A stretch of 64,000 nt of DNA from Variovorax paradoxus EPS (GTDB taxonomy: Bacteria > Pseudomonadota > Gammaproteobacteria > Burkholderiales > Burkholderiaceae_C): NCBI RefSeq assembly GCF_000184745.1, contig NC_014931.1, forward strand, positions 310,001 through 374,000. Direction: 5' to 3'. The notes below the pieces were generated by a model that made no database searches, was not told the origin of the DNA, and saw only the letters and a program-made list of their open reading frames with translations. Positions 1 to 64,000 of this stretch are shown one piece after another. The position numbers and the translations under genes are program-made. How positions within the stretch are numbered: position 1 is the stretch's first letter; each line of letters begins with the position of its first letter.

Positions 1-1
1 G

Positions 2-571
2 GCCGACCCCTACACCCGCAAGATCGTCATCGACCAGGGCCTCGCCCACGGCGTGGCCGCCGGCTCGCCGGTGATCGACGCGCACGGCGTGCTCGGCCAG
101 GTCACGCAGGTGCTGCCCCTCACGAGCGAAGTCACGCTGGTGATCGACCGCGACCTCGCGATTCCCGTTCAGAACACCCGCACGGGCGTGCGCAGCGTGG
201 CCTTCGGCGACGCCTCGGCGCACGGCGGCGGGCTGGAGCTGCGTTTCATGGCCGCCAACGCCGACCTGCAGGAGGGCGACCTGCTCTCCACCAGCGGCGT
301 CGACGGCATCTACCCGGCGGGCCTTCCGGTCGCGAAGATCGAGCGCATCGAGCGCCGCGCCGACTCGGGCTTCGCCCGTATCTACTGTGTGCCGCTCGCC
401 AGCGTGACCGCCGCGCGCTACGTGCTGGTGCTCGAGCCGACCGGTGCCCCGACCGCGCCGCCACCCGCCGCGCCCGCGACCACGCAGCGCAAGCGCGCCG
501 AGGGCAAGCCCGGGGCCGGCAAGAACGAGAAAAAGCCCGCGGCACCCGCGGGCGCAGGAGGCGGCCGATGA
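2..571 (+). CDS. mreC: Rod shape-determining protein MreC (C-terminal part, 5' end outside window)
   Basis: The open frame runs in from the left edge without a start, so only the C-terminal part of the protein is present. The visible part matches the MreC beta-barrel region: a G-V-L-G-Q-V motif is followed by a segment beginning LTSEVTLVID. MreC is a periplasmic, membrane-anchored scaffold that links the MreB cytoskeleton to the elongation peptidoglycan synthases. The last 40 or so residues form a low-complexity Pro/Ala/Lys tail, as is often seen in this family. Its stop codon overlaps the mreD start (ATGA), indicating translational coupling in an mre operon whose mreB would lie upstream of the window. 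Confidence 0.93.
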   Translation, partial: ADPYTRKIVIDQGLAHGVAAGSPVIDAHGVLGQVTQVLPLTSEVTLVIDRDLAIPVQNTRTGVRSVAFGDASAHGGGLELRFMAANADLQEGDLLSTSGVDGIYPAGLPVAKIERIERRADSGFARIYCVPLASVTAARYVLVLEPTGAPTAPPPAAPATTQRKRAEGKPGAGKNEKKPAAPAGAGGGR

Positions 572-1089
572 TCAAGCGTCCCGGCCAGCAGCAGCTCCTG
601 CTGCCCGTCAGCCCCCTCTTCATGTGGACCAGCCTCGTCGTGGCGCTCCTGGTCAACATGATCCCCATCGGCCGTGCCGCCTGGATGCCCGACCTGCTGG
701 CGCTGGTCATCGTGTTCTGGGGCGTGCACCAGCCCTCGCGCGTGGGCATCGGCGCGGCCTTCGTGTTCGGCCTCTGCATGGACGTGCACCAGGCCTCGAT
801 GCTCGGCCAGCATGCGCTGTCCTACACGACGCTGGGCTTCTTCGCGATCACGATCCATCGGCGCCTGCTCTGGTATCCGGTGCTGTCGCAGGCGCTGCAG
901 GTGCTGCCGCTCTTTGCGCTGTCGCAGCTTATCGAGGTCATCACGCGGATGATCGGCGGTGGCGTGTTCCCGGGCTGGTCGGTGCTGATCTCGCCAGGCG
1001 TGGAGGCCGCGCTGTGGCCTCTGGCCTCCGCTCTCTTGCTGGCCCCCCAACGCCGCACCCCGGAACCCGACGAGAACCGCCCCCTCTAA
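568..1089 (+). CDS. mreD: Rod shape-determining protein MreD
   Basis: This 173-residue hydrophobic protein has about five predicted membrane segments and the size expected of MreD, an inner-membrane partner of MreC in the lateral wall elongation complex. It starts in an ATGA overlap with mreC. A 54-bp gap separates it from mrdA on the same strand. Assignment rests on size, hydrophobicity and the invariant mreC-mreD-mrdA order; MreD sequences are poorly conserved in detail. Confidence 0.92.
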   Translation: MIKRPGQQQLLLPVSPLFMWTSLVVALLVNMIPIGRAAWMPDLLALVIVFWGVHQPSRVGIGAAFVFGLCMDVHQASMLGQHALSYTTLGFFAITIHRRLLWYPVLSQALQVLPLFALSQLIEVITRMIGGGVFPGWSVLISPGVEAALWPLASALLLAPQRRTPEPDENRPL

Positions 1090-1143
1090 GCCTTGCCCGC
1101 GGCATTTGCCATTGCCCCAGCGCGCGCCTAAGCTCCCACCGCC

Positions 1144-3114
1144 ATGACCGAAATCCGCAACGTCGCCGCCGACCTCGCGCGCTTCAAGCGCCGCGTGATC
1201 GTGATCGGCCTCGCTGTGCTTTTCGCGTTCGGCCTGCTGAGTTCGCGGCTGATCTACCTGCAGGTCACGCGGCATGAAGACCTGGCCGAGCAGGCCGAGA
1301 GCAACCGCACGGCCATCGTGCCGGTGGTGCCCAACCGGGGCCTGATCCTCGACCGCAACGGCATCGTGCTGGCCTCGAACTACTCGGCCTACACGCTGGA
1401 GATCACGCCTTCGAAGGTGAACGATGTCGAGGAGACCATCGACAACCTCACGCAGGTGCTCGAAGTCTCGCCGCGCGACCGCCGCCGTTTCAAGCGCCTG
1501 CGCGAAGACTCTCGCAGCTTCGACTCCATTCCGATCCGCACCCGCCTGAGCGACGAAGAGGTCGCGCGCTTCGCGGCCCAGCGCTACCGCTTTCCGGGCG
1601 TGGAGATCAAGGCACGGCTCTTCCGCAACTACCCGAACGGCGAGACCGGCGCGCACGTGCTCGGCTACATCGGCCGCATCAACCAGCGCGAGAAGACCGC
1701 GATGGAAGACTGGGAAGAAGAGGAACAAGCCAACTACAAGGGCACCGACTACATCGGCAAGCTGGGCATCGAGCAGAGCTACGAGAAAACGCTGCACGGC
1801 CAGACCGGCGTGGAGCAGATGGAAACTTCGGCCGGCGGGCGCGCCATCCGCCGGCTCGCAAGCCACCCGGCCACACCGGGCAATACCGTGATGCTGTCGC
1901 TGGACATCAAGCTGCAGAAGCTGGTGGAAGACATGTTCGGCGACCGCCGCGGCGCGCTGGTGGCCATCGACCCCAAGACGGGCGAGGTGCTGGCCTTCGT
2001 GAGCAAGCCCACGTTCGATCCGAACCTCTTCGTCGAAGGCATCGACACCGAGAGCTGGAAAGAGCTGAGCGAATCGCTCGACAAGCCGCTCCTGAACCGC
2101 GCGCTGCGCGGCACCTACCCGCCCGGCTCCACCTACAAGCCCTTCATGGCGCTGGCGGCGCTGCAGACCGGCAAGCGCGGCGCGAGCGTGGTGGTGAACG
2201 ACCCGGGCTACTTCAACTTCGGCGGCCACCGCTTCGGCAGCCCCGAAGGCAACCTGGGCGGCGTCGACATGCGGCGTTCGATCCAGCTGTCGAGCAACAT
2301 CTACTACTACTCGCTGGCCAACGAGATGGGCGTGGACCTGATCCACGACTTCATGAAGCCGCTGGGCTTCGGCCAGATCACCGGCATCGACCTGGGCGGC
2401 GAGGTGCGCGGCGTGCTGCCCAGCACCGAGTGGAAGCGCAACGCCTACAAGCGGCCCGAGCAGAAGAAGTGGTATGCGGGCGAAACCATTTCGCTGGGCA
2501 TCGGCCAGGGCTACAACACCTTCACGATGCTGCAGCTCGCGCAGGCCACGGCCATCGTGGCCGACGGCGGCATCAAGCGCAAGCCGCACCTCGTGCTGGC
2601 GACGCGCAACACGGTGAGCGGCCAGGTGGTGCCGCTGCCGCAGCCGCCGCCGGAGAACCTGGGCTACACCGCGGCCAACGTGGCGGTGATTCGCGAGGGC
2701 CTCACCAGCGTGGTCACCAGCGGCACCGCGCGCAGCGTGTTCGCGGGCGCGGGTTACCAGGCGGCCGGCAAGACCGGCACGGCGCAGGCGGTGACGCAGG
2801 CGCAGAACACCAAGTACAACGCCCGCGCGCTCGAGGAGCACCAGCGCGACCACGCGCTCTTCATGGCGTTCGCACCGGTCAGTGATCCGAAGATCGCGGT
2901 GGCGGTGATCGTGGAGAACGCCGGCTGGGGCGCTGGCGCCGCGGCACCCATCGCGCGCCGGGTGTTCGACTACTGGCTCATGGACCAGTACCCGAGCGAG
3001 GCCGACATGGCCGCCATCAAGATCGGCAAGGCCGGCGCGCCGATGGGCAAGCCGCGCGTGGCGAGCGAAGTGGCGTGGCCGGTGGCGACGACGACGCCTG
3101 CCACTGCTCCCTGA
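1144..3114 (+). CDS. mrdA: Penicillin-binding protein 2 (peptidoglycan D,D-transpeptidase)
   Basis: This 656-residue class B penicillin-binding protein cross-links peptidoglycan during lateral wall elongation. It has a short cytoplasmic N-terminus, one membrane anchor (about residues 17-37), a dimerisation region containing the RGLILDRNG segment, and a C-terminal transpeptidase domain. The three active-site motifs are intact: STYK with catalytic Ser at residue 329, SSN at 383-385 and KTG at 543-545. The C-terminus ends in a variable Thr/Pro/Ala tail. The elongation glycosyltransferase gene rodA/mrdB, which often follows, is absent: the next gene is convergent and unrelated. A large palindromic repeat just after the stop may act as the operon terminator. 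Confidence 0.96.
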   Translation: MTEIRNVAADLARFKRRVIVIGLAVLFAFGLLSSRLIYLQVTRHEDLAEQAESNRTAIVPVVPNRGLILDRNGIVLASNYSAYTLEITPSKVNDVEETIDNLTQVLEVSPRDRRRFKRLREDSRSFDSIPIRTRLSDEEVARFAAQRYRFPGVEIKARLFRNYPNGETGAHVLGYIGRINQREKTAMEDWEEEEQANYKGTDYIGKLGIEQSYEKTLHGQTGVEQMETSAGGRAIRRLASHPATPGNTVMLSLDIKLQKLVEDMFGDRRGALVAIDPKTGEVLAFVSKPTFDPNLFVEGIDTESWKELSESLDKPLLNRALRGTYPPGSTYKPFMALAALQTGKRGASVVVNDPGYFNFGGHRFGSPEGNLGGVDMRRSIQLSSNIYYYSLANEMGVDLIHDFMKPLGFGQITGIDLGGEVRGVLPSTEWKRNAYKRPEQKKWYAGETISLGIGQGYNTFTMLQLAQATAIVADGGIKRKPHLVLATRNTVSGQVVPLPQPPPENLGYTAANVAVIREGLTSVVTSGTARSVFAGAGYQAAGKTGTAQAVTQAQNTKYNARALEEHQRDHALFMAFAPVSDPKIAVAVIVENAGWGAGAAAPIARRVFDYWLMDQYPSEADMAAIKIGKAGAPMGKPRVASEVAWPVATTTPATAP

Positions 3115-3123
3115 TCTCTTGCT

Positions 3124-3235
3124 CCCTCTCCCCTTGGGGAGAGGGTTGGGGTGAGGGTGAGCGGCATTCGAGGCCGCGCGATGCTGTGAGGCCGACTGCC
3201 CTCACCCTAGCCCTCTCCCGCTAGCGGTAGAGGGA
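3124..3235. repeat. Paired GC-rich palindromic intergenic repeat (copy A)
   Basis: Two self-complementary units (3124-3145 and 3211-3235) flank a central spacer, and each is also complementary to the other: the stretch around 3137-3157 pairs with 3199-3219. The unit therefore forms either two small hairpins or one long stem. It lies between the convergent ends of mrdA and fahA. Closely similar paired units occur at 8962-9058 and 33750-33859, so this is a dispersed family. It could serve as a bidirectional terminator, although there is no T-run. Confidence 0.85.
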
Positions 3236-3251
3236 ACAACGCGGAAGCCTC

Positions 3252-4520
3252 TCAGCCAGCCACCGTGCCGCTGACTTCACCCAGCCCGATACGCACAGCC
3301 CCCGCGCGCTCGCAGTAGCCGCGCATGACCAGCGTGTCGCCGTCTTCCAGGAACGTGCGCTTCTCGCCGTTCGGCAGCGTGATCGGCTGCTTGCCGCCCA
3401 GCGTGAGTTCCATCAGCGAACCGGCCTCGTCGGGCTTCGGCCCCGAGAGCGTGCCCGAGCCCAGCAGGTCGCCCGGCTGCAGGTTGCAGCCGTTCACCGT
3501 GTGGTGCGTGATGAGCTGCGCGGCGGTCCAGTAGGCGGCCTCGGTGGTGTTGCCGCGCGTGAGGCGCGCGGGCGCGATGCCTTCGGCGCGCATCTTCGCG
3601 GTCTGCAGCAGCACTTCGAGCGTGATGTCGAGCGCGCCGGCCTCGCGGTTCGACGGCGCATCGAGATACGGCAGCGGTTGCGGATCGCCCGCGGGCCGCT
3701 CGAACCTCGCGCGGAACGGCGCGAGCGCCTCCATGGTCACGATCCACGGCGACAGCGTGCTCGCGAAGTTCTTCGCGAGGAACGGGCCGAGCGGCTGGTA
3801 TTCCCAGGCCTGCAGGTCGCGTGCCGACCAGTCGTTGAGCAGCGTCACACCGAACAGGTGCTCTTCGGCCTCGCCGATGGCGATCGGCTCGCCCAGCGCG
3901 TTGCCCTGGCCGACCAGAAAGCCCAGCTCCAGTTCGTAGTCGAGGCGCTTGGACGGGCCGAAGCTCGGCTCGGCCGCATCGGGCGCCTTGGTCTGGCCCT
4001 GCGGGCGCTTGAAGACCTGGCCGCTCACGCCGATGGACGAGGCGCGGCCGTGATAACCGATGGGCACCCACTTGTAGTTGGGCATCAGCGGCTGGTCGGG
4101 GCGGAAGAGCTTGCCGATGGTGGTCGCGTGGTGGATACCCGTGTAGAAGTCGGTGTAGTCGCCGATGCGGCAGGGCACCGTCATCTCGGCCTTGGCTTGC
4201 GCGAGCAGCGCCTTCGACCATGCGGCCTGCTTGTCGCTGCCTTCGGCGAGGCCCGCGGAGATCGCGGCGCGCAGGGCCTGGCGGTCCTTCACGCTCGCGC
4301 CCATCAGCGCGTTCATGTCGTCGGTGTCCACGAGGCCCGCGGCCTTCAGGTCGAGCACCTGGTCGCCGATCGCGACGCCGATGCGGAAGGCCTCGCTGCT
4401 GCCCGCGGTGCGGAAGCGGCCGAAGGGCAGGTTCTGGATCGGGAAGTCGGTGCCGGCTTCGTTGGCCGAGGCGACCCAGCTGCGCAGCTTGGGGTCGTGG
4501 GTGGCGTTCAGTGCGGTCAT
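3252..4520 (-). CDS. fahA: Fumarylacetoacetase (fumarylacetoacetate hydrolase)
   Basis: The enzyme hydrolyses fumarylacetoacetate to fumarate and acetoacetate, the last step of homogentisate catabolism. It is 422 residues from the chosen start. The segment FYTGIHHATTIGKLFRP carries the metal-binding Asp and catalytic His, DYELELGF supplies the paired Glu metal ligands, and NDWSARDLQAWE with the later LAKNF supplies further conserved Asp and Lys. The start at 4520 is preferred over the upstream in-frame ATG because AAGGA lies just before it and homology begins there. It is co-directional with the Bug receptor and hmgA, separated from them by a palindromic repeat. Confidence 0.96.
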   Translation of the reverse strand: MTALNATHDPKLRSWVASANEAGTDFPIQNLPFGRFRTAGSSEAFRIGVAIGDQVLDLKAAGLVDTDDMNALMGASVKDRQALRAAISAGLAEGSDKQAAWSKALLAQAKAEMTVPCRIGDYTDFYTGIHHATTIGKLFRPDQPLMPNYKWVPIGYHGRASSIGVSGQVFKRPQGQTKAPDAAEPSFGPSKRLDYELELGFLVGQGNALGEPIAIGEAEEHLFGVTLLNDWSARDLQAWEYQPLGPFLAKNFASTLSPWIVTMEALAPFRARFERPAGDPQPLPYLDAPSNREAGALDITLEVLLQTAKMRAEGIAPARLTRGNTTEAAYWTAAQLITHHTVNGCNLQPGDLLGSGTLSGPKPDEAGSLMELTLGGKQPITLPNGEKRTFLEDGDTLVMRGYCERAGAVRIGLGEVSGTVAG

Positions 4521-4575
4521 GCGTGTCCTTGAATTGGGTGGGAGAGGAATCCGGATTGGTGGAAGGAAATCCGGC

Positions 4576-4637
4576 ACCGTTCGGACTGAGCTTGTCGAAG
4601 TCTTGCGCGGCGCTTCGACAAGCTCAGCGTGAACGGT
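4576..4637. repeat. Inverted repeat of the CTTCGACAAGCTCAG family
   Basis: Two 25-bp arms (4576-4600 and 4613-4637) are nearly perfect inverted copies built around CTTCGACAAGCTCAG, with a 12-bp loop. The same core recurs at 63675-63832. It is a dispersed REP-like intergenic element. It sits between the Bug receptor gene and fahA and would form a strong hairpin in the shared transcript. Confidence 0.9.
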
Positions 4638-4677
4638 GGGTGGATGGTGTGTGAGTGGATTGCGTGCGCGTCGGTCT

Positions 4678-5655
4678 TCAGTCCGCGGTCATGCCGGCTT
4701 TCCTGGCCACATCACCGAGGCGCTGGTATTCGGTCTGCGTGAGCGTCGCCAGCTCCTGCGCGGTCGAGCCGCGCGGCGAGAAGCCGGCCTGCTGCAGCTT
4801 GGCCTTCACGTCCGGCATCGCGAGCGCTTCGACGAAGGCTTCGTTCAGCGCTTTGACCACGGGTGCCGGCAGGTTCGCCGGTCCGTACACACCGAACCAC
4901 GGATCGAGCGCGTAGCCCTTGAGGCCCGCCTCAGCCATCGTCGGCACGTCGGGCAGCGAAGGCGACCGCGCCGGCCCGGCGACAGCCAGCGCGCGCAGCT
5001 TGCCGGCCTGGATGTGCGGCAGCGACGCCGGCAGGTTGTCGAACATCAAGCCGATGTTGTTGCCCAGCATGTCGGTGATGGCCGGGCCGCTGCCCTTGTA
5101 GGCCACGTGCACGAGCTCGGTGCCGGTCATCTGCGCGAACATCACGCCCGCCAGGTTCATCGAGGTGCCGGCGCCCGCGGTGGCGTAGGGCAGGCCCGGG
5201 TTCTTCTTCGCGGCGGCGATCAGGTCGGGCACCGACTTGATCGGCGAGGCGGCCGGCACTTCGAGCACGATGGTCGAGGTGCCCAGCAGGCTGATCGCTG
5301 TGAAGTCCTTGCGCGGATCGAAGGCCATCGACTTGTAGATGTGCGGGTTCAGCGCATTGGTCGAGATCGCGCCGAAGCCGATGGTGTAGCCGTCGGGGGC
5401 GGCCTTGGCCACGGCGTCCATGCCGATGTTGCCGCCCGCGCCGCCGCGGTTGTCGATGAGCACCGGCTGGCCGAGCTTTTCCGACACCTTCTGGCCCACG
5501 GTGCGCGCCACGAGGTCGGTGGTGCCGCCGGGCGTGTAGGGCACGATGAAGCGAATCGGCTTCGACGGAAAGTCCGCCGCGTGCGTGAGCAAGGGCGCAG
5601 CGAGCAGGGCGAGAGCCGCCGCGCGGCGCGTGAGAGCGAAGGCGTTCTTCATCAT
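4678..5655 (-). CDS. Bug-family tripartite tricarboxylate receptor (periplasmic binding protein)
   Basis: This 325-residue protein has a cleavable signal peptide (about residues 1-27, ending LLTHAA) followed by the Bug signature [14 protein letters not shown] and the typical later motif [10 protein letters not shown]. Bug proteins are the extracytoplasmic receptors of TctABC-type transporters and are greatly expanded in Variovorax and Bordetella relatives. Its start overlaps the hmgA stop (ATGA), so it is translationally coupled to homogentisate dioxygenase and may bind an aromatic acid feeding this pathway; that is inference. No tctAB genes adjoin it; the pair at 54.7-56.7 kb is far away. 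Confidence 0.93.
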
Positions 5656-6959
5656 GGCTTGAACTGGTCCTTCAGCCCCGCCCAGCAGTCGGCGTAGTCG
5701 GTGTCGAGCGCCGGGCTCTTCAGCGCGAAGTTCGTCGGAATGAAGCGAAAGCGGCTCTCGAACATGAAGGCCAGCGTGTTGTCCAGCTTGTGGGGCTTGA
5801 GGTCCGCGTGCGTCGCCTTGTCGAAGGCTTCCTCGTCCGGGCCGTGCGGCACCATGCAGTTGTGCAGGCTCGCGCCGCCGGGCTTGAAGCCGCCCGGCTT
5901 GGCGTCGTATTCGCCGAGCACCAGGCCCATGAACTCGCTCATGAGGTTGCGGTGGAACCAGGGCGGACGGAAGGTGTTCTCCATCACCATCCATCGCGGC
6001 GGGAAGATCACGAAGTCGCAGTTGGCGGTGCCGGGCGTGTCGCTGGGCGATGTCAGCACGGTGAAGATCGACGGATCGGGATGGTCGAAGCTGATCGAGC
6101 CGATGGCCATGAAGCGCGCCGTGTCGTACTTCACCGGCGCGAGGTTGCCGTGCCAGGCGACCACGTTGAAGGGCGACTGCTTCGTCGGCGCTTTCCAGAA
6201 GCGGCCGGCGAATTTCTTGACCAGTTCATAGGCGCCGCCGTCTTCCTCGAACGCCGCCACGGGTGCCTGGAAATCGCGCGCGTTCGCGAGGCCGTTCGAG
6301 CCAATGGGACCCAGCTCGGGCAGCCGGAAATGCGCGCCGTAGTTCTCGCAGACGTAGCCGCGCGAGAGACCGTCCGGCAGCGCCACCTTGAAGACCATGC
6401 CGCGCGGCAGCACCGCGATTTCGCCGGGCTTCACGTCGAGCACGCCGAGTTCCGTCGTGATGACGAGGCGGCCTTGCTGCGGCACGACCAGCATCTCGCC
6501 GTCGGCGTTGACGAAGGCGCGCTTGTCCATCGAGCGGCCGGCCAGGTACATCAGCGAGCCGATGCCGACCTGCGATTCGGCATCGCCGTTCGCCGCGACC
6601 GTGTGCATGCCGTCGATGAAGTCGGCCTCGGCCGCGCCATCGAGCGGCATCGGGTGCCAGCGCATCGGCTCGGGCGGCAGCGCGATCTCGCGGGCGCCAC
6701 CGGTCGTCCAGTGCGGCTGTGCGTAGGGCTGGTAGCGGCCTGACACCACCGAGGGCTGGCGGCGGTAGAGCCAGGTGCGGCGGTTCTCATGGCGCGGCGC
6801 GGTGAAGGCGGTGCCCGAGAGCAGTTCGGTGTAGAGATCGAAGGGCCCGCGCTGCGGGTTGTTGCGGCCCTGCGGCAGGGCGCCAGGCACAGCTTCGGAG
6901 GCGTATTCGTTGCCGAAGCCGCCGAGGTAGCGCCGTTCGGTGGCGGGAATGTCGGTCAT
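5652..6959 (-). CDS. hmgA: Homogentisate 1,2-dioxygenase
   Basis: This 435-residue iron(II) dioxygenase opens the homogentisate ring to give maleylacetoacetate. The N-terminal segment [13 protein letters not shown] is characteristic of the family. The iron ligands are visible as the His and Glu in [14 protein letters not shown] and the His in [13 protein letters not shown]. It lies directly upstream of the Bug receptor, with an overlap, and in the same direction as fahA. Maleylacetoacetate isomerase, the intervening enzyme, is not encoded in this cluster. Confidence 0.97.
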
Positions 6960-7001
6960 GGTGTTCTCTTTCGAAAATCGCGATGAGGTGGGAACGCGCG
7001 C

Positions 7002-7193
7002 CTAGCTGCCGCGCGCGGCTTCGAAGGCCTCGCGCAGCACGGCGAGCGAGCCGATGTGGTTGGCCAGCACGAGCGCGAGGCGCGCGTTGAAGGCGTGGCT
7101 CTCCTCGGTGGAAAGCCCCTGGTGCGCCGCGATGAGCGCTTCGTAGAAATCGTCGGGCGCCTCGAGGTTCGGCGTGGTGATCAGTGCTTGCAT
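7002..7193 (-). CDS. DUF2783 small protein, probable coupling component of the adjacent monooxygenase
   Basis: This is a 63-residue acidic helical protein of the DUF2783 type, with the segment PDDFYEALIAAHQGLS near its start. An in-frame ATG at 7199 is also possible, but AAAGG is only one base away from it and well placed for 7193. It follows the FAD monooxygenase gene by about 13 bases. From memory, Pseudomonas putida 3-hydroxyphenylacetate 6-hydroxylase consists of a flavoprotein (MhaA) and a small coupling protein (MhaB) of about this size, encoded beside homogentisate genes. The context here fits MhaB, but identity was not tested. Confidence 0.78.
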   Translation of the reverse strand: MQALITTPNLEAPDDFYEALIAAHQGLSTEESHAFNARLALVLANHIGSLAVLREAFEAARGS

Positions 7194-7206
7194 GCTCATG
7201 CCTTTG

Positions 7207-8928
7207 TCATGCTCTTGCCAGTGCGCGGTCGATGGCCGCACGGATGTTCGCAGGTGTGGGTTGCCGCCAGCGCGCGCACACATGCTGGTCGGGCCGCAGC
7301 AGGTAGACGGTACCGGGTTGCGCGTCGTAGCGCTGGGTGGCGAGTTCGCCTTCGGGCGTCGTGCCTTGCACGCGCACGATGTGCAGCGGCGCGTCGAAAG
7401 CCTTCAGCACCTCTGCACTGCGCTCGGCGGCTTCGCCCGCGCCGAAGACCAGTGCAGTGAACTGCTGGCCATGGCATTCGCGCAGCAGCCAGCCGGTGCT
7501 TCCGTCGGCTCGCACGGCCGGCGCATCGGCCGCGGCAGCGCCCGGCACCATAGCGCCCTTGAAGGCGTCGGCATCGACCGTGTTGAGCGGCGAATCGCGC
7601 AGCACCGCCGGCACCGAGAGCCGCCCGCTGTTGACCAGCGTGCGCGCGAACGCATGGCGCTTGGTCAGTTCCAGCACCGCGTCGCGGAACAGGCGGCTCA
7701 CCTCGCTCTTGGGCGTGATGAAGTCGGTCGCACGCGTGGAGTGGCGGATGTTTTCGTCTGCCGCGTATTCGCGCTCGCTCGCGTAGCTGTCGAGCAGTGC
7801 ATCGGGCGCATCGCCCTTCAGCACGGCAGCAAGTTTCCACGCGAGGTTGTCCGCGTCCTGCACGCCCGAGTTGGCGCCTCGCGCGCCGAAGGGCGACACG
7901 CCGTGCGCCGAGTCGCCCGCGAACAGCACGCGGCCGTGGCGAAAGCGCTCCATGCGCTGGCAGGCGAAGGTGTAGACGCTGGCCCAGCCGATCTGGAACT
8001 GCACGTCCGCAAAACCGATGCTGTCGAGCAGCGCGCGCACCCGCGGCGTGATGTTCTCGGGCTTGCGCTCTTCCACCGGGTCGGCGTCCCAGCCGAGCTG
8101 GAAGTCGACGCGCCACATGCCATCTGCCTGCTTGTGCAGCAGCACGCTCTGGCCCGGGTGGAAGGAGGGGTCGAACCAGAAGCGGCGCTCGGTGGGGAGA
8201 ATGTCGCCCCCCACGCTCGGCACTTCGTGTCCTCGCTGCCCCCCCGAGGGGGGCGCGTCCGCCTTGGGGCGGCCCGGCGGCGGACCGGCATCCATCGTGA
8301 TGTCGGCGATCAGGAAGCGGTCGCGGAAGGTGCGGCCCTTGGCCTCCTGGCCGAGCAGCTGGCGCAGGTTGGAACGCGAGCCATCGCAGGCGGCGACGTA
8401 GCCGGCCGCTAGTTGATAGTTGCCTTCGGGCGTCTCGACCGTGAGCACCGCGCCTTCGTCGCGCTGTTCGATGCCCGTCACCTTGTTGTTCCAGCGCAGG
8501 TCGATCAGCGGCAGCGCGGCGGCACGTTCGACGAGGTAGCCCTCGACGTAGTACTGCTGCAGGTTGATGAACGCGGGCCGCTCATGGCCGGGCTCGGGCA
8601 GCAGGTCGAAGCGGTAGACCTGCTCGTCGTGGAAGAACACCTTGCCCACGCTCCACGAGACGCCCTTGTCGACCATGCGGTCGCCGCAGCCGAGGCGGTC
8701 GAACACTTCGAGCGAGCGCTTGGCAAAGCAGATCGCGCGCGAGCCGCTGGAGAGGGTGTTGTCGTTGTCGAGCAGCACGACAGGCACCTGGCGCAGCGCG
8801 AGGTCGATGGCGAGCGTGAGGCCGACCGGGCCGGCACCGACGATCACAACGGGGTGATGAGCGGGGGGCGCTGCGTCCTGGTCGGCGTGGCGGCGGTAGT
8901 CGAAGCGCAGACTTTGATAGTCGATCAC
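7207..8928 (-). CDS. FAD-dependent aromatic monooxygenase, probable 3-hydroxyphenylacetate 6-hydroxylase large subunit
   Basis: This 573-residue flavoprotein belongs to the PheA/TfdB/MhpA class. It shows the ADP-binding VVIVGAGPVGLTLAI motif at residues 27-41 and the second FAD motif around VLFAGDSAHGVSPFGARG, and has a thioredoxin-like C-terminal region. A GTG start at 8928 is chosen because GGAG precedes it and no ATG lies in frame nearby. Next to a DUF2783 gene, hmgA and fahA it likely hydroxylates a monohydroxyphenylacetate to homogentisate; substrate is inferred. Oddity: residues about 215-244 (Pro/Gly-rich) interrupt a conserved stretch that resumes at PTERRFWFDPSF, and their DNA is palindromic. 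Confidence 0.88.
   Translation of the reverse strand: MIDYQSLRFDYRRHADQDAAPPAHHPVVIVGAGPVGLTLAIDLALRQVPVVLLDNDNTLSSGSRAICFAKRSLEVFDRLGCGDRMVDKGVSWSVGKVFFHDEQVYRFDLLPEPGHERPAFINLQQYYVEGYLVERAAALPLIDLRWNNKVTGIEQRDEGAVLTVETPEGNYQLAAGYVAACDGSRSNLRQLLGQEAKGRTFRDRFLIADITMDAGPPPGRPKADAPPSGGQRGHEVPSVGGDILPTERRFWFDPSFHPGQSVLLHKQADGMWRVDFQLGWDADPVEERKPENITPRVRALLDSIGFADVQFQIGWASVYTFACQRMERFRHGRVLFAGDSAHGVSPFGARGANSGVQDADNLAWKLAAVLKGDAPDALLDSYASEREYAADENIRHSTRATDFITPKSEVSRLFRDAVLELTKRHAFARTLVNSGRLSVPAVLRDSPLNTVDADAFKGAMVPGAAAADAPAVRADGSTGWLLRECHGQQFTALVFGAGEAAERSAEVLKAFDAPLHIVRVQGTTPEGELATQRYDAQPGTVYLLRPDQHVCARWRQPTPANIRAAIDRALARA
8197..8286. repeat. Palindromic repeat inserted in frame within the monooxygenase coding sequence
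   Basis: This 90-bp stretch inside the monooxygenase gene contains strong GC palindromes (a C-run, GAGGGGGG and a nearby CCGCCTTGGGGCGG), unlike the flanking coding DNA. It encodes about 30 residues rich in Pro, Gly and Asp that sit between MDA and PTERRFWFDP. It resembles intergenic repeats I associate with Comamonadaceae genomes, but this is recalled and not searched. The reading frame stays open through it. Confidence 0.65.
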
Positions 8929-8961
8929 GTTTGTCTCCGTGTCTTTTGTCTTTGTCTTGCT

Positions 8962-9058
8962 CCTTCCCCCTTTGGGGGAAGGTTGGGATGGGGGCGAGCG
9001 GCGCTCGAAACCGGCGCTCTGCCTGCCCCCACCCCAGCCCTCCCCCAGAGGGGGAGGG
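8962..9058. repeat. Paired GC-rich palindromic intergenic repeat (copy B)
   Basis: Two palindromic units (8962-8982 and 9038-9058) flank a spacer that begins with GGGATGGGGGCGAGCGGCG. Organisation and sequence match copies A (3124-3235) and C (33750-33859). It lies between the MBL-fold gene and the monooxygenase gene on the same strand, so it would form a hairpin in any common transcript. Confidence 0.85.
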
Positions 9059-9074
9059 AGCAAGGCAGGACCGA

Positions 9075-10034
9075 TCAGCCTTCCAGCGCCTTCCACATCT
9101 CGATGTCCCGCTCGGCCGTCCACACGCGCGGATCGGCGTGGCCCGAGGCCTCGTCGTACGCGCGGCTCACGTCGAACGGCATGCAGTGGTCGAAGATCAC
9201 CCACTGGCTGTACTTGGGCTTGAGCTTCGCGTAGGTGTCCTTGTAGACCGTGTTCAGGTCGCGGCCTGCCTTCACGCCTTCCTGCACGCTCGCATACACG
9301 TCGGAGATGAAGTTGCGTGTGCCGGTGAGGCCCTCGGCCACTTCGGCCGGCGTGGTGAGCGCCGCGCCGCGGCCCGGCACCAGTGCGGCGGGCTGGAGGG
9401 CTGCGATGTTGTCCAGCGTCTGCGGCCAGTCCTGGAAGTAGGCGTCGCCGGCATACGGCGTGGCGCCGAACTCCACCAGGTCTCCCGACAGCAGCGTCTT
9501 CTCGCCTGGCAGCCAGACGACCGTGTCGCCCTTGGTGTGGCCGCGGCCCAGCTGGATCAGCTGCACCTCGAGCTTGCCGAGCCACAGCGTCATCTTGCCG
9601 GCGAAGGTCATGGTGGGCCAGGTCAGGCCCGGGGGCACGGTCTCGACGTTCTGGAACAGGCGCGGGAAGCGGCCGATTTCGCTGGCCTTGTCGGCCTCGC
9701 CGCGCTCCACGATCAGGTCGCGCGTGTCCTGGCTGGCCAGGATGTGCTCGGCCCCGTAGCCCGCCGCGCCCAGCACGCGCACCGCGTGGTAATGGGTGAG
9801 CACCACGTACTTGATGGGCTTGTCGGTCACTTCGCGGATGCGCCGCACCACGTCGGCGGCCATGGCGGGGGTGGCTTGCGTGTCGGCGACCAGCACGCAG
9901 TCGTCGCCGATCACGATGCCGGTGTTCGGGTCGCCCTCGGCGGTGTAGGCCCAGGCGTGCTCCGAGATCTGGCTGAAGGTGATCTTCTTTTCTTCCATGT
10001 CGGCCTGGCTGGCGAACTTCTTGGCTTGGCTCAT
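9075..10034 (-). CDS. MBL-fold metallo-hydrolase-like protein with altered metal motif
   Basis: This 319-residue protein has a metallo-beta-lactamase-like fold pattern. The first metal motif, normally HxHxDH, reads THYHAVRVLG at residues 80-89: His81 and His83 remain, but the Asp and third His are replaced by Val85 and Arg86. A later GHTKGDTVVW and a SGDLVEFG segment keep the other expected His and Asp. The start at 10034 has GGAG eight bases upstream. It is the first gene of the minus-strand aromatic cluster and diverges from an IclR regulator. Its reaction is unknown; thioester or lactone hydrolysis are family possibilities only. Confidence 0.82.
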   Translation of the reverse strand: MSQAKKFASQADMEEKKITFSQISEHAWAYTAEGDPNTGIVIGDDCVLVADTQATPAMAADVVRRIREVTDKPIKYVVLTHYHAVRVLGAAGYGAEHILASQDTRDLIVERGEADKASEIGRFPRLFQNVETVPPGLTWPTMTFAGKMTLWLGKLEVQLIQLGRGHTKGDTVVWLPGEKTLLSGDLVEFGATPYAGDAYFQDWPQTLDNIAALQPAALVPGRGAALTTPAEVAEGLTGTRNFISDVYASVQEGVKAGRDLNTVYKDTYAKLKPKYSQWVIFDHCMPFDVSRAYDEASGHADPRVWTAERDIEMWKALEG

Positions 10035-10073
10035 CGTGTTGTCTCCGGTCTGTGTGGGGTTGGAAAGCGTTGT

Positions 10074-10117
10074 GAAAATTCGTTTAGGGCAAATGAATTC
10101 GCGGATAACGAATTTTC
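10074..10117. promoter_or_regulatory. Long inverted repeat, candidate IclR operator
   Basis: Perfect 11-bp arms GAAAATTCGTT (10074-10084) and AACGAATTTTC (10107-10117) are separated by 22 bp, so their centres are 33 bp (about three helical turns) apart. The element is AT-rich in a GC-rich setting and lies between the divergent MBL-fold and IclR genes. Binding of the IclR protein encoded at 10183 is the simplest reading. Confidence 0.6.
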
Positions 10118-10182
10118 GCAGTGTAAGCCTCGGATCAGGTAATGTCTAATCCCTTCTTCATGAACGAACGATCGGCAGCCCT

Positions 10183-11088
10183 GTGACCAAGGACTCCAGC
10201 CACACCGGCGACAGCAGCGACCCCCCCGAGACCGACCGCTCCGCCCAGCGCGGCATCCAGAGCATCGAGGTCGGCGGCCAGTTGCTGCGTGCGCTGGTGC
10301 ACCACGGCAGGCCGATGGCGCTGAAGGACCTGGCGCGCGAGGCCGAAATGACGCCCGCCAAGGCCCACCCCTACATGGTGAGCTTCGGACGGCTCGGGCT
10401 CATCGAGCAGGACCGCGCCAGCGGCCACTATCTGCTCGGTCCGCTGGCCTTGCAACTGGGGCTCATCAGCCTGCAGCAGGCCGATCCGGTGCACATCGCC
10501 ACCCCGCTGCTCAGCCCGCTGGCGCTGCAGATCGGCCACACGGTGGCGCTGGCGGTGTGGGGCGCGCGCGGCGCGACCATCGTGCGCACGGCCGAATCGC
10601 CGTCGCCGGTGCATGTGACCATGCGGCACGGCACGGTGTTCTCGCTGACCAACACCGCTTCGGGCCGCATCTTCGCGGCCTACCTCGATGCCGACGCGGT
10701 GCGGCAACTGCTCGAAGAGGAGCGCCAGCGCCAGAAACCGCGCAAGGGCGCAGCCGCCGAGCCCGCTGCACCCGCCGGCGGCATGCCGGCCGTGCAGCCG
10801 CTGCCGTCGTGGAGCGACTTCGAGCGTCAACTCAAAGAAGTGCGCGCACACGGCATCAGCCGCTCCGACGGCGAGGTGATCAAGGGCGTGAGCGCCATGG
10901 CCGCGCCGGTGTTCGACCACACCGGCGCCATCGTGCTGGCCGTGACCGCGATCGGCCCGGCCGGCGTTTTCGACACCGCGTGGGACGGCGAGCTTTCACG
11001 CGCACTCAAGGCCTGTGCGGGCGCCGTGTCGCAGCGGCTCGGCGCGCCCGCCGCGGGACCTTCCGGATCTTCGAAACCTGAGCGATGA
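10183..11088 (+). CDS. IclR-family transcriptional regulator
   Basis: This 301-residue regulator has an N-terminal winged helix (about residues 25-85, with GIQSIEVGGQLLRALVHHG) followed by an IclR effector domain ending in the region with ISRSDGEVIKGVSAMAAPVF. A GTG start at 10183 is used because an in-frame stop lies shortly upstream and there is no intervening ATG. A Pro/Ala-rich insert occurs near residues 186-210. It diverges from the aromatic cluster and probably controls it. It overlaps the following sirtuin gene by an ATGA, so the two are co-translated. Confidence 0.92.
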   Translation: MTKDSSHTGDSSDPPETDRSAQRGIQSIEVGGQLLRALVHHGRPMALKDLAREAEMTPAKAHPYMVSFGRLGLIEQDRASGHYLLGPLALQLGLISLQQADPVHIATPLLSPLALQIGHTVALAVWGARGATIVRTAESPSPVHVTMRHGTVFSLTNTASGRIFAAYLDADAVRQLLEEERQRQKPRKGAAAEPAAPAGGMPAVQPLPSWSDFERQLKEVRAHGISRSDGEVIKGVSAMAAPVFDHTGAIVLAVTAIGPAGVFDTAWDGELSRALKACAGAVSQRLGAPAAGPSGSSKPER

Positions 11089-11840
11089 CGCGACCCGACG
11101 CCACCGACACCACCTCTATCTCTTCCCCGCTGGCAGCCGCCATCGCGCTGCTCCGCGACGCCCGGCGCATCGTCGTCTTCTCGGGCGCCGGCTTGTCCCG
11201 CGCCTCGGGCATCCCGACCTACCGCGATGCCGACGGCCTCTGGAAAAGCCAGAACGCCCTGCAGTTTTCCCATGCCGAAGACCTCAAGCGCGACCCTGCG
11301 GGCTTCACGAAGTTCTGGGGGCAGCGTATGTCGGTCGTCGAATCGGCCACACCCAATCCGGGGCACCGGGCGCTCGCGCAGTTGCAGCGGCTGCGCCCGG
11401 CGACGCGGCTGGTCACGCAGAACGTCGATGGGCTCCTCACCCAGGCGGGCGGGCTCGACGTGCTCGAACTGCACGGATCGCTGCGCCGCTGGCGCTGCGA
11501 TCACTGCGGCAACCGCAGCGGCCCCTGGCCCTTTCACCGGTGCCTGCGCTGCGGCTCGCATGCGCGGCCCGACGTCGTGATGTTCGGCGAGATGCTCAAC
11601 CCCGGCGTGCTGCTCGAGGCCCAGGTGGCGGCGCAGGAGTCGGACCTCTTCATGGTGGTCGGCAGCACGACCATCGTCTATCCGGCGGCCGAACTGCCCG
11701 AGCTGGCGATGGCGCGCGGCAGCCGGCTCATCACGCTGAACCTGGAGCCGCTGCCGCACCTGGACGATTCGGCGGCGGTGGTGCTGCGCGGGACTTCGGA
11801 AGACCTGTTGCCGCGCTTGCTGGCAGGGCTGGGCGGCTAG
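11085..11840 (+). CDS. Sir2-family NAD-dependent protein deacetylase (sirtuin)
   Basis: This 251-residue sirtuin removes acyl groups from lysines using NAD. It contains the GAGLSRASGIPTYRD NAD-binding motif near the N-terminus, TQNVDGL, the catalytic His130 in LELHGS, and a structural zinc site formed by Cys138, Cys141, Cys153 and Cys156. The gene overlaps the upstream IclR gene. The segment after the zinc site, PDVVMFGEML, is typical of the class. Substrates cannot be read from sequence; co-transcription with the regulator may be incidental. Confidence 0.93.
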   Translation: MTRPDATDTTSISSPLAAAIALLRDARRIVVFSGAGLSRASGIPTYRDADGLWKSQNALQFSHAEDLKRDPAGFTKFWGQRMSVVESATPNPGHRALAQLQRLRPATRLVTQNVDGLLTQAGGLDVLELHGSLRRWRCDHCGNRSGPWPFHRCLRCGSHARPDVVMFGEMLNPGVLLEAQVAAQESDLFMVVGSTTIVYPAAELPELAMARGSRLITLNLEPLPHLDDSAAVVLRGTSEDLLPRLLAGLGG

Positions 11841-11858
11841 CGCAGCACCACTTCTCCG

Positions 11859-12353
11859 TCAGTTGATGCGCGCGTTGGTGAACTGCATGTCCTCGAACCG
11901 GCTTCCCGTGAAGTCCACCTGCTCGCCGACGAGGTCGGCGGCGCTCACTTGCTGGCCCCGGCAATCGAGCAGCTTGACCCGGGACCAGTGGCTCGCATCG
12001 AAATTCAGCGAGATGAGGTTGCAGTGACTGAACGTGCAGTCGCTGAAGATGCTGGCCCTGAGTTGCGATGCCGCGAAGGTGCAGCCCACGAATGAACAGC
12101 CGTTGACCTTGATCCGCTGCATGTCGCACCGGCTGAACGAGCAGCCGGTGAAGCGGCACGCGGTCCACACGGCATCCACGAAGCTGGTGGTGCCGAAGCG
12201 GCTGCTCTTGAAGGTGCTGGACGTGAAGGTGATCAGGCCGAGATCGAGGCCGAGGTAGACATTGCCGTCGCTTTCACCCGCCAGTCCCGCGGGCGCGCCG
12301 CCCGTGCCTTTGCGCCATTTGTCGTGGTCCTGGATGATCTGAAGAGAGCTCAT
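11859..12353 (-). CDS. Pentapeptide-repeat-like protein
   Basis: This 164-residue protein has a Phe/Leu-spaced repeat region from about residue 40 to the C-terminus, in runs such as FKSSRFGTTSF and CSFVGCTFAASQLRASIF, typical of the right-handed beta-helix of pentapeptide proteins. It is cysteine-rich within the repeats. Its 3' end faces the sirtuin gene with an 18-bp gap. There is no signal peptide. Function is unknown. Confidence 0.8.
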   Translation of the reverse strand: MSSLQIIQDHDKWRKGTGGAPAGLAGESDGNVYLGLDLGLITFTSSTFKSSRFGTTSFVDAVWTACRFTGCSFSRCDMQRIKVNGCSFVGCTFAASQLRASIFSDCTFSHCNLISLNFDASHWSRVKLLDCRGQQVSAADLVGEQVDFTGSRFEDMQFTNARIN

Positions 12354-12535
12354 GGAAGTGCGCCAGAAATGAAGGAGGGCGCATTGTGCGAAGGCACCCT
12401 CGGCGCAAGAACTGCGAGAAATGTTCCGGCCACCATTGCACCGCCAGCAGCGTGACGGATTGCATGGGAGGCCGGCTTCGCCCCGCCGCGACCTTCCTCT
12501 TCACCCACCGATCCCGCAGCGCGCGGGGCGGGCGC

Positions 12536-12757
12536 TCAACTCTTCTTGCCGCCCAGCAGCACCAGCGCGCCGCCCACCACGATGGCGGCCACGCCGGCCC
12601 AGGCCGGGAAGTTGACGGTCTGCTTTTCCTTCACCGAGAACTCCAGCGGCCCGAGCTTGGCCTGGTGCGTTTCCTTGGTGAAGCTGAAGCCGCCGAGGCC
12701 CAGCCCCGCGATGCCTGCCACGATCAGCAGGATGCCGACGATGCGTGTTGCGTTCAT
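12536..12757 (-). CDS. DUF3185 family small membrane protein
   Basis: This 73-residue protein has two hydrophobic helices (about residues 5-25 and 50-68) joined by a charged linker containing TKETHQAKLGPLEFSVKEKQ and ends in KK. It matches the layout I recall for DUF3185. A GGAG lies upstream of the ATG at 12757. Function is unknown. The 182 bp between it and the pentapeptide gene shows no further gene. Confidence 0.8.
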   Translation of the reverse strand: MNATRIVGILLIVAGIAGLGLGGFSFTKETHQAKLGPLEFSVKEKQTVNFPAWAGVAAIVVGGALVLLGGKKS

Positions 12758-12814
12758 GGGGCGGGTCTCCTCGTCTTTGGTTTGAAGCTGCGCGCTGCGC
12801 AGGGGGATTGCAGC

Positions 12815-13489
12815 TTACTGCCGCGGTTGCCGCTGCAATGCATCCATCCACTGCGTGACTTCGGCCACGGCCGCGTCGCTGGCCGCCGCGAGGGCCTTCA
12901 CGCCGCCGGGCGCGTCGGCGCTGGGCGCGGGGCGGCGCACGGTGAAGGTCTTCTGGCCGAGCACGCGGTCGCCGCCGGTGCCGCCGCGAATCAGCGTGGC
13001 GCGCAGGCGCACCAGGCCGGCGCTGCTGGCGGGCGAATCGAAGTAGTGGCTGAACTCGTCCAGCGAGATGCGCAGCGTGTCGGGCACCTCGCCCTTGCTG
13101 CGCGCGAGCGTGGCGCTTTCCTCCGGGCCGAGCACGGTGCGGCGCTCCGCAAGGCTGTCGCGCAGCCGCTGGCGAAGCAGTTGCGCGGGCGGCTGGCTCC
13201 AGCGCGACTGGCCATAGGGGCGCAGTTCGTTGGTGTCCGCGTACCCGAGGCGATAGAGGATCTGCGTGCCGTCCAGCCGGGTGTTGGCCTCGATCTCGGC
13301 CAGCGCGAGCATCGGCAGCGCGGGTGAAGCCGCGGCGGCCGGCGCCGTGGCCATGGCTGAAACGCCGGGGCCGAAGTCGTACAGCTTGGCGCGCGCCGGC
13401 TTGTCGGGCAGCGCGCCGCAACCGGCGACCAGCAGCGCGATGCCGAGGCCCGCCAGGGCCGATGCAAGAGGATGGGTGGTTGTCTTCAT
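12815..13489 (-). CDS. PqiC-like outer-membrane-directed lipoprotein (ABC transporter auxiliary component)
   Basis: This 224-residue protein has a lipoprotein signal with lipobox LLVAGC, so it is probably anchored in a membrane facing the periplasm. The body resembles the PqiC/DUF330 auxiliary lipoproteins of MCE-type lipid transporters, including the segment RSRWSQPPAQLLRQRLRDSL-like region near residue 100. ATG at 13489 is chosen because AAGG is well spaced from it; GTG and ATG codons six to nine bases upstream are alternatives. It is the last gene of a four-gene operon with MCE, ATPase and permease genes. Confidence 0.86.
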   Translation of the reverse strand: MKTTTHPLASALAGLGIALLVAGCGALPDKPARAKLYDFGPGVSAMATAPAAAASPALPMLALAEIEANTRLDGTQILYRLGYADTNELRPYGQSRWSQPPAQLLRQRLRDSLAERRTVLGPEESATLARSKGEVPDTLRISLDEFSHYFDSPASSAGLVRLRATLIRGGTGGDRVLGQKTFTVRRPAPSADAPGGVKALAAASDAAVAEVTQWMDALQRQPRQ

Positions 13490-13504
13490 GCTCATCACCT
13501 TCGA

Positions 13505-14461
13505 TCAAGGACGCGCGGCCGGCGCGGAGAAACCCGGCTCGCCCGGGCCCGCCGCGGCGCCGCCGTTGCCGAACAGGAGCGATTGCGGGTTGTCGTTGAT
13601 GCTGTCCGCCGCGCGGCCCAGTCGGCGCACCGCGTGCGAGGTGTCGTCGGCCACGCGGTTCACGCGCGGCAGCGTGGCGGCGTTGAATGAATCGACCGCC
13701 TGCGCGAGCGCCTTGGTGCCGTCGCTCAGCCGCTCGACCGGGCCGTCGGGCGCATTCAGCCGGCCCACGGTGGTGTTGAAGTTGTTGGCTACGCGCGAGA
13801 CATCGCTGGCCGCTTTCTTCACCGTGCCCAGCGTGTCGGGCAGCTTTTCCAGCGCGGGGTTCAGGCCGGTCTTCACGGTGTTGTCGAGCGTCTTGAGCAG
13901 CGTGTTGGCGCTGGCCGAGGCGGCTGCGATGTTCTCCAGCGCATCGGCCGCGCGCTTCTGGTTCGGGTCGCTCAGCAACTGGTTGGCGCGCTTGGTCACT
14001 TCCTCGACCTGGTTGATGATGGCTTCGCCCCGGTCCTGCAGCTGCGCGAGCATCGAGGGCTTGAGCGGAATGCGCGGCGGATCGTCGTCGTTGGGCTTGA
14101 GTGCGACCTGCGATTCGCCCTTGTCGTCCAGCGCGATGAAGGCCAGGCCGGTCACGCCCTGGTAGCTCAGCGTGGCGAAGCTGGAGGTGGTGAGCGGCAC
14201 GCGCTGGTCGACCGTGATGCGCACGCGCACATTGCCCTTCACCTTGGGGTCGAAGTCGATCGACGCCACCTTGCCGACCGCGATGCCGCGGTAGCGCACC
14301 ATCGCCTGCGGCTGCAGGCCGCTGACGGCATCGCGGGTGGACAGCTCGTAGACGTTGCGCACGGTGTTGTCGCGCGTGAACCAGATCACCAGCCCGACGA
14401 GCACGGCCAGAAGGCCGAGCACGAAGGCGCCGGCGGCGAGGGCATGGGCCTTGTTTTCCAT
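13505..14461 (-). CDS. MlaD-family (MCE domain) lipid-transport protein
   Basis: This 318-residue protein has a single N-terminal membrane anchor (about residues 8-28, GAFVLGLLAVLVGLVIWF) followed by an MCE domain (about 40-120) containing VRYRGIAVGKVASIDFDP. The C-terminal half is helical and probably coiled. MCE proteins form periplasmic rings that carry phospholipids between membranes. It lies between the ATPase and lipoprotein genes, with short gaps of 9 and 15 bp. Confidence 0.92.
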   Translation of the reverse strand: MENKAHALAAGAFVLGLLAVLVGLVIWFTRDNTVRNVYELSTRDAVSGLQPQAMVRYRGIAVGKVASIDFDPKVKGNVRVRITVDQRVPLTTSSFATLSYQGVTGLAFIALDDKGESQVALKPNDDDPPRIPLKPSMLAQLQDRGEAIINQVEEVTKRANQLLSDPNQKRAADALENIAAASASANTLLKTLDNTVKTGLNPALEKLPDTLGTVKKAASDVSRVANNFNTTVGRLNAPDGPVERLSDGTKALAQAVDSFNAATLPRVNRVADDTSHAVRRLGRAADSINDNPQSLLFGNGGAAAGPGEPGFSAPAARP

Positions 14462-14470
14462 GGTGGCTAC

Positions 14471-15328
14471 CTACCTTTCGGCGCGCGCGGCTTCGGGCCG
14501 CGGCGCGTGTTGTTCTGTGGCTGGCTTGTCATGCAGCGCCTCCAGGGCGCGCTGGCCGCGCCCTCCTAGAAAGTATTCGTGGATGAACGGATGCGGGTAG
14601 GCGATGACCTCGCGCGCCGTGCCGCTGACGATGACTTTCTGGTCGGCCAGCACCGCGATGCGGGTGCTCAGGTCGAACAGCGTGTCCAGGTCGTGCGTGA
14701 CCATCACCACCGTCAGGCCCAGCTCGCGGTGCAGGCCGCGCAGCAGATTGCAGAAGCTGTCGGAAGCCTCGGGGTCCAGGCCCGCGGTGGGCTCGTCGAG
14801 CAGCAGCAGCGGCGGGTCCATGATGAGCGCGCGCGCCAGCGCCACGCGCTTGATCATGCCGCCCGACAGGTCCGACGGGCTCTTGTTCGCATGCTGCGGC
14901 TCCAGCCCGACCATCTGCAGTTTCACGAGCGCCGCGTGGCGGATCAGCTCGTCGGGCAGCAGCTTCAATTCGCGCAGCGGAAAGGCGATGTTCTCCAGCA
15001 CGCTGAAGGCCGAGAACAGCGCGCCGTGCTGGAACAGCATGCCCACGTTGGCCGCGCCCGAGGCGCTGAGTTCGCCCGGCTGCTGGCCCAGCACCTCGAC
15101 CACGCCCTGCGTCGGCTTTTCCAGTCCGAGGATCTGGCGCAGCAGCACCGTCTTGCCGGTGCCCGAGCCGCCCACCAGCGAGAGCACCTCGCCCCGGTCG
15201 ATATGCATGTTGAGATCGCGATGCACCACCTGCTCGCCGTCGGCGTTCTTGAATACCGTCCAGAGCTTGCGGATGTCGACGACGGTGGGGTCGCTGCTGC
15301 TGCTGCTGTTGTTCACGGCGGTATTCAT
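14471..15328 (-). CDS. MlaF-type ABC transporter ATP-binding protein
   Basis: This 285-residue ATPase has Walker A GGSGTGKT, signature LSGGMIKRVALARAL and Walker B LLLLDEPTAGLDPEASD, the pattern of MlaF-type lipid transporter ATPases. The N-terminus has a short Ser-rich stretch before the domain. Its start overlaps the permease stop by ATGA, indicating coupled translation. It would energise lipid movement through the MCE ring encoded next. Confidence 0.93.
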   Translation of the reverse strand: MNTAVNNSSSSSDPTVVDIRKLWTVFKNADGEQVVHRDLNMHIDRGEVLSLVGGSGTGKTVLLRQILGLEKPTQGVVEVLGQQPGELSASGAANVGMLFQHGALFSAFSVLENIAFPLRELKLLPDELIRHAALVKLQMVGLEPQHANKSPSDLSGGMIKRVALARALIMDPPLLLLDEPTAGLDPEASDSFCNLLRGLHRELGLTVVMVTHDLDTLFDLSTRIAVLADQKVIVSGTAREVIAYPHPFIHEYFLGGRGQRALEALHDKPATEQHAPRPEAARAER

Positions 15329-16491
15329 CCCCGGAATCCGATGCCTTTGAACAGCACCGCGAACAGCGCGTCGACCAGGATCACCGCGGTGATCGAGGTC
15401 ACCACCGACGAGGTCGTGCCGCGCCCGAGGCTTTCGGTGTTGGGCTTGACCTTCATGCCGAAGTAGCAGCCGATCAGAGCGATCAGGATGCCGAACACGG
15501 CCGACTTGGCCATCGCGAGCCACAGGTTGGCAATCGGCACCGCGCGCGGCAGCGCCGAAAGAAAGTAGGCCGGCGAAATGTCGAGCGCCGCGTCGGCCGC
15601 GAGCATGCCGCCCAGCAGCGCCGCCATCGAGGTCCACAGGCTGATGAGCGGCATCGCGATGGCCAGCGCCAGCACGCGCGGCATCACGAGGCGAAAGCCG
15701 TGCGGAATGCCCATGACGCGCATCGCGTCGAGTTCCTCGGTCACCCGCATCACGCCGATCTGCGCGGTGATAGCCGATCCCGAGCGCCCGGCGATCAACA
15801 CCGCGGCCAGCACCGGCCCGAGTTCGCGCACCAGCGAGAGCCCGAGGATGTTGACCACGAAGGCCTCGGCGCCGTAGTTGCGCAGCTGCTGGGAGATCAG
15901 GTAGGCCAGCACCACGCCGATCAAGAGGCCGACCAGCGCCGTGATGTGCAGCGCCGTCGCGCCGAACTGATAAAGATGTCCCGAGAAGTCGCGCCACGGC
16001 GCGCGGTGCGGGGCACGGATCAGCGTGCCGACATCGATCGCGAGCTGGCCGATCAGCCCGATGAAATCGCGCGCCACGACCATCGCGCGCGGCCCGTTGT
16101 GCGAGAAGGTGCGGATGCGGTCGGCCAGCGTCTTGGGCGGTTCGACCGGCGTGGCGACGGTGTACTGCGCCACCTGGTCGAGCACCGCCTTGTGCTGCGC
16201 TTCCATCTCCAGCGTGGCGGGCCATTCGTGGCGCCAGTGCTCCCACAGGAGCTGGGCGCCGATGTGGTCGAGCTGCTCGATGGGGCGCAGGTCCCAGGCG
16301 CGGTCGTCCGCGGGAGGTGCCGCCGCCAGGCTTTTGGAGAGCGCCTGCCAGGCCGGCAGCGACGACATGCCCAGCGCGGTCCAGCGGCCGGTGGCCACCG
16401 TCCATTGACGGCCTTCCTGCTCCTGCTGCGCTACACGCGGCCACGCGCTGTCGGCGGCTGGGGCGTCGGCAGTCTGGGTGGCGGAAGGCAT
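15325..16491 (-). CDS. MlaE-type permease with N-terminal STAS-like domain
   Basis: This 388-residue protein is longer than a typical MlaE of about 260 residues. The last 260 residues are the permease domain, with ARELGPVLAAVLIAGRSGSA-like and later GCYFGMKVK motifs and five or so membrane helices. The first 120 residues are soluble and follow a STAS pattern, including AWDLRPIEQLDHIGAQLLWE, suggesting that the MlaB partner is fused. It heads the operon permease-ATPase-MCE-lipoprotein. No separate mlaB or mlaC gene is present. Confidence 0.9.
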   Translation of the reverse strand: MPSATQTADAPAADSAWPRVAQQEQEGRQWTVATGRWTALGMSSLPAWQALSKSLAAAPPADDRAWDLRPIEQLDHIGAQLLWEHWRHEWPATLEMEAQHKAVLDQVAQYTVATPVEPPKTLADRIRTFSHNGPRAMVVARDFIGLIGQLAIDVGTLIRAPHRAPWRDFSGHLYQFGATALHITALVGLLIGVVLAYLISQQLRNYGAEAFVVNILGLSLVRELGPVLAAVLIAGRSGSAITAQIGVMRVTEELDAMRVMGIPHGFRLVMPRVLALAIAMPLISLWTSMAALLGGMLAADAALDISPAYFLSALPRAVPIANLWLAMAKSAVFGILIALIGCYFGMKVKPNTESLGRGTTSSVVTSITAVILVDALFAVLFKGIGFRG

Positions 16492-16626
16492 GGGTCGGAG
16501 GATGAGCAGAAAGTTAACAAATGACCGGTTTTGGGGGACGCGCGCATCGTAACCGGGTGCATCCCGCGCCCATGTGCTCCAGACCCCTCATTGGCGTAGG
16601 GCAGAGCGCCGTTTTTTCAGCTTTCT

Positions 16627-17526
16627 TCAGTTCCAGGCTTTAGCCAATGCGTCCCAGGCGCTCGCGATCACCGGCTCGTCTCGCCGCGACGCGAGCGAGA
16701 CGAAACGCAGCGCGCAATCGAGCTGCACCCGGTCGGCCATCGCGAGGCCGTGGGCCTGGCATTCGCGGATCGCGATCGAGTCGCGCACGAGGCTCAAGCC
16801 GATGCCCGATTTCAGCAAGTCGAGCATCGATGCCTCCTGGTCGACCATCGCCACCCGCCGCGGCGAAAGGCCCAGCGGCGCGAACACGCGTTCCAGCAGC
16901 CGGTGGTGCGCCGACTCGGGCGGCGTCGCGAGCCAGGGCAACGCGGCCAGCGCCTTCCAGTCGCGGCCCTGCACCTGCGGGCCCCAGCCGGCAGGCGCGA
17001 CCACGCGGTAGGTGAAGCGGGTGAGGGGGCGGACCGAGAGCGCGGGCGCGGGTGTTGTCGCGGCCTGGTCGTCGTCGCCGGGGTCAAGGTGAAAGCCCAC
17101 GTCCAGGTCGCCGCGCAGCACCTGCGCGAGCACGCTGCCGCTCATGCCGTGGCGCAGCTCGGTCTCGATCTGGGGCGCGGCCTCGACCAGCTCGCGCAGG
17201 AACACGCCCAGCCGCGTGAACTCCGGATCGAGGATGGTGCCGATGCGCAGCGCCCCGCGCACCGTGCCCTGCAGCTTGCGCGCGGCCTGCTGCAGGTCGC
17301 CGACGGCCGCCAGCACCCGCTCGGCCTGCGGCAGCATCGCCGCGCCGTCGGCCGTGAGCGCCAGCCCGTGCGGCGTGCGCGTGAAGAGCACGAGGCCGGT
17401 TTCCTCGGCAAAGCGCTTGAGCTGCAGGCTCACCGCCGGCTGCGTGAGGTGCAGCCGCTCGGCGGCGCGGGAAACGTTGCCTTCCTTCGCTGCGAGAACG
17501 AAGGCGCGCAAAATCTGGAGGTCCAT
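16627..17526 (-). CDS. LysR-family transcriptional regulator
   Basis: This 299-residue regulator has the standard N-terminal helix-turn-helix (MDLQILRAFVLAAKEGN onward, residues 1-60) and a substrate-binding C-terminal domain. The internal ATG at 17526 is preferred to that at 17541, because the domain begins there and the earlier codon lies in a regulatory palindrome. It is divergent from mmsA, with about 100 bp between starts, and is the likely inducer-responsive regulator of mmsA and the GMC oxidoreductase. In Pseudomonas denitrificans similar LysR proteins respond to 3-hydroxypropionate (recalled). Confidence 0.92.
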   Translation of the reverse strand: MDLQILRAFVLAAKEGNVSRAAERLHLTQPAVSLQLKRFAEETGLVLFTRTPHGLALTADGAAMLPQAERVLAAVGDLQQAARKLQGTVRGALRIGTILDPEFTRLGVFLRELVEAAPQIETELRHGMSGSVLAQVLRGDLDVGFHLDPGDDDQAATTPAPALSVRPLTRFTYRVVAPAGWGPQVQGRDWKALAALPWLATPPESAHHRLLERVFAPLGLSPRRVAMVDQEASMLDLLKSGIGLSLVRDSIAIRECQAHGLAMADRVQLDCALRFVSLASRRDEPVIASAWDALAKAWN

Positions 17527-17540
17527 GGCGGCGGTAGTCA

Positions 17541-17557
17541 TATAAGTCCGATTTATA
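17541..17557. promoter_or_regulatory. LysR-type operator (TATAA-N7-TTATA)
   Basis: The 17-bp imperfect palindrome TATAAGTCCGATTTATA has the T-N11-A core expected of LysR-type boxes. It lies between the divergent LysR gene and mmsA, about 70 bp upstream of the mmsA start and adjacent to the LysR start, as expected for autoregulated divergent pairs. Confidence 0.6.
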
Positions 17558-17627
17558 AGGCTGCGGCGCCGAATTCATTGGCCTTTCCTTCGAGGAACGG
17601 GCCAAATTGCCTTCAGGAGACCCCAAC

Positions 17628-19145
17628 ATGTCCATGAATATCAGAAATATCGATCATTACATCGCCGGCCTGCCGGCCGCCAACGCCTCGGGCCGCACGC
17701 AGGACGTGACGAACCCCGCCACGGGCGCCGTCACCGGCAAGGTCGGCCTCGCCGACGCCGCGCAGGTCTCGGCCGCCGTGGCCGCCGCCCAGGCCGCCTT
17801 CCCCGCCTGGGCCGACACCCCGCCGATCCGCCGGGCGCGCGTGATGTTCAAGTTCCTGCAGTTGCTCAACGAGCACAAGGACGAGCTCGCCCACCTCATC
17901 ACCGCCGAGCACGGCAAGGTCTTCACCGACGCGCAGGGCGAGGTCAGCCGCGGCATCGACATCGTCGAATTCGCCTGCGGCATCCCCCAACTCCTCAAGG
18001 GCGACTTCACCGACCAGGTGAGCACCGGCATCGACAACTGGACGCTGCGCCAGCCGCTGGGCGTGGTCGCCGGCATCACGCCCTTCAACTTCCCGGTGAT
18101 GGTGCCGATGTGGATGTTCCCGGTGGCCATTGCCGCGGGCAACACCTTCGTGCTCAAGCCCAGCCCGACCGACCCGAGCCCGTCGCTGCTGATCGCCGAA
18201 CTGTTCAAGCAGGCCGGCCTGCCCGATGGCGTGTTCAACGTCGTGCAGGGCGACAAGGTCGCGGTCGATGCGCTGCTCGAGCACCCCGACGTCAAGGCCA
18301 TCAGCTTCGTGGGCTCCACGCCGATTGCCAACTACATCTACGAAACCGGCGCGCACCACGGCAAGCGCGTGCAGGCCCTCGGCGGCGCGAAGAACCACAT
18401 GGTCGTCATGCCCGACGCCGACATCGACCAGACCGTGGATGCGCTGATCGGCGCGGGCTACGGCTCGGCGGGCGAGCGCTGCATGGCGATCAGCGTCGCG
18501 GTGCTGGTGGGCGACGTGGCGGACAAGGTGATTCCGAAGCTCATCGAGCGCACGAAGACGCTCAAGGTCTTGAACGGCACCAACCTCGCGGCCGAGATGG
18601 GCCCGATCGTCACGCGCGCGGCGCACGAGCGCATCACCGGCTACATCGCGCAAGGCGAGAAGGAAGGCGCGAAGCTGCTGGTCGATGGTCGTTCGTTCGA
18701 TGGCAGCGTGGCTGGCGAAGGCTGCGGCGACGGCTTCTGGATGGGCGGCACGCTGTTCGACCACGTCACGCCCGAGATGCGCATCTACAAGGAAGAGATC
18801 TTCGGTCCGGTGCTCAGCTGCGTGCGCGTGGAGAACTTCAAGGACGCGGTGGACCTCATCAACGCCCACGAGTTCGGCAACGGCGTGAGCTGCTTCACCC
18901 GCGACGGCAACGTGGCGCGCGAATTCAGCCGGCGCATCCAGGTGGGCATGGTCGGTATCAACGTGCCGATTCCGGTGCCGATGGCCTGGCACGGTTTCGG
19001 CGGCTGGAAGAAGAGCCTGTTCGGCGACATGCACGCGTACGGTGAAGAGGGCGTGCGCTTCTATACGAAGCAGAAGTCGATCATGCAGCGCTGGCCAGAG
19101 AGCATCGGCAAGGGTGCCGAGTTCGTCATGCCGACGGCCAAGTAA
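17628..19145 (+). CDS. mmsA: CoA-acylating methylmalonate-/malonate-semialdehyde dehydrogenase
   Basis: This 505-residue aldehyde dehydrogenase converts (methyl)malonate semialdehyde and CoA to propionyl- or acetyl-CoA with loss of CO2. It has the family segment [18 protein letters not shown], typical of MmsA, and the catalytic Cys285 in [17 protein letters not shown] precedes the ATG at 17628. The neighbours are a divergent LysR gene and a downstream GMC oxidoreductase; in this setting it may act on malonate semialdehyde made from 3-hydroxypropionate, although valine catabolism is the other usual role. Confidence 0.95.
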
Positions 19146-19173
19146 CAACGAACGCCACGCGCCGAAAGCAGGC

Positions 19174-19782
19174 ATGCAAGAAAGCGGCTGGCAGCCGATC
19201 GCGGGCCGCGTCGGGCATGTGGGCGGCATCGAGTCGTTCACGCTCGATGGCAGGCACCACTACTTCGGCTTCGACCACAAGCGGGGGCTCGTGCTGTCCC
19301 CGGCCATCGACGATGCGGCGGCGATGGCGCATTTCGCGAGCCGCCACATGCAGGCGATTTACAGGGGCCGCCTGTTCGGGCTGCTCGGCAAGACCGGGCC
19401 GCGCGATGAAGCCTTCTGGGCCGAGGCGGTGGAATGGTCGGAAAACGCCACCGACCTGCCCGGACAGCCCGAGCGCGCGCTGGCAAGCGCGCAGCTTGCC
19501 GCGAGCGTATCGAAGCTCGGCCTTGCCGCACAAGAGAACCGCATCGCGCGCGAGTTCATCCCCGACGCATTGCCGTGCATGCTGCTCGCAGCCGCGGGCG
19601 ACGGATCGCCCGATGAAGCCGAAGGCATCCAGGCCGAGGTCGCCATCGTCTGGGGCCGCGAGCCGCTGCCGCCGGGGCGCGAGATCGCCGATGTGGCGCG
19701 CGCGTTGCAGGCCCGCCTGAACGCGCTGGTCGACCGCGCGCAAGGCAACTGGGCGCAGATTTTTTCGATGCTGAAATCCTGA
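19174..19782 (+). CDS. Conserved hypothetical protein between mmsA and GMC oxidoreductase
   Basis: This 202-residue soluble protein has no signal or membrane segment and no motif I recognise. ATG at 19174 (MQESGWQPIAG) starts 28 bp after mmsA and the gene ends 26 bp before the next. A central helical portion (about 110-140) contains ALASAQLAASVSKLGLAAQ. Its position between two oxidoreductases of one pathway suggests a linked role, but none can be assigned. Confidence 0.75.
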   Translation: MQESGWQPIAGRVGHVGGIESFTLDGRHHYFGFDHKRGLVLSPAIDDAAAMAHFASRHMQAIYRGRLFGLLGKTGPRDEAFWAEAVEWSENATDLPGQPERALASAQLAASVSKLGLAAQENRIAREFIPDALPCMLLAAAGDGSPDEAEGIQAEVAIVWGREPLPPGREIADVARALQARLNALVDRAQGNWAQIFSMLKS

Positions 19783-19808
19783 GCAGTGATCCCAAGAAAA
19801 GAAGAACC

Positions 19809-21449
19809 ATGCGAGACAACGACAACACCTTCGACTACATCATCATCGGCGCCGGCACCGCCGGTTCGCTCATCGCCAACCGCCTGAGTGCCGACAAGAG
19901 CAAGCGCGTGCTGCTCATCGAGGCGGGCCGCAAGGACGACTACCACTGGATCCACATTCCGGTCGGGTATCTCTACTGCATCGGCAACCCGCGCACCGAC
20001 TGGCTCTACAACACCGAGCCGGACGCCGGCCTCAACGGCCGCGCGCTGCGCTATCCGCGCGGCAAGACGCTGGGCGGGTGCTCCAGCATCAACGGCATGA
20101 TCTACATGCGCGGCCAGTCGCGCGACTACGACCAGTGGGCCGACCTCACCGGTGATGACGACTGGCGCTGGCAGAACGTGCTGCCGGCGTTCAAGAAGCA
20201 CGAGGACTTCTATCTCGGCGCCGACGAACTGCATGGCGCGGGCGGCGAGTGGCGCGTGGAGAAACAGCGCCTGCGCTGGGACATCCTCGATGCCTTCGCC
20301 GAAGCGGCGGTGCAGGCCGGTGTGCCACACACCACCGACTTCAACCGCGGCAGCAACGAAGGTGTGGGCTACTTCCAGGTCAACCAGAAGAACGGCTGGC
20401 GTTGGAACACGGCCAAGGCGTTCCTCCGGCCCACCTGCTACGGCCGGCCCAACTTCGAACTGTGGACCGGCGCGCAGGTCTCGCGTCTCCTGTTCGAGAC
20501 GCAGCCCGACGGCACGAAGCGCTGCATCGGCGCCGAAGTCTGGAACGGCAGCGAGATGGCGACCGCGCATGCCGAGCGCGAAGTGATCCTCTCTGCGGGC
20601 GCCATCGGCTCGCCGCAGATCCTGCAGCTTTCGGGCGTGGGCCCGGCTGAGTTGCTGCGCCAGCACGGCATCGACGTGGTGCTCGATGCCCCCGGCGTCG
20701 GTGCCAACCTGCAGGACCATCTGCAGATCCGCGCGGTCTACAAGATCGACGGCGCGCCCACGCTCAACGTGCTCGCCTCGTCGATGCTCGGCAAGGCGAA
20801 GATCGGCCTCGAATACCTGATGAAGCGCAGCGGCCCGATGAGCATGGCGCCTTCGCAGCTCGGCGCCTTCACGCGCAGCTCCGACGCCTACGAATGGCCG
20901 AACCTCGAATACCACGTGCAGCCGCTCTCGCTCGATGCCTTCGGCGATCCGCTGCACAGCTTTCCGGCTTTCACCGCGAGCGTGTGCAACCTCAACCCGA
21001 CGAGCCGGGGCTCGGTGCGCATCAAGAGCAAGCGCTTCGAAGATGCGCCCGCCATCGCGCCCAATTACCTGAGCACGGATGAAGACCGCAAGGTGGCCGC
21101 CGATTCGCTGCGCGTGACGCGCCGCATCGCCGCGCAGCCCGCGCTCGCCAAGTACAAGCCCGAGGAGTGGAAGCCCGGCGTGCAGTACCAGACCGACGAA
21201 GACCTCGCGCGCCTGGCCGGCGACATCGCGACCACCATCTTCCATCCGGTGGGCACCACCAAGATGGGCGCTGACGGCGACCCGATGGCGGTGCTCGATG
21301 CGAAGCTGCGCGTGCGCGGCATCCAGGGCCTGCGCGTGGTGGATGCGGGCGCGATGCCCACCATCACGAGCGGCAACACGAACAGCCCGACCTTGATGAT
21401 GGCCGAGAAGGCCGCGGGCTGGATTCTCGAAGCCAGCCGCGCGGCGTGA
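19809..21449 (+). CDS. GMC-family FAD oxidoreductase, candidate 3-hydroxypropionate dehydrogenase
   Basis: This 546-residue flavoprotein begins with a GMC ADP-binding motif IIIGAGTAGSLIANRL and has the GMC signatures PRGKTLGGCSSINGMIYMRG and GAIGSPQILQLSGVGPA. The C-terminal active-site pair His and Asn appear in IFHPVGTTKMG and SGNTNSPTLMM. Choline dehydrogenase-like enzymes share this architecture. With mmsA and a LysR gene it parallels the hpdH-mmsA 3-hydroxypropionate module recalled from Pseudomonas denitrificans; an alcohol or choline substrate remains possible. It is tail-to-tail with the next operon. Confidence 0.92.
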   Translation: MRDNDNTFDYIIIGAGTAGSLIANRLSADKSKRVLLIEAGRKDDYHWIHIPVGYLYCIGNPRTDWLYNTEPDAGLNGRALRYPRGKTLGGCSSINGMIYMRGQSRDYDQWADLTGDDDWRWQNVLPAFKKHEDFYLGADELHGAGGEWRVEKQRLRWDILDAFAEAAVQAGVPHTTDFNRGSNEGVGYFQVNQKNGWRWNTAKAFLRPTCYGRPNFELWTGAQVSRLLFETQPDGTKRCIGAEVWNGSEMATAHAEREVILSAGAIGSPQILQLSGVGPAELLRQHGIDVVLDAPGVGANLQDHLQIRAVYKIDGAPTLNVLASSMLGKAKIGLEYLMKRSGPMSMAPSQLGAFTRSSDAYEWPNLEYHVQPLSLDAFGDPLHSFPAFTASVCNLNPTSRGSVRIKSKRFEDAPAIAPNYLSTDEDRKVAADSLRVTRRIAAQPALAKYKPEEWKPGVQYQTDEDLARLAGDIATTIFHPVGTTKMGADGDPMAVLDAKLRVRGIQGLRVVDAGAMPTITSGNTNSPTLMMAEKAAGWILEASRAA

Positions 21450-21458
21450 GGCCCGAGC

Positions 21459-22526
21459 CTACTTCTCTATCGTCTTGTTCCAGCGCGAATTCCACGCGGG
21501 CCGGTTCGCGTTGATGCTCTCCCAATCGATGGTGATCGCCGTCTTCATCCACTTGTTGATGTCCGCCACCTGCGTCGCGCCTTCGCCCACGGCCGGCGCC
21601 TTCGGGTTGGTCGGGATCTGCGCGCCGTACTGAAGCACGTTGGCTTGCGCAAGCGGGCTCAGCAGGAACTCGGCGAGCTTTTGCGACAGCTCGGGCTCGC
21701 TGTTGTTGGCAATCACGCACTGGCCCACCATCAGCACCACGGCGCCTTCCTTGGGCGGCGCGTACTCCACCGGAATGCCCTTGGTCTTGAGCGCGGCCAC
21801 CGCAGTTGGCGTGAGCGGGAAGATCGCCGCTTCGCCCGTCTGCACCATCTCCGAGAGCTTGGCCGAGCTCGGGATGTACTCCAGCACGTTGGGGCCGACG
21901 GTGGTCGGCCAGGCCTTGAAGCCGGGCTCCACGTTCTTGTCGTTGCCGCCCTGGATGCGGTTGAACATCAAAAAGCCGTGCAGCCCGAACGACGAAGACG
22001 ACATCGACTGGAACACCACCTTGCCCTTGAACTTCGGATCGGCCAGGTCCATCCACGACGTGGGCGCGGCCCAGCCCTTTTCCTTGAACATCTTCGCGTT
22101 GTAGGCCAGGCCCGTCATGCCCAGGCTCACGCCGCTGGCCATGTCGTCCTTGAAGCGCGCGGCGGGGTAGATCTCGGCGAGCGACGGGTTGGGCTTCTGC
22201 TTCTGGCACAGGCCCATGCCGATGGCGCGCACCATGATCCCGTCGTCCAGGAACATCACGTGCATCTGCGGGCGGTCCTTGTTGGCCTGTGCCTTCGCGA
22301 GGATGTCCGACGAGGTGCCCGGCACCACCACCACCTTTGCGCCGTACAGCTTCTCGAAGGCCGGGAACACGTACTGCGTGTACGCCTTCTCCATGGTGCC
22401 GCCGTTCATGCCGATGTAGAGCGTCTTGGTCTGCGCGCTGGCCGCGCCGGTGGCCGCGAGCAGGGAAACCGCCGCCGCCCCGAGCAGGGTCCGGCGAAGG
22501 GAAAAGGTCTTCTGGGTACGGGACAT
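21459..22526 (-). CDS. Polyamine/spermidine-type ABC transporter substrate-binding protein
   Basis: This 355-residue periplasmic protein has a signal peptide (about residues 1-32, ending ASAQ) and the PotD/PotF-like extracellular solute-binding class 1 pattern, including GMTGLAYNAKMFKEKGW. It is the last gene of a seven-gene minus-strand operon with two permeases and an ATPase. The operon's three-subunit dehydrogenase suggests the ligand is an amine or amino-acid derivative. Its start lies 12 bp after the amine oxidase gene. Confidence 0.92.
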   Translation of the reverse strand: MSRTQKTFSLRRTLLGAAAVSLLAATGAASAQTKTLYIGMNGGTMEKAYTQYVFPAFEKLYGAKVVVVPGTSSDILAKAQANKDRPQMHVMFLDDGIMVRAIGMGLCQKQKPNPSLAEIYPAARFKDDMASGVSLGMTGLAYNAKMFKEKGWAAPTSWMDLADPKFKGKVVFQSMSSSSFGLHGFLMFNRIQGGNDKNVEPGFKAWPTTVGPNVLEYIPSSAKLSEMVQTGEAAIFPLTPTAVAALKTKGIPVEYAPPKEGAVVLMVGQCVIANNSEPELSQKLAEFLLSPLAQANVLQYGAQIPTNPKAPAVGEGATQVADINKWMKTAITIDWESINANRPAWNSRWNKTIEK

Positions 22527-22538
22527 GGTGGTTGCCTT

Positions 22539-23726
22539 TCAGGGAAGGGTGGGAACGGAAGTGAGAGGGGAGTGGGTCTGTTCTTCATCCGCTGCTTCCC
22601 CGTCTTCTTCGGGAAAGGAGCGGTCGACCGCGAACGCGTCGATCGGCGTGCTGCTGTGGCCGTCGCGCACCAGCTCGGCCAGTACTTCGCCGGCAGCAGG
22701 TCCGATCTGGAAGCCCGCGCCCGAGAAGCCGAAGCCATGGAACAGACCCGGCGTGGTGCGGCTGGGGCCGAGCACCGGCTGGCGGTCGGGCATGTTGCCC
22801 TCGGTGCCGCTCCAGGTGCGAATGAAGTGCGCATGGCGCAGCGCGGGCAGCAGTTCGATGGCCTGCGTCGCGAGCGTGGCGATGGCGTCGCGATCGACAC
22901 GCGCGCGGTCGGCATCGAGCGCATAGCCCCGGCCGCCGCCGAGCACGAGGTTGCCGCGCGCCACCTGCCGGCCGTAGATGCCGCCGCCCTCGACGCCCAG
23001 GCTCCAGACCATGAAGTGCGGCAGCGGCTCGGTCACCACCATCACCGGATGGCTCGCGCGCAGCGGCACCGCTTCGCCGAACTGGGCGGCGAGGGGGCCG
23101 GCCCACGCGCCCGCGCAGTTGAGCAGCACCGGCGCATGCACTTCGAGCGCATTGCCCGAGCGCAGCATGAACATCGCGCCGTCGTGCGCCACCTCGTCGA
23201 CCTTGTGGCGCTCGAAAATCTGCGCGCCCGCGCGCTGCGCCGCGAGCGCGAAAGCGGGCGACACCAGCCGCGGGTTGGCCTGCCCGTCTTCCACGCACAG
23301 CGAGCCGCCGACCGCGCGCGGGCCGAGCCAGGGGCAGCGCTCGCGCAGGCGGGCGGCGGAGATCAGTTCGAGCCCGAGGTCGAAGTCCAGGCTCTGCGCG
23401 CGATAGCGCTCGAGCGAGGCCATGTCGGATTCGCTGCGCGCGATCTTGAAGTGCCCCGAGCGCAGGTACTCGCCATCGGTGTCGAGCAGCGACGGCAGGC
23501 GGCCCCATATCCGATGCGCGCGCTGCGCGAGCGGCAACTGGCTCAGCGGTCGTCCCTGCCGTCGCACGCCGCCGAAGTTGACGCCGCTGGAGCGCGAGCC
23601 GCAGAGGTCGCGCTCCAGCAGCGCGACGCCGATGCCCATCTGCCGCAGCGCGAGCGCGGCCGACGAACCGACGATGCCGCCGCCGACGATGGCGACGTCG
23701 GTACGCAGGGTCCGAATCGAACTCAT
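22539..23726 (-). CDS. DAO-family FAD-dependent oxidoreductase (HcnC/OoxB-like subunit)
   Basis: This 395-residue flavoprotein has VAIVGGGIVGSSAALALRQ at its N-terminus and the DAO-type C-terminal motif around GFSGAGFQIGPAAGEVLA. DAO enzymes oxidise amino groups. Its start overlaps the stop of the next upstream gene (ATGA), and it would pair with the HcnB- and HcnA-like proteins to form a membrane-associated dehydrogenase, as in hydrogen-cyanide synthase or octopine/nopaline oxidases. A secondary amine or opine-like substrate is inferred; glycine is a less likely alternative since cyanide synthesis lacks a dedicated importer. Confidence 0.88.
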   Translation of the reverse strand: MSSIRTLRTDVAIVGGGIVGSSAALALRQMGIGVALLERDLCGSRSSGVNFGGVRRQGRPLSQLPLAQRAHRIWGRLPSLLDTDGEYLRSGHFKIARSESDMASLERYRAQSLDFDLGLELISAARLRERCPWLGPRAVGGSLCVEDGQANPRLVSPAFALAAQRAGAQIFERHKVDEVAHDGAMFMLRSGNALEVHAPVLLNCAGAWAGPLAAQFGEAVPLRASHPVMVVTEPLPHFMVWSLGVEGGGIYGRQVARGNLVLGGGRGYALDADRARVDRDAIATLATQAIELLPALRHAHFIRTWSGTEGNMPDRQPVLGPSRTTPGLFHGFGFSGAGFQIGPAAGEVLAELVRDGHSSTPIDAFAVDRSFPEEDGEAADEEQTHSPLTSVPTLP

Positions 23727-25135
23727 GCGCCGGCTCCTTCGCTGGCCGCGTGCACGGCGAGTTGGATCGGGATCGGCTTGATCGGCGCCTGTCCGCGCAG
23801 CCGGCCCACCTGTTGCAGCGGCTGGCCCGTCGCATGCGCGAGGATTTCTGCCGCTGCCACGCCGCACATGCGGCCCTGGCAGCGGCCCATGCCGACGCGC
23901 GACAGCGCCTTGAGGCGGTTCATTTCGTCGGCGCCGTTGACAGCAATGGTCTGGCGCAGCGTGCCGGCGGTGACGTTCTCGCAGCGGCAGACGACAAGGT
24001 CGTCGGGCGCGTTCGCGGCCCAATCGTGTGGCAGCGGAAAGGCGCGTTCCAGCCCGCGGCGAAAACCCATCAATCCTTCGAGCTTGGCCTCGAGCGCAGC
24101 GGCGCGCGCGGCGTCGATGGCCACGCCGCGGTCCGCGAGCAACGCGAGCGCGGCGCGCTCGCCGGCCCACTCGGCCGCATCGGCACCCATGATGCCGGCG
24201 CCATCGCCCGCGAGGTACACGCCTTCGACGCTGGCGCGGCCCGCCGCATCGCGCACCGGCAGGTGGGCGCGGTGCATGGGCGCGAACTCGAAGCGGCAGC
24301 CGAGCAGGTCGGCCAGTTGCGTCTCGGAGCGCAGCGCATAGCCGAAGCCGACGGCATCGCAGGCCAGCGTGCGCTCTTCGCGGCCGTCATTCCAGGCGAC
24401 GCCGGTGACACGCCGCGCCTCGTCGTCGCCGATCACGCGCAGCGGACGCACGCCGCTGTGCAGCGGCACGCCGTGCGCACGCAACCATGCGACGAAGTAC
24501 ACGCCCTTCGCGAACACGGCCGGTTGGCGCAGCATCGCGGGCGTTGCCGCGATCTGGTCTGCGAGCCGCGCGGTGTCGAGCACCGCCGCGACCTTCGCGC
24601 CGGCTTTTGCATATTGATAAGCCACGAGGTACAGCAGCGGCCCGGTGCCCATGAACACCACGCGCTGCCCGATGGCGCAGCCCTGGAACTTGAGCGCCAC
24701 CTGTGCGCCGCCGAGCGTGTAGACGCCGGGCAGCGTCCAGCCCGGCACGGGCAGCACGCGGTCGGTCGCGCCCGTTGCGACGATCAGCGCGCCATGCGGC
24801 ACGCGCGTCGTGGTGCGCGTCGGGTTGTGCAGCACGTCGAGCATGCCGCCCTGTGCGTTCCACACGAGGCTGTCGGGGCGGTAGTCGATGTGGTCGTGCA
24901 GTGTGTCGAAGGCCAGGTGCACCGCGTTCGCGCGCGAGGCCTCGAAGCCGTAGAGCGTGGCCGCCGTGCGCTGGATGAAGTTGGCGGGCGGGCGGCGGTA
25001 GATCTGTCCACCGGCCCGCGAAGCCTCGTCGATCACGAGGGGCCGCAGTCCATGCGCGACCAGCGCCTCCGCCGCGCGCACACCGGCCGGCCCGGCGCCG
25101 ACGATCACGGGTTGAAGCCCGGCATTCGTCGTCAT
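23723..25135 (-). CDS. NAD(P)/FAD-binding oxidoreductase with C-terminal BFD-like Fe-S domain (HcnB/OoxA-like)
   Basis: This 470-residue flavoprotein begins PVIVGAGPAGVRAAEAL and has a second dinucleotide domain in the middle. The C-terminal region holds a BFD-like [2Fe-2S] motif, CRCENVTAG, followed about 30 residues later by CQGRMCG. This is the architecture of the HcnB, OoxA and SoxA-alpha subunits. It overlaps both neighbouring genes by ATGA, so the three dehydrogenase genes are translationally linked. Confidence 0.9.
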   Translation of the reverse strand: MTTNAGLQPVIVGAGPAGVRAAEALVAHGLRPLVIDEASRAGGQIYRRPPANFIQRTAATLYGFEASRANAVHLAFDTLHDHIDYRPDSLVWNAQGGMLDVLHNPTRTTTRVPHGALIVATGATDRVLPVPGWTLPGVYTLGGAQVALKFQGCAIGQRVVFMGTGPLLYLVAYQYAKAGAKVAAVLDTARLADQIAATPAMLRQPAVFAKGVYFVAWLRAHGVPLHSGVRPLRVIGDDEARRVTGVAWNDGREERTLACDAVGFGYALRSETQLADLLGCRFEFAPMHRAHLPVRDAAGRASVEGVYLAGDGAGIMGADAAEWAGERAALALLADRGVAIDAARAAALEAKLEGLMGFRRGLERAFPLPHDWAANAPDDLVVCRCENVTAGTLRQTIAVNGADEMNRLKALSRVGMGRCQGRMCGVAAAEILAHATGQPLQQVGRLRGQAPIKPIPIQLAVHAASEGAGA

Positions 25136-25437
25136 GCGCCGCTCCGCCCAGTGACCAGCGCCATGCCCGGCGCGATGAAGGTCGAGCAGGCGCGCAGGCG
25201 TTCGCCTTCGGCGGTCGCGATCCAGCAGTCCTGGCACGCGCCCATCATGCAGAAGCCGGCGCGCGGCATGTCGCTGAATTCGTTGCGGCGAAGTTGGCCT
25301 GCCTGCGTGAGCACGGCCGTGAGCACCGTGTCGCCGGCGAGTGCCGAAGCGGGCTCGCCATCGAGCGTGAAGGCCACGGCCGCGCGGCCGGTCTCGGCTA
25401 CGCGATGCAGCAGTGCGTGTGATGCAGTCGATGCCAT
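25132..25437 (-). CDS. (2Fe-2S)-binding protein (HcnA-like subunit)
   Basis: This 101-residue protein carries a plant-type [2Fe-2S] motif with Cys63, Cys68, Cys71 and Cys84 (C-x4-C-x2-C-x12-C), in the segment GFCMMGACQDCW. It resembles the small subunit of HcnABC-type dehydrogenases, which passes electrons between the flavoproteins. It overlaps the next gene by four bases and directly abuts the upstream permease gene, linking transport and oxidation in one transcript. Confidence 0.9.
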   Translation of the reverse strand: MASTASHALLHRVAETGRAAVAFTLDGEPASALAGDTVLTAVLTQAGQLRRNEFSDMPRAGFCMMGACQDCWIATAEGERLRACSTFIAPGMALVTGRSGA

Positions 25438-26232
25438 CTACTTGCGTCCCACCAGCACCCGGTCCAGCCCGTAGAGCCGGTCGAGGATCACCATCGCGAT
25501 GGCGGTCACCGCCACCATCAGCGCCGACACCGCCGCCATCAGCGGATCGATCGATTCGGTCGCATACATGTACATGCGCACCGGCAGCGTCACGGTGCTC
25601 GGCGAGGTCACGAAGATCGACATCGTCACTTCGTCGAAGCTGTTGATGAAGGCGAGCATCCAGCCGCCCGTGACGCCCGGCAGGATCATCGGCAGCGTGA
25701 TGCGCCTGAATACCGTCGCCTGGCTCGCGCCGAGCGAGAGCGCCGCCTGCTCGGCGCTGCGGTCGAAGCCCACGAGCGCGGCGACGACGAGGCGCAGCGT
25801 ATAGGGCGTGACGATCAGCGCATGCGCCATCACCAGCCAGCCGAAGCTGCCCGTGCCGCCCACCAGCGCGAAGAGCCGCAAGAGCGCCACGCCCAGGACC
25901 AGGTGCGGAATGATCAGCGGCGAGAGAAACAGCGCATTGAGGAAGTCGCGCCCCGGAAACTCGTAGCGCGTGATCGCCATGCCGGCTGGCACCGCCAGCA
26001 GCGTGGCGATGGTGGCCGAGGCCAGCGCGAGCCACAGGCTGTTCCAGAACGACTGCATGAAGTCGGGGTGCGCGAACACCGCGGCGAACCAGCGCAGCGA
26101 GAAGCTGGTGGTCGGAATCGTCAGCGTGTTCTCGGGCGTGAACGCGACGATGCACACCACCAGGAGCGGCGCGAGCATGAAGGTGATGACGAGTGCGTTG
26201 AACGCGAGGGCGAAGGGGCCGTTCTTGCTCAT
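25438..26232 (-). CDS. ABC transporter permease (PotC-like)
   Basis: This 264-residue membrane protein has about six transmembrane helices and the cytoplasmic EAA-type loop around AEQAALSLGASQATVFRRIT that contacts the ATPase. It is the second of two permeases of the polyamine-type importer. There is no gap before the Fe-S gene and 4 bp after the previous permease stop. Confidence 0.93.
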   Translation of the reverse strand: MSKNGPFALAFNALVITFMLAPLLVVCIVAFTPENTLTIPTTSFSLRWFAAVFAHPDFMQSFWNSLWLALASATIATLLAVPAGMAITRYEFPGRDFLNALFLSPLIIPHLVLGVALLRLFALVGGTGSFGWLVMAHALIVTPYTLRLVVAALVGFDRSAEQAALSLGASQATVFRRITLPMILPGVTGGWMLAFINSFDEVTMSIFVTSPSTVTLPVRMYMYATESIDPLMAAVSALMVAVTAIAMVILDRLYGLDRVLVGRK

Positions 26233-26236
26233 CGCT

Positions 26237-27097
26237 TCAGCCCAGCGCTTTCTTGTAGCGGCCTTCGACGAGGCGGTTGTAGCTCAGCATCACGATGAGG
26301 TTCGCGGCGAGCAGCGTGAGTGCGATCGCTGCGCCGAGGGGCCAGTTCAGCTCGCTCAGGTACTCGTCGTACACCACCGTCGCGACCATCTTCAGGCGGC
26401 GCCCGCCGAGCAGCCCCGGAATCGCGAACGAACTCGCGGCGAGGCCGAAGACGATCAGGCTGCCCGAAAGGATGCCGGGCATCACTTGCGGCAGCACGAT
26501 GCGCCGCAGCGTGGTGAATGGCGAGGCCTTGAGCGAGAGCGCCGCGTTCTCCACGCCCGCATCCAGCTTCTGCAGCGAGGTCCACACCGGGATCACCATG
26601 AACGGCAGCATCACGTGCACCAGCGCGACGATCACCGCGATCTCGGTGTAGAGCATCTTCACCGGCCCGATACCCACGAGGCCCAGCAGCGAATTGACCG
26701 CGCCCTCGGGCCCGAGCAGCATGCTCCAGCCGAAGGCGCGCACCACCACCGACACCAGCAGCGGCGCGAGCACGACCAAGAGCAGGATCGAGCGCCACGG
26801 GTTGCGCATGCGGCTGAGCACATAGGCCTCGGGTGCGCCGATGACCACGCAGATCAGCGTGACCAGCGCCGAGATCCAGAAGGTGCGCCAGAAGATGCCG
26901 TGGTAGTACGAGTCGGTGAACACATGCGCGTAGTGCGCCAGCGTGAATTCGCCGGCCTTCGGCCCGGTGGCCGGGTCGTATACGTTGAACGACAGCACCG
27001 CGGTGAGCAGCAGCGGCACCAGCAGCAGTGCGGTGAAGAGCAGCAGGGCGGGGCCCGAGAGCCACCACGGTGCGGCCTTGTTTCGGATGCCGCTCAT
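26237..27097 (-). CDS. ABC transporter permease (PotB-like)
   Basis: This 286-residue membrane protein has six predicted helices, a first helix at about residues 14-35 and a coupling-loop segment around ENAALSLKASPFTTLRRIV. Its start overlaps the ATPase stop by ATGA. A longer reading frame continues upstream, but the ATG at 27097 begins the recognised protein. Confidence 0.92.
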   Translation of the reverse strand: MSGIRNKAAPWWLSGPALLLFTALLLVPLLLTAVLSFNVYDPATGPKAGEFTLAHYAHVFTDSYYHGIFWRTFWISALVTLICVVIGAPEAYVLSRMRNPWRSILLLVVLAPLLVSVVVRAFGWSMLLGPEGAVNSLLGLVGIGPVKMLYTEIAVIVALVHVMLPFMVIPVWTSLQKLDAGVENAALSLKASPFTTLRRIVLPQVMPGILSGSLIVFGLAASSFAIPGLLGGRRLKMVATVVYDEYLSELNWPLGAAIALTLLAANLIVMLSYNRLVEGRYKKALG

Positions 27098-28164
27098 GCC
27101 GCGACCGCCTCCTCGGCCGGCAAGAGCCGCGTGCAGTGCGCGGGCCAGTCGATGCCGACGGCGTTGCCTTCGTCCAGCGCATCGCGGCCGTCGTTGGGGC
27201 TCAGCACCATCAGGTCGCCTGCGGGCGTGGCGATGCGGTAGAGCCACTGGCTGCCGAGGAAGAAGCGCTCCTGCACCGTACCGTCGAGGCGGCCACGGCC
27301 TGCGGTGACCAGCTGGAGCTTTTCGGGCCGCACGCTCAGGAGCACCGCAGCGCCGGACTTGAAGCCGTCTTCGTCGACCTGCACCGCGAGTGGGCCGACC
27401 TCGACGTTGCAACTGCCGGTGCTGCAGGCCGTCACGCGTCCGTTCAGCAGGTTCGCCTTGCCCACGAAGGTGGAGATGAAGCGCGTGCTCGGATGCTCGT
27501 ACACGCGGTGCGGATGGTCGATCTGCGTGGCGCAGCCGCCTTCCATCACCACCACGCGGTCGCTGATCGACATGGCCTCGCTCTGGTCGTGCGTGACCAT
27601 CACCGTGGTGGTGCCGACCTTGCGCTGGATCTGGCGCAGCTCGAACTGCATCTCCTCGCGCAGCTTGGCGTCCAGGTTGGAGAGCGGCTCGTCCAGCAGC
27701 AGCACCGGCGGCTCGATCACCAATGCACGGGCGAGCGCCACGCGCTGCCGCTGGCCGCCCGAGAGCTCGCGCGGGTAGCGCGTGGCGTGCGGCTCCAGGT
27801 GCACCAGCGCCAGCGCCTGCTTCACCCGGTCGGCGCGCTCGGCCTTGGGCATCTTGCGCATCTCCAGGCCAAAGCTCACGTTGTCGGCCACCGTCATGTG
27901 CGGAAAGAGCGCGTAGCTCTGGAACACGATGCCCAGACCGCGCGTGTTGGCCTTGGCGTTCGTGATGTCCTTGCCCGCGAGTTCGATGCGGCCGCTGCTG
28001 ACGGCCTCGAAGCCCGCAATCATCTGCAGCGTCGTGGTCTTGCCGCAGCCCGAGGGGCCGAGCAGCGAGACGAACTCGCCTTTTTCGACGCTGAGGTTCA
28101 TCGCCGACACCGCGCGGGTGCTGCCGTAGAACTTGGTCACGTCGGTAAGCCGTAGGAATGACAT
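27094..28164 (-). CDS. ABC transporter ATP-binding protein (PotA-like)
   Basis: This 356-residue ATPase has Walker A GPSGCGKTT, signature LSGGQRQRVALARAL, Walker B LLLDEPLSNLD and a C-terminal TOBE domain, as in PotA, UgpC and related importers. The start at 28164 has AAAGG upstream; the in-frame ATG at 28221 lies in the regulatory region. It is the first gene of the seven-gene operon. Confidence 0.94.
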   Translation of the reverse strand: MSFLRLTDVTKFYGSTRAVSAMNLSVEKGEFVSLLGPSGCGKTTTLQMIAGFEAVSSGRIELAGKDITNAKANTRGLGIVFQSYALFPHMTVADNVSFGLEMRKMPKAERADRVKQALALVHLEPHATRYPRELSGGQRQRVALARALVIEPPVLLLDEPLSNLDAKLREEMQFELRQIQRKVGTTTVMVTHDQSEAMSISDRVVVMEGGCATQIDHPHRVYEHPSTRFISTFVGKANLLNGRVTACSTGSCNVEVGPLAVQVDEDGFKSGAAVLLSVRPEKLQLVTAGRGRLDGTVQERFFLGSQWLYRIATPAGDLMVLSPNDGRDALDEGNAVGIDWPAHCTRLLPAEEAVAA

Positions 28165-28280
28165 GGAAGCGCCTTTCGTGGGAGACCCAAAGATGGCGTG
28201 CGACACCTTGGTGCAGGCCATGGACTGCTGAGTACTTTCAATTCACTCTATTGCAACGATTGCGCCAGAACGCCTCGGGT

Positions 28281-28327
28281 ATTCCATTAATCAGAATATT
28301 TCTGCGATTTATTCCGTTCATTGGAAT
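28281..28327. promoter_or_regulatory. Tandem IclR-type operator palindromes
   Basis: Two 17-bp units, ATTCCATTAATCAGAAT (28281-28297) and ATTCCGTTCATTGGAAT (28311-28327), share an ATTCC-N7-RGAAT layout; the second is a perfect palindrome in its arms. Their centres are 30 bp apart. They are in the AT-rich region between the divergent transport operon and the IclR gene, and are good candidates for binding by that IclR protein. Confidence 0.62.
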
Positions 28328-28370
28328 ATCATCGCCAAAATCTATCCACAGAATTCCACGGGAGCAAGGT

Positions 28371-29249
28371 ATGGAAAGCAATTCGGAGGCGGCCGCAGCG
28401 TCGCCCGCGTCCAGCGGCGGCGTGCCGCGCGTCTTTTCGGTGATCCGCGCGCTCGGCGCTGTGCAGGCCGAAGGCGGCCGCGTGACCCAGATCGCACGGT
28501 CCGTGGGCCTGACGCAAGCCACCACGCACCGTTTGCTGCAATCGCTCATGGCTGAAGGCATGGTCGAGCAGGACGAGCGCAGCAAGCTCTATCGGCTGAG
28601 CATCGATTTCTTCGCGCTTGCGGCCAGCGCGGGCAACCCCGGCGACCTGCGCTCGATATGCCGGCCAGTGCTGCTGCGGCTGTGCGCGAGCCTGGGCGAC
28701 AGCATCTTCCTGTTGGCGCGCAGCGGCTTCGACGCAATCTGCCTGGACCGCAGCGAAGGGCCGTTTCCGATCCGCTCGTTCACCGGCGATATCGGCGGGC
28801 GCATCGCGCTCGGAGTGGGGCAGGGGGCGCTGGCGATCCTGGCCTTCCTGCCGGAAGCCGAGCGTGAAGAAGTGATCCGCTTCAACCTTTCGCGGGTGCG
28901 CGAGTACGGCGTGTACGACGAGGTTTATCTGCGCACCGAGATCGAGCGCGTGCGTCAGCAGGGTTATGCCGGGCGCAACACCGGGCTGCTCGAAGGCATG
29001 GCGGGCGTGGCGGTGCCGATCCTCGACCGCGAAGGCCGTGCGGTGGCCGCGCTGAGCGTGGGCACGATTGCCGATCGACTCAATGCGGACCGCATGCCGA
29101 CGGTAGTGGAACTGCTCAAGCGGGAAGCGGCGGCCATCGGGCCGAAGATCAACCCGTTCGATGCGACGCTGAGGCGGCCGGCGCAGAGCCTCGCGGGCTC
29201 GCCGGGCGGGCAGAAGATCGCGTTGCCCGAGGCGCCCGGGCCGGGCTGA
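28371..29249 (+). CDS. IclR-family transcriptional regulator
   Basis: This 292-residue regulator has an N-terminal winged helix (about residues 18-80, VFSVIRALGAVQAEGGRV and ATTHRLLQSLMAEG) and an IclR effector domain including GVAVPILDREGRAVAALSVG. ATG at 28371 has AAGG upstream; an earlier in-frame ATG at 28158 would read through the operators. It is divergent from the seven-gene transport and dehydrogenase operon and likely controls it. It ends exactly where the next, convergent gene ends. Confidence 0.92.
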   Translation: MESNSEAAAASPASSGGVPRVFSVIRALGAVQAEGGRVTQIARSVGLTQATTHRLLQSLMAEGMVEQDERSKLYRLSIDFFALAASAGNPGDLRSICRPVLLRLCASLGDSIFLLARSGFDAICLDRSEGPFPIRSFTGDIGGRIALGVGQGALAILAFLPEAEREEVIRFNLSRVREYGVYDEVYLRTEIERVRQQGYAGRNTGLLEGMAGVAVPILDREGRAVAALSVGTIADRLNADRMPTVVELLKREAAAIGPKINPFDATLRRPAQSLAGSPGGQKIALPEAPGPG

Positions 29250-29750
29250 TCACTTCAGCTTGCGGTCTTCGCTCTTGGCTTCTTCCATCGCCTCGGGCTC
29301 CAGCTCTTCCGCATAGCGGTTGAAGCGGATGAAGAGGCCCCAGCCCGCCATCAGCAGCCCGACCGCACCCAGCATCGTGGCGGCATGCAGCATCAGCTCG
29401 GGCGCCTCGCGCGCCTTGAAGGTCGCGACCAGCCCTTCGACCGCGACGGCCACGACGATGACGACCATGAAGCGCGAGAGAAAGCGCCGCACACGGGTCG
29501 GCGCGCTGATGTGCGCCTCGCGCAGCACTTCTTCCTCGAGCACGGTCTGCGAGATCTGCAGCGCGACCACGCCGGCCGCCAGCACGCCCACCGCTTCGAT
29601 GATGGCCTCGGCCGTCGGAAGGCCCAGGCCCTGCATCACGGCGCCCCAGCCGGCACGCGCCGCGATCACGACCAGCACGATCGAGGCGATGGCGAACGCG
29701 AGCGCCATCAGCGCATGGATCGCGGCGTAGAGGGCGTGGATGAGCTTCAT
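29250..29750 (-). CDS. Hypothetical inner-membrane protein
   Basis: This 166-residue protein has about four hydrophobic segments (near 10-33, 45-65, 93-112 and 120-140) and a charged C-terminal tail rich in Glu and Lys. No family is recognised. It is convergent with the IclR gene, with no intergenic space, and lies opposite to the aldehyde dehydrogenase gene, from which a 227-bp region separates it. Confidence 0.75.
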   Translation of the reverse strand: MKLIHALYAAIHALMALAFAIASIVLVVIAARAGWGAVMQGLGLPTAEAIIEAVGVLAAGVVALQISQTVLEEEVLREAHISAPTRVRRFLSRFMVVIVVAVAVEGLVATFKAREAPELMLHAATMLGAVGLLMAGWGLFIRFNRYAEELEPEAMEEAKSEDRKLK

Positions 29751-29977
29751 GGCGCTCCGGGCGGTGAAGTGAAGGTGCGGAATCTTCAGCGCGCACCGCC
29801 GCGCCGTGCGTAGGCGCGCAGCCCGACGCGCGGGGAGCGGACGCCGAGTTCATTCCGCAAACGCATCAAGTCCTTCCTTTTTTTCACTAGGCAAGCGCGC
29901 GGGATTCGCAGATATTGGCCGCATTTCCCCGGCCTCCTGTTGCCTTTCTTCTTCTCCCTCCTTCCCGGAGCGCGCCC

Positions 29978-31516
29978 ATGTCCGAAGCCCAAGCCATCCT
30001 CTCTGTCCCCACCGAAGTCGAACAACTGCTGCAGCGCCTGGGCGTGCCCCGCACCGCCTATACCGGCGGCGAGCTGACGGTGCGCTCGCCGGTCAGCGGC
30101 GAGGTCATCGCACAGGTGCCGCAGACCACGGCCGTGGAAGCCACCGGCGCCATCGGCCGCGCGCACGAGGCCTTCAAGGCCTGGCGCAATGTGCCGGCGC
30201 CGCGCCGTGGCGAGCTGGTGCGCTTGCTCGGCGAAGAGCTGCGCGCCGCCAAGCGCGACCTGGGTAGCCTCGTCACGCTGGAGGCCGGCAAGATTCCGTC
30301 CGAAGGCGCGGGCGAGGTGCAGGAAATGATCGACATCTGCGACTTCGCGGTCGGCCTCTCGCGCCAGCTCTACGGCCTCACGCTGGCCACCGAGCGCGCC
30401 GAGCACCGGATGATGGAAACCTGGCATCCGCTGGGCGTGTGCGGCGTGATCTCGGCCTTCAACTTTCCCGTGGCCGTGTGGTCGTGGAATGCGGCGCTCG
30501 CGCTGGTGTGCGGCGATTCGGTGGTGTGGAAGCCGTCCGAGAAAACGCCGCTCACCGCACTGGCCGTGCATGCCATCGCGCAGCGCGCCATCGAACGTTT
30601 CGGCGATGCGCCTGAAGGCCTGCTGGGTCTCTTGCTGGGCCAGCGCGACATCGGCGAAGTGCTGGTGGACGACCACCGCGTGCCGATCCTCTCGGCCACC
30701 GGCTCCACGGCGATGGGCCGGCAGGTCGGGCCGAAGCTCGCTGCGCGCTTCGCCCGTGCCATTCTTGAACTGGGCGGCAACAACGCCGCCATCGTCACGC
30801 CCTCGGCCGACCTCGATCTCACGCTGCGCGGCATCGCGTTCTCGGCGATGGGCACGGCCGGCCAGCGCTGCACGACGCTGCGGCGCCTCTTCGTGCACGA
30901 CAGCGTGTACGACCAGCTCGTGCCCAAGCTCGCGAAGGTCTACGGCAATGTGCAGGTGGGCGATCCGCGCGAGGCCGGCACGCTGGTCGGTCCGCTGATC
31001 GACCGCGCGGCCTTCGACGGCATGCAGAAGGCACTGAGCGAAAGCCGTGAGATCGGCGCCAAGGTGCACGGCGGCAGCCGTGTCGACGGCATCGGCACGC
31101 AGGACGCCTACTACGTGCGCCCCGCGCTGGTGGAACTCAAGTCGCACGACGGCCCGGTGCTGCGCGAGACCTTCGCGCCCATCCTCTACGTGGTGCGCTA
31201 CAGCACGCTCGACGAAGCCATCGAATGGCACAACGCTGTGGGCGCGGGCCTGTCGTCGTCGATCTTCACGCTCAATGTGCGCGAGGCCGAGCGCTTCATG
31301 TCGAGCGCGGGTTCGGACTGCGGCATCGCCAACGTCAACATCGGCCCGAGCGGCGCCGAAATCGGCGGCGCCTTCGGCGGCGAGAAGGAAACCGGCGGCG
31401 GGCGCGAAGCAGGCTCGGACAGCTGGAAGGCGTACATGCGCCGCGCGACCAACACCATCAATTACTCGACCGCACTGCCCTTGGCCCAAGGCGTGACCTT
31501 CGACATCGGCGACTGA
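29978..31516 (+). CDS. ALDH7-type aldehyde dehydrogenase, probable alpha-aminoadipate semialdehyde dehydrogenase
   Basis: This 512-residue NAD-dependent aldehyde dehydrogenase shows the ALDH7 pattern: AFNFPVAVWSWNAALALVCG, ELGGNNAAIV and the catalytic Cys298 in GTAGQRCTTLRRL. Enzymes of this class (AmaB or Pcd) oxidise alpha-aminoadipate semialdehyde in lysine catabolism. ATG at 29978 has GGAG nine bases upstream. Downstream genes encode a binding protein, an aminotransferase and a TPP enzyme, consistent with amino-acid degradation; the exact pathway is unproven. Confidence 0.9.
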   Translation: MSEAQAILSVPTEVEQLLQRLGVPRTAYTGGELTVRSPVSGEVIAQVPQTTAVEATGAIGRAHEAFKAWRNVPAPRRGELVRLLGEELRAAKRDLGSLVTLEAGKIPSEGAGEVQEMIDICDFAVGLSRQLYGLTLATERAEHRMMETWHPLGVCGVISAFNFPVAVWSWNAALALVCGDSVVWKPSEKTPLTALAVHAIAQRAIERFGDAPEGLLGLLLGQRDIGEVLVDDHRVPILSATGSTAMGRQVGPKLAARFARAILELGGNNAAIVTPSADLDLTLRGIAFSAMGTAGQRCTTLRRLFVHDSVYDQLVPKLAKVYGNVQVGDPREAGTLVGPLIDRAAFDGMQKALSESREIGAKVHGGSRVDGIGTQDAYYVRPALVELKSHDGPVLRETFAPILYVVRYSTLDEAIEWHNAVGAGLSSSIFTLNVREAERFMSSAGSDCGIANVNIGPSGAEIGGAFGGEKETGGGREAGSDSWKAYMRRATNTINYSTALPLAQGVTFDIGD

Positions 31517-31614
31517 TCGACCCCGGCCTGTTGTTCTTGCCGCGCAGCGTTTCGCTGCAGCGGCGAGGCGACGGCCGCGCGCATCCAAGAAAAAACCACC
31601 AGGAGACAGAGAAG

Positions 31615-32523
31615 ATGAAGAAGCAACTGAAGACCCTCGCCACCGCAGCGCTGCTCGCGCTCGCGTTCGGCGCCACAGCCACCGCGCAGCAGGCCCCGAC
31701 TGGCGGCACGCTCGACAAGATCAAGGCGAGCGGCAAGGTCGTGCTCGGCGTGCGCGAAGCCTCGCCGCCGATGGCCTACATGCTGGGCGCGGGCGAGAAG
31801 TACGTGGGCTACCACGTCGAGCTCTGCGAGCGCGTGCTGAAAGACATCACGCCGAATGCGAAGCTCGAATACATGGCGGTGACCGCGCAGAACACGATTC
31901 CGCTGGTGCAGAACGGCACGCTGGACATCGGCTGCGGCCCCACCACCAACAACACCGCGCGCCAGCAGCAGGTGGCCTTTGCGCTCACCACGTATGTGAG
32001 CGAAGTGCGCATGGCGACCAGGGTCGATTCGGGCATCACCACGCTCGACCAGCTCGCGGGCCGCAACGTGTCGGCCTCGACCGGCACCACCGCCGTGCAG
32101 TTGCTGCGCAAGCGCGAGCGCGCGCAGAACGTCTCGTACAACACGATGCTCGGCAAGGACCATCTGGAGAGCTTCCTGCTGATGGAGTCGGGCCGCGCCG
32201 ATGCCTTCGTGCTCGACGACAACCTGCTTGCCGGGATCATTGCGAACTCGAAGAACCCGGCGGCCTACCGCATCGTGGGCGATGCGCTGGGCTCGGAGCC
32301 GATCGCGCTCCTGTTCCGCAAGGACGACCCGGCGTTCAAGACCGCGGTGGACGAGTCGCTGCGCAAGCTCATGAAGAGCGGCGAGCTCGAGAAGATCTAC
32401 ACCAAGTGGTTCGTGGCCGCGATTCCGCCGAAGAACACCAGCCTCAACCTGCCGATGAGCCCGGCCCTGAAGCAACTGCTGCTCGAACCCAACGACAAGC
32501 CATTGGAAGCCTACGCCAAGTGA
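31615..32523 (+). CDS. Amino-acid ABC transporter substrate-binding protein (GltI-like, orphan)
   Basis: This 302-residue periplasmic protein has a signal peptide (about residues 1-23, ending TATAQQ) and the glutamate/aspartate-type domain, with GVREASPPMAYMLG near the N-terminus. AGGAGA precedes the ATG. No permease or ATPase gene is adjacent. Its stop overlaps the next gene's GTG start (GTGA), so the binding protein and aminotransferase are translated together, an unusual coupling of uptake and metabolism. Confidence 0.9.
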   Translation: MKKQLKTLATAALLALAFGATATAQQAPTGGTLDKIKASGKVVLGVREASPPMAYMLGAGEKYVGYHVELCERVLKDITPNAKLEYMAVTAQNTIPLVQNGTLDIGCGPTTNNTARQQQVAFALTTYVSEVRMATRVDSGITTLDQLAGRNVSASTGTTAVQLLRKRERAQNVSYNTMLGKDHLESFLLMESGRADAFVLDDNLLAGIIANSKNPAAYRIVGDALGSEPIALLFRKDDPAFKTAVDESLRKLMKSGELEKIYTKWFVAAIPPKNTSLNLPMSPALKQLLLEPNDKPLEAYAK

Positions 32524-33737
32524 CAGACGCAGCCGTGTTCTCGCCGGCGCAACGTGTGCGCGCCATCCACGTCTCGGAGATCCTGCGCATCACCGATCAT
32601 GCGCAGGCGCTCAAGCGCGCCGGCCGGCCGGTGATCGTGCTCGGTGCGGGCGAGCCCGACTTCGACACGCCCGAGAACATCCGGCATGCGGCCTCGCAGG
32701 CGATTGCGCGCGGCGACACGCGCTACACGGTGCTCGACGGGAGCCCCGCAATGAAGGCGGCCGTGCAGCTGAAGTTCAAGCGCGACAACGCGCTGGACTT
32801 CGCGCCCGACGAGATCAGCGTGAGCGCGGGCGCCAAGCAGGTGATCTTCAATGCGCTGATGGCGAGCCTTGATCCGGGCGACGAAGTGATCCTGCCCGCG
32901 CCGTACTGGACCTCGTACGCGGACATCGTGCAGATCTGCGGCGGCGTGCCGGTGTCGGTGGCGTGCGGCGAGGAGAACGGCTTTCGCCTGACCGCGGCGC
33001 AGCTGCAGGCGGCCATCACGCCGCGCACGCGCTGGCTGTTTCTCAACTCGCCGTCGAATCCGAGCGGCGCGGCCTACAGTGCCGCGCAACTCAAGCCGAT
33101 CACCGATGTGCTGCTCGACCACTCGGGTGTCTGGGTGTTGGCGGACGACATCTACGAACACATCCTCTACGACGGCCTCGCCTTCGCAACGCCGGTGGCT
33201 GTCGAGCCGCGGCTGCGTGATCGCACGCTCACGGTGAACGGCGTGTCGAAGGCCTATGCGATGACCGGCTGGCGTGTCGGCTACGGCGCCGGGCCGCGCG
33301 CGCTGATCGCGGCGATGGCGGTGGTGCAGAGCCAGTCGACCTCGTGCCCGTCGTCGGTGAGCCAGGCCGCAGCGATCGAGGCGCTCACCGGCCCGCAGGG
33401 CATCGTGGCCGAGCGTTGCGCATCGTTTCAACAGCGCCGCGATTTCGTCGTGGCCGCGCTCAACCGCACGCAAGGCCTGCACTGCCGCGTGCCCGAGGGC
33501 GCCTTCTACACATTCGCAAGCTGCGCCGGCGTGCTCGGCAAGCGCACCGCCACGGGCGCGCTGCTGCAGACCGACAGCGACTTCTGCCGCTACCTGCTGC
33601 AGGACTTCGACGTGGCGGTGGTGCCGGGCAGCGTGTTCGGGCTCGCGCCGTATTTCCGCATCTCGTATGCGACGTCGATGGCGCAGCTCGAAGAGGCTTG
33701 CGCGCGGATTTCCGCCGCTTGCGCCGCGCTCACATGA
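32520..33737 (+). CDS. Class I/II pyridoxal-phosphate aminotransferase (aspartate aminotransferase-like)
   Basis: This 405-residue enzyme starts at a GTG overlapping the binding-protein stop. It has the fold type I features GAGEPDFDTPENIR near the start, NSPSNPSGAAYS, and the PLP lysine in VNGVSKAYAMTGWRVGYG. Substrates of this family include aspartate, tyrosine and kynurenine; specificity cannot be read here. A palindromic repeat (copy C) follows immediately after the stop. Confidence 0.9.
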   Translation: MTDAAVFSPAQRVRAIHVSEILRITDHAQALKRAGRPVIVLGAGEPDFDTPENIRHAASQAIARGDTRYTVLDGSPAMKAAVQLKFKRDNALDFAPDEISVSAGAKQVIFNALMASLDPGDEVILPAPYWTSYADIVQICGGVPVSVACGEENGFRLTAAQLQAAITPRTRWLFLNSPSNPSGAAYSAAQLKPITDVLLDHSGVWVLADDIYEHILYDGLAFATPVAVEPRLRDRTLTVNGVSKAYAMTGWRVGYGAGPRALIAAMAVVQSQSTSCPSSVSQAAAIEALTGPQGIVAERCASFQQRRDFVVAALNRTQGLHCRVPEGAFYTFASCAGVLGKRTATGALLQTDSDFCRYLLQDFDVAVVPGSVFGLAPYFRISYATSMAQLEEACARISAACAALT

Positions 33738-33749
33738 CCCCGCATTTCT

Positions 33750-33859
33750 CCCTCCCCTTCCGGGGGAGGGTCGGGGTGGGGGCGCGCGGCGTATCCATTG
33801 CCATCGGCGCATCCAACGCCGCTTGCCCCCATCCCAGCCTTCCCCCGGAAGGGGAAGGA
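33750..33859. repeat. Paired GC-rich palindromic intergenic repeat (copy C)
   Basis: Two palindromic units (33750-33770 and 33839-33859) flank a spacer. Their sequence and layout match copies A and B. It lies between the aminotransferase gene and the TPP enzyme gene, only about 35 bp before the latter's start, so it may influence their joint transcript. Confidence 0.85.
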
Positions 33860-33894
33860 GCGAACACCAAGACCTTCATTGCATTGGACACAGC

Positions 33895-35568
33895 ATGACT
33901 TCCTCCCGCACCGGCGGCCAGATCCTGGTCGACCAGCTCATCACCCACGGCGTCCAGCAACTCTTCTGCGTGCCCGGCGAAAGCTTTCTCGCCGTGCTCG
34001 ATGCCTTGCACGATGCATCGATCGACGTGACGGTGTGCCGGCAAGAGGGCGGCGCCACGATGATGGCCGAGGCGCAGGGCAAGCTCACCGGCAAGCCCGG
34101 CATCTGCTTCGTCACGCGCGGCCCCGGCGCCACCAATGCGGCAGCGGGCGTGCACATCGCGCACCAGGACTCGACGCCGCTCCTGCTGTTCGTCGGCCAG
34201 ATCGCACGCGATGCGATGGGACGCGAAGCCTTCCAGGAGTTGGACTACGGCGCGGTCTTCGGCACGATGGCCAAGTGGGTGGTGCAGATCGACGATCCGG
34301 CGCGGGTGCCCGAACTGGTGTCGCGCGCCTTCCATGTCGCGACCTCGGGCCGCCCCGGTCCGGTGGTGATCGCGCTGCCGGAAGACATGCTGACCGAAGC
34401 CGCCGTGGTGGCCGATGCGCTGCCCTACGCAGTCACTGAAACCCATCCCGGCGCGGCGCAACTGGCCGAGTTGCAGCAGCGCCTGTCGCAGGCGCAGCGG
34501 CCGGTCGTCATCCTGGGCGGCAGCCGCTGGTCCGAAGCCGCGACGCAGCAGTTCGCGAAGTTCGCCGAGGCGTATGCGCTCCCGGTGTACTGCTCGTTCC
34601 GCCGCCAGATGCTGATGTCCGCCGAGCACCCCTGCTACGCGGGCGATCTGGGGCTCGGCGCGAATCCGCGCATGCTGGCGCGCATCCGCGATGCGGACCT
34701 CGTGCTGCTGGTCGGCGGCCGGCTGTCGGAAGTGCCGTCGCAGGGCTACGAGCTGTTTGCGATTCCGCAGCCGAAGCAGGCGCTGGTGCATGTGCATGCC
34801 GATGCCGACGAGCTCGGCAAGCTCTATCGACCGGCGCAGGGCATCCATGCCACGCCGCAGGCTTTCGCGGAGGCGGTGTCCGCGCTGCGTCCGGCGTCGG
34901 CGCCCGCCTGGCAGGCCGAGACGAAGACCGCGCGCGAAGATTTCCTGCGCTGGAGCGACCCGGCCCCCATCCGCATTCCCGGCCCGCTGCAGATGGGCGA
35001 GGTCATGCAGCACCTGCGCGAGGTGCTGCCGGCCGACACCATCTTCTGCAACGGCGCGGGCAACTTCGCGACGTGGGTGCATCGCTTCTGGCCGTTCCGC
35101 GCGTTCGCGAGCCAGCTCGCGCCGACCAGCGGCTCGATGGGCTACGGCCTGCCGGCCGGCGTCGGTGCCAAGCGTCTGTGGCCCGAACGCGAGGTGGTCG
35201 TGTTCGCGGGCGACGGCGATTTCATGATGCACGGCCAGGAGTTCGCCACTGCCGTGCAGTACGGCCTGCCGATCCTCGTCGTGCTGCTGGACAACGGCAT
35301 GTACGGCACGATCCGCATGCATCAGGAAAAGCACTACCCCGGCCGCATCAGCGCCACGCAATTGAAGAACCCCGACTTCCGCGGCTATGCCGAGGTGTTC
35401 GGCGGCCACGGCGAGCGCGTGACCACGACGGAAGAGTTCGGCCCCGCACTCGCGCGTGCGCGGGCGAGCGGCAAGCCGGCCATCCTGCATTGCCTGCTGG
35501 ACCCCGAGGCGATCACGCCGGCCAGCACGCTGCAGTCGATCCGCAAGGCTGCGCTGGCGGCGAACTGA
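33895..35568 (+). CDS. Acetolactate synthase-like thiamine-pyrophosphate enzyme
   Basis: This 557-residue TPP enzyme has the three-domain layout of the acetolactate synthase/ALS-like class: N-terminal pyrimidine-binding domain with the catalytic Glu in CRQEGGATMMAEA and GPGATNA, a central domain and a C-terminal domain with the TPP motif beginning GDGDFMMHGQEFATAVQYG. It shares features with 2-oxo acid decarboxylases. No small regulatory subunit is adjacent, so a catabolic role is more likely than branched-chain biosynthesis; that is inference. Confidence 0.9.
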   Translation: MTSSRTGGQILVDQLITHGVQQLFCVPGESFLAVLDALHDASIDVTVCRQEGGATMMAEAQGKLTGKPGICFVTRGPGATNAAAGVHIAHQDSTPLLLFVGQIARDAMGREAFQELDYGAVFGTMAKWVVQIDDPARVPELVSRAFHVATSGRPGPVVIALPEDMLTEAAVVADALPYAVTETHPGAAQLAELQQRLSQAQRPVVILGGSRWSEAATQQFAKFAEAYALPVYCSFRRQMLMSAEHPCYAGDLGLGANPRMLARIRDADLVLLVGGRLSEVPSQGYELFAIPQPKQALVHVHADADELGKLYRPAQGIHATPQAFAEAVSALRPASAPAWQAETKTAREDFLRWSDPAPIRIPGPLQMGEVMQHLREVLPADTIFCNGAGNFATWVHRFWPFRAFASQLAPTSGSMGYGLPAGVGAKRLWPEREVVVFAGDGDFMMHGQEFATAVQYGLPILVVLLDNGMYGTIRMHQEKHYPGRISATQLKNPDFRGYAEVFGGHGERVTTTEEFGPALARARASGKPAILHCLLDPEAITPASTLQSIRKAALAAN

Positions 35569-35622
35569 AGCGTTGTTCGGGACGGCCCTTGCCGGCCGCA
35601 CACCGAACCAACGGTCAGCCGT

Positions 35623-36717
35623 TCAACCGTTCAGGCCATCCACCGCCTGGAACATCGCCTGCCGCGCCTGGCTGACGATCTGCCCGCGCCAGGCGTCGGT
35701 GTCCGTATAGAACGCCTCGACCATCCGCGCACGGATGCCGTCGGCGAGGTCGGCCGGCGCATCCGGGTGCTTGTGCAGCCAATGGTCGGCGCGGAGGGCA
35801 CCCGTCACTTCCAGGATGGGCAGCGTGCCGTATTCAAGCGCGATGCCGGTGTATTCGGCCTTCGGGCATTCCTCGTAGACGGCGTCCCACATCAGCCCGC
35901 GCAGCAGCGCCGAAGTCGATGAGCCGTCGTAGATCGACGTGACGGGCGCCGCGGGCGTGCCCCACCAGGCGTTCGCGCGGGCGTAGGCGGTCTTGTCGTC
36001 CTTGCCCGCATAGATGCGCTCGCCCAGGCCGTTGGGGCCGAGCCCCGTGTGCAGGTCGATCCAGGCGATGCGTTTGGCATTGCCCGCGTGGCGGCGCAGC
36101 ACGCCGCGGATGGTCTTGTTGCTCCAGGTGGGCGCCTTGCCGCCGAAGAACAGGCCATCGTCGAACTGGTACTGGCCGCTGGTAACGGCCGCTTGGTAAG
36201 CAGTGGTGCCGTGCTTCTCGATCCACTTCTCGACCGCCGCCTGGTTCTCGGGCGTGGGCGGCCAGGTGTCGGGCAACAGCAGCGGATGCAGCTTGGCGTA
36301 GGGCTCGTTGACCGGCACCGGCTGCGAGAAATCGATGAAGTTGCGGTTCAGGTCGACGTTCTCGTGCGTCACGCGCCGGGCGTACGAAAAGCCGTGCGGG
36401 TTGAGCGCGTGCACGTAGAGCACCGCCACGCCCTGTGCCTTGGCCTTGTCGCGCCACTCGGCATCGTGCAGCGCGAACACCTGCACGCCGCTGCCGCAAT
36501 GGCCCTCGACGCCGTGGCAGGCGCTGGTGACGAGCAGCAGGCGCTCGGCGTTCGCGTCACCGTCCAGCGCCACGTCCATCGACAGGTCTTCGCCGTCGCG
36601 GCCCTTGAGCGGATGTGCATGCGGCTCGACGGTAAGGCCTGCGCTCACGCAGCCTTGCAGGAACTTCTGGCGCGCCTGGGCATAGCGCGGCGAAAAGGCC
36701 TCGCCGATGCCGATCAT
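35623..36717 (-). CDS. DUF2817 / M14-like metallopeptidase
   Basis: This 364-residue protein shows a zinc-carboxypeptidase-like pattern: CHGVEGHCGS supplies a His-x2-Glu pair and IDLHTGLGPNG a third His, with a later ALEYGTLP Glu. Members remove C-terminal residues or act on small amides. It overlaps the M20 peptidase gene by ATGA and ends opposite the TPP enzyme gene. No signal peptide is seen, so it is probably cytoplasmic. The two overlapping hydrolases may act in sequence on an imported peptide or amide. Confidence 0.85.
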   Translation of the reverse strand: MIGIGEAFSPRYAQARQKFLQGCVSAGLTVEPHAHPLKGRDGEDLSMDVALDGDANAERLLLVTSACHGVEGHCGSGVQVFALHDAEWRDKAKAQGVAVLYVHALNPHGFSYARRVTHENVDLNRNFIDFSQPVPVNEPYAKLHPLLLPDTWPPTPENQAAVEKWIEKHGTTAYQAAVTSGQYQFDDGLFFGGKAPTWSNKTIRGVLRRHAGNAKRIAWIDLHTGLGPNGLGERIYAGKDDKTAYARANAWWGTPAAPVTSIYDGSSTSALLRGLMWDAVYEECPKAEYTGIALEYGTLPILEVTGALRADHWLHKHPDAPADLADGIRARMVEAFYTDTDAWRGQIVSQARQAMFQAVDGLNG

Positions 36718-37919
36718 GAGACGTTGCCGCCCGGCTTGTTCAGGAACTGCTCGGCGATCTGCACCCAGCAGGTGGCACCCAGCGGGATCAGGTCGTCGTT
36801 GAAGTCGTAGCTCGCGTTGTGCAGCGTGCAGGGGCCTTCGCCGTGGTGCACGTCGCGGTGCGTGCCGTCGCCGTTGCCGATGAAGGCATAGGCGCCGGGC
36901 TTGGCCTGCAGCATGAAGGCGAAGTCTTCGGAGGTCATGGCGGCCTCTTGCTTGAGCACGTTCTCGGGGCCGACGATGCCGGCCATCACGTCGCGTGCGA
37001 AGTGGGCCTCGGCCTCGGTGTTGATGGTGGGCGGGTAGTAGCGCTCGAAGCGGAAGTCGCAGGTCGCGTCGTGCGCCGCGCAGATGTGCTCGGCGATCTG
37101 GCGCATCTTGGCCTCGATCATGTCGAGCACCTCGATCGAGAATGTGCGCACCGTGCCCGACAGCTCGCAGTTGTCGGGAATCACGTTGTTGGCTTCGCCC
37201 GCATGGATGGTGGTGACCGAGATCACGGCCGAATCGGTCGGCTTCATCTTGCGGGTGAGCACGGTCTGGAAGGCCTGCACGATCTCGCAGGCGATCGGCA
37301 CCGGGTCGATGCCGGTCTGCGGCAGCGCGGCGTGGCCGCCCTTGCCGATCACGTTCACGAAGAACTTGTTGCCCGAGGCCATCACCGGGCCGGGGCTCAC
37401 GGCGAACTGGCCGGCCTTCATGCCGGGCCAGTTGTGCATGCCGAAGACGGCGTCCATCGGGAACTGCTCGAAGAGCCCTTCCTTGATCATTTCGCGGGCG
37501 CCGCCGCCGCCTTCTTCAGCCGGCTGGAAGATCAGGTAGACGGTGCCGTCGAAATTGCGGTTCTTCGCCAGGTGCTGGGCGGCTGCGAGCAGCATCGCGG
37601 TGTGGCCGTCGTGGCCGCAGGCGTGCATCTTGCCGTGGTGCTTGCTGGCGTGGGCGAAGGTGTTGAGCTCGGTGACGGGGAGGGCGTCCATGTCGGCCCG
37701 AAGACCGACCGCGCGGTTGCTGGTGCCGTTCTTGACGATGCCGACGACGCCGGTGGTGCCCAGGCCCCGATGGATGGGAATGCCCCATTCGGTGAGCTTG
37801 CCTGCCACCACGTCGGCGGTGCGGACTTCCTGGAAACAGAGTTCGGGGTGGGCGTGGAGGTCACGTCGGACGGCGGCGATGCCGGCCGCCTGCGTGACGA
37901 GCGAATCGATGAGTTTCAT
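36714..37919 (-). CDS. M20-family amidohydrolase (hippuricase/aminoacylase type)
   Basis: This 401-residue enzyme has the metal-binding motifs of M20 aminoacylases: RRDLHAHPELCFQE near the N-terminus, GLRADMDALPV, HACGHDGH and EEGGGGA. It would hydrolyse an N-acyl amino acid. ATG at 37919 begins the conserved region; an in-frame ATG 51 bases upstream lacks support, and neither has a strong ribosome site. It is transcribed with the DUF2817 gene. Confidence 0.92.
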   Translation of the reverse strand: MKLIDSLVTQAAGIAAVRRDLHAHPELCFQEVRTADVVAGKLTEWGIPIHRGLGTTGVVGIVKNGTSNRAVGLRADMDALPVTELNTFAHASKHHGKMHACGHDGHTAMLLAAAQHLAKNRNFDGTVYLIFQPAEEGGGGAREMIKEGLFEQFPMDAVFGMHNWPGMKAGQFAVSPGPVMASGNKFFVNVIGKGGHAALPQTGIDPVPIACEIVQAFQTVLTRKMKPTDSAVISVTTIHAGEANNVIPDNCELSGTVRTFSIEVLDMIEAKMRQIAEHICAAHDATCDFRFERYYPPTINTEAEAHFARDVMAGIVGPENVLKQEAAMTSEDFAFMLQAKPGAYAFIGNGDGTHRDVHHGEGPCTLHNASYDFNDDLIPLGATCWVQIAEQFLNKPGGNVS

Positions 37920-37997
37920 AGGACACAGTCTAGGCTTTGCAAACTGCTCCGCAAAGACCGTGCCGGGCAAACCCTCAGGCTGCGTTCAAGAACCCGA

Positions 37998-39191
37998 TCA
38001 GCGCCCCATGCTCTTCAGATAGTCGGCCCGCGCAGCCAGCGCGGTATCGGTGAAGTCGGTGAAAACGCCGTCCACGCCGAGCTTGTAATAAATCGCGTAC
38101 TCGTTCTTGCCGTCCTTGTTGTAGTCCGCAGCCAGGCGGCGCGACTCGTTGCGGAAGGTGAAGGGGTGCACGAAGAGACCCGCCTTGTGGGCGTCGGCGA
38201 TCAGCGTGGTGGGCGAGACCGAGGTGGCGTCGGCGTCGTTGACCTTGCCGTCCTTGTTCACGTCCAGCGGCTTGCCGTCCGGGCCGATGCTGCCCTTGAT
38301 GGTCACGATGTAGCGCTTCCACGGGCCAATGCCGTCGGCATAGGTCTTGATCTCGGCCAGGCCCGCGGGCGTGACCATGACGTCGAAGTTGCGCGTGTCG
38401 CCGGCCTTGGTCCATTCATAGGGGCGGTCGACCGGAATCGCATAGGTCATGGCGCCGGTCTTCATGTCGATGCCGTCGCCGTCGATCAACTGGATGAGCT
38501 TGGTGTTCAGGCCCTTGGCCTTCATGTACTTGAGGCTCCCGGGCTCGAACGACTGCACGTAGATCGGCGCGGTCTTGCTGTTCCAGCCGGCCGCGTTGAT
38601 GGCGGCGACAACCTTGTCTTCCATCGGCATGCCGAGGTCGCGGAAGTAGGTCGGGTTCTTGGTTTCTGGGTAGATCGCGATGGTGCGGCCGGTTTCCTTC
38701 GACTTGGCCTTGGCGAAATCGATGATCTCCTGGAAGGTCACGATCTTGAACTTGCCGTTGAATTCCTGCGGGCGCTCGGCATCGGTCGAGATGCCGCCCA
38801 GCGTCTTGATCTCGGCCAGCGTGAAGTCGTTGCTGAACCAGCCGGTCTGGGTTTCGCCGTCGACCTTGATGGTCTTCTTGCGCGAGGCGAAGCGGGCGTG
38901 CTTGGCCACGTCGGTGCTGATGGCCAGGTTGGGATCGTGGCGGGCGATGAGCACGCCGTCCTTGGTGGAGACCAGGTCCATCTCGATCACGTCGGCACCC
39001 AGTTCGATGGCTTTCGCATAGGCCTCCAGCGTCTGTTCCGGCAGGTAGCCCGAGGCGCCGCGGTGGGCGATGACCAGCGGCGGATTGCCGTCGAGCGTCA
39101 GCAGCTTGGCGGGGCCCGAGGGGCCGGTGCCGCTGCAGGCCGCAACGCACAGGGCGGCGGTGGCGGTCAGTGCGATCTGAAGGGTGCGCAT
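37998..39191 (-). CDS. Glycerophosphodiester phosphodiesterase lipoprotein
   Basis: This 397-residue protein has a lipoprotein signal (lipobox AACSG near residue 20) and a GDPD domain with VIAHRGASGYLPEQT and the paired metal residues in ADVIEMDLV and GVLIARHDPNL. It releases glycerol-3-phosphate from deacylated phospholipids in the periplasm. ATG at 39191 is preferred to 39206 because GGAG lies nine bases upstream of it. The mature length exceeds E. coli GlpQ slightly. The gene is convergent with nothing and diverges from argE. Confidence 0.9.
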   Translation of the reverse strand: MRTLQIALTATAALCVAACSGTGPSGPAKLLTLDGNPPLVIAHRGASGYLPEQTLEAYAKAIELGADVIEMDLVSTKDGVLIARHDPNLAISTDVAKHARFASRKKTIKVDGETQTGWFSNDFTLAEIKTLGGISTDAERPQEFNGKFKIVTFQEIIDFAKAKSKETGRTIAIYPETKNPTYFRDLGMPMEDKVVAAINAAGWNSKTAPIYVQSFEPGSLKYMKAKGLNTKLIQLIDGDGIDMKTGAMTYAIPVDRPYEWTKAGDTRNFDVMVTPAGLAEIKTYADGIGPWKRYIVTIKGSIGPDGKPLDVNKDGKVNDADATSVSPTTLIADAHKAGLFVHPFTFRNESRRLAADYNKDGKNEYAIYYKLGVDGVFTDFTDTALAARADYLKSMGR

Positions 39192-39291
39192 GGTTTTTTT
39201 CTCCATCCAAAAGAGGCGCAGGGTACCCGCTCCCGATGACAGCCGGGACAACCGCAGACGCGGGGCATCGACTTCTTGGACAATCTGTTGC

Positions 39292-40458
39292 ATGCCCCAC
39301 ACGCTTTCCCCCCAAAGCCTCGCGCTGGCCCAGTCGCTGGTGCGCATGAACACCGTCAGCGAGAACAGCAACCTGCAGCTGATCGACCTCGCGCAGAGCC
39401 ACCTCGCCGCCCTCGGCGTGAAGAGCCGCATCACCTACAACGCCGAGCGCACCAAGGCGAACCTCTTTGCCACACTGGGCGAGGGCAAGCCAGCCGGGGT
39501 GATCATTTCGGGGCACACCGACACGGTGCCCTGGGACGGCCAGGACTGGAGCGTCGATCCGCTCTCCGCCGTGGTGCAGCACGAGCGCCTCTACGGCCGC
39601 GGCTCGGCGGACATGAAGAGCTTCATCGCCATCGCGCTCTCCAATGCCAAGCGTTTTCTTGAAAGCGACTCGCCCTTCGCGGTGCACTTCGCCTTCAGCT
39701 ACGAAGAAGAAATCGGCTGCTTCGGCGTGAAGGAACTCATCGCCGACATGCGCGATGCGGGCATCAAGCCGCTCGCCTGCATCGTGGGCGAACCCACCAG
39801 CATGGTGCCGGCCATCGCCCACAAGGGCGTGTACCGCTACAAGTGCTGCGTGCGCGGCAAGGAGGCGCATTCGTCGCTCACGCCCAAGTCGGTCAACGCC
39901 ATCGAGATGGCTGCGCGCGTGATCGGCAAGGTGCGCGACATGGCGGAAGACTTCGAGCGCAGCGAGCCGCGCTACGAGGGCTTCGATGTGCCCTTCAGCA
40001 CCGCGAGCGTGGGCCAGTTCCATGGCGGCATTGCCGACAACGTGGTGCCGCGCGATGCCGAGTTCCGCTATGAATTCCGCGACCTGCCCACGGCCGATGC
40101 CAAGCGCATGCAGTCCGATGTGCTGGCCTATGCGGCGGGACTGGAGCCCGCGATGAAGAAGGTCGCGCCCGATGCGGGCTTCAAGTTCGAAACGATCTGC
40201 GAGATACCGAGCTTCCTCGGCGCGGCGAACGATCCGGTCACGCTGCTCGCGCAGCGCCTGGCGGGCGAGGACCGCACCACGCTGGTGGCCTTCGGCACCG
40301 AAGCGGGCCTGTTCAAGAACGCGGGCATCCCCACGGTGGTGTGCGGCCCGGGCAGCATCGAGCAGGCGCACCAGCCCGACGAGTTCGTGAGCCTGGAGCA
40401 ACTCGCGCGCTGCGAGCTGTTCATGGAGCGCCTCGCGACCTCGCACACCATTGGCTGA
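39292..40458 (+). CDS. argE: Acetylornithine deacetylase
   Basis: This 388-residue M20 metalloenzyme removes acetyl from N-acetylornithine in arginine biosynthesis. The family motifs are present: SGHTDTVPWDGQ, LYGRGSADMKSF, SYEEEIGC and GEPTSM. It starts 100 bp from the divergent phosphodiesterase gene and overlaps the DUF445 gene at its end, where TTG begins before the argE stop. Related deacetylases share this pattern, but length and motif set favour ArgE. Confidence 0.92.
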   Translation: MPHTLSPQSLALAQSLVRMNTVSENSNLQLIDLAQSHLAALGVKSRITYNAERTKANLFATLGEGKPAGVIISGHTDTVPWDGQDWSVDPLSAVVQHERLYGRGSADMKSFIAIALSNAKRFLESDSPFAVHFAFSYEEEIGCFGVKELIADMRDAGIKPLACIVGEPTSMVPAIAHKGVYRYKCCVRGKEAHSSLTPKSVNAIEMAARVIGKVRDMAEDFERSEPRYEGFDVPFSTASVGQFHGGIADNVVPRDAEFRYEFRDLPTADAKRMQSDVLAYAAGLEPAMKKVAPDAGFKFETICEIPSFLGAANDPVTLLAQRLAGEDRTTLVAFGTEAGLFKNAGIPTVVCGPGSIEQAHQPDEFVSLEQLARCELFMERLATSHTIG

Positions 40459-41713
40459 AGAAGACCCAAGCAGCGCCGCGCTGCGGCGCATGAAGCGCGT
40501 CGCGCTCGGCCTCTTGTGCGCGGCGGCGCTGCTTTACGCGCTGGCCAGCGCGCTGCACGCGCAGCATCCGGCCTGGGGCTACGTGGCCGCGTTCGCCGAG
40601 GCCGCGATGGTCGGCGCAATTGCCGACTGGTTCGCCGTGGTGGCGTTGTTCCGCCATCCGCTGGGCCTGCCGATCCCGCACACCGCGATCATCCCGAGCA
40701 ACAAGGACCGCATCGGCGCCAAGCTCGCGGGCTTCATCTGCAACAACTTCCTGAGCACCGCGCAGGTGCTCGCCAAGCTGCGCGAGTTCGACACCGCCGG
40801 CCGCATCGCCGATTGGCTCGCGCGGCCCGCAAGCGGCGAGAAGCTGGGCGAATGGGGCGTGGCCGCCACGCGCTACGGGCTCACGGCGTTCGACGACGAC
40901 CGGGTGCGCGATTTCATGGGCCGCGCTGCCGCGGCGGGCCTGGAAAAGATCGACCTCTCGCGCCTCACCGGCCAGGCGCTCGATGCGCTCACCGCGGGCG
41001 GCCGTCACCAGGCGCTGCTCGACGACGTGCTGCAGCAGGTGGCGGGGCTGCTCGAAGGCGAGGAGGTGCAGGCGCACATCACCGAAGCCATCGCGCGCGA
41101 GATCAAGACGCTGCGCTACGTCGGCCTCGACCAGGTCGCGGCCAAGCTCGCCACGCGCAAGATCGTGGCCGCCGTCGCGCACACCATCGGCGAACTGGCT
41201 GCCGAGCCCGACCACCCGATGCGCAAGCGTTTCGATCATTTCGTCGACGACTTCGTGGTGCGCCTGAAGCTCGACCCCGAGTTCCAGCAGCGCGGCGAGC
41301 AGATACGCGCCGAGCTGATGGCGCACCCTGCGCTCGGCGACTACCTGCACGGGCTTTGGGGCGAGCTGCTCGCGTGGCTGGACCGCGACCTGCGCCGCGG
41401 CGACTCGACGATCCGCCAGCGCATCGCGTCGATGGCCGGCGCGCTGGGCACGCGGCTGCAGGCCGACGAGGCCATCCGCCACTGGATCAACGAGCAGATC
41501 GAGGCCGCCGCGCCGCTGGCCATCGAGCGCTATCGGGAGGACATCCGCCGCTACATCGAGGAGCGGGTCGGCGAGTGGAACGCCGAGGAGATGACGGTGG
41601 AGCTCGAGCGCCACATCGGGCGCGACCTGCAGTTCATCCGCATCAACGGCACGCTGGTGGGCGGGCTCGTGGGCCTTGCGATCCACACCGCCACGCAGTT
41701 GCTGCGCGGCTGA
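40451..41713 (+). CDS. DUF445 family membrane-associated protein
   Basis: This 420-residue protein has N-terminal hydrophobic segments (about 15-70, with GYVAAFAEAAMVGAIADWFA) followed by a long helical region, and ends in a hydrophobic stretch ALVGGLVGLAIHTATQLL-like. The arrangement matches DUF445. A TTG start at 40451 overlaps argE; an ATG at 40490 is an alternative. Function is unknown. Confidence 0.85.
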   Translation: MAEEDPSSAALRRMKRVALGLLCAAALLYALASALHAQHPAWGYVAAFAEAAMVGAIADWFAVVALFRHPLGLPIPHTAIIPSNKDRIGAKLAGFICNNFLSTAQVLAKLREFDTAGRIADWLARPASGEKLGEWGVAATRYGLTAFDDDRVRDFMGRAAAAGLEKIDLSRLTGQALDALTAGGRHQALLDDVLQQVAGLLEGEEVQAHITEAIAREIKTLRYVGLDQVAAKLATRKIVAAVAHTIGELAAEPDHPMRKRFDHFVDDFVVRLKLDPEFQQRGEQIRAELMAHPALGDYLHGLWGELLAWLDRDLRRGDSTIRQRIASMAGALGTRLQADEAIRHWINEQIEAAAPLAIERYREDIRRYIEERVGEWNAEEMTVELERHIGRDLQFIRINGTLVGGLVGLAIHTATQLLRG

Positions 41714-41831
41714 GTGGCCCTTGATCCGCGGGTAATCCGCAGCGGACGAAAGTCCGCATGTCGCGGAAGAGATCGCGCCACGGCCCTGGACTCCTTCTAG
41801 ACTGCGCGCGCATTCACAAGAAGGAGAAGAC

Positions 41832-43541
41832 ATGCCTCGTGGCTCGTTCCGCAGCGCTGCTGCGCTGGTCGCCGTGCTCGCCCTGCTGGGCGCCTGCAGC
41901 ACCGTTGCACCGCTTTTGCCCTCGCCCACGCCTGCGGTTCCGGCATCGACGCCGCCCTCGCCGTCGCCCACGGCGGCCGGCCGGCCCGCTTCATGGGCCG
42001 CGCCCGAGGCGCTGGTGCCGCCGTCGTCGTTCTCGGGCGTGCACGGCCTGGCCATCGATGCCAAGGGCCGGCTGCTCGCGGGCTCGGTGCTCGGCAACAC
42101 GCTGTGGGAAGTCGACCGCACCACCGGCGCGGCCAAGGTGCTGATCGACGCGCCCGAAGGCCAGGCCGACGACATCGCGGTCGGCCCGCAGGGCGAGCTG
42201 GCGTGGACCAACTACCTCATGGGCATGCTGCGCTACCGCGAGAGCGACGCCGCGCCGATGCGCGTGCTCGCCAAGGACCTGCCCGGCCTCAACTCGCTCG
42301 ACTTCGACCGCAAGAACGGCAAGCTCTACGCCTCGCAGGTGTTCCTGGGCGATGCGCTCTGGGAAATCGACCGCGCCGGCCAGAAGCCGCCGCGGCTCAT
42401 CAAGAAGGACATGGGCGGCTTCAACGGCTTCGAGGTCGGGCCCGACGGCCTGCTCTACGGGCCGCTGTGGTTCAAGGGCCAGGTCGTGAAGATCGATCCG
42501 GCGAACGGCAACATGACCGTGATTGCCGATGGCTTCAAGATCCCGGCCGCGGCCAACCTCGACGGCAAGGGCAACCTGTGGCTGGTCGATGCGCGCAGCG
42601 GCGAGCTGGTGCGGGTCGAGCTCGCCACCGGCAACAAGACCGTCGCCAAGCAGCTTCGGCCCTCGCTCGACAACCTCGTCATCGCGCCGGACGGCACGAT
42701 CTACGTGTCGAACATGGCCAACAACGAGGTGCAGGCCTTCAATCCCGCCACGGGCGAGCTGCGCACCCTCACCAGCGGCAAGGTGGCGGTGCCCGCGGGG
42801 CTGAAGATCGACGGCAACGACCTCTGGGTGGCCGACGTCTTCGGCTTCCGTCAGGTGGACGTGCGCACCGGCGAAGTGCGCGACGTGTTCCGCATGCAGC
42901 GCGAGCCGGAGCTCGACTATCCCTTCGCGGTCGGCCTCTCGCCCACGCGCTTCGCGCTGACCTCGTGGTTCACCGGCACGGTCCAGCTGGTCGACCGCCA
43001 GACGCTCAAGACCGTCGCAACCATCCATGGCCTGAAGGCGCCGTTCGATGCGATCCCCATGCCCGACGGCAGCGTGATCTACGCCGAAATCGCGACCGGC
43101 AGCATCACGCGGGCCAGCGGGCCGAAGTTTGCAGACAAGTCAGTGCTTGCTAGCGGCTTGAATGGCCCGGTGCAGATGGTCCTGGGCCAGGACGGCGCGC
43201 TCTACGTCACCGAGGCCGCCGGCAAGCTGCTGCGCATTCCGCTGGATGCCAGCGCGCCGCTGCGCACCATCGTCGACGGGCTCGCGCTGCCCGAGGGCGT
43301 GGCAGAGACGCCGTGGGGCACCTTCATCGTGGCCGAGAGCGCGGCGGGGCGGCTGGTGGAAATCGACCCGGCCAACGGCACCCGCCGGACCATCGCCGAG
43401 AACCTGCCGATCGGCCTCGCTCCCGGGCCCGCCCTCCCGCCGCCCTATGTGGTCACCGGCGTTGCGGTCGGTGCCGACGGCACCGTTTACGTGAGCGCTG
43501 ATCGCAACAATGCGATATATCGAATCCGCGCCGTAAGGTAG
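41832..43541 (+). CDS. Lipoprotein with SMP-30/NHL-like beta-propeller
   Basis: This 569-residue protein has a lipobox LLGACS at residue about 18-23, a Pro/Ser-rich linker to about residue 55, and then repeated beta-propeller strands such as GLAIDAKGRLLAGS, NGLLYGPLWFKGQVVKID-like and AVGADGTVYVS segments, resembling SMP-30/gluconolactonase-like proteins. It is exported and anchored, with a strong GAAGGAGA site before the ATG. Ligand or enzyme activity cannot be told. Confidence 0.83.
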   Translation: MPRGSFRSAAALVAVLALLGACSTVAPLLPSPTPAVPASTPPSPSPTAAGRPASWAAPEALVPPSSFSGVHGLAIDAKGRLLAGSVLGNTLWEVDRTTGAAKVLIDAPEGQADDIAVGPQGELAWTNYLMGMLRYRESDAAPMRVLAKDLPGLNSLDFDRKNGKLYASQVFLGDALWEIDRAGQKPPRLIKKDMGGFNGFEVGPDGLLYGPLWFKGQVVKIDPANGNMTVIADGFKIPAAANLDGKGNLWLVDARSGELVRVELATGNKTVAKQLRPSLDNLVIAPDGTIYVSNMANNEVQAFNPATGELRTLTSGKVAVPAGLKIDGNDLWVADVFGFRQVDVRTGEVRDVFRMQREPELDYPFAVGLSPTRFALTSWFTGTVQLVDRQTLKTVATIHGLKAPFDAIPMPDGSVIYAEIATGSITRASGPKFADKSVLASGLNGPVQMVLGQDGALYVTEAAGKLLRIPLDASAPLRTIVDGLALPEGVAETPWGTFIVAESAAGRLVEIDPANGTRRTIAENLPIGLAPGPALPPPYVVTGVAVGADGTVYVSADRNNAIYRIRAVR

Positions 43542-43675
43542 GGTAACGATAAGTACATTTTTCGATTTACTTTTAAAAACAAATATTACAAACTGGCCGG
43601 GACGCCGCTCTGGTGCCCCGGTCACCTCCGTTTTTCCGGGGTTTTGCAGGCGTTTGGCTCTGAAAGGAAAAACGC

Positions 43676-44452
43676 ATGACTCCCCTCGTCGTAGGCCAGT
43701 TGCTGTCGCCCGAGTACTCATTGGGGCTGGTGGCGCTTTCATTCCTCATCTCGTTCGCGGGATCGCTGGTGGCGCTGATCTGCGCGGGCCGCATGGTCAA
43801 CGCGGACGGCAAACCCAACTTGGCCCTCGTGGCCTGCGCCGCAGTGGCGCTCGGGGGCATCGGCATCTGGTCGATGCACTTCATCGGCATGCTGGCCTAC
43901 CGGTTGCCGGTGGCCATTTCGTACAACATGCCGCTGACGATCGTGTCGCTCGTGGCGGCCATCCTGATCTCCGGCATCGCCCTCTACCTGGCCGGTGGCC
44001 GGCGCAAGTTCAGCAAACCCGGCTGGGCAGCCGGCAGCCTGCTGGCAGGCGTCGGCGTCTGCGTGATGCATTACATGGGCATGTTCGCGATGAACATGCG
44101 CGCCACGATGGAGCTCGACATGGGCACCGTCGCGCTATCTGTGGTGATCGCCATCACCGCCGCCGCGGCCGCCTTGTGGCTGGCCTTCAACCTGCGCAAG
44201 TTGAGCCACCAGATCGGCGCCGCTGCGGTGATGGGCGTGGCGGTCTGCACGATGCACTACGTGGGCATGACCGCCGCCAGCATGATCTGCACGGCCGCGG
44301 CGCCGACCGATGCGCTCGCCATCGGCGGCAGCTACATGGGCCTGTCGGTGTTCGGCACGGCCGGTGCGGTGCTGATCTTCATCTACTGGGTGGCCACCGG
44401 CAACAGCCTCGACGCCCCGACGCCGCAGCGCGCCCGCCCCCGCACCAGCTAG
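43676..44452 (+). CDS. MHYT-domain membrane sensor protein
   Basis: This 258-residue integral membrane protein has about seven helices and three MHYT-type motifs: Met67-His68-Phe (MHFIGM), Met131-His132 (MHYMGM) and Met193-His194 (MHYVGM). MHYT domains are proposed sensors of gases or copper. No signalling output domain is attached, unlike MHYT-GGDEF or MHYT-histidine kinase proteins. AAAGG precedes the start. The AT-rich segment before it (about 43545-43590) may hold its promoter. Confidence 0.93.
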   Translation: MTPLVVGQLLSPEYSLGLVALSFLISFAGSLVALICAGRMVNADGKPNLALVACAAVALGGIGIWSMHFIGMLAYRLPVAISYNMPLTIVSLVAAILISGIALYLAGGRRKFSKPGWAAGSLLAGVGVCVMHYMGMFAMNMRATMELDMGTVALSVVIAITAAAAALWLAFNLRKLSHQIGAAAVMGVAVCTMHYVGMTAASMICTAAAPTDALAIGGSYMGLSVFGTAGAVLIFIYWVATGNSLDAPTPQRARPRTS

Positions 44453-44526
44453 TTGGCGCAAGCGGGCGGAAGGCCCGGTCCCTACAGTCTGTGCAGAGCG
44501 AAAACCAGCGACCTGCACAGACCCCC

Positions 44527-46137
44527 ATGCCCGTCATCGAATCCCGGCTGTCATCGGCCAGCGACACCTTCCAGGCCAACCGCACCGGCATGCTCGCGCT
44601 GCTGGACCAGGTGCGTGCGCACGAGGCCCGCGCCGCGTCTGCCTCGGGCGCCTCGGCCGAGCGCTTTGCCAAGCGCGGCCAGCTCTTGCCGCGCGAACGC
44701 ATCGCGCTGCTGCTGGACACCGGCGCGCCCTTTCTTCCGCTGGCTTCTCTCGCAGGCCTTGGTCATGACAACCCCGATCTTTCGAAGAGCGTGCCCGGCG
44801 GCGGGTTGATCTCCGGCATCGGCCAGGTCGCGGGCGTGCGCTGCATGGTGAGCGCCTCCGATTCGGGCATCGACGCCGGCGCGCTGCAACCGATGGGCCT
44901 GGACAAGCAGCTGCGCGTGCAAGAGATCGCGCTCGAGAACAAGCTCCCCTACGTGCAGCTGGTCGAAAGCGCCGGCGCCAATCTCATGCAGTACCGCGTC
45001 CAGGACTTCGTGCGCGGCGGCAGCATCTTTCGCAACCTCGCGCGGCTCTCGGCGGCGGGGCTGCCCGTGGTGACGGTGACGCATGGCTCCTCGACCGCGG
45101 GCGGCGCCTACCAGACGGGTTTGTCGGACTACATCGTGATGGTGCGCGATCGCACCCGGGCCTTCCTCGCCGGACCGCCGCTGCTGAAAGCCGCCACCGG
45201 CGAAATCGCCACCGAAGAAGAACTCGGCGGTGCCGTGATGCACACCCACATTTCGGGCCTGGGCGACTACCTCGCCGAAGACGACCGCGACGCCATCCGC
45301 ATCGCACGCTCGATCCTCGGCGGCATCGACTGGACCCGCGACGAAGCACCGCGCGCCTTCACGCCGCCGCGCTACGACGCCGAAGACCTGCTGGGCATCA
45401 TGCCGAGCGACGGACGCCGGCCGGTGGACATGCGCGAGGTCATCGCGCGCATCGCCGACGGCTCCGAGTTCCTCGAATTCAGCGAGCACTACGGCAGCGC
45501 CACCGTCTGCGCCCACATCCGGCTCGAAGGCCATGCGGTGGGCATCGTCACCAACAACGGCCCGATCGATTCCGACGGCGCGACCAAGGCCACGCACTTC
45601 ATCCAGGCCTGCTGCCAGTCGCGCACGCCCATCGTCTACCTGCAGAACATCACCGGCTACATGGTGGGCCGCGCGCACGAGGAGGCCGGCATCATCAAGC
45701 ACGGCGCCAAGATGATCCAGGCCGTGACCAACGCCACGGTGCCGCAGATCACGCTGTACTGCGGCGCCTCGTACGGCGCGGGCAACTACGGCATGTGCGG
45801 CCGAGGCTTCGCTCCGCGCTTCTGCTTCTCGTGGCCGAACGCGCGCACCGCCGTGATGGGCGGCGAGCAGGCCGCCAAGACCATGGCCATCGTCATGGAG
45901 GCCGGCATGGCGCGCAAGGGCGCGGTCGACACCGCGAAGATCGATGCGATGCAGCAGCAGATCGTCGAGCGCTTCGACCGGCAGATGAGCGTGTTCACCA
46001 CCAGCGCGATGCTGCTGGACGATGGCGTGATCGATCCGCGCGACACGCGCGCGGTGCTGGCCGAGGTGCTGTCGGTGTGCCGCGATGCCGATGCGCGCGT
46101 GCCGCAGGCGATGCAGTTCTCGGTGGCGCGGCCATGA
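44527..46137 (+). CDS. Acyl-CoA carboxylase beta (carboxyltransferase) subunit
   Basis: This 536-residue carboxyltransferase transfers carboxyl from biotin to an acyl-CoA. The segment HGSSTAGGAYQTGLSDYIV contrasts with the AGGAYVPAMSDE pattern I recall for methylcrotonyl-CoA carboxylases, and FLAGPPLLKAATGEIATEEELGGA is intact. No HMG-CoA lyase or enoyl-CoA hydratase gene adjoins, so geranyl-CoA carboxylase (AtuC-like) is the better fit, but not proven. It overlaps the alpha-subunit gene by ATGA. Confidence 0.92.
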   Translation: MPVIESRLSSASDTFQANRTGMLALLDQVRAHEARAASASGASAERFAKRGQLLPRERIALLLDTGAPFLPLASLAGLGHDNPDLSKSVPGGGLISGIGQVAGVRCMVSASDSGIDAGALQPMGLDKQLRVQEIALENKLPYVQLVESAGANLMQYRVQDFVRGGSIFRNLARLSAAGLPVVTVTHGSSTAGGAYQTGLSDYIVMVRDRTRAFLAGPPLLKAATGEIATEEELGGAVMHTHISGLGDYLAEDDRDAIRIARSILGGIDWTRDEAPRAFTPPRYDAEDLLGIMPSDGRRPVDMREVIARIADGSEFLEFSEHYGSATVCAHIRLEGHAVGIVTNNGPIDSDGATKATHFIQACCQSRTPIVYLQNITGYMVGRAHEEAGIIKHGAKMIQAVTNATVPQITLYCGASYGAGNYGMCGRGFAPRFCFSWPNARTAVMGGEQAAKTMAIVMEAGMARKGAVDTAKIDAMQQQIVERFDRQMSVFTTSAMLLDDGVIDPRDTRAVLAEVLSVCRDADARVPQAMQFSVARP

Positions 46138-48086
46138 AGGGGTTCAACAAGATCCTCATCGCCAACCGCGGCGAAATCGCGGTGCGTGTGATGCGCACCG
46201 CACGCACCATGGGCTATCGCACCGTCGCCGTGTATTCGAGCGCCGACGCCGATGCGGAACATGTGCGGCAAGCCGACCAGGCCGTGTGGATCGGTGAGTC
46301 GCTGCCCGCGCAGAGCTACCTCAACATCGCCGCGATCATCGAAGCCGCGCGTGCGAGCGGTGCACAAGCTGTGCATCCCGGCTACGGCTTCCTTGCGGAG
46401 AACGCCGGGTTCGCAGAGGCCTGCCGCAACGCTGGCCTCGTCTTCATCGGCCCCTCGCCCGAAGCCATTCGCGCGATGGGCGACAAGGCGGGCGCCAAGC
46501 GGCTGATGCGGGCGGCCGGCGTGCCGTGCATTCCCGGCTACCAGGGCGAAGACCAGAGCCAATCCACGCTCGCAGCCGAAGCTGCCCGCATCGGCTGGCC
46601 CGTGATGATCAAAGCAACCGCCGGCGGCGGCGGGCGCGGCATGCGGCTGGTGCCATCGGCCGCGGCCTTTGCCGATCTGCTGCAGAGCGCGCAGTCCGAA
46701 GCACTCAACGCCTTCGGCAATGCGACCGTGATCCTGGAGCGCGCCGTCGTCGCGCCGCGCCACATCGAAATCCAGGTGTTCGCCGACCGCCACGGCAATG
46801 GCATCCACCTCGGCGAGCGCGACTGCTCGGTGCAGCGTAGGCATCAGAAGGTGATCGAGGAATCGCCGTCGCCGGCGGTGTCCGCCGAGTTGCGCGAACG
46901 CATGGGCGCGACCGCCGTTGCCGCGGCAAAAGCCATCGCGTACGAAGGCGCTGGCACGCTCGAGTTTTTGCTCGACGCCGACGGCCAATACTGGTTCATG
47001 GAGATGAACACGCGGCTGCAGGTGGAGCATCCCGTGACCGAGGCGGTGACGGGGCTCGACCTCGTCGAACTGCAACTGCGCGTCGCCGCCGGAGAGCCAT
47101 TGCCGCTCACTCAGCAGGACGTGCAGATGAACGGCCACGCGATCGAAGTGCGCCTGTGCGCCGAGGACCCGCAGCAGGGCTTCATGCCGCAGAGCGGCAC
47201 GCTCGCTGCATGGCGGCCGTCGCCGGCTCTTCGTATCGAACATGCGTTGCGCGATGGCGCCGAAGTGCCGGCGTTCTACGACTCGATGATCGCCAAGCTG
47301 GTGTCGCACGGACGGACCCGCGACGAAGCGAGGCAGCGTCTCATCGCAGGCCTGCAGGACACTGTGGCGCTCGGCATCGCGACCAACCAAGAGTTTCTGC
47401 GGCGCGCGCTGTCGCACCCCGTGTTTGCCGAGGGTGCGGCGACGACGGCGTTCATCGCCGAGCATGCCGAGGCGCTGCTCGCGCCTGACGCCGCAATGGA
47501 AGGCCGCGCCGCGTTGCTCGCCGCACTACTGCTTCAACTCGGCGAACGTGGCTGGCCTTCACCGCTTGCGCACACGCTGCCTAACGCACTGCGCTTCTCG
47601 CTCAACGGCGAGGTGCATGCAGCGCGTGTGACGCCGCAGGGCGCAGGTCGTTTCGATGTCGCAGTCGATGCAACCGGGCCTGAGCGCATCGAACTGCTTG
47701 CGCTGCCCGGTGACGGCGTCGTGCGCTTCTCATGCGGCGGTGTTTCCGAGCAGGCCATGTCGGTGCGCAAGTCCGCCACGCACCTGTGGATTCATTTCAG
47801 CGGCCAGGCCTTCGAACTCGAGAATCTCACGCATGTGGCGGTGCCTCGCGCCGGTGCTGCTGGCGGCGACGGCCTGCTGCGCGCCTCGATGAACGGCCGC
47901 GTCATCGCCCTGCTCGCCGCCGAGGGGGACACGGTCGCTGCCGGCCAGCCCCTCGTCACGCTCGAAGCGATGAAGATGGAACACGTGCATTGCGCACCGC
48001 GCGCCGGCCGCGTCGCCGCGCTGCATGTCGCGGTGGGCGCGCAGGTGGCCGCGCGCCATGTGGTGGCGGAGATTGCCGACGCATGA
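46134..48086 (+). CDS. Acyl-CoA carboxylase alpha subunit (biotin carboxylase-BCCP fusion)
   Basis: This 650-residue protein joins an N-terminal biotin carboxylase (KILIANRGEIAVRVMRTAR, ATP-grasp with GGGGRGMRLV) to a C-terminal biotinyl domain whose lysine is Lys614 in EAMKMEH. It carboxylates its own biotin using ATP and bicarbonate and passes the carboxyl to the beta subunit encoded just upstream. AtuF-like or methylcrotonyl alpha subunits share this build; see the beta subunit for the distinction. Confidence 0.95.
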   Translation: MKGFNKILIANRGEIAVRVMRTARTMGYRTVAVYSSADADAEHVRQADQAVWIGESLPAQSYLNIAAIIEAARASGAQAVHPGYGFLAENAGFAEACRNAGLVFIGPSPEAIRAMGDKAGAKRLMRAAGVPCIPGYQGEDQSQSTLAAEAARIGWPVMIKATAGGGGRGMRLVPSAAAFADLLQSAQSEALNAFGNATVILERAVVAPRHIEIQVFADRHGNGIHLGERDCSVQRRHQKVIEESPSPAVSAELRERMGATAVAAAKAIAYEGAGTLEFLLDADGQYWFMEMNTRLQVEHPVTEAVTGLDLVELQLRVAAGEPLPLTQQDVQMNGHAIEVRLCAEDPQQGFMPQSGTLAAWRPSPALRIEHALRDGAEVPAFYDSMIAKLVSHGRTRDEARQRLIAGLQDTVALGIATNQEFLRRALSHPVFAEGAATTAFIAEHAEALLAPDAAMEGRAALLAALLLQLGERGWPSPLAHTLPNALRFSLNGEVHAARVTPQGAGRFDVAVDATGPERIELLALPGDGVVRFSCGGVSEQAMSVRKSATHLWIHFSGQAFELENLTHVAVPRAGAAGGDGLLRASMNGRVIALLAAEGDTVAAGQPLVTLEAMKMEHVHCAPRAGRVAALHVAVGAQVAARHVVAEIADA

Positions 48087-48126
48087 CGCGGCGCACCGTC
48101 TTCCCGATTTCCTGAAAGCCATTCGA

Positions 48127-49038
48127 ATGAACGCCTCTTCCCGCTACCGCTCCGTGTTCTCGCCCGGCCTGTTCGATGGACAGGTGATCGTCGTTACCGG
48201 TGGCGGCTCGGGCATCGGCCGCTGCACGGCGCACGAGCTCGCATCGCTCGGCGCGCAGGTCGTGCTTGTCGGCCGCAATGCCGAGAAGCTGCAGCAGGTA
48301 CAGAAAGAAATCGCCACCGCCGGCGGCAAAGCCAGCACCCAGGCCTTCGACATCCGGCAAGAAGAAGCCGTGCGTACGGCGATTGCCGAGGTGGTCGCAG
48401 CACACGGCCGCATCGACGGCCTCATCAACAACGCCGGCGGTCAGTACATCACGCCGCTCGCCGCCATCTCGGCCAAGGGCTGGGAAGCGGTGATCCACAC
48501 CAACCTCACCGGCGGCTTCCTCGTCGCGCGCGAATGCTTCGTGCAGAGCATGCAGGCGAACGGCGGCGCCATCGTCAACATCGTGGCCGACATGTGGGGC
48601 TCGATGCCCAACATGGGCCACAGCGGTGCCGCGCGCGCGGGCATGGTGAGCTTCACCGAAACGGCCGCGCTCGAATGGGCCGCGAACGGCGTGCGCGTGA
48701 ACGCGGTGGCGCCGGGCTACATCGCATCGAGCGGCATGGACCACTACCCGCCCGAGGCCGGCGACATGCTGCGCGCGATGCGCAAGACCGTGCCTGCCGG
48801 CCGCTTCGGCAACGAAGCCGAGACCTCCGCGGCCATCGCCTTCCTGCTGAGCCCCGCGGCGAGCTTCATCAGCGGCAGCGTGCTGCGCGTGGACGGCGCG
48901 CGGCCGCAGGTGCGCATGGGCTGGCCGATGGCGCTGCCGGATGCAGCGGCGCAGCAGCGCCCGGCAGTGCGGGCGTTCGACGGCTTCCATCTGGCGCAGA
49001 CGCCCCGCGTGTTCCAGGACAAAGAAACGAACGACTGA
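48127..49038 (+). CDS. SDR-family oxidoreductase of the PECR/DECR-like type
   Basis: This 303-residue protein has the NAD(P)-binding motif TGGGSGIG (residues 24-31) and NNAGG. At the catalytic position, where YxxxK is usual, it reads H165-S-G-A-A-R170, so both Tyr and Lys are replaced. I recall the same HSGAARAG motif in mammalian peroxisomal trans-2-enoyl-CoA reductase. It lies 40 bp after the carboxylase alpha gene and 31 bp before an acyl-CoA dehydrogenase gene, in one operon. Confidence 0.88.
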   Translation: MNASSRYRSVFSPGLFDGQVIVVTGGGSGIGRCTAHELASLGAQVVLVGRNAEKLQQVQKEIATAGGKASTQAFDIRQEEAVRTAIAEVVAAHGRIDGLINNAGGQYITPLAAISAKGWEAVIHTNLTGGFLVARECFVQSMQANGGAIVNIVADMWGSMPNMGHSGAARAGMVSFTETAALEWAANGVRVNAVAPGYIASSGMDHYPPEAGDMLRAMRKTVPAGRFGNEAETSAAIAFLLSPAASFISGSVLRVDGARPQVRMGWPMALPDAAAQQRPAVRAFDGFHLAQTPRVFQDKETND

Positions 49039-49069
49039 TTGATTGATTGACTGATCGGAGACAAGCGAC

Positions 49070-50230
49070 ATGCAGTACACCCACGAACACCTCGAGATTC
49101 AGAAGACGCTGCGCCGCTTCATCGATGACGAGATCAACCCGCACGTCGACGAATGGGAAGCGGCCGAGATCTTCCCCGCGCACGAGGTCTTCAAGAAGCT
49201 CGGCAACCTGGGCATGCTGGGCCTCAACAAGCCCGAAGCCTTCGGCGGCGCCGGCCTCGACTACTCGTATGCGATGGCGATGGCCGAGGCGCTCGGCCAC
49301 GTGAGCTGCGGCGGCGTGCCGATGGCCATCGGCGTGCAGACCGACATGTGCACGCCCGCGCTCGCACGCTTCGGCAGCGACGAGCTGCGCCGCGAATTCC
49401 TCGCACCCGCCATCGCGGGCGACACGGTCGGCTGCATCGGCGTGAGCGAGCCCGGTGCGGGCAGCGACGTCGCGGGCTTGAAGAGCCACGCACGCAAGGA
49501 CGGCGACGACTACCTCATCAGCGGCCAGAAGATGTGGATCACCAACAGCCTGCAGGCCGACTGGATGTGCATGCTGGTCAACACCAGCGACGGCCCGGTG
49601 CACCGCAACAAGTCGCTGGTGATGGTGCCGATGGACAGCCCCGGCATCGAGAAGGCCAAGAAGATCCGCAAGATCGGCATGAACTCCAGCGACACCGGGC
49701 TCATCTATTTCGACAACGTGCGCGTGCCGCAGCGCTATCGCATCGGCGAGGAGGGGCAGGGCTTCGTCTACCAGATGCAGCAGTTCCAGGAAGAGCGCCT
49801 CTGGGCCGCGGCCAGCTCGCTCGAGCCGATGGAAGACTGCATCGCGCAGACCATCGAGTGGGCGCAGCAGCGCCACATGTTCGGCGGCACGCTGGCCGAC
49901 CAGCAATGGGTGCAGTTCAAGCTGGCCGAACTGAAGACCGAAGTGGAAGCGCTGCGCGCGCTCACCTACCGCGCCTGCGACCTGCATGTGCAGGGCGAGG
50001 ACGTGCTCGAACTCGCCTCGATGGCCAAGCTCAAGACGGGGCGGCTCACGCGGCAGGTGTCGGACACGTGCCTCCAGTTCTGGGGCGGCATGGGTTTCAC
50101 GCTGGAGAACCGGGTCTCCCGGCTTTATCGCGACGGCCGCCTCGGTTCGATTGGCGGCGGTGCGGACGAAGTGATGCTCGGCATCCTCGCGAAGACGATG
50201 GGCATCGCCAAACGGCCACCGCGCGGCTGA
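49070..50230 (+). CDS. Acyl-CoA dehydrogenase
   Basis: This 386-residue flavoprotein introduces a double bond into an acyl-CoA. It has the FAD and substrate motifs IGVSEPGAGSDVAGLKS and, near the end, LQFWGGMGFTLENRVSRLYRD. GGAG lies upstream of the ATG. With a second dehydrogenase 15 bp downstream, it may act on citronellyl-CoA or a side-chain intermediate; specificity is inferred. Confidence 0.92.
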   Translation: MQYTHEHLEIQKTLRRFIDDEINPHVDEWEAAEIFPAHEVFKKLGNLGMLGLNKPEAFGGAGLDYSYAMAMAEALGHVSCGGVPMAIGVQTDMCTPALARFGSDELRREFLAPAIAGDTVGCIGVSEPGAGSDVAGLKSHARKDGDDYLISGQKMWITNSLQADWMCMLVNTSDGPVHRNKSLVMVPMDSPGIEKAKKIRKIGMNSSDTGLIYFDNVRVPQRYRIGEEGQGFVYQMQQFQEERLWAAASSLEPMEDCIAQTIEWAQQRHMFGGTLADQQWVQFKLAELKTEVEALRALTYRACDLHVQGEDVLELASMAKLKTGRLTRQVSDTCLQFWGGMGFTLENRVSRLYRDGRLGSIGGGADEVMLGILAKTMGIAKRPPRG

Positions 50231-50245
50231 CGGCGGCTGAAACGC

Positions 50246-51424
50246 ATGGACGCCGAACTGCAAGCCGACCGCGCGGCGCTCGCCGACACGGTGCGGCGCT
50301 TTGCCGAAAACGAGATCGCGCCGAATGTCGAAGCCTGGGACGACGCGGGCGAATTTCCGCGCGCGCTCTACACGCGCGCCGCGGAACTCGGGCTGCTCGG
50401 TCTCGGCTATGCCGAAGCGTTCGGCGGTACGCCGGCCTCGTATTCGCTCAAGCTTCCCGCATGGATCGCACTCGCGCGCCACGGCAAGAGCGGTGGCGTG
50501 CTCGCGAGCCTCTTCTCGCACAACATCGGCCTGCCGCCGGTGGTGCTGCATGCGAGCGACGCCGTGCGCCACGAGGTCGTGCCCGCCGTGCTGCGCGGCG
50601 AGAAGATCGCGGCGCTTGCCATCACCGAACCGGGCGGCGGCTCCGATGTCGCGGCGCTGCGCACGACGGCCAGACGGGAGAGTGCAGGCGACGGTGATCA
50701 CTATGTGCTGAACGGCGAGAAGACCTTCATCACGTCGGGCATGCGAGCCCACTGGATCACGGTCGCCGTACGCACCGGAGAAGGACGCGGTGCAGGCGGC
50801 ATCTCGATGCTGCTGGTGCCCGGAGATGCACTTGGCCTTTCGCGCAAGCGCCTCACGAAGATGGGCTGGTGGTGCTCCGACACCGCGACGCTGCACTTCG
50901 ACAACGTGCGCGTGCCGGCGCGCTATCTGCTGGGCGACGAAGGCGCGGGCTTCCGAATGATCATGGGCAACTTCAACGGCGAACGCATCGGCCTCGCAGC
51001 CGGCGCGCTCGGCTTCGCGCAGGCCTGCCTCGACGAAGCATTGGCTTGGTCCCGCGAGCGCAAGACCTTCGGTGCCGCGCTCATCGAGCACCAGGCGGTG
51101 CGCCACAAGCTGGTGGACATGCAGATGCGCATCGCCTCCACCGAAGCGTGGCTCGAGGCGGTGTCGGCGGAAGGCGATGCGCACGAAGCCGCCGGCCGCT
51201 TCAACGCGCCCGAATGGGTCGCGCAGGTCTGCATGCTCAAGAACCATGCGACGCAGACCATGCAGTTCTGCGCCGACCAGGCGGTGCAGATCCTCGGCGG
51301 CATGGGCTTCATGCGCGGCACGGTGAGCGAGCGCATCTACCGCGAAGTCAAGGTGATGATGATCGGCGGTGGTGCCGAGGAGATCATGAAGGAGCTGGCC
51401 GCGCGGCAGCTCGGCTGGCTGTAG
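50246..51424 (+). CDS. Acyl-CoA dehydrogenase
   Basis: This 392-residue flavoprotein is a paralogue of the preceding gene product with motifs ALAITEPGGGSDVAALRT and QILGGMGFMRGTVSERIYR. The duplicate dehydrogenases in one operon suggest successive or chain-length-specific oxidations. It is the last catabolic enzyme gene of the cluster. Confidence 0.92.
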   Translation: MDAELQADRAALADTVRRFAENEIAPNVEAWDDAGEFPRALYTRAAELGLLGLGYAEAFGGTPASYSLKLPAWIALARHGKSGGVLASLFSHNIGLPPVVLHASDAVRHEVVPAVLRGEKIAALAITEPGGGSDVAALRTTARRESAGDGDHYVLNGEKTFITSGMRAHWITVAVRTGEGRGAGGISMLLVPGDALGLSRKRLTKMGWWCSDTATLHFDNVRVPARYLLGDEGAGFRMIMGNFNGERIGLAAGALGFAQACLDEALAWSRERKTFGAALIEHQAVRHKLVDMQMRIASTEAWLEAVSAEGDAHEAAGRFNAPEWVAQVCMLKNHATQTMQFCADQAVQILGGMGFMRGTVSERIYREVKVMMIGGGAEEIMKELAARQLGWL

Positions 51425-51607
51425 CGCACCGCATCGCCTTTCCTCCAGCGGAAAACTGTTCTTCACCGGCGAGGTGCGCGGCGCATGGCCTTTCGCACGA
51501 GGCCTGCTTACCATCGGCCGCACATTGCATGAAGCCGGAGCCGCCGTGATCCTTGTTTTCCATCTCTTCGACCAAACCGATTCAGTCGAATGACCGAAGC
51601 CCGCACC

Positions 51608-51910
51608 ATGTTCAAACACATCGTGATGTGGGACCTGCGCGGCGAATCGCCTGAAGAAAAGGCGGAGGCCGTGCAGTTGCTCAAGCGCAAGTTCGAATCG
51701 CTGCGCGGGCAGATCCCTGGGCTGCTGCACCTAGAGGTGGGCGTCGATTCAAGCCGCATCGCCTACGCCTGCGACGTGGTGCTCTACAGCGAGTTCGACA
51801 GCCAGGCATCGCTCGACGGCTATGCCACGCACCCCGCGCATCTGCGGGTGCGCGAGGAGTTGGGCGATCTGCGGATCGCGCGGCACCAGGTCGACTACGC
51901 GATGGAGTGA
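51608..51910 (+). CDS. Dabb-family stress-responsive alpha-beta barrel protein
   Basis: This 100-residue protein has the ferredoxin-like alpha-beta pattern of Dabb proteins, starting MFKHIVMWDLRGES and ending with RIARHQVDYAME. An ATG 18 bases upstream (51590) is possible, but homology begins at 51608. It lies 183 bp after the acyl-CoA dehydrogenase gene. Dabb proteins range from olivetolic-acid-type cyclases to unknowns; the role here is not known. Confidence 0.85.
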   Translation: MFKHIVMWDLRGESPEEKAEAVQLLKRKFESLRGQIPGLLHLEVGVDSSRIAYACDVVLYSEFDSQASLDGYATHPAHLRVREELGDLRIARHQVDYAME

Positions 51911-51921
51911 TCGGGCGCGGG

Positions 51922-53187
51922 TCAGTCGTTCTTTTCGGACTCGCCCTGCTGCGCGGCCTGCGCCGCCGCACGCAGCTTGTCCTTCTTGCTCGGCCGCTTG
52001 CCCTTGATGCCGCCGGTGCCCGATGCATCGACGAGCGGCACGGCCACCTCGGTCGGCTCGAACCCTTCGATGCGCTCGCGCGGCAGTAGGAGGCCCTGGC
52101 GCTTTTCGATCAGGCGAAAGTGCGCCTCGGTCGATGCGCTCACGAAACTGATCGCCAGCCCGCTCTCGCCCGCGCGGCCGGTGCGGCCGATGCGGTGGAT
52201 GTAGTCGGTGGGCGAGCGCGGCAGGTCGTAGTTGATGACCACGGGGAGCTGCGCGATGTCGATGCCGCGCGCCGCGAGGTCGGTAGCGATCACCACGTCC
52301 CACCGGCTCTCCTTGAACTGCGCGAGGATGCCGGTGCGCGTGCCCTGCGCGATGTCGCCGTGGAAGGGCACCGCGTAGACACCGTTCTTGTAGAGCTTCT
52401 CGGCAACGATCTGCGCCGAATGCTGCGTGGCGACGAACACCAGCACGCGCTCCCATTCGTTTTCTTTGAGCAGATGGCGCAGGAGCTGCGTGCGGCGGTT
52501 CGCATCGACCTCGATCACGCGCTGCACGATGTTCGGCTCGGTGCCCGGCTCGCCCTGCATGTCGATGACCGCGGGGTCGCGCAGCATGCCGTCGGCCAGC
52601 GACTGGATGGCGGGCGGGAAGGTGGCGGAGAAAAGCAGGTTCTGCCGTTGCGCTGGCAGCAGCGCGAGGATGCGGCCGAGCTCTTCGGCAAAGCCGAGAT
52701 CGAAGAGGCGATCGGCCTCGTCGAGCACCAGCATCGAGACCGCGCCCAGCTTGAGCGCGTTGTGCTCGACCAGGTCGAGCAGCCGGCCGGGCGTGGCGAC
52801 GACGATGTCGGCGCCGCCGCGCAGGCTCATCATCTGCGGGTTGATCGAGACGCCGCCGAAGGCGATGGCGATCTTCAGGCGCTCGGGCAGGTGCTGCGCA
52901 AGGCTGCGCATGGTTTCGCCGACCTGGGCCGCGAGTTCGCGCGTGGGCACGAGCACCAGCGCGCGCACGCGACGCGGCGACTGTGCGGGCTCGGCGGCCA
53001 GGCGCTGCAGCAGCGGCAGGGAAAATGCGGCGGTCTTGCCGGAGCCGGTCTGCGCCGAGCCCCGCACGTCGCGGCCCTGCAAAATTGGGGGGATGGCCGC
53101 GGCCTGGATGGCGGTCGGCGCGGCAAAACCGCTTTCGGCGGCAGCCTGCACGAGCGCGGGAGCCAGGCCCAGTGAGTCGAATGGCAT
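51922..53187 (-). CDS. DEAD-box ATP-dependent RNA helicase
   Basis: This 421-residue helicase has a Q motif (PTAIQ, residues 24-28), motif I SAQTGSGKT (44-52), DEAD, SAT, and motif VI HRIGRTGRAGE in the second RecA domain. A basic C-terminal tail, rich in Lys and Gln, follows. It resembles RhlE-type helicases, which remodel RNA and ribosomal precursors. The ATG at 53187 starts the Q-motif region and no strong ribosome site was seen. It is divergent from the SUI1 gene. Confidence 0.95.
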   Translation of the reverse strand: MPFDSLGLAPALVQAAAESGFAAPTAIQAAAIPPILQGRDVRGSAQTGSGKTAAFSLPLLQRLAAEPAQSPRRVRALVLVPTRELAAQVGETMRSLAQHLPERLKIAIAFGGVSINPQMMSLRGGADIVVATPGRLLDLVEHNALKLGAVSMLVLDEADRLFDLGFAEELGRILALLPAQRQNLLFSATFPPAIQSLADGMLRDPAVIDMQGEPGTEPNIVQRVIEVDANRRTQLLRHLLKENEWERVLVFVATQHSAQIVAEKLYKNGVYAVPFHGDIAQGTRTGILAQFKESRWDVVIATDLAARGIDIAQLPVVINYDLPRSPTDYIHRIGRTGRAGESGLAISFVSASTEAHFRLIEKRQGLLLPRERIEGFEPTEVAVPLVDASGTGGIKGKRPSKKDKLRAAAQAAQQGESEKND

Positions 53188-53226
53188 GTGAGCAGACAGA
53201 GAGAAGAACCCAGAGATAAAAGAGAG

Positions 53227-53616
53227 ATGGATCGAATGGCGACGACGACGAAAAGCAATCAGGCCAGCACCCTGGTGTATTCCACCGAGGGGGGCGGCCG
53301 CATGTGCCCCGATTGCCGTGCGCCGATGGCGCAATGCCGCTGCAAGGAACTCGAGAAGGCGCGCGCGCCGGCCACTGACGGCATTGTGCGTGTATCGCAC
53401 GAGACCAAGGGCCGCAAAGGGAAGGGCGTGACGGTCATCAAGGGCCTCGCACTGGACGCCGCGGCGCTCGCGGCGGTGGGCAAGCAGCTGAAAACGGCCT
53501 GCGGCTCGGGCGGCACGGTGAAGGACGGCGTCATCGAGATCCAGGGCGATCACCGCGAACTGGTGATCGCGGCCCTCGTGAAGCAGGGCCACACCGTCAA
53601 GCGCGCCGGAGGCTGA
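53227..53616 (+). CDS. yciH: SUI1/YciH-family translation factor
   Basis: This 129-residue protein has an N-terminal Cys-rich segment CPDCRAPMAQCRC followed by a SUI1 domain (about 50-125) with TVIKGLALDAAALAAVG and GSGGTVKDGVIEIQGDH. SUI1 proteins affect start-codon choice. An ATG nine bases downstream (53236) is an alternative start. It is 14 bp before the DUF3820 gene. Confidence 0.93.
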   Translation: MDRMATTTKSNQASTLVYSTEGGGRMCPDCRAPMAQCRCKELEKARAPATDGIVRVSHETKGRKGKGVTVIKGLALDAAALAAVGKQLKTACGSGGTVKDGVIEIQGDHRELVIAALVKQGHTVKRAGG

Positions 53617-53630
53617 GGAAGAAACAACCC

Positions 53631-53867
53631 ATGAACCCCGAAGACCTGCAGCGCCTCGTGACCCTCGAAATGCCTTTTGGCAAGCACAAGGGCACGCTGA
53701 TCGCCGATTTGCCCGGAAATTACCTGACCTGGTTCGCACGCGAGGGTTTTCCCTCGGGAGAAATCGGCCGACTGCTCCATTTGATGCATGAAATAGACCA
53801 CAACGGCCTATCAGACCTGCTCAAACCGTTGCGAAACCGCCCGTCGCGCCGGGATGTTTCTCAATAA
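53631..53867 (+). CDS. DUF3820 small protein
   Basis: This 78-residue protein matches DUF3820, with MPFGKHKGTLIADLPGNYL and WFAREGFPSGEIGRLL. Members are of unknown function, although one was described as a quorum-sensing-regulated factor. It is co-directional with the SUI1 gene. Confidence 0.85.
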   Translation: MNPEDLQRLVTLEMPFGKHKGTLIADLPGNYLTWFAREGFPSGEIGRLLHLMHEIDHNGLSDLLKPLRNRPSRRDVSQ

Positions 53868-53875
53868 CACACGAT

Positions 53876-53909
53876 TTATCCACGTTTTTTCGCAAAGTGG
53901 CGTGGATAA
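53876..53909. other. Inverted pair of DnaA-box-like 9-mers
   Basis: TTATCCACG (53876-53884) and its perfect inverse CGTGGATAA (53901-53909) are 16 bp apart. Each matches the DnaA box consensus TTATNCACA at eight of nine bases. They follow the DUF3820 stop by 8 bp. The pair could be a DnaA binding site or the stem of a hairpin without a T-run. Confidence 0.45.
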
Positions 53910-54050
53910 TTCCCCCCACGTGTCTGTGAGACCTTGTCTCCCGTGCACGTAATTTGGTGATCGGTCAGTTTCGCGCCACAGCGCACTTGTTTGTTGTGAT
54001 TCTGGGACTCCATCGCTTTTGTTTTGTTGGTTTGAATTAGGAGTCCCTCC

Positions 54051-54467
54051 ATGGGCAAGAAACTCTACGTAGGCAACCTCGCCTACTCTGTGCGTGACAA
54101 CGACCTGGAACAAGCTTTCGGCGAGTTCGGCGCAATCGTCAGCGCCAAGGTCATGATGGAACGTGACACCGGCCGTTCGAAGGGCTTCGGCTTTGTCGAA
54201 ATGGGTTCGGATGCTGAAGCACTCGCAGCCATCGAAGCCATGAACGGTCATTCGCTCCAGGGCCGTGCCCTGACGGTGAACGAAGCCCGTCCGATGGAAG
54301 CTCGTCCTCCCCGCACCGGCGGTGGTGGCGGCTACGGCGGCGGCGCTGGTGGCGGCGGCTACGGTGGTGGTGGCGGCGGCGGCGGTTACGGCGGCGGCGG
54401 CGGTGGCCGTAGCGGCGGTGGCGGCGGCGGTTACGGCGGCGGCGGCGGTGGTCGCGGCGGCTACTAA
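54051..54467 (+). CDS. Glycine-rich RRM RNA-binding protein
   Basis: This 138-residue protein has one RNA-recognition motif: RNP2 LYVGNL at residues 5-10 and RNP1 KGFGFVEM at 44-51. The last 45 residues are a Gly/Tyr-rich tail with runs of GGYGGGGG, as in bacterial RRM proteins of the RbpA type. These are often cold-inducible RNA chaperones. A long 183-bp upstream region and two hairpins downstream suggest a regulated single-gene unit. Confidence 0.93.
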   Translation: MGKKLYVGNLAYSVRDNDLEQAFGEFGAIVSAKVMMERDTGRSKGFGFVEMGSDAEALAAIEAMNGHSLQGRALTVNEARPMEARPPRTGGGGGYGGGAGGGGYGGGGGGGGYGGGGGGRSGGGGGGYGGGGGGRGGY

Positions 54468-54485
54468 GCCCTCACCCACACTCAC

Positions 54486-54531
54486 GAGAGCCTCGGCTCT
54501 CTGAATGAAAGAAAGCTCCTTCGGGAGCTTT
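54486..54531 (+). terminator. Two consecutive hairpins, second with T-run
   Basis: The first hairpin has stem GAGAGCC/GGCTCTC (54486-54501). The second has stem AAAGCTCC/GGAGCTTT (54512-54531) with a TTCG tetraloop and then a run of T's to 54534. This is a strong rho-independent terminator for the RRM gene. Confidence 0.88.
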
Positions 54532-54672
54532 TTTCGTTTCCGGACCGTCCCTTTCCAGGGGCACCGGGGACAACCCTTGCCTTGCGGTAAGCATTTGTCC
54601 GTACAGGCAAGGTCAGCCAACGGTCAGCCGCGGACGACGACCCTCACTGCTCCAAAACAGAGGGTCGAGGCG

Positions 54673-55161
54673 ATGAAGATCAAGAGTCAGGCGGACTTCT
54701 TTTCAGGAGTCATGTTCACCACCGTGGGGGGTGCCTTCGCGATAGGCGCCACCACCTACACCGTCGGCAACGGCGCCCGCATGGGCCCCGGCTATTTCCC
54801 GCTCATGCTGGGCATCCTCCTGGCCATCCTCGGGGTGGTCATCATGTTCCAGGCGATGGTGGTGGAGACCACCGATGGCGACAAGATCGGCAAATGGGCC
54901 TGGAAGCCGCTGGCCTTCGTGCTCGGCGCCAACCTCGCGTTCGGCATCCTCCTGGGCGGCCTGCCAAGCATCGGCTTGCCGGCGATGGGAATGATCATCG
55001 CGATCTACGCGCTCACGATCATCTCGAGCATGGCGGGCACGCAGTTCAAGCTGCGCGACGTGTTGGTGCTCTCCACCATCCTGGCGGCCGGCAGCTATGT
55101 GGCCTTCATCTGGGCGCTCAAGCTCCAGATCCAGGTCTGGCCCACTTTCATCTCGGGCTGA
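54673..55161 (+). CDS. tctB: Tripartite tricarboxylate transporter small subunit TctB
   Basis: This 162-residue membrane protein has four hydrophobic segments and the opening DFFSGVMFTTVGGAFAIG typical of TctB. It starts 12 bp before tctA, in the usual order for the small and large membrane subunits. The earlier in-frame ATG at 54505 would encode the terminator region, so 54673 is preferred. Confidence 0.92.
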   Translation: MKIKSQADFFSGVMFTTVGGAFAIGATTYTVGNGARMGPGYFPLMLGILLAILGVVIMFQAMVVETTDGDKIGKWAWKPLAFVLGANLAFGILLGGLPSIGLPAMGMIIAIYALTIISSMAGTQFKLRDVLVLSTILAAGSYVAFIWALKLQIQVWPTFISG

Positions 55162-55173
55162 GGAGCACGCACC

Positions 55174-56685
55174 ATGGACCTGATCCACAACCTTTCCATC
55201 GGTTTCGGCGTTGCCTTCACCTTCACCAACCTGCTGTATTGCCTTTTGGGCTGCATCCTGGGCACGCTGATCGGCGTGCTGCCGGGCATCGGCCCGGTCG
55301 CGACCATCGCGATGCTGCTGCCCGCGACGTACGCGCTGCCGCCCGTGTCGGCGCTGATCATGCTGGCCGGCATCTACTACGGCGCGCAGTACGGCGGCTC
55401 GACGACGGCCATTCTGGTGAACCTGCCCGGGGAGTCGTCCTCGGTGGTCACCTGCATCGACGGCTACCAGATGGCAAGGCAGGGCCGCGCAGGCCCCGCG
55501 CTCGCGGCTGCGGGCCTGGGCTCGTTCTTCGCGGGGTGCGTCGGCACGCTGATCCTGGCTGCCTTCGCTCCGCCGCTGACCGAGTTGGCCTTCAAGTTCG
55601 GCCCGGCCGAGTACTTCTCGCTGATGACGCTGGGCCTGATCGGCGCCGTGGTGCTGGCCTCGGGCTCGCTCCTGAAGGCCGTGGCCATGATCGTGCTGGG
55701 CCTCTTGCTCGGCATCGTGGGCACCGACGTCAACTCGGGTGTCGCGCGCTTCAGCTTCGACATTCCCGAGCTCACCGACGGCATCGGCTTCGTGGTGATC
55801 GCCATGGGCGTGTTCGGCTACGGCGAAATCATCGGCAACCTCTCGCAGCCCGACGACGAGCGCGAAGTCTTCACGCACAAGGTCAAGGGCCTGTGGCCCA
55901 CCAAGGACGACTTCAAGCGCATGACGCCCGCGGTGCTGCGCGGCACGGCGCTGGGCTCGGCCCTGGGCATCCTGCCCGGCGGCGGTGCGTTGCTGGCGGC
56001 CTTCGCGGCCTACGCGCTGGAGAAGAAGATCAAGATGCGCCCCGGCGAAGTGCCCTTCGGCAAGGGCAACATCCGCGGCGTGGCATCGCCCGAATCGGCC
56101 AACAACGCCGGCGCACAGACCTCCTTCATCCCGCTGCTGACGCTGGGCATTCCGCCCAACGCGGTGATGGCGCTGATGGTGGGCGCGATGACGATCCACA
56201 ACATCCAGCCCGGCCCGCAGGTGATGACCAGCAACCCCGAGCTCTTCTGGGGCCTGATCGCCTCGATGTGGATCGGCAACGCGATGCTGATCATCCTGAA
56301 CCTGCCGCTGATCGGCATGTGGATCAAGCTGCTGACCGTGCCCTACAAGTTCCTGTTCCCCGCCATCGTGCTGTTCTGCGCGATCGGCGTGTACTCGACC
56401 AACAACAACACCTTCGACGTGTGGATGGTCGCGATCTTCGGGTTCATCGGCTACCTGTTCCTGAAGCTCAAGACCGAGCCGGCGCCGCTGCTGCTGGGCT
56501 TCATCCTCGGGCCGATGATGGAAGAAAACCTGCGGCGCGCGCTGCTGCTGTCGCGTGGTGCGTGGAGCGTGTTCGTCACGCGGCCGCTGTCGGCCGGGCT
56601 GCTGGTGGCTGCGGCGGCGCTGCTGTGCATCGTGCTGCTGCCGTCGATCAAGGCGAAGCGCGAAGAGGCTTTTGTCGAGGAATAG
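55174..56685 (+). CDS. tctA: Tripartite tricarboxylate transporter large subunit TctA
   Basis: This 503-residue integral membrane protein has 11 or 12 helices with the TctA signature GVLPGIGPVATIAMLLP and later GALLTGIASPESANNAGA-like segments. With TctB it forms the membrane part of a solute importer driven by ions. No tctC-type receptor gene is adjacent; one of the Bug proteins, including that at 4.7-5.7 kb, could serve it. AGGAG precedes the start and a terminator follows. Confidence 0.94.
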   Translation: MDLIHNLSIGFGVAFTFTNLLYCLLGCILGTLIGVLPGIGPVATIAMLLPATYALPPVSALIMLAGIYYGAQYGGSTTAILVNLPGESSSVVTCIDGYQMARQGRAGPALAAAGLGSFFAGCVGTLILAAFAPPLTELAFKFGPAEYFSLMTLGLIGAVVLASGSLLKAVAMIVLGLLLGIVGTDVNSGVARFSFDIPELTDGIGFVVIAMGVFGYGEIIGNLSQPDDEREVFTHKVKGLWPTKDDFKRMTPAVLRGTALGSALGILPGGGALLAAFAAYALEKKIKMRPGEVPFGKGNIRGVASPESANNAGAQTSFIPLLTLGIPPNAVMALMVGAMTIHNIQPGPQVMTSNPELFWGLIASMWIGNAMLIILNLPLIGMWIKLLTVPYKFLFPAIVLFCAIGVYSTNNNTFDVWMVAIFGFIGYLFLKLKTEPAPLLLGFILGPMMEENLRRALLLSRGAWSVFVTRPLSAGLLVAAAALLCIVLLPSIKAKREEAFVEE

Positions 56686-56707
56686 GCTCGCCCGCCGCTC
56701 CCGGAAC

Positions 56708-56737
56708 AAGCCCCCGCACGAAAGCGCAGGGGCTTTT
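56708..56737 (+). terminator. Intrinsic terminator after tctA
   Basis: Arms AAGCCCC (56708-56714) and GGGGCTT (56729-56735) are followed by a run of T's. It ends the tctBA transcript. About 600 bp without a supported gene follow. Confidence 0.88.
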
Positions 56738-57035
56738 TTCATTTCAGGACGCCGCGGCGGCGGCCACGCCCCATATCGACGCGCTCTAGTTGGTGCTCGG
56801 CGGCGGTGCCGGTGGTGCGCCAGGAAGGCCGTGAACAGCGCCGATACCGGATCAATCCGTCTCGAATTGGCAAGTTCCGCAGGCACCGAGGCGCCCCTCG
56901 CCGACGGCATTTCAAGGACGAGCTTGCGTGCCTCGGATTGCTACCTAAAAGATAGCAATAAAGATCCACTGCACGAGGTCAATCCCGAGATTCGATAGGG
57001 AGGAAAAGACCCGCAAACGCCTTCCGCACGGACAT

Positions 57036-57180
57036 AAAAAAGGCGCCGACCAGCGGCGCCTTTCAAGTTCGAGCTGGCATCTCGTATGGATGCCTTGAAG
57101 GATTTTTCTTTTTGAAGGGGAAGTTGTCTCCTCGGACCCTCGGCAGTACGAGCAGGGCCCGTTCGCGAGTGCGCAGACTT
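57036..57180 (-). ncRNA. Candidate small RNA opposite the amtB upstream region
   Basis: Reading the minus strand from about 57180 to 57036 there are two compact hairpins and then an intrinsic terminator: stem AAAGGCGCC/GGCGCCTTT (57039-57063) with six T's on the minus strand. One upstream hairpin has GGCATC/GATGCC and another pairs GGGCCCT with AGGGTCC. No open reading frame here resembles a known protein. No promoter could be fixed, so extent and existence are uncertain. The rest of 56740-57187 shows nothing else except an inverted repeat, ATTGCTA/TAGCAAT near 56940. Confidence 0.35.
57039..57063 (-). terminator. Intrinsic terminator, minus-strand orientation
   Basis: Perfect 9-bp arms AAAGGCGCC and GGCGCCTTT with a 7-base loop. 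The A-run before the left arm reads as six T's on the minus strand, so it ends a leftward transcript. The plus-strand side has only three T's, so rightward activity would be weaker. Confidence 0.8.
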
Positions 57181-57187
57181 TATGTGC

Positions 57188-57204
57188 TGCACCGCACCAG
57201 TGCA
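57188..57204. promoter_or_regulatory. NtrC (NRI) binding site
   Basis: TGCACCGCACCAGTGCA closely matches the NtrC consensus TGCACCA-N3-TGGTGCA, lacking only three of the fourteen defined bases. Its centre is about 108 bp upstream of the transcription start predicted from the sigma-54 promoter, the classical enhancer distance. Confidence 0.78.
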
Positions 57205-57277
57205 TTGGGAATTACCCGCTTTGCCTTACTGCGGACGGCCGATTCGCAAACCAAAGTGTTTCCGGGAGTTAACGATG

Positions 57278-57293
57278 TGGCACGACTCATGCA
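57278..57293 (+). promoter_or_regulatory. Sigma-54 promoter of the ammonium transporter gene
   Basis: TGGCACGACTCATGCA has the invariant GG and GC dinucleotides exactly 12 bp apart (57279-57280 and 57291-57292), giving a -24/-12 promoter with a start near 57304. It lies 40 bp before the amtB ATG. Confidence 0.85.
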
Positions 57294-57332
57294 CGTAGCG
57301 CCAGACCCGACAACTCGAAGAAGCGCAACGCC

Positions 57333-58568
57333 ATGGCCCTGGTCCCGCAAGCCTCCATCAACGCGGCCGACACCGCCTGGATGATGACGTCGACCGCGCT
57401 GGTGCTGCTGATGACGCTGCCCGGCATCGCGCTCTTCTACGCCGGCATGGTGCGGCGCAAGAACGTGCTGGCCACCATGGCGGCCGTGGTGGCGATCGCC
57501 GCGGCGGTGTCGCTCACCTGGTTCACCCTCGGCTACTCGCTGGCCTTCACGCCGGGCTGGCCGTGGCTCGGCGGTACCGGGCGCTTCTGGTTCTCGGGCT
57601 TCGAATACCTGAAGGAAGCCGGGCAGATCGCGGTGAGCCACGTCGCACCCAACGTGCCCGAGTCGGTCTACGCGATGTTCCAGCTCACCTTCGCGATCAT
57701 CACCACCGCGCTGGTGCTGGGCGCCTTCGTCGAGCGCATGCGCTTCTCGGCGGTGCTGTGGTTCGCGCTGCTGTGGAGCGTGCTGGTCTATGCGCCCGTC
57801 GCGCACTGGGTCTGGGAGCCGGGCGGCTGGCTCGCGCAGATGGGCGCGCTCGATTTCGCGGGCGGCTCGGTGGTGCACGTCAACGCGGGCATCGCGGGGC
57901 TGGTGTGCGCCTATGCGCTCGGCCCGCGCAAGGGCTACGGCCGCGAGGCCTTCGAGCCCTACAGCCTGGCGATGACGATGATGGGCGCCGGTCTCCTGTG
58001 GGTGGGCTGGTTCGGCTTCAATGCGGGCTCGGCGGTGGCGGCGGACGGGCGCGCGGGTCTCGCGATGCTGGTCACGCACATCGCGGCGGCGGCCGGTGCG
58101 ATGAGCTGGATGATCGGCGAGTGGATCGTGCGGCGCAGCCCTTCGCTGCTGGGACTCTGCTCGGGCCTCGTGGCCGGGCTGGTGGCGATCACGCCAGCGG
58201 CGGGTTTCGTCACGCCGCTCTCGGCGCTGGCCATCGGCGCCATCGCGGGCCTGGCCTGCTATTGGGGCGCCACGGGCCTGAAGCACATGCTCGGCGCGGA
58301 CGATTCGCTCGACGTCTTCGGCGTGCACGGCATCGGCGGCATCGTGGGGGCGCTGCTCACGGGCGTGTTCGCCGATGCACGCATCTCGGGCGCGGCCGGC
58401 AACGTGCTGACGCAGGCCATCGCCGTCGGCAGCGTGGCGATCTACAGCGCGGCGGGAACGGCGATCGTGCTGTTCCTGGTGCATGTGCTGGTCGGATTGC
58501 GCGTCGATCCCGAGAGCGAACAGCTGGGCCTCGATCTTGCTCAGCACCGTGAACACCTGGGAGCCTGA
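57333..58568 (+). CDS. amtB: Ammonium transporter
   Basis: This 411-residue integral membrane protein has about 11 helices. The pore residues are recognisable: the twin His (in GGSVVHVNAGIAGLV and DVFGVHGIGGIVGALL) and the Asp in GALDFAGG. It admits ammonium or ammonia under nitrogen limitation. The NtrC site and sigma-54 promoter above support such control. Its usual partner, the PII gene glnK, is not adjacent. The C-terminal tail is short. Confidence 0.95.
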   Translation: MALVPQASINAADTAWMMTSTALVLLMTLPGIALFYAGMVRRKNVLATMAAVVAIAAAVSLTWFTLGYSLAFTPGWPWLGGTGRFWFSGFEYLKEAGQIAVSHVAPNVPESVYAMFQLTFAIITTALVLGAFVERMRFSAVLWFALLWSVLVYAPVAHWVWEPGGWLAQMGALDFAGGSVVHVNAGIAGLVCAYALGPRKGYGREAFEPYSLAMTMMGAGLLWVGWFGFNAGSAVAADGRAGLAMLVTHIAAAAGAMSWMIGEWIVRRSPSLLGLCSGLVAGLVAITPAAGFVTPLSALAIGAIAGLACYWGATGLKHMLGADDSLDVFGVHGIGGIVGALLTGVFADARISGAAGNVLTQAIAVGSVAIYSAAGTAIVLFLVHVLVGLRVDPESEQLGLDLAQHREHLGA

Positions 58569-58586
58569 CCACCCGAGGGAGACACC

Positions 58587-58889
58587 ATGCCATCCATGTC
58601 CGAAAGCGAACGCATCGCGCTTGCAGCCCGTCTTCACGTGGCACTGCGGCGAAAGCACGGGCGCGTGACCGACACCGAATGGATGGCCACCAATGCCGAG
58701 TACGCCGCCGAGATCGTGCGCATGACGCGTGCGCACGCGGCGGAGACGAAGGACGAGGAACTCGACCAACTCGCGACGCGGCTCGAGCTGGCGATGGAGC
58801 CGCTGGCTCGAGCCGCGCGGCTGGCGGCGCGGCAGCCCGATGGGACGCCGCCTACGCCGCCGCCTCGCTATGTGGGCGGGTTGCGGTGA
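58587..58889 (+). CDS. Hypothetical small helical protein
   Basis: This 100-residue protein begins 18 bp after amtB. It is charged and helical, without signal or membrane segments, containing VALRRKHGRVTDTEWMA and ending in a Pro-rich tail. It may be cotranscribed with amtB. No family is recognised; coding status rests on length, start context and compact spacing. Confidence 0.6.
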   Translation: MPSMSESERIALAARLHVALRRKHGRVTDTEWMATNAEYAAEIVRMTRAHAAETKDEELDQLATRLELAMEPLARAARLAARQPDGTPPTPPPRYVGGLR

Positions 58890-58951
58890 CGCTTTGAGTC
58901 GGCTGGCGTTCGGGGCAGGTGCATGCGCCCCCTGAACAAGAGCCCCAAAAA

Positions 58952-60079
58952 CTAGGTCCGCACCCGCCCGTCGCCAGTCAGCATCGACAGTTCGACGAAC
59001 TTCGATCCCACGTGGTTCTTCGCCGAGAACGACACCTCGAACCCGCCGAACTGCTGCCGGTCGATGCTCTCCAGCCCCGCGACGAGGCTGTCTCGCGTGA
59101 GCTTGCCCGAGGCCTTGCGCAGCCCCTCGGTCAGCACCTTCGCGGCCAGGTAGCCCTCCATGCTCGAGAAGTTCGCGCTGGCCCCGCCGCCGGCCTTGCG
59201 CACCGCCTCGACGAATTCGCGCGTGATCGCGTTGGCCGGGTTGTAGGGCGAGGGCACCACCTGCGTCACCATCACGCCCGCGGCTTCCTTGCCGAGCTCG
59301 TCCGCCAGCGCCTGCGTTCCGACGAACGAGAGGTTGATGAAGGTGCCGCCATAGCTCGCCTTGCGCGCCTCGCGGATGAATGCCGCGCAGGCCTTGTACG
59401 CGCCCACCTGCACCACCGCATCGGGTTTTGCGCCCACGATGGATTTCACGGCCTGCGCCACGTCGGCCGAATTGCGCTCTACCGTGGCCATCGCGACCGG
59501 CTTCAGGTCGAGCTGCGACAGCGCCAGCGTCACCCCGTCGAGCCCGGCCTTGCCGTAGGCATCGTTCTGATAGAAGACCGCGATTTTCTTGAGGCCCAGG
59601 TGGGTGAGCTGTTTGACCATCAGCGCCGTCTCGTCGTTGTACGAGGCGCGCAGGTGGAACACGTTCTTCTGGAAGGGCTCGCGCAGCGACATGGCGCCGG
59701 TGAACGGGGCGATGAACGGCACCTTGTCCTTCACCGCCAGCGGCAGTGCGGCCAGGCTGGTCGGGGTGCCGATGTAGCCGAAGAGGGCGAACACGTCCTC
59801 CTCGATCAGCTTTTGCGTGTTGGCGGCGCAGCGGTCGGGCTCGTAGCCGTCGTCCAGGTTCTTGATCACCACATTGCGGCGGCCGGACTGGGCGTTGTAC
59901 TGGTCCAGGAACACCTTGGCGCCCTGATGGAACTGGATACCCAACTGCGCGGCCGGACCGGTGAAAGGCGCGGACTGGCCGAGCACCAGGGGCGCTTCAG
60001 TCTGCGCCTGCGCGATCCTGAAGCTGGCCAGCGTGGCGGCGGTGCCCACGGCCAAGGAAAAATGCCTGCGATTCACCAT
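58952..60079 (-). CDS. Branched-chain amino-acid-type ABC transporter substrate-binding protein (orphan)
   Basis: This 375-residue periplasmic protein has an N-terminal segment RRHFSLAVG that matches a twin-arginine motif, with a signal to about residue 27. The mature body has the type I periplasmic-binding pattern with VLGQSAPFTGPAAQLG. GGGAG precedes ATG at 60079, and the in-frame ATG upstream (60121) is less likely. No permease or ATPase gene is beside it. It is divergent from the molybdopterin oxidoreductase gene, 60 bp away. Confidence 0.88.
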   Translation of the reverse strand: MVNRRHFSLAVGTAATLASFRIAQAQTEAPLVLGQSAPFTGPAAQLGIQFHQGAKVFLDQYNAQSGRRNVVIKNLDDGYEPDRCAANTQKLIEEDVFALFGYIGTPTSLAALPLAVKDKVPFIAPFTGAMSLREPFQKNVFHLRASYNDETALMVKQLTHLGLKKIAVFYQNDAYGKAGLDGVTLALSQLDLKPVAMATVERNSADVAQAVKSIVGAKPDAVVQVGAYKACAAFIREARKASYGGTFINLSFVGTQALADELGKEAAGVMVTQVVPSPYNPANAITREFVEAVRKAGGGASANFSSMEGYLAAKVLTEGLRKASGKLTRDSLVAGLESIDRQQFGGFEVSFSAKNHVGSKFVELSMLTGDGRVRT

Positions 60080-60139
60080 GGTGAAAACTCCCTCTGCGCC
60101 CGCTGCGCGTTTTTCTCGCACTCAAATTAGACTTGTCCG

Positions 60140-62209
60140 ATGCCCCACGCAACGGACTCCCTGGAAGCCACGACTTCCCCCGCCCCGACCACCGAGACCA
60201 TCACCGTGCTGGGCGCCTGCCCCCACGATTGCCCCGACACCTGCGCGCTCGTCACCACCGTCAAGGACGGCGTGGCCGTGAAGCTGCAGGGCAATGCCGC
60301 CCACTCGCACACCGGCGGCGTTCTGTGCACCAAGGTGTCTCGCTACATCGAACGCAACGACCATGCCGAGCGGCTGGTGCAGCCCCTGAAGCGCGTCGGC
60401 CCCAAGGGCAGCGGCCAATTCGAGCCGGTCTCGTGGGACACCGCACTGGACGACATCGCCGCGCATCTTCGGTCATTGCGGTCCGATCCGGAAACAATTC
60501 TCCCCTACTCTTATGCGGGCACCATGGGCCTGGTGCAGGGCGAATCCATGGACCGGCGCTTCTTCCACAAGCTGGGCGCCTCGCTGCTGGACCGCACGAT
60601 CTGCTCGATGGCCGGCGGCGAGGCCATGGTCCACACGCTGGGCGGCAAGGTCGGCATGCGAATCGAGTTCTTCGCCGAGGCGAAGCTGATCCTGATCTGG
60701 GGCAGCAATTCCATTGCCAGCAACCTGCATTTCTGGCGCCACGCCCAGGCCGCCAAGCGCGCGGGCGCACGGCTGGTGTGCATCGATCCGCGCAAGACCG
60801 AAACCGCCGACAAGTGCGACGAGCACATCGCGCTTTTGCCCGGCACCGACGCCGCGCTGGCCCTGGCGCTGATGCACGAGCTGATCGTGCACGACTGGCT
60901 CGACCACGACTACATCGCCAACCACACGCTGGGCTGGGAGCAACTGCGCGAGCGCGCACTGCAATGGCCGCCGTCGCGCGCGGCAGAGGTCTGCGGCATT
61001 CCCGAAGCGCAGATCGTGACGCTGGCCGAGGCCTACGGCACGACCAAGCCCGCCGCCATTCGCCTGAACTACGGCATGCAGCGCGTGCGCGGTGGCGGCA
61101 ATGCAGCCCGCGCGGTTGCTTGCCTGCCGGCGCTGGTGGGCGCTTGGCGCGGCCGGGCGGGCGGGTTGCTGCTGAGCAGCTCGGGCCATTTCCCGGTCGA
61201 CCGCGCCGCGCTGCAGCGGCCCGACCTGCTCGAAGGCCGCCGCCCGCGCACCATCAACATGAGCACCATCGGCGACGCGCTGCTCGATGCGGCGAAGCCG
61301 GTGAAGGCCATCGTGGTCTACAACAGCAACCCCGTCGCGGTGGCGCCCGATTCGGCCAAGGTGGTCGCGGGTTTCGCGCGCGACGATCTCTTCACCGTGG
61401 TGCTGGAGCAGTTCCGCACCGACACCGCCGACTACGCCGACTACCTCTTGCCCGCCACCACGCAGTTGGAGCACTGGGACATCCACACGAGCTACGGCCA
61501 CACCGACGTGCTGCTGAACCGCCCCGCGGTCGCGCCGCGCGGCGAGGCACGCAGCAACGCCTGGGTGTTCCGTGAACTGGCGCGCCGCATGGGCTTCGAC
61601 GAGCCCTGCTTCTCGGACGACGACGAAGCGCTGTGCCGCACCGCGTTCGCCGAGAACGCGATCGACTACGCGCAGATGCTGACCCAGGGCTTCACCACCG
61701 TGAAGCTGCCCGAGGCGCCGTTCGCCGAAGGCCAATTCCCCACGCCCTCGGGCCGCTGCGAATTCTTCAGCGCGCGCTTGCAGGCCATGGGCATGGACGG
61801 CCTTCCGGACCACGTGCCCAACTGGGAGCCGGCCGGCAGCTCGACCGAATTCCCGCTCGCGATGATCTCGCCGCCCGCGCGCAATTTCCTCAACTCCACC
61901 TTCGTCAACGTGACGAGCCTGCGCGCCATCGAGGTCGAGCCGCTGCTCGAAATCCACGCGGCCGACGCCGCCGCGCGCGGCATCGAGGACGGCGCGATGG
62001 TGCGCGTGTTCAACCAGCGCGGCGAGCACCGCTGCCGCGCCGAGGTGTCGCGCCGCGCGCGCCAAGGCGTGGTGCACGGCATGGGCATCTGGTGGCGCAA
62101 GTTCGGCGGCGACGGCACCAACGTCAACCAGCTCACGAGCCAGCGGCTGACCGACATCGGCCGCGGCCCGACGTTCTACGATTGCCTGGTGCAGGTCGAA
62201 CGCGCGTGA
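60140..62209 (+). CDS. Molybdopterin oxidoreductase (formate dehydrogenase/thiosulfate reductase-like)
   Basis: This 689-residue enzyme has an N-terminal [4Fe-4S] motif, Cys27, Cys31, Cys35 and Cys63 (CPHDCPDTC then GVLCTK), followed by molybdopterin domains including SWDTALDDIA and, at the C-terminus, FLNSTFVNVTSL and the cofactor-binding domain. No Tat signal is evident, so it is probably cytoplasmic. No associated electron-transfer subunit is adjacent, so the substrate is unknown. Its stop overlaps the next gene's GTG start. Confidence 0.92.
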   Translation: MPHATDSLEATTSPAPTTETITVLGACPHDCPDTCALVTTVKDGVAVKLQGNAAHSHTGGVLCTKVSRYIERNDHAERLVQPLKRVGPKGSGQFEPVSWDTALDDIAAHLRSLRSDPETILPYSYAGTMGLVQGESMDRRFFHKLGASLLDRTICSMAGGEAMVHTLGGKVGMRIEFFAEAKLILIWGSNSIASNLHFWRHAQAAKRAGARLVCIDPRKTETADKCDEHIALLPGTDAALALALMHELIVHDWLDHDYIANHTLGWEQLRERALQWPPSRAAEVCGIPEAQIVTLAEAYGTTKPAAIRLNYGMQRVRGGGNAARAVACLPALVGAWRGRAGGLLLSSSGHFPVDRAALQRPDLLEGRRPRTINMSTIGDALLDAAKPVKAIVVYNSNPVAVAPDSAKVVAGFARDDLFTVVLEQFRTDTADYADYLLPATTQLEHWDIHTSYGHTDVLLNRPAVAPRGEARSNAWVFRELARRMGFDEPCFSDDDEALCRTAFAENAIDYAQMLTQGFTTVKLPEAPFAEGQFPTPSGRCEFFSARLQAMGMDGLPDHVPNWEPAGSSTEFPLAMISPPARNFLNSTFVNVTSLRAIEVEPLLEIHAADAAARGIEDGAMVRVFNQRGEHRCRAEVSRRARQGVVHGMGIWWRKFGGDGTNVNQLTSQRLTDIGRGPTFYDCLVQVERA

Positions 62210-63330
62210 GGGGGCTGTCCGCATTGGCGCTGGCCGGCGCCCTGTTCCTCACGGGCTGCGCCGACCTCGGCTACTACTGGCAGTCCGCCAGCGGTCACAT
62301 CGGCATCATGCGGGCCGCCAAGCCCGTGCCCGAATGGCTCGCGGACCCGGCCACCTCGGCGCCACTGAAGGCCAAGCTCGAACTCACCCAGCGCATCCGC
62401 CGCTTCGCCTCGGCCGAACTGGGCCTGCCCGACAACGCGAGCTACAAGTCGTACGCCGACCTGCACCGCCCCGCCGCCGTGTGGAACGTGGTGGCCGCGC
62501 CGCCGTATTCGCTCACGCTCAAGAACTGGTGCTTTCCGGTGGCCGGCTGCGTGGGCTACCGCGGCTACTACAGCGAGGATGCAGCCAAGGCCGAAGCCGA
62601 GGCGCAGCGCGCCCTCGACCTCGAAGTGGCCGTGTACCCGGTGCCCGCGTACTCGACGTTGGGTTGGATGAACTGGGCCGGCGGCGATCCGCTGCTCTCC
62701 ACCTTCATCGGCTACCCCGAGGGCGAGCTCGCGCGCCTCGTGTTCCACGAGCTCGCGCACCAGGTGCTGTACGTGCCGGGCGACACGGTGTTCAACGAGT
62801 CGTACGCCACCGCGGTCGAGCGCATCGGCGGCGGCATGTGGCTGCAGCGCGAAGCCGGCGAGGCGGCGCGCCGCGAGTACGCGCAGTTCGACGGCCAGCG
62901 GCAAGAGTTCCGCGCGCTCGCCCTCAACACGCGCCGCGCGCTCACGCAGGTGTACGAGTCACCCGAGGCCAAGGCCAAGGACTGGCCCGCCGTCGAGGCG
63001 ATGAAGAAGGCCGCGATGGCCGACTTCCGCGCCCGCTATGCCGAGCTGAAGCAGGGCTGGCAGGGCCCTCGCCAGAACGCCTACGACGGCTGGGTGGCGC
63101 GTGCCAACAATGCGGCCTTCGGCGCCCAGGGCGCCTACGACGACCTGGTGCCGGCCTTCGAGGCGCTGTTCGACCGCGAAGGCCGCGACTGGCCGCGCTT
63201 CTACACTGAGGTCCGGCGCATTGCCGCGCTGCCGACCACGGAAGAACGCCGGAGTGCCCTGCAGACTGCCACGGGCATCCTGCAAACCCATTCCAGCGAA
63301 GACAACAACAACGGAGAACACGGTGCCTGA
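62206..63330 (+). CDS. Predicted zinc aminopeptidase lipoprotein
   Basis: This 374-residue protein starts at GTG 62206 (GTGA overlap with the oxidoreductase stop) and has a lipobox ending FLTGC at residue about 18. The zinc-peptidase signature HELAH occupies residues 181-185, with FNESYATAVERIG downstream supplying a likely third ligand Glu. It resembles the putative aminopeptidases of the DUF4157-like or M90-type class; substrate is unknown. It overlaps the next gene by eight bases. Confidence 0.85.
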   Translation: MRGLSALALAGALFLTGCADLGYYWQSASGHIGIMRAAKPVPEWLADPATSAPLKAKLELTQRIRRFASAELGLPDNASYKSYADLHRPAAVWNVVAAPPYSLTLKNWCFPVAGCVGYRGYYSEDAAKAEAEAQRALDLEVAVYPVPAYSTLGWMNWAGGDPLLSTFIGYPEGELARLVFHELAHQVLYVPGDTVFNESYATAVERIGGGMWLQREAGEAARREYAQFDGQRQEFRALALNTRRALTQVYESPEAKAKDWPAVEAMKKAAMADFRARYAELKQGWQGPRQNAYDGWVARANNAAFGAQGAYDDLVPAFEALFDREGRDWPRFYTEVRRIAALPTTEERRSALQTATGILQTHSSEDNNNGEHGA

Positions 63331-63637
63331 CATCCATATCGAGAGAAACCACACGCTGGGCATTGCCGGCGCCCGCGAAGTCGCGCGCCAATGGGTGCAG
63401 CAGGTCGAGCAGGACTACGGCCTGGAGTGCACCTACACCGAAGGCAAGACCTGCGACGTTGCCCGGTTCAGCCGCCCCGGCATCGACGGCACGGTCGAGG
63501 TGACGGCCGACACCTTCAAGCTCGAAGCGACGCTGGGCTTTTTGTTCAGCAGTTTCAGCGAGCAGATCGAGCAGAAGATCTCGCGCAACCTCGACGCGCT
63601 GCTCGAGTCGCCGAACGGCGGCACGCGCTTCGCGTGA
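63323..63637 (+). CDS. Polyhydroxyalkanoic-acid-system family protein
   Basis: This 104-residue protein starts at GTG 63323 with GGAG upstream, and overlaps the peptidase gene. It matches the PHA-granule-region family (about PF09650 by recall), with RNHTLGIAGAREVARQWV at the start and GFLFSSFSEQIEQKI near the end. Its role in granules is not established. Confidence 0.82.
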   Translation: MPDIHIERNHTLGIAGAREVARQWVQQVEQDYGLECTYTEGKTCDVARFSRPGIDGTVEVTADTFKLEATLGFLFSSFSEQIEQKISRNLDALLESPNGGTRFA

Positions 63638-63674
63638 TCGGGTTCAGGCCAGGCTGCGTTCACCGGCAAAAAAC

Positions 63675-63832
63675 CCGTTCACGCTGAGCTTGTCGAAGCG
63701 CCGCGCGAGGCTTCGATCCTTCGACAAGCTCGGGACAGGCCAAGCTCAGCACGCCCTCCAACCACTCGCCCTGAGCCTGTCGAAGGGTTGTCTCCACCGC
63801 GAGCAGGGCTTCGACAAGCTCAGCCCGAACGG
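63675..63832. repeat. Cluster of CTTCGACAAGCTCAG-family repeats
   Basis: Four copies occur in alternating orientation: near 63675-63698, 63719-63734, 63770-63788 and 63807-63832. The outer pair form a long inverted repeat. The core matches the element at 4576-4637. The cluster separates the PHA-system gene from the convergent SDR gene. Confidence 0.88.
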
Positions 63833-63842
63833 TTCATGCGCA

Positions 63843-64000
63843 TCAGACGATCGTGTAGCCCCCGTCGACCGGCAGCGCCACGCCGCTGACCATCGACGCC
63901 CCATCGGAGAGCAGGAAGAGGATCGGTGCCACCACCTCCCCGACTTCTGCAAACCTTCCCATCGGAATGCTCCTCAAGACCGCCGCGCTCTTGGCCGGAT
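63843..64000 (-). CDS. SDR-family oxidoreductase (C-terminal part, 5' end outside window)
   Basis: The minus-strand frame runs off the right edge. The visible residues, ending LPVDGGYTIV and including FAEVGEVVAPILFLLSD, are the C-terminal signature of classical short-chain dehydrogenases. Only about 51 residues are present, so function cannot be assigned. Confidence 0.85.
   Translation of the reverse strand, partial: PAKSAAVLRSIPMGRFAEVGEVVAPILFLLSDGASMVSGVALPVDGGYTIV

Follow-up and report, generated by a model that had tools for sequence, protein, structure and literature searches.

Dispersed palindromes that sit in frame in unrelated genes and encode tens of residues are described for Rickettsia (the RPEs) and Wolbachia; these inserts lie in solvent-exposed parts of proteins and recur at the same site in orthologues (passages of PMC10969869 and PMC3767692). 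Intragenic REPs of the GTAG/CGTC type are reported from Opitutus terrae, Thioalkalivibrio, Thauera and Xanthomonas in sections of PMC3733652, more than half of them as dimers or groups, encoding 20–30 residues and often located in DNA-repair genes (uvrA, UvrD/Rep helicases). The same sections place REPs mostly between co-directional and convergent ORFs, their ends often supplying the stop codon of flanking ORFs, with uni-REPs near the upstream stop and at a variable distance from the next gene. MITEs with coding capacity (ERIC, BOX and others) are short, non-autonomous and at times fused in frame (a portion of PMC10969869). An earlier note on the DNA studied here, made from its letters alone, cited Rickettsia for in-frame palindromes; the citation stands, but the intragenic REPs of Opitutus, Thioalkalivibrio, Thauera and others widen it (PMC3733652, in part). 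First seen as a Rickettsia peculiarity, in-frame palindromes gained hosts with the REPs, and we now add free-living soil bacteria.

The element described here, from Variovorax paradoxus EPS, is like the RPEs in kind, being a dispersed palindrome that lies inside ORFs and leaves the frame unbroken (24 of 110 copies). It differs from them in its hosts (Variovorax, Polaromonas and Caldimonas, not Rickettsiales), in its composition and setting (~79% GC, 75–90 bp, in GC-rich free-living β-proteobacteria, where it is scattered on the gene tree) and in the start/stop-overlapping mini-ORFs of its between-gene copies, which go unmentioned for RPEs in the passages of PMC10969869 and PMC3767692 cited above. 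With REPs it shares the in-frame intragenic position and an occurrence in uvrA (sections of PMC3733652); it differs in lacking the GTAG tag, in its few opposite-strand settings (4 of 110, with 17 further copies unassigned) and, against the variable spacing given for uni-REPs in those sections of PMC3733652, in mini-ORFs whose ends mostly fall no more than 12 nt from the next start (42 of 61). Like coding MITEs, as a portion of PMC10969869 presents them, it is short, non-autonomous and able to form in-frame fusions; unlike them, it showed no parental transposon in a search for Y1-type transposases and no constant terminal inverted repeat, its arms being complementary but variable. Among the matches listed, we found no description of the element in the open-licence PMC literature on Variovorax/Comamonadaceae repeats or on palindrome-linked translational coupling, and the sole mention of Variovorax in the relevant part of the RAYT paper PMC2817692 concerns resistant isolates. 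In-frame palindromes as such are already published; what is new here is an in-frame palindromic repeat widespread in one GC-rich β-proteobacterial family.

An in-frame palindromic insert in a monooxygenase gene

The window (the whole 64,000-nucleotide stretch of the EPS genome analysed here) contains the following features at this locus.

7207..8928, minus strand: FAD-dependent aromatic monooxygenase gene (573 aa, GTG start, NCBIfam NF006002)
8200..8286, minus strand: in-frame palindromic insert, 87 nt of foreign DNA encoding GPPPGRPKADAPPSGGQRGHEVPSVGGDI, delimited by aligning filled and empty relatives
8257..8285, minus strand: hairpin 1 of the element, arms GTCCGCC / GGCGGAC, which vary by copy and remain complementary
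8205..8255, minus strand: hairpin 2 of the element, outer stem CGCCCCCC / GGGGGGCG, almost invariant among copies

Between the codons for MDA and TERRFWF the filled gene has 93 nt, against 9 nt in close empty relatives, and the net gain over empty alleles is 84 bp (28 codons). The filled protein reads GPPPGRPKADAPPSGGQRGHEVPSVGGDILP across this interval, where most relatives have two or three residues (for example, QLP or DLP); the inserted stretch has no stops and the frame is kept. The palindromic in-frame stretch that the earlier note placed at 8197–8286 is thereby borne out, the filled/empty alignment agreeing with it within a few bases. The insert folds as two adjacent hairpins whose arms are complementary across copies, but as a single strand it is no more stable than dinucleotide-matched shuffles (z = +0.75), so folding stability is no evidence for the palindrome. 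We dropped single-strand folding as proof and replaced it with arm complementarity across copies. An Rfam search gave 25 matches with E values of up to 1, of which none reaches its family's gathering score and none overlies the insert; 23 of the 25 fall on a neighbouring repeat (8946–9074).

The monooxygenase matches NF006002 with 843 bits in two stretches, the better of which covers residues 245–573, and the Pfam match to PF01494 (FAD_binding_3) runs across the insert. Its closest named relatives are annotated as Variovorax 3-(3-hydroxyphenyl)propionate hydroxylase or FAD-dependent oxidoreductase (MhpA-like). Modelling of the loop, a check proposed in the earlier note, places the insert in a turn with pLDDT below 50. 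The AlphaFold2 model of the filled enzyme, whose predicted translation includes the stretch GPPPGRPKADAPPSGGQR, has a mean pLDDT of 82 and a pTM of 0.85 (34-sequence alignment), and its predicted fold resembles that of known flavoprotein monooxygenases, among them RslO9, PieE and HbpA. The low values span residues 217–245, flanked by strands at 197–213 and 248–253; here low confidence and disorder are not separable for certain, because the insert is present in few of the aligned sequences. The model suggests that the insert occupies a low-confidence, probably disordered turn, a place where 28 extra residues could be tolerated, and that the filled enzyme probably still works.

Filled and empty alleles coexist in close relatives

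A genus-wide search of 101 genomes returned the monooxygenase gene in 77 at E ≤ 1e-20, our own genome included. Seven match through the insert and 70 match only the part after it; the DNA of 23 of these 70 was read, and all 23 are empty. Strains without the insert, which the earlier note had suggested looking for, thus exist in number. With the filled alleles in 7 of 77 genomes and the recurrence of the element elsewhere, they support its central proposal, that a dispersed palindromic repeat had entered the gene with the frame intact. Of 80 contig loci retained from 345, four carry the insert, in Variovorax 770b2, in a Variovorax MAG, in Polaromonas jejuensis and, as a degenerate form, in Caldimonas mangrovi. 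Among protein relatives, 6 of 121 are long at the insert site and 115 of standard length (best 120 of 7988 matches, our own protein counted twice).

On a gene tree of 99 distinct sequences (insert columns removed, a quick method, 38 weakly supported forks), the nine carriers need at least eight gains or losses, and branches with strong support force seven of these. Shuffled carrier labels need a mean of 8.8 changes, and 101 of 500 shuffles are as low as observed; the insert is therefore not clustered on the tree. For four carriers the nearest rows are empty and 94–98% identical outside the insert. The earlier note held that the same residues in unrelated bacteria would count against an insertion, and something of the kind is seen, a similar insert in P. 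jejuensis and a degenerate one in C. mangrovi at the same spot. The tree rows nearest to these two carriers are empty, which argues for repeated gain or transfer and not for ancestral residues.

Four carriers (G000, 770b2, G059 and G010) have near-identical inserts, and placing them in one clade is rejected (p-AU 8e-10). The inserts of these four differ by 4.3–6.5%, their genes by 8.8–13.0%. Three of the four share the right-junction bases GTGGGGGGC[G/C]ACATTCT, and 770b2 has these with one T for G change. The insert-plus-junction sequence is private: 3 of 152 tested loci match (some places counted twice), all of them the monooxygenase itself (L047, L230 and L232), and none of the 149 others does.

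In the 39 nt upstream of the insert, G000 and G010 are identical to their closest empty sisters (39/39), and 770b2, G059 and G010 differ among themselves by 0–1. There 770b2 and G059 differ from most empty relatives by 3–6 and from one by 1. Within 60 nt downstream the carriers resemble their own sisters again, so any transferred tract would be only tens of bases long. Sequence comparison thus makes one insertion, spread by short-tract homologous recombination, the most likely source of the near-identical insert in four scattered lineages. The G093 insert lies about four codons further on in the same loop, with CCCGAG on both sides; its different position and its own flanking repeat argue for at least one further independent insertion there. 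Three filled loci (L156, L157 and L158) have Asn right after the insert (NERRFW), the empty alleles alongside having Thr or another residue (TERRFW and similar). The Asn is perhaps a trace of a common recombination tract.

A dispersed element with complementary, variable arms

Repetition in the genome, another check raised in the earlier note, is confirmed by 15 matches at E ≤ 1e-3 in our own genome (this copy included), some partial and to related variants; a 15-base core with at most one mismatch finds 28 matches, against 2 for a reversed control pattern. Twelve Variovorax genomes hold from at least 3 to at least 43 copies each at E ≤ 1e-7 (up to 40 candidates scored per genome). Across the family, at least 163 of 200 sampled genomes and at least 120 of 141 genera have matches (four candidates scored per genome).

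Individual elements are ~75–90 bp long with two hairpins side by side, and the consensus from 110 copies is ~75 bp with 79% GC. Hairpin 2 is nearly constant; hairpin 1 combines a constant loop, GCCGGGCCGCCCCAA, with widely varying arms. In the 108 of 110 copies that could be parsed, a mean of 5.8 of 9 arm positions pair, compared with 3.7 with swapped partners (maximum 4.06 in 200 swaps). For the 75 distinct arm pairs the mean is 5.9, compared with 3.8 for swapped partners and a highest value of 4.2 in 500 swaps. Across loci L215–L324 the arms differ strongly from copy to copy and keep their complementarity, perhaps by compensatory change or perhaps by being made so at insertion. By eye, no arm copies the target DNA in the monooxygenase or hrpA.

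Tandem pairs occur at a spacing of 84–91 bp. The hrpA gene of G005 (L188) carries two head-to-tail copies that keep the frame and lengthen the helicase. A ~60 bp variant lies at gene starts (L049, L051, L053, L055, L061, L064, L066 and L067); by eye it runs ATGAGCGCNGCGCCGGGCCGCCCCAAGCAAGC...GGAGGT...ATGA or near it. It forms a mini-ORF of ~22 codons (MSAAPGRPKQARTAVRSTEVFQ and similar) with its own Shine–Dalgarno-like sequence, ending in the ATGA of the next gene.

Copies inside genes mostly keep the reading frame

We classified 110 copies from 12 Variovorax genomes (30 loci from the element search and 80 fetched in order from its listed matches) with a codon-usage model trained on the window. 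Some copies already known (for example, the in-frame ones in G000 hrpA, G005 hrpA and the G008 monooxygenase), second tandem members and later matches stand outside this set. By a refined rule, 61 copies lie between co-directional genes, 24 are in frame, 16 are one-sided and 4 lie between genes on opposite strands; of the remainder, 3 are ambiguous because a downstream-frame stop falls within the element, 1 is a frame conflict and 1 fits none of these. The rule replaced a first one (24 of 110 in frame, 55 on the same strand in a different frame), which miscalled gene ends because it demanded flanks free of stops all the way to the element. Each rule yields 24 in-frame copies, with 20 in common and 28 in the union. 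L223, L246, L259 and L286 are in frame by the refined rule only; L229, L253, L270 and L273 by the first rule only, being one-sided under the refined one.

Open frames alone prove little, because the element has 79% GC and half of shuffled copies (50%) are stop-free in all three forward frames. In-frame copies exceed the third expected were frame of no importance (binomial p = 6e-11 for 24/25 and 1.6e-8 for 24/28). Copies at orthologous sites are not independent, and grouping those with similar flanks reduces the 110 copies to 75 clusters and the 24 in-frame ones to 15. The excess persists at cluster level (p = 8e-7 for 15/16 and 6e-5 for 15/19). The flanks of the frame conflict, L254, are homologous to those of the in-frame L223 and L259, and L254 appears to be either a broken copy or a miscall; the ambiguous L287 also clusters with in-frame copies.

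The 24 first-rule copies fall into 16 gene families across the 12 Variovorax genomes, so the insert is no single odd event. The families are the monooxygenase (3), Edd phosphogluconate dehydratase (2), a LuxR-type response regulator (2), ImuA, HrpA (2), GlnE, UvrA (3), an M16 peptidase, PEP carboxylase (2, two sites), an AA_synth protein, an FdhF-like oxidoreductase, NarG, an MdtB-like RND permease, a YheT-like hydrolase, CcsB and Rep. Profile searches covered 22 of the 24 loci (L230 through P0001), leaving out L215 and L232 (same gene, other genomes). At 17 of the 22 the family profile spans the insert, or matches in two stretches of which the better (the one whose limits are shown) abuts it. 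At the other 5 (the response regulator twice, M16, FdhF-like and CcsB) one side is matched or two different domains flank the insert.

Sites also recur. The hrpA gene was matched in 57 of 61 searched genomes; 4 of 30 loci read are filled between HFAS and PAPII (G000, G013, G074 and G005), and the other 26, among them one that is longer by a few residues, are unfilled. The hrpA of G106 is also filled (L283). In Edd, judged by eye, two species have a copy at roughly one position. In UvrA, the in-frame copies of three genomes (L249, L312 and L316) lie at different sites.

Most copies between genes form predicted coupled mini-ORFs

For 61 of the 110 copies, the gene upstream is co-directional and reaches its stop codon before the element or at it. 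In 55 of them a frame through the element is opened by an ATG, GTG or TTG start codon lying −8 to +12 nt from this stop, and 32 of these starts overlap the stop in the −1 arrangement (ATGA or GTGA). Overall, 42 of the 61 are coupled (next start in frame within 12 nt), 10 are fused to the next gene, 3 are neither and 6 have no mini-ORF. Equal use of phases predicts ~18 'neither' against the 3 seen (p = 8e-7, copies taken as independent); by flank cluster, 45 groups divide into 29 coupled, 8 fused, 2 other, 4 with none and 2 mixed. The mini-ORF peptides differ by copy, because both orientations and several frames are used; what is kept is that translation could run on without a break. From their sequences, surviving copies mostly look ribosome-readable. 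Gene finders will list the mini-ORFs and the extended proteins as though they were ancestral.

Origin and spread of the insert

We hold it highly probable that the insert is a copy of a dispersed two-hairpin repeat, which behaves as a small, mobile, non-autonomous element and whose surviving copies can be read by ribosomes. Filled and empty alleles at the same codon, repetition of the element, frame conservation and mini-ORFs are direct observations. Copies would land widely across the genome, and selection would remove those that shift the frame as well as those that leave an untranslated hairpin inside a translated operon. Surviving lengths would then fit their context, as a multiple of three inside genes and, between genes, as a mini-ORF that ends at the next start or fuses with it. 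The predicted structure of the monooxygenase offers a turn that may take 28 disordered residues. The four similar inserts would stem from one insertion followed by short-tract recombination, and the G093 copy from an independent insertion in the same loop.

An insertion in an ancestor of the monooxygenase, lost many times since and without recent mobility, would account for the same codon being filled in several Variovorax lineages, in Polaromonas and, degenerately, in Caldimonas, as it would for hrpA being filled at one spot in 4 of 30 loci. We think it unlikely: the insert would have to have been lost many times, each time precisely and in frame (at least 8 changes for 9 carriers in 99 rows), the inserts of the four scattered carriers have diverged less (4.3–6.5%) than their genes (8.8–13.0%), and the G093 insert sits at another position with its own flanking repeat. 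Repeated independent insertion at a hot spot, set by an enzyme's site preference or by this being the only tolerant loop, has better prospects, though we still favour recombinational spread. At least two insertion points in the loop (G093 and the rest) and distinct insert sub-types fit a hot spot, as do the reused hrpA site, the roughly shared position of the Edd copies of two species (by eye) and the identity of G000 and G010 to their closest empty relatives at 39/39 upstream bases. What tells against it is that four scattered lineages have private junction bases in common, absent from 149 other loci. That the insert is a functional loop of an enzyme subfamily (for catalysis or oligomerisation), its likeness to the repeat being secondary, seems very improbable. 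The carriers read do keep the frame without stops, but 70 of 77 same-genus genomes have no match through the insert, relatives 97–98% identical outside it among them; moreover, the insert is predicted at low confidence with no fold and the same DNA is present in unrelated genes.

As to how the element moves, its size, hairpins, dispersal and tandem pairs are REP-like, and a Y1_Tnp gene is present in 11 of the 12 genomes (13 genes), as would suit a REP-type repeat mobilised by a RAYT (Y1/HUH) transposase. We judge this improbable too. No element copy lies within 1.5 kb of any of the 13 Y1_Tnp genes in these 11 genomes, so RAYT as mobiliser is not supported; G074 has copies without a Y1_Tnp match; and the exact forms GTAG or CTAC occur anywhere in just 2 of 103 copies. 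CGTC or GACG is found somewhere, at any position and not only at a hairpin end, in 48 of the 103. Inspection by eye shows direct repeats on both sides of only some copies (for example, CCCGAG at G093), and no transposase (Y1-type only being searched) or transposition event was seen among the analysed copies.

Filled and empty alleles in close relatives make it possible to compare one enzyme directly in two states, with its selfish-DNA loop and without it. Copies between genes point to a broader principle, that a copy survives only if it can be translated, and to a way in which coupled mini-ORFs may originate. More tentatively, and with considerable doubt, the element may represent a family-wide class of translation-transparent mobile palindromes that persist mainly where ribosomes pass, as protein fusions or coupling mini-ORFs. 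Were this so, the element would be a source of new protein loops and of new coupled mini-genes, and the variable, self-complementary arms of hairpin 1 would fit a mobility mechanism in which sequence is copied into the element's own stem, or else a need for the hairpin at the DNA or RNA level.

A second repeat next to the gene

A larger, imperfect palindromic repeat lies at 8957–9062, between the monooxygenase and a neighbouring gene that we take, from its sequence, to be metallo-β-lactamase-like. It has at least 60 matches in its own genome, both strands counted, and served as a control. It is GC-rich as well, and 5 of its 29 loci, in other genomes, also came out as in frame, which makes it a weaker control and tells somewhat against the main reading; every one of the 5 sits in a single gene linker (L344 = L356, which are one place, L345, L347 and L365), in what is presumably a molybdenum-hydroxylase/cytochrome-c fusion gene. 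The control repeat is found in opposite-strand gene settings at 8 of 29 loci against 4 of 110 for the element, and is coupled to the next start at 3 of 14 against 42 of 61.
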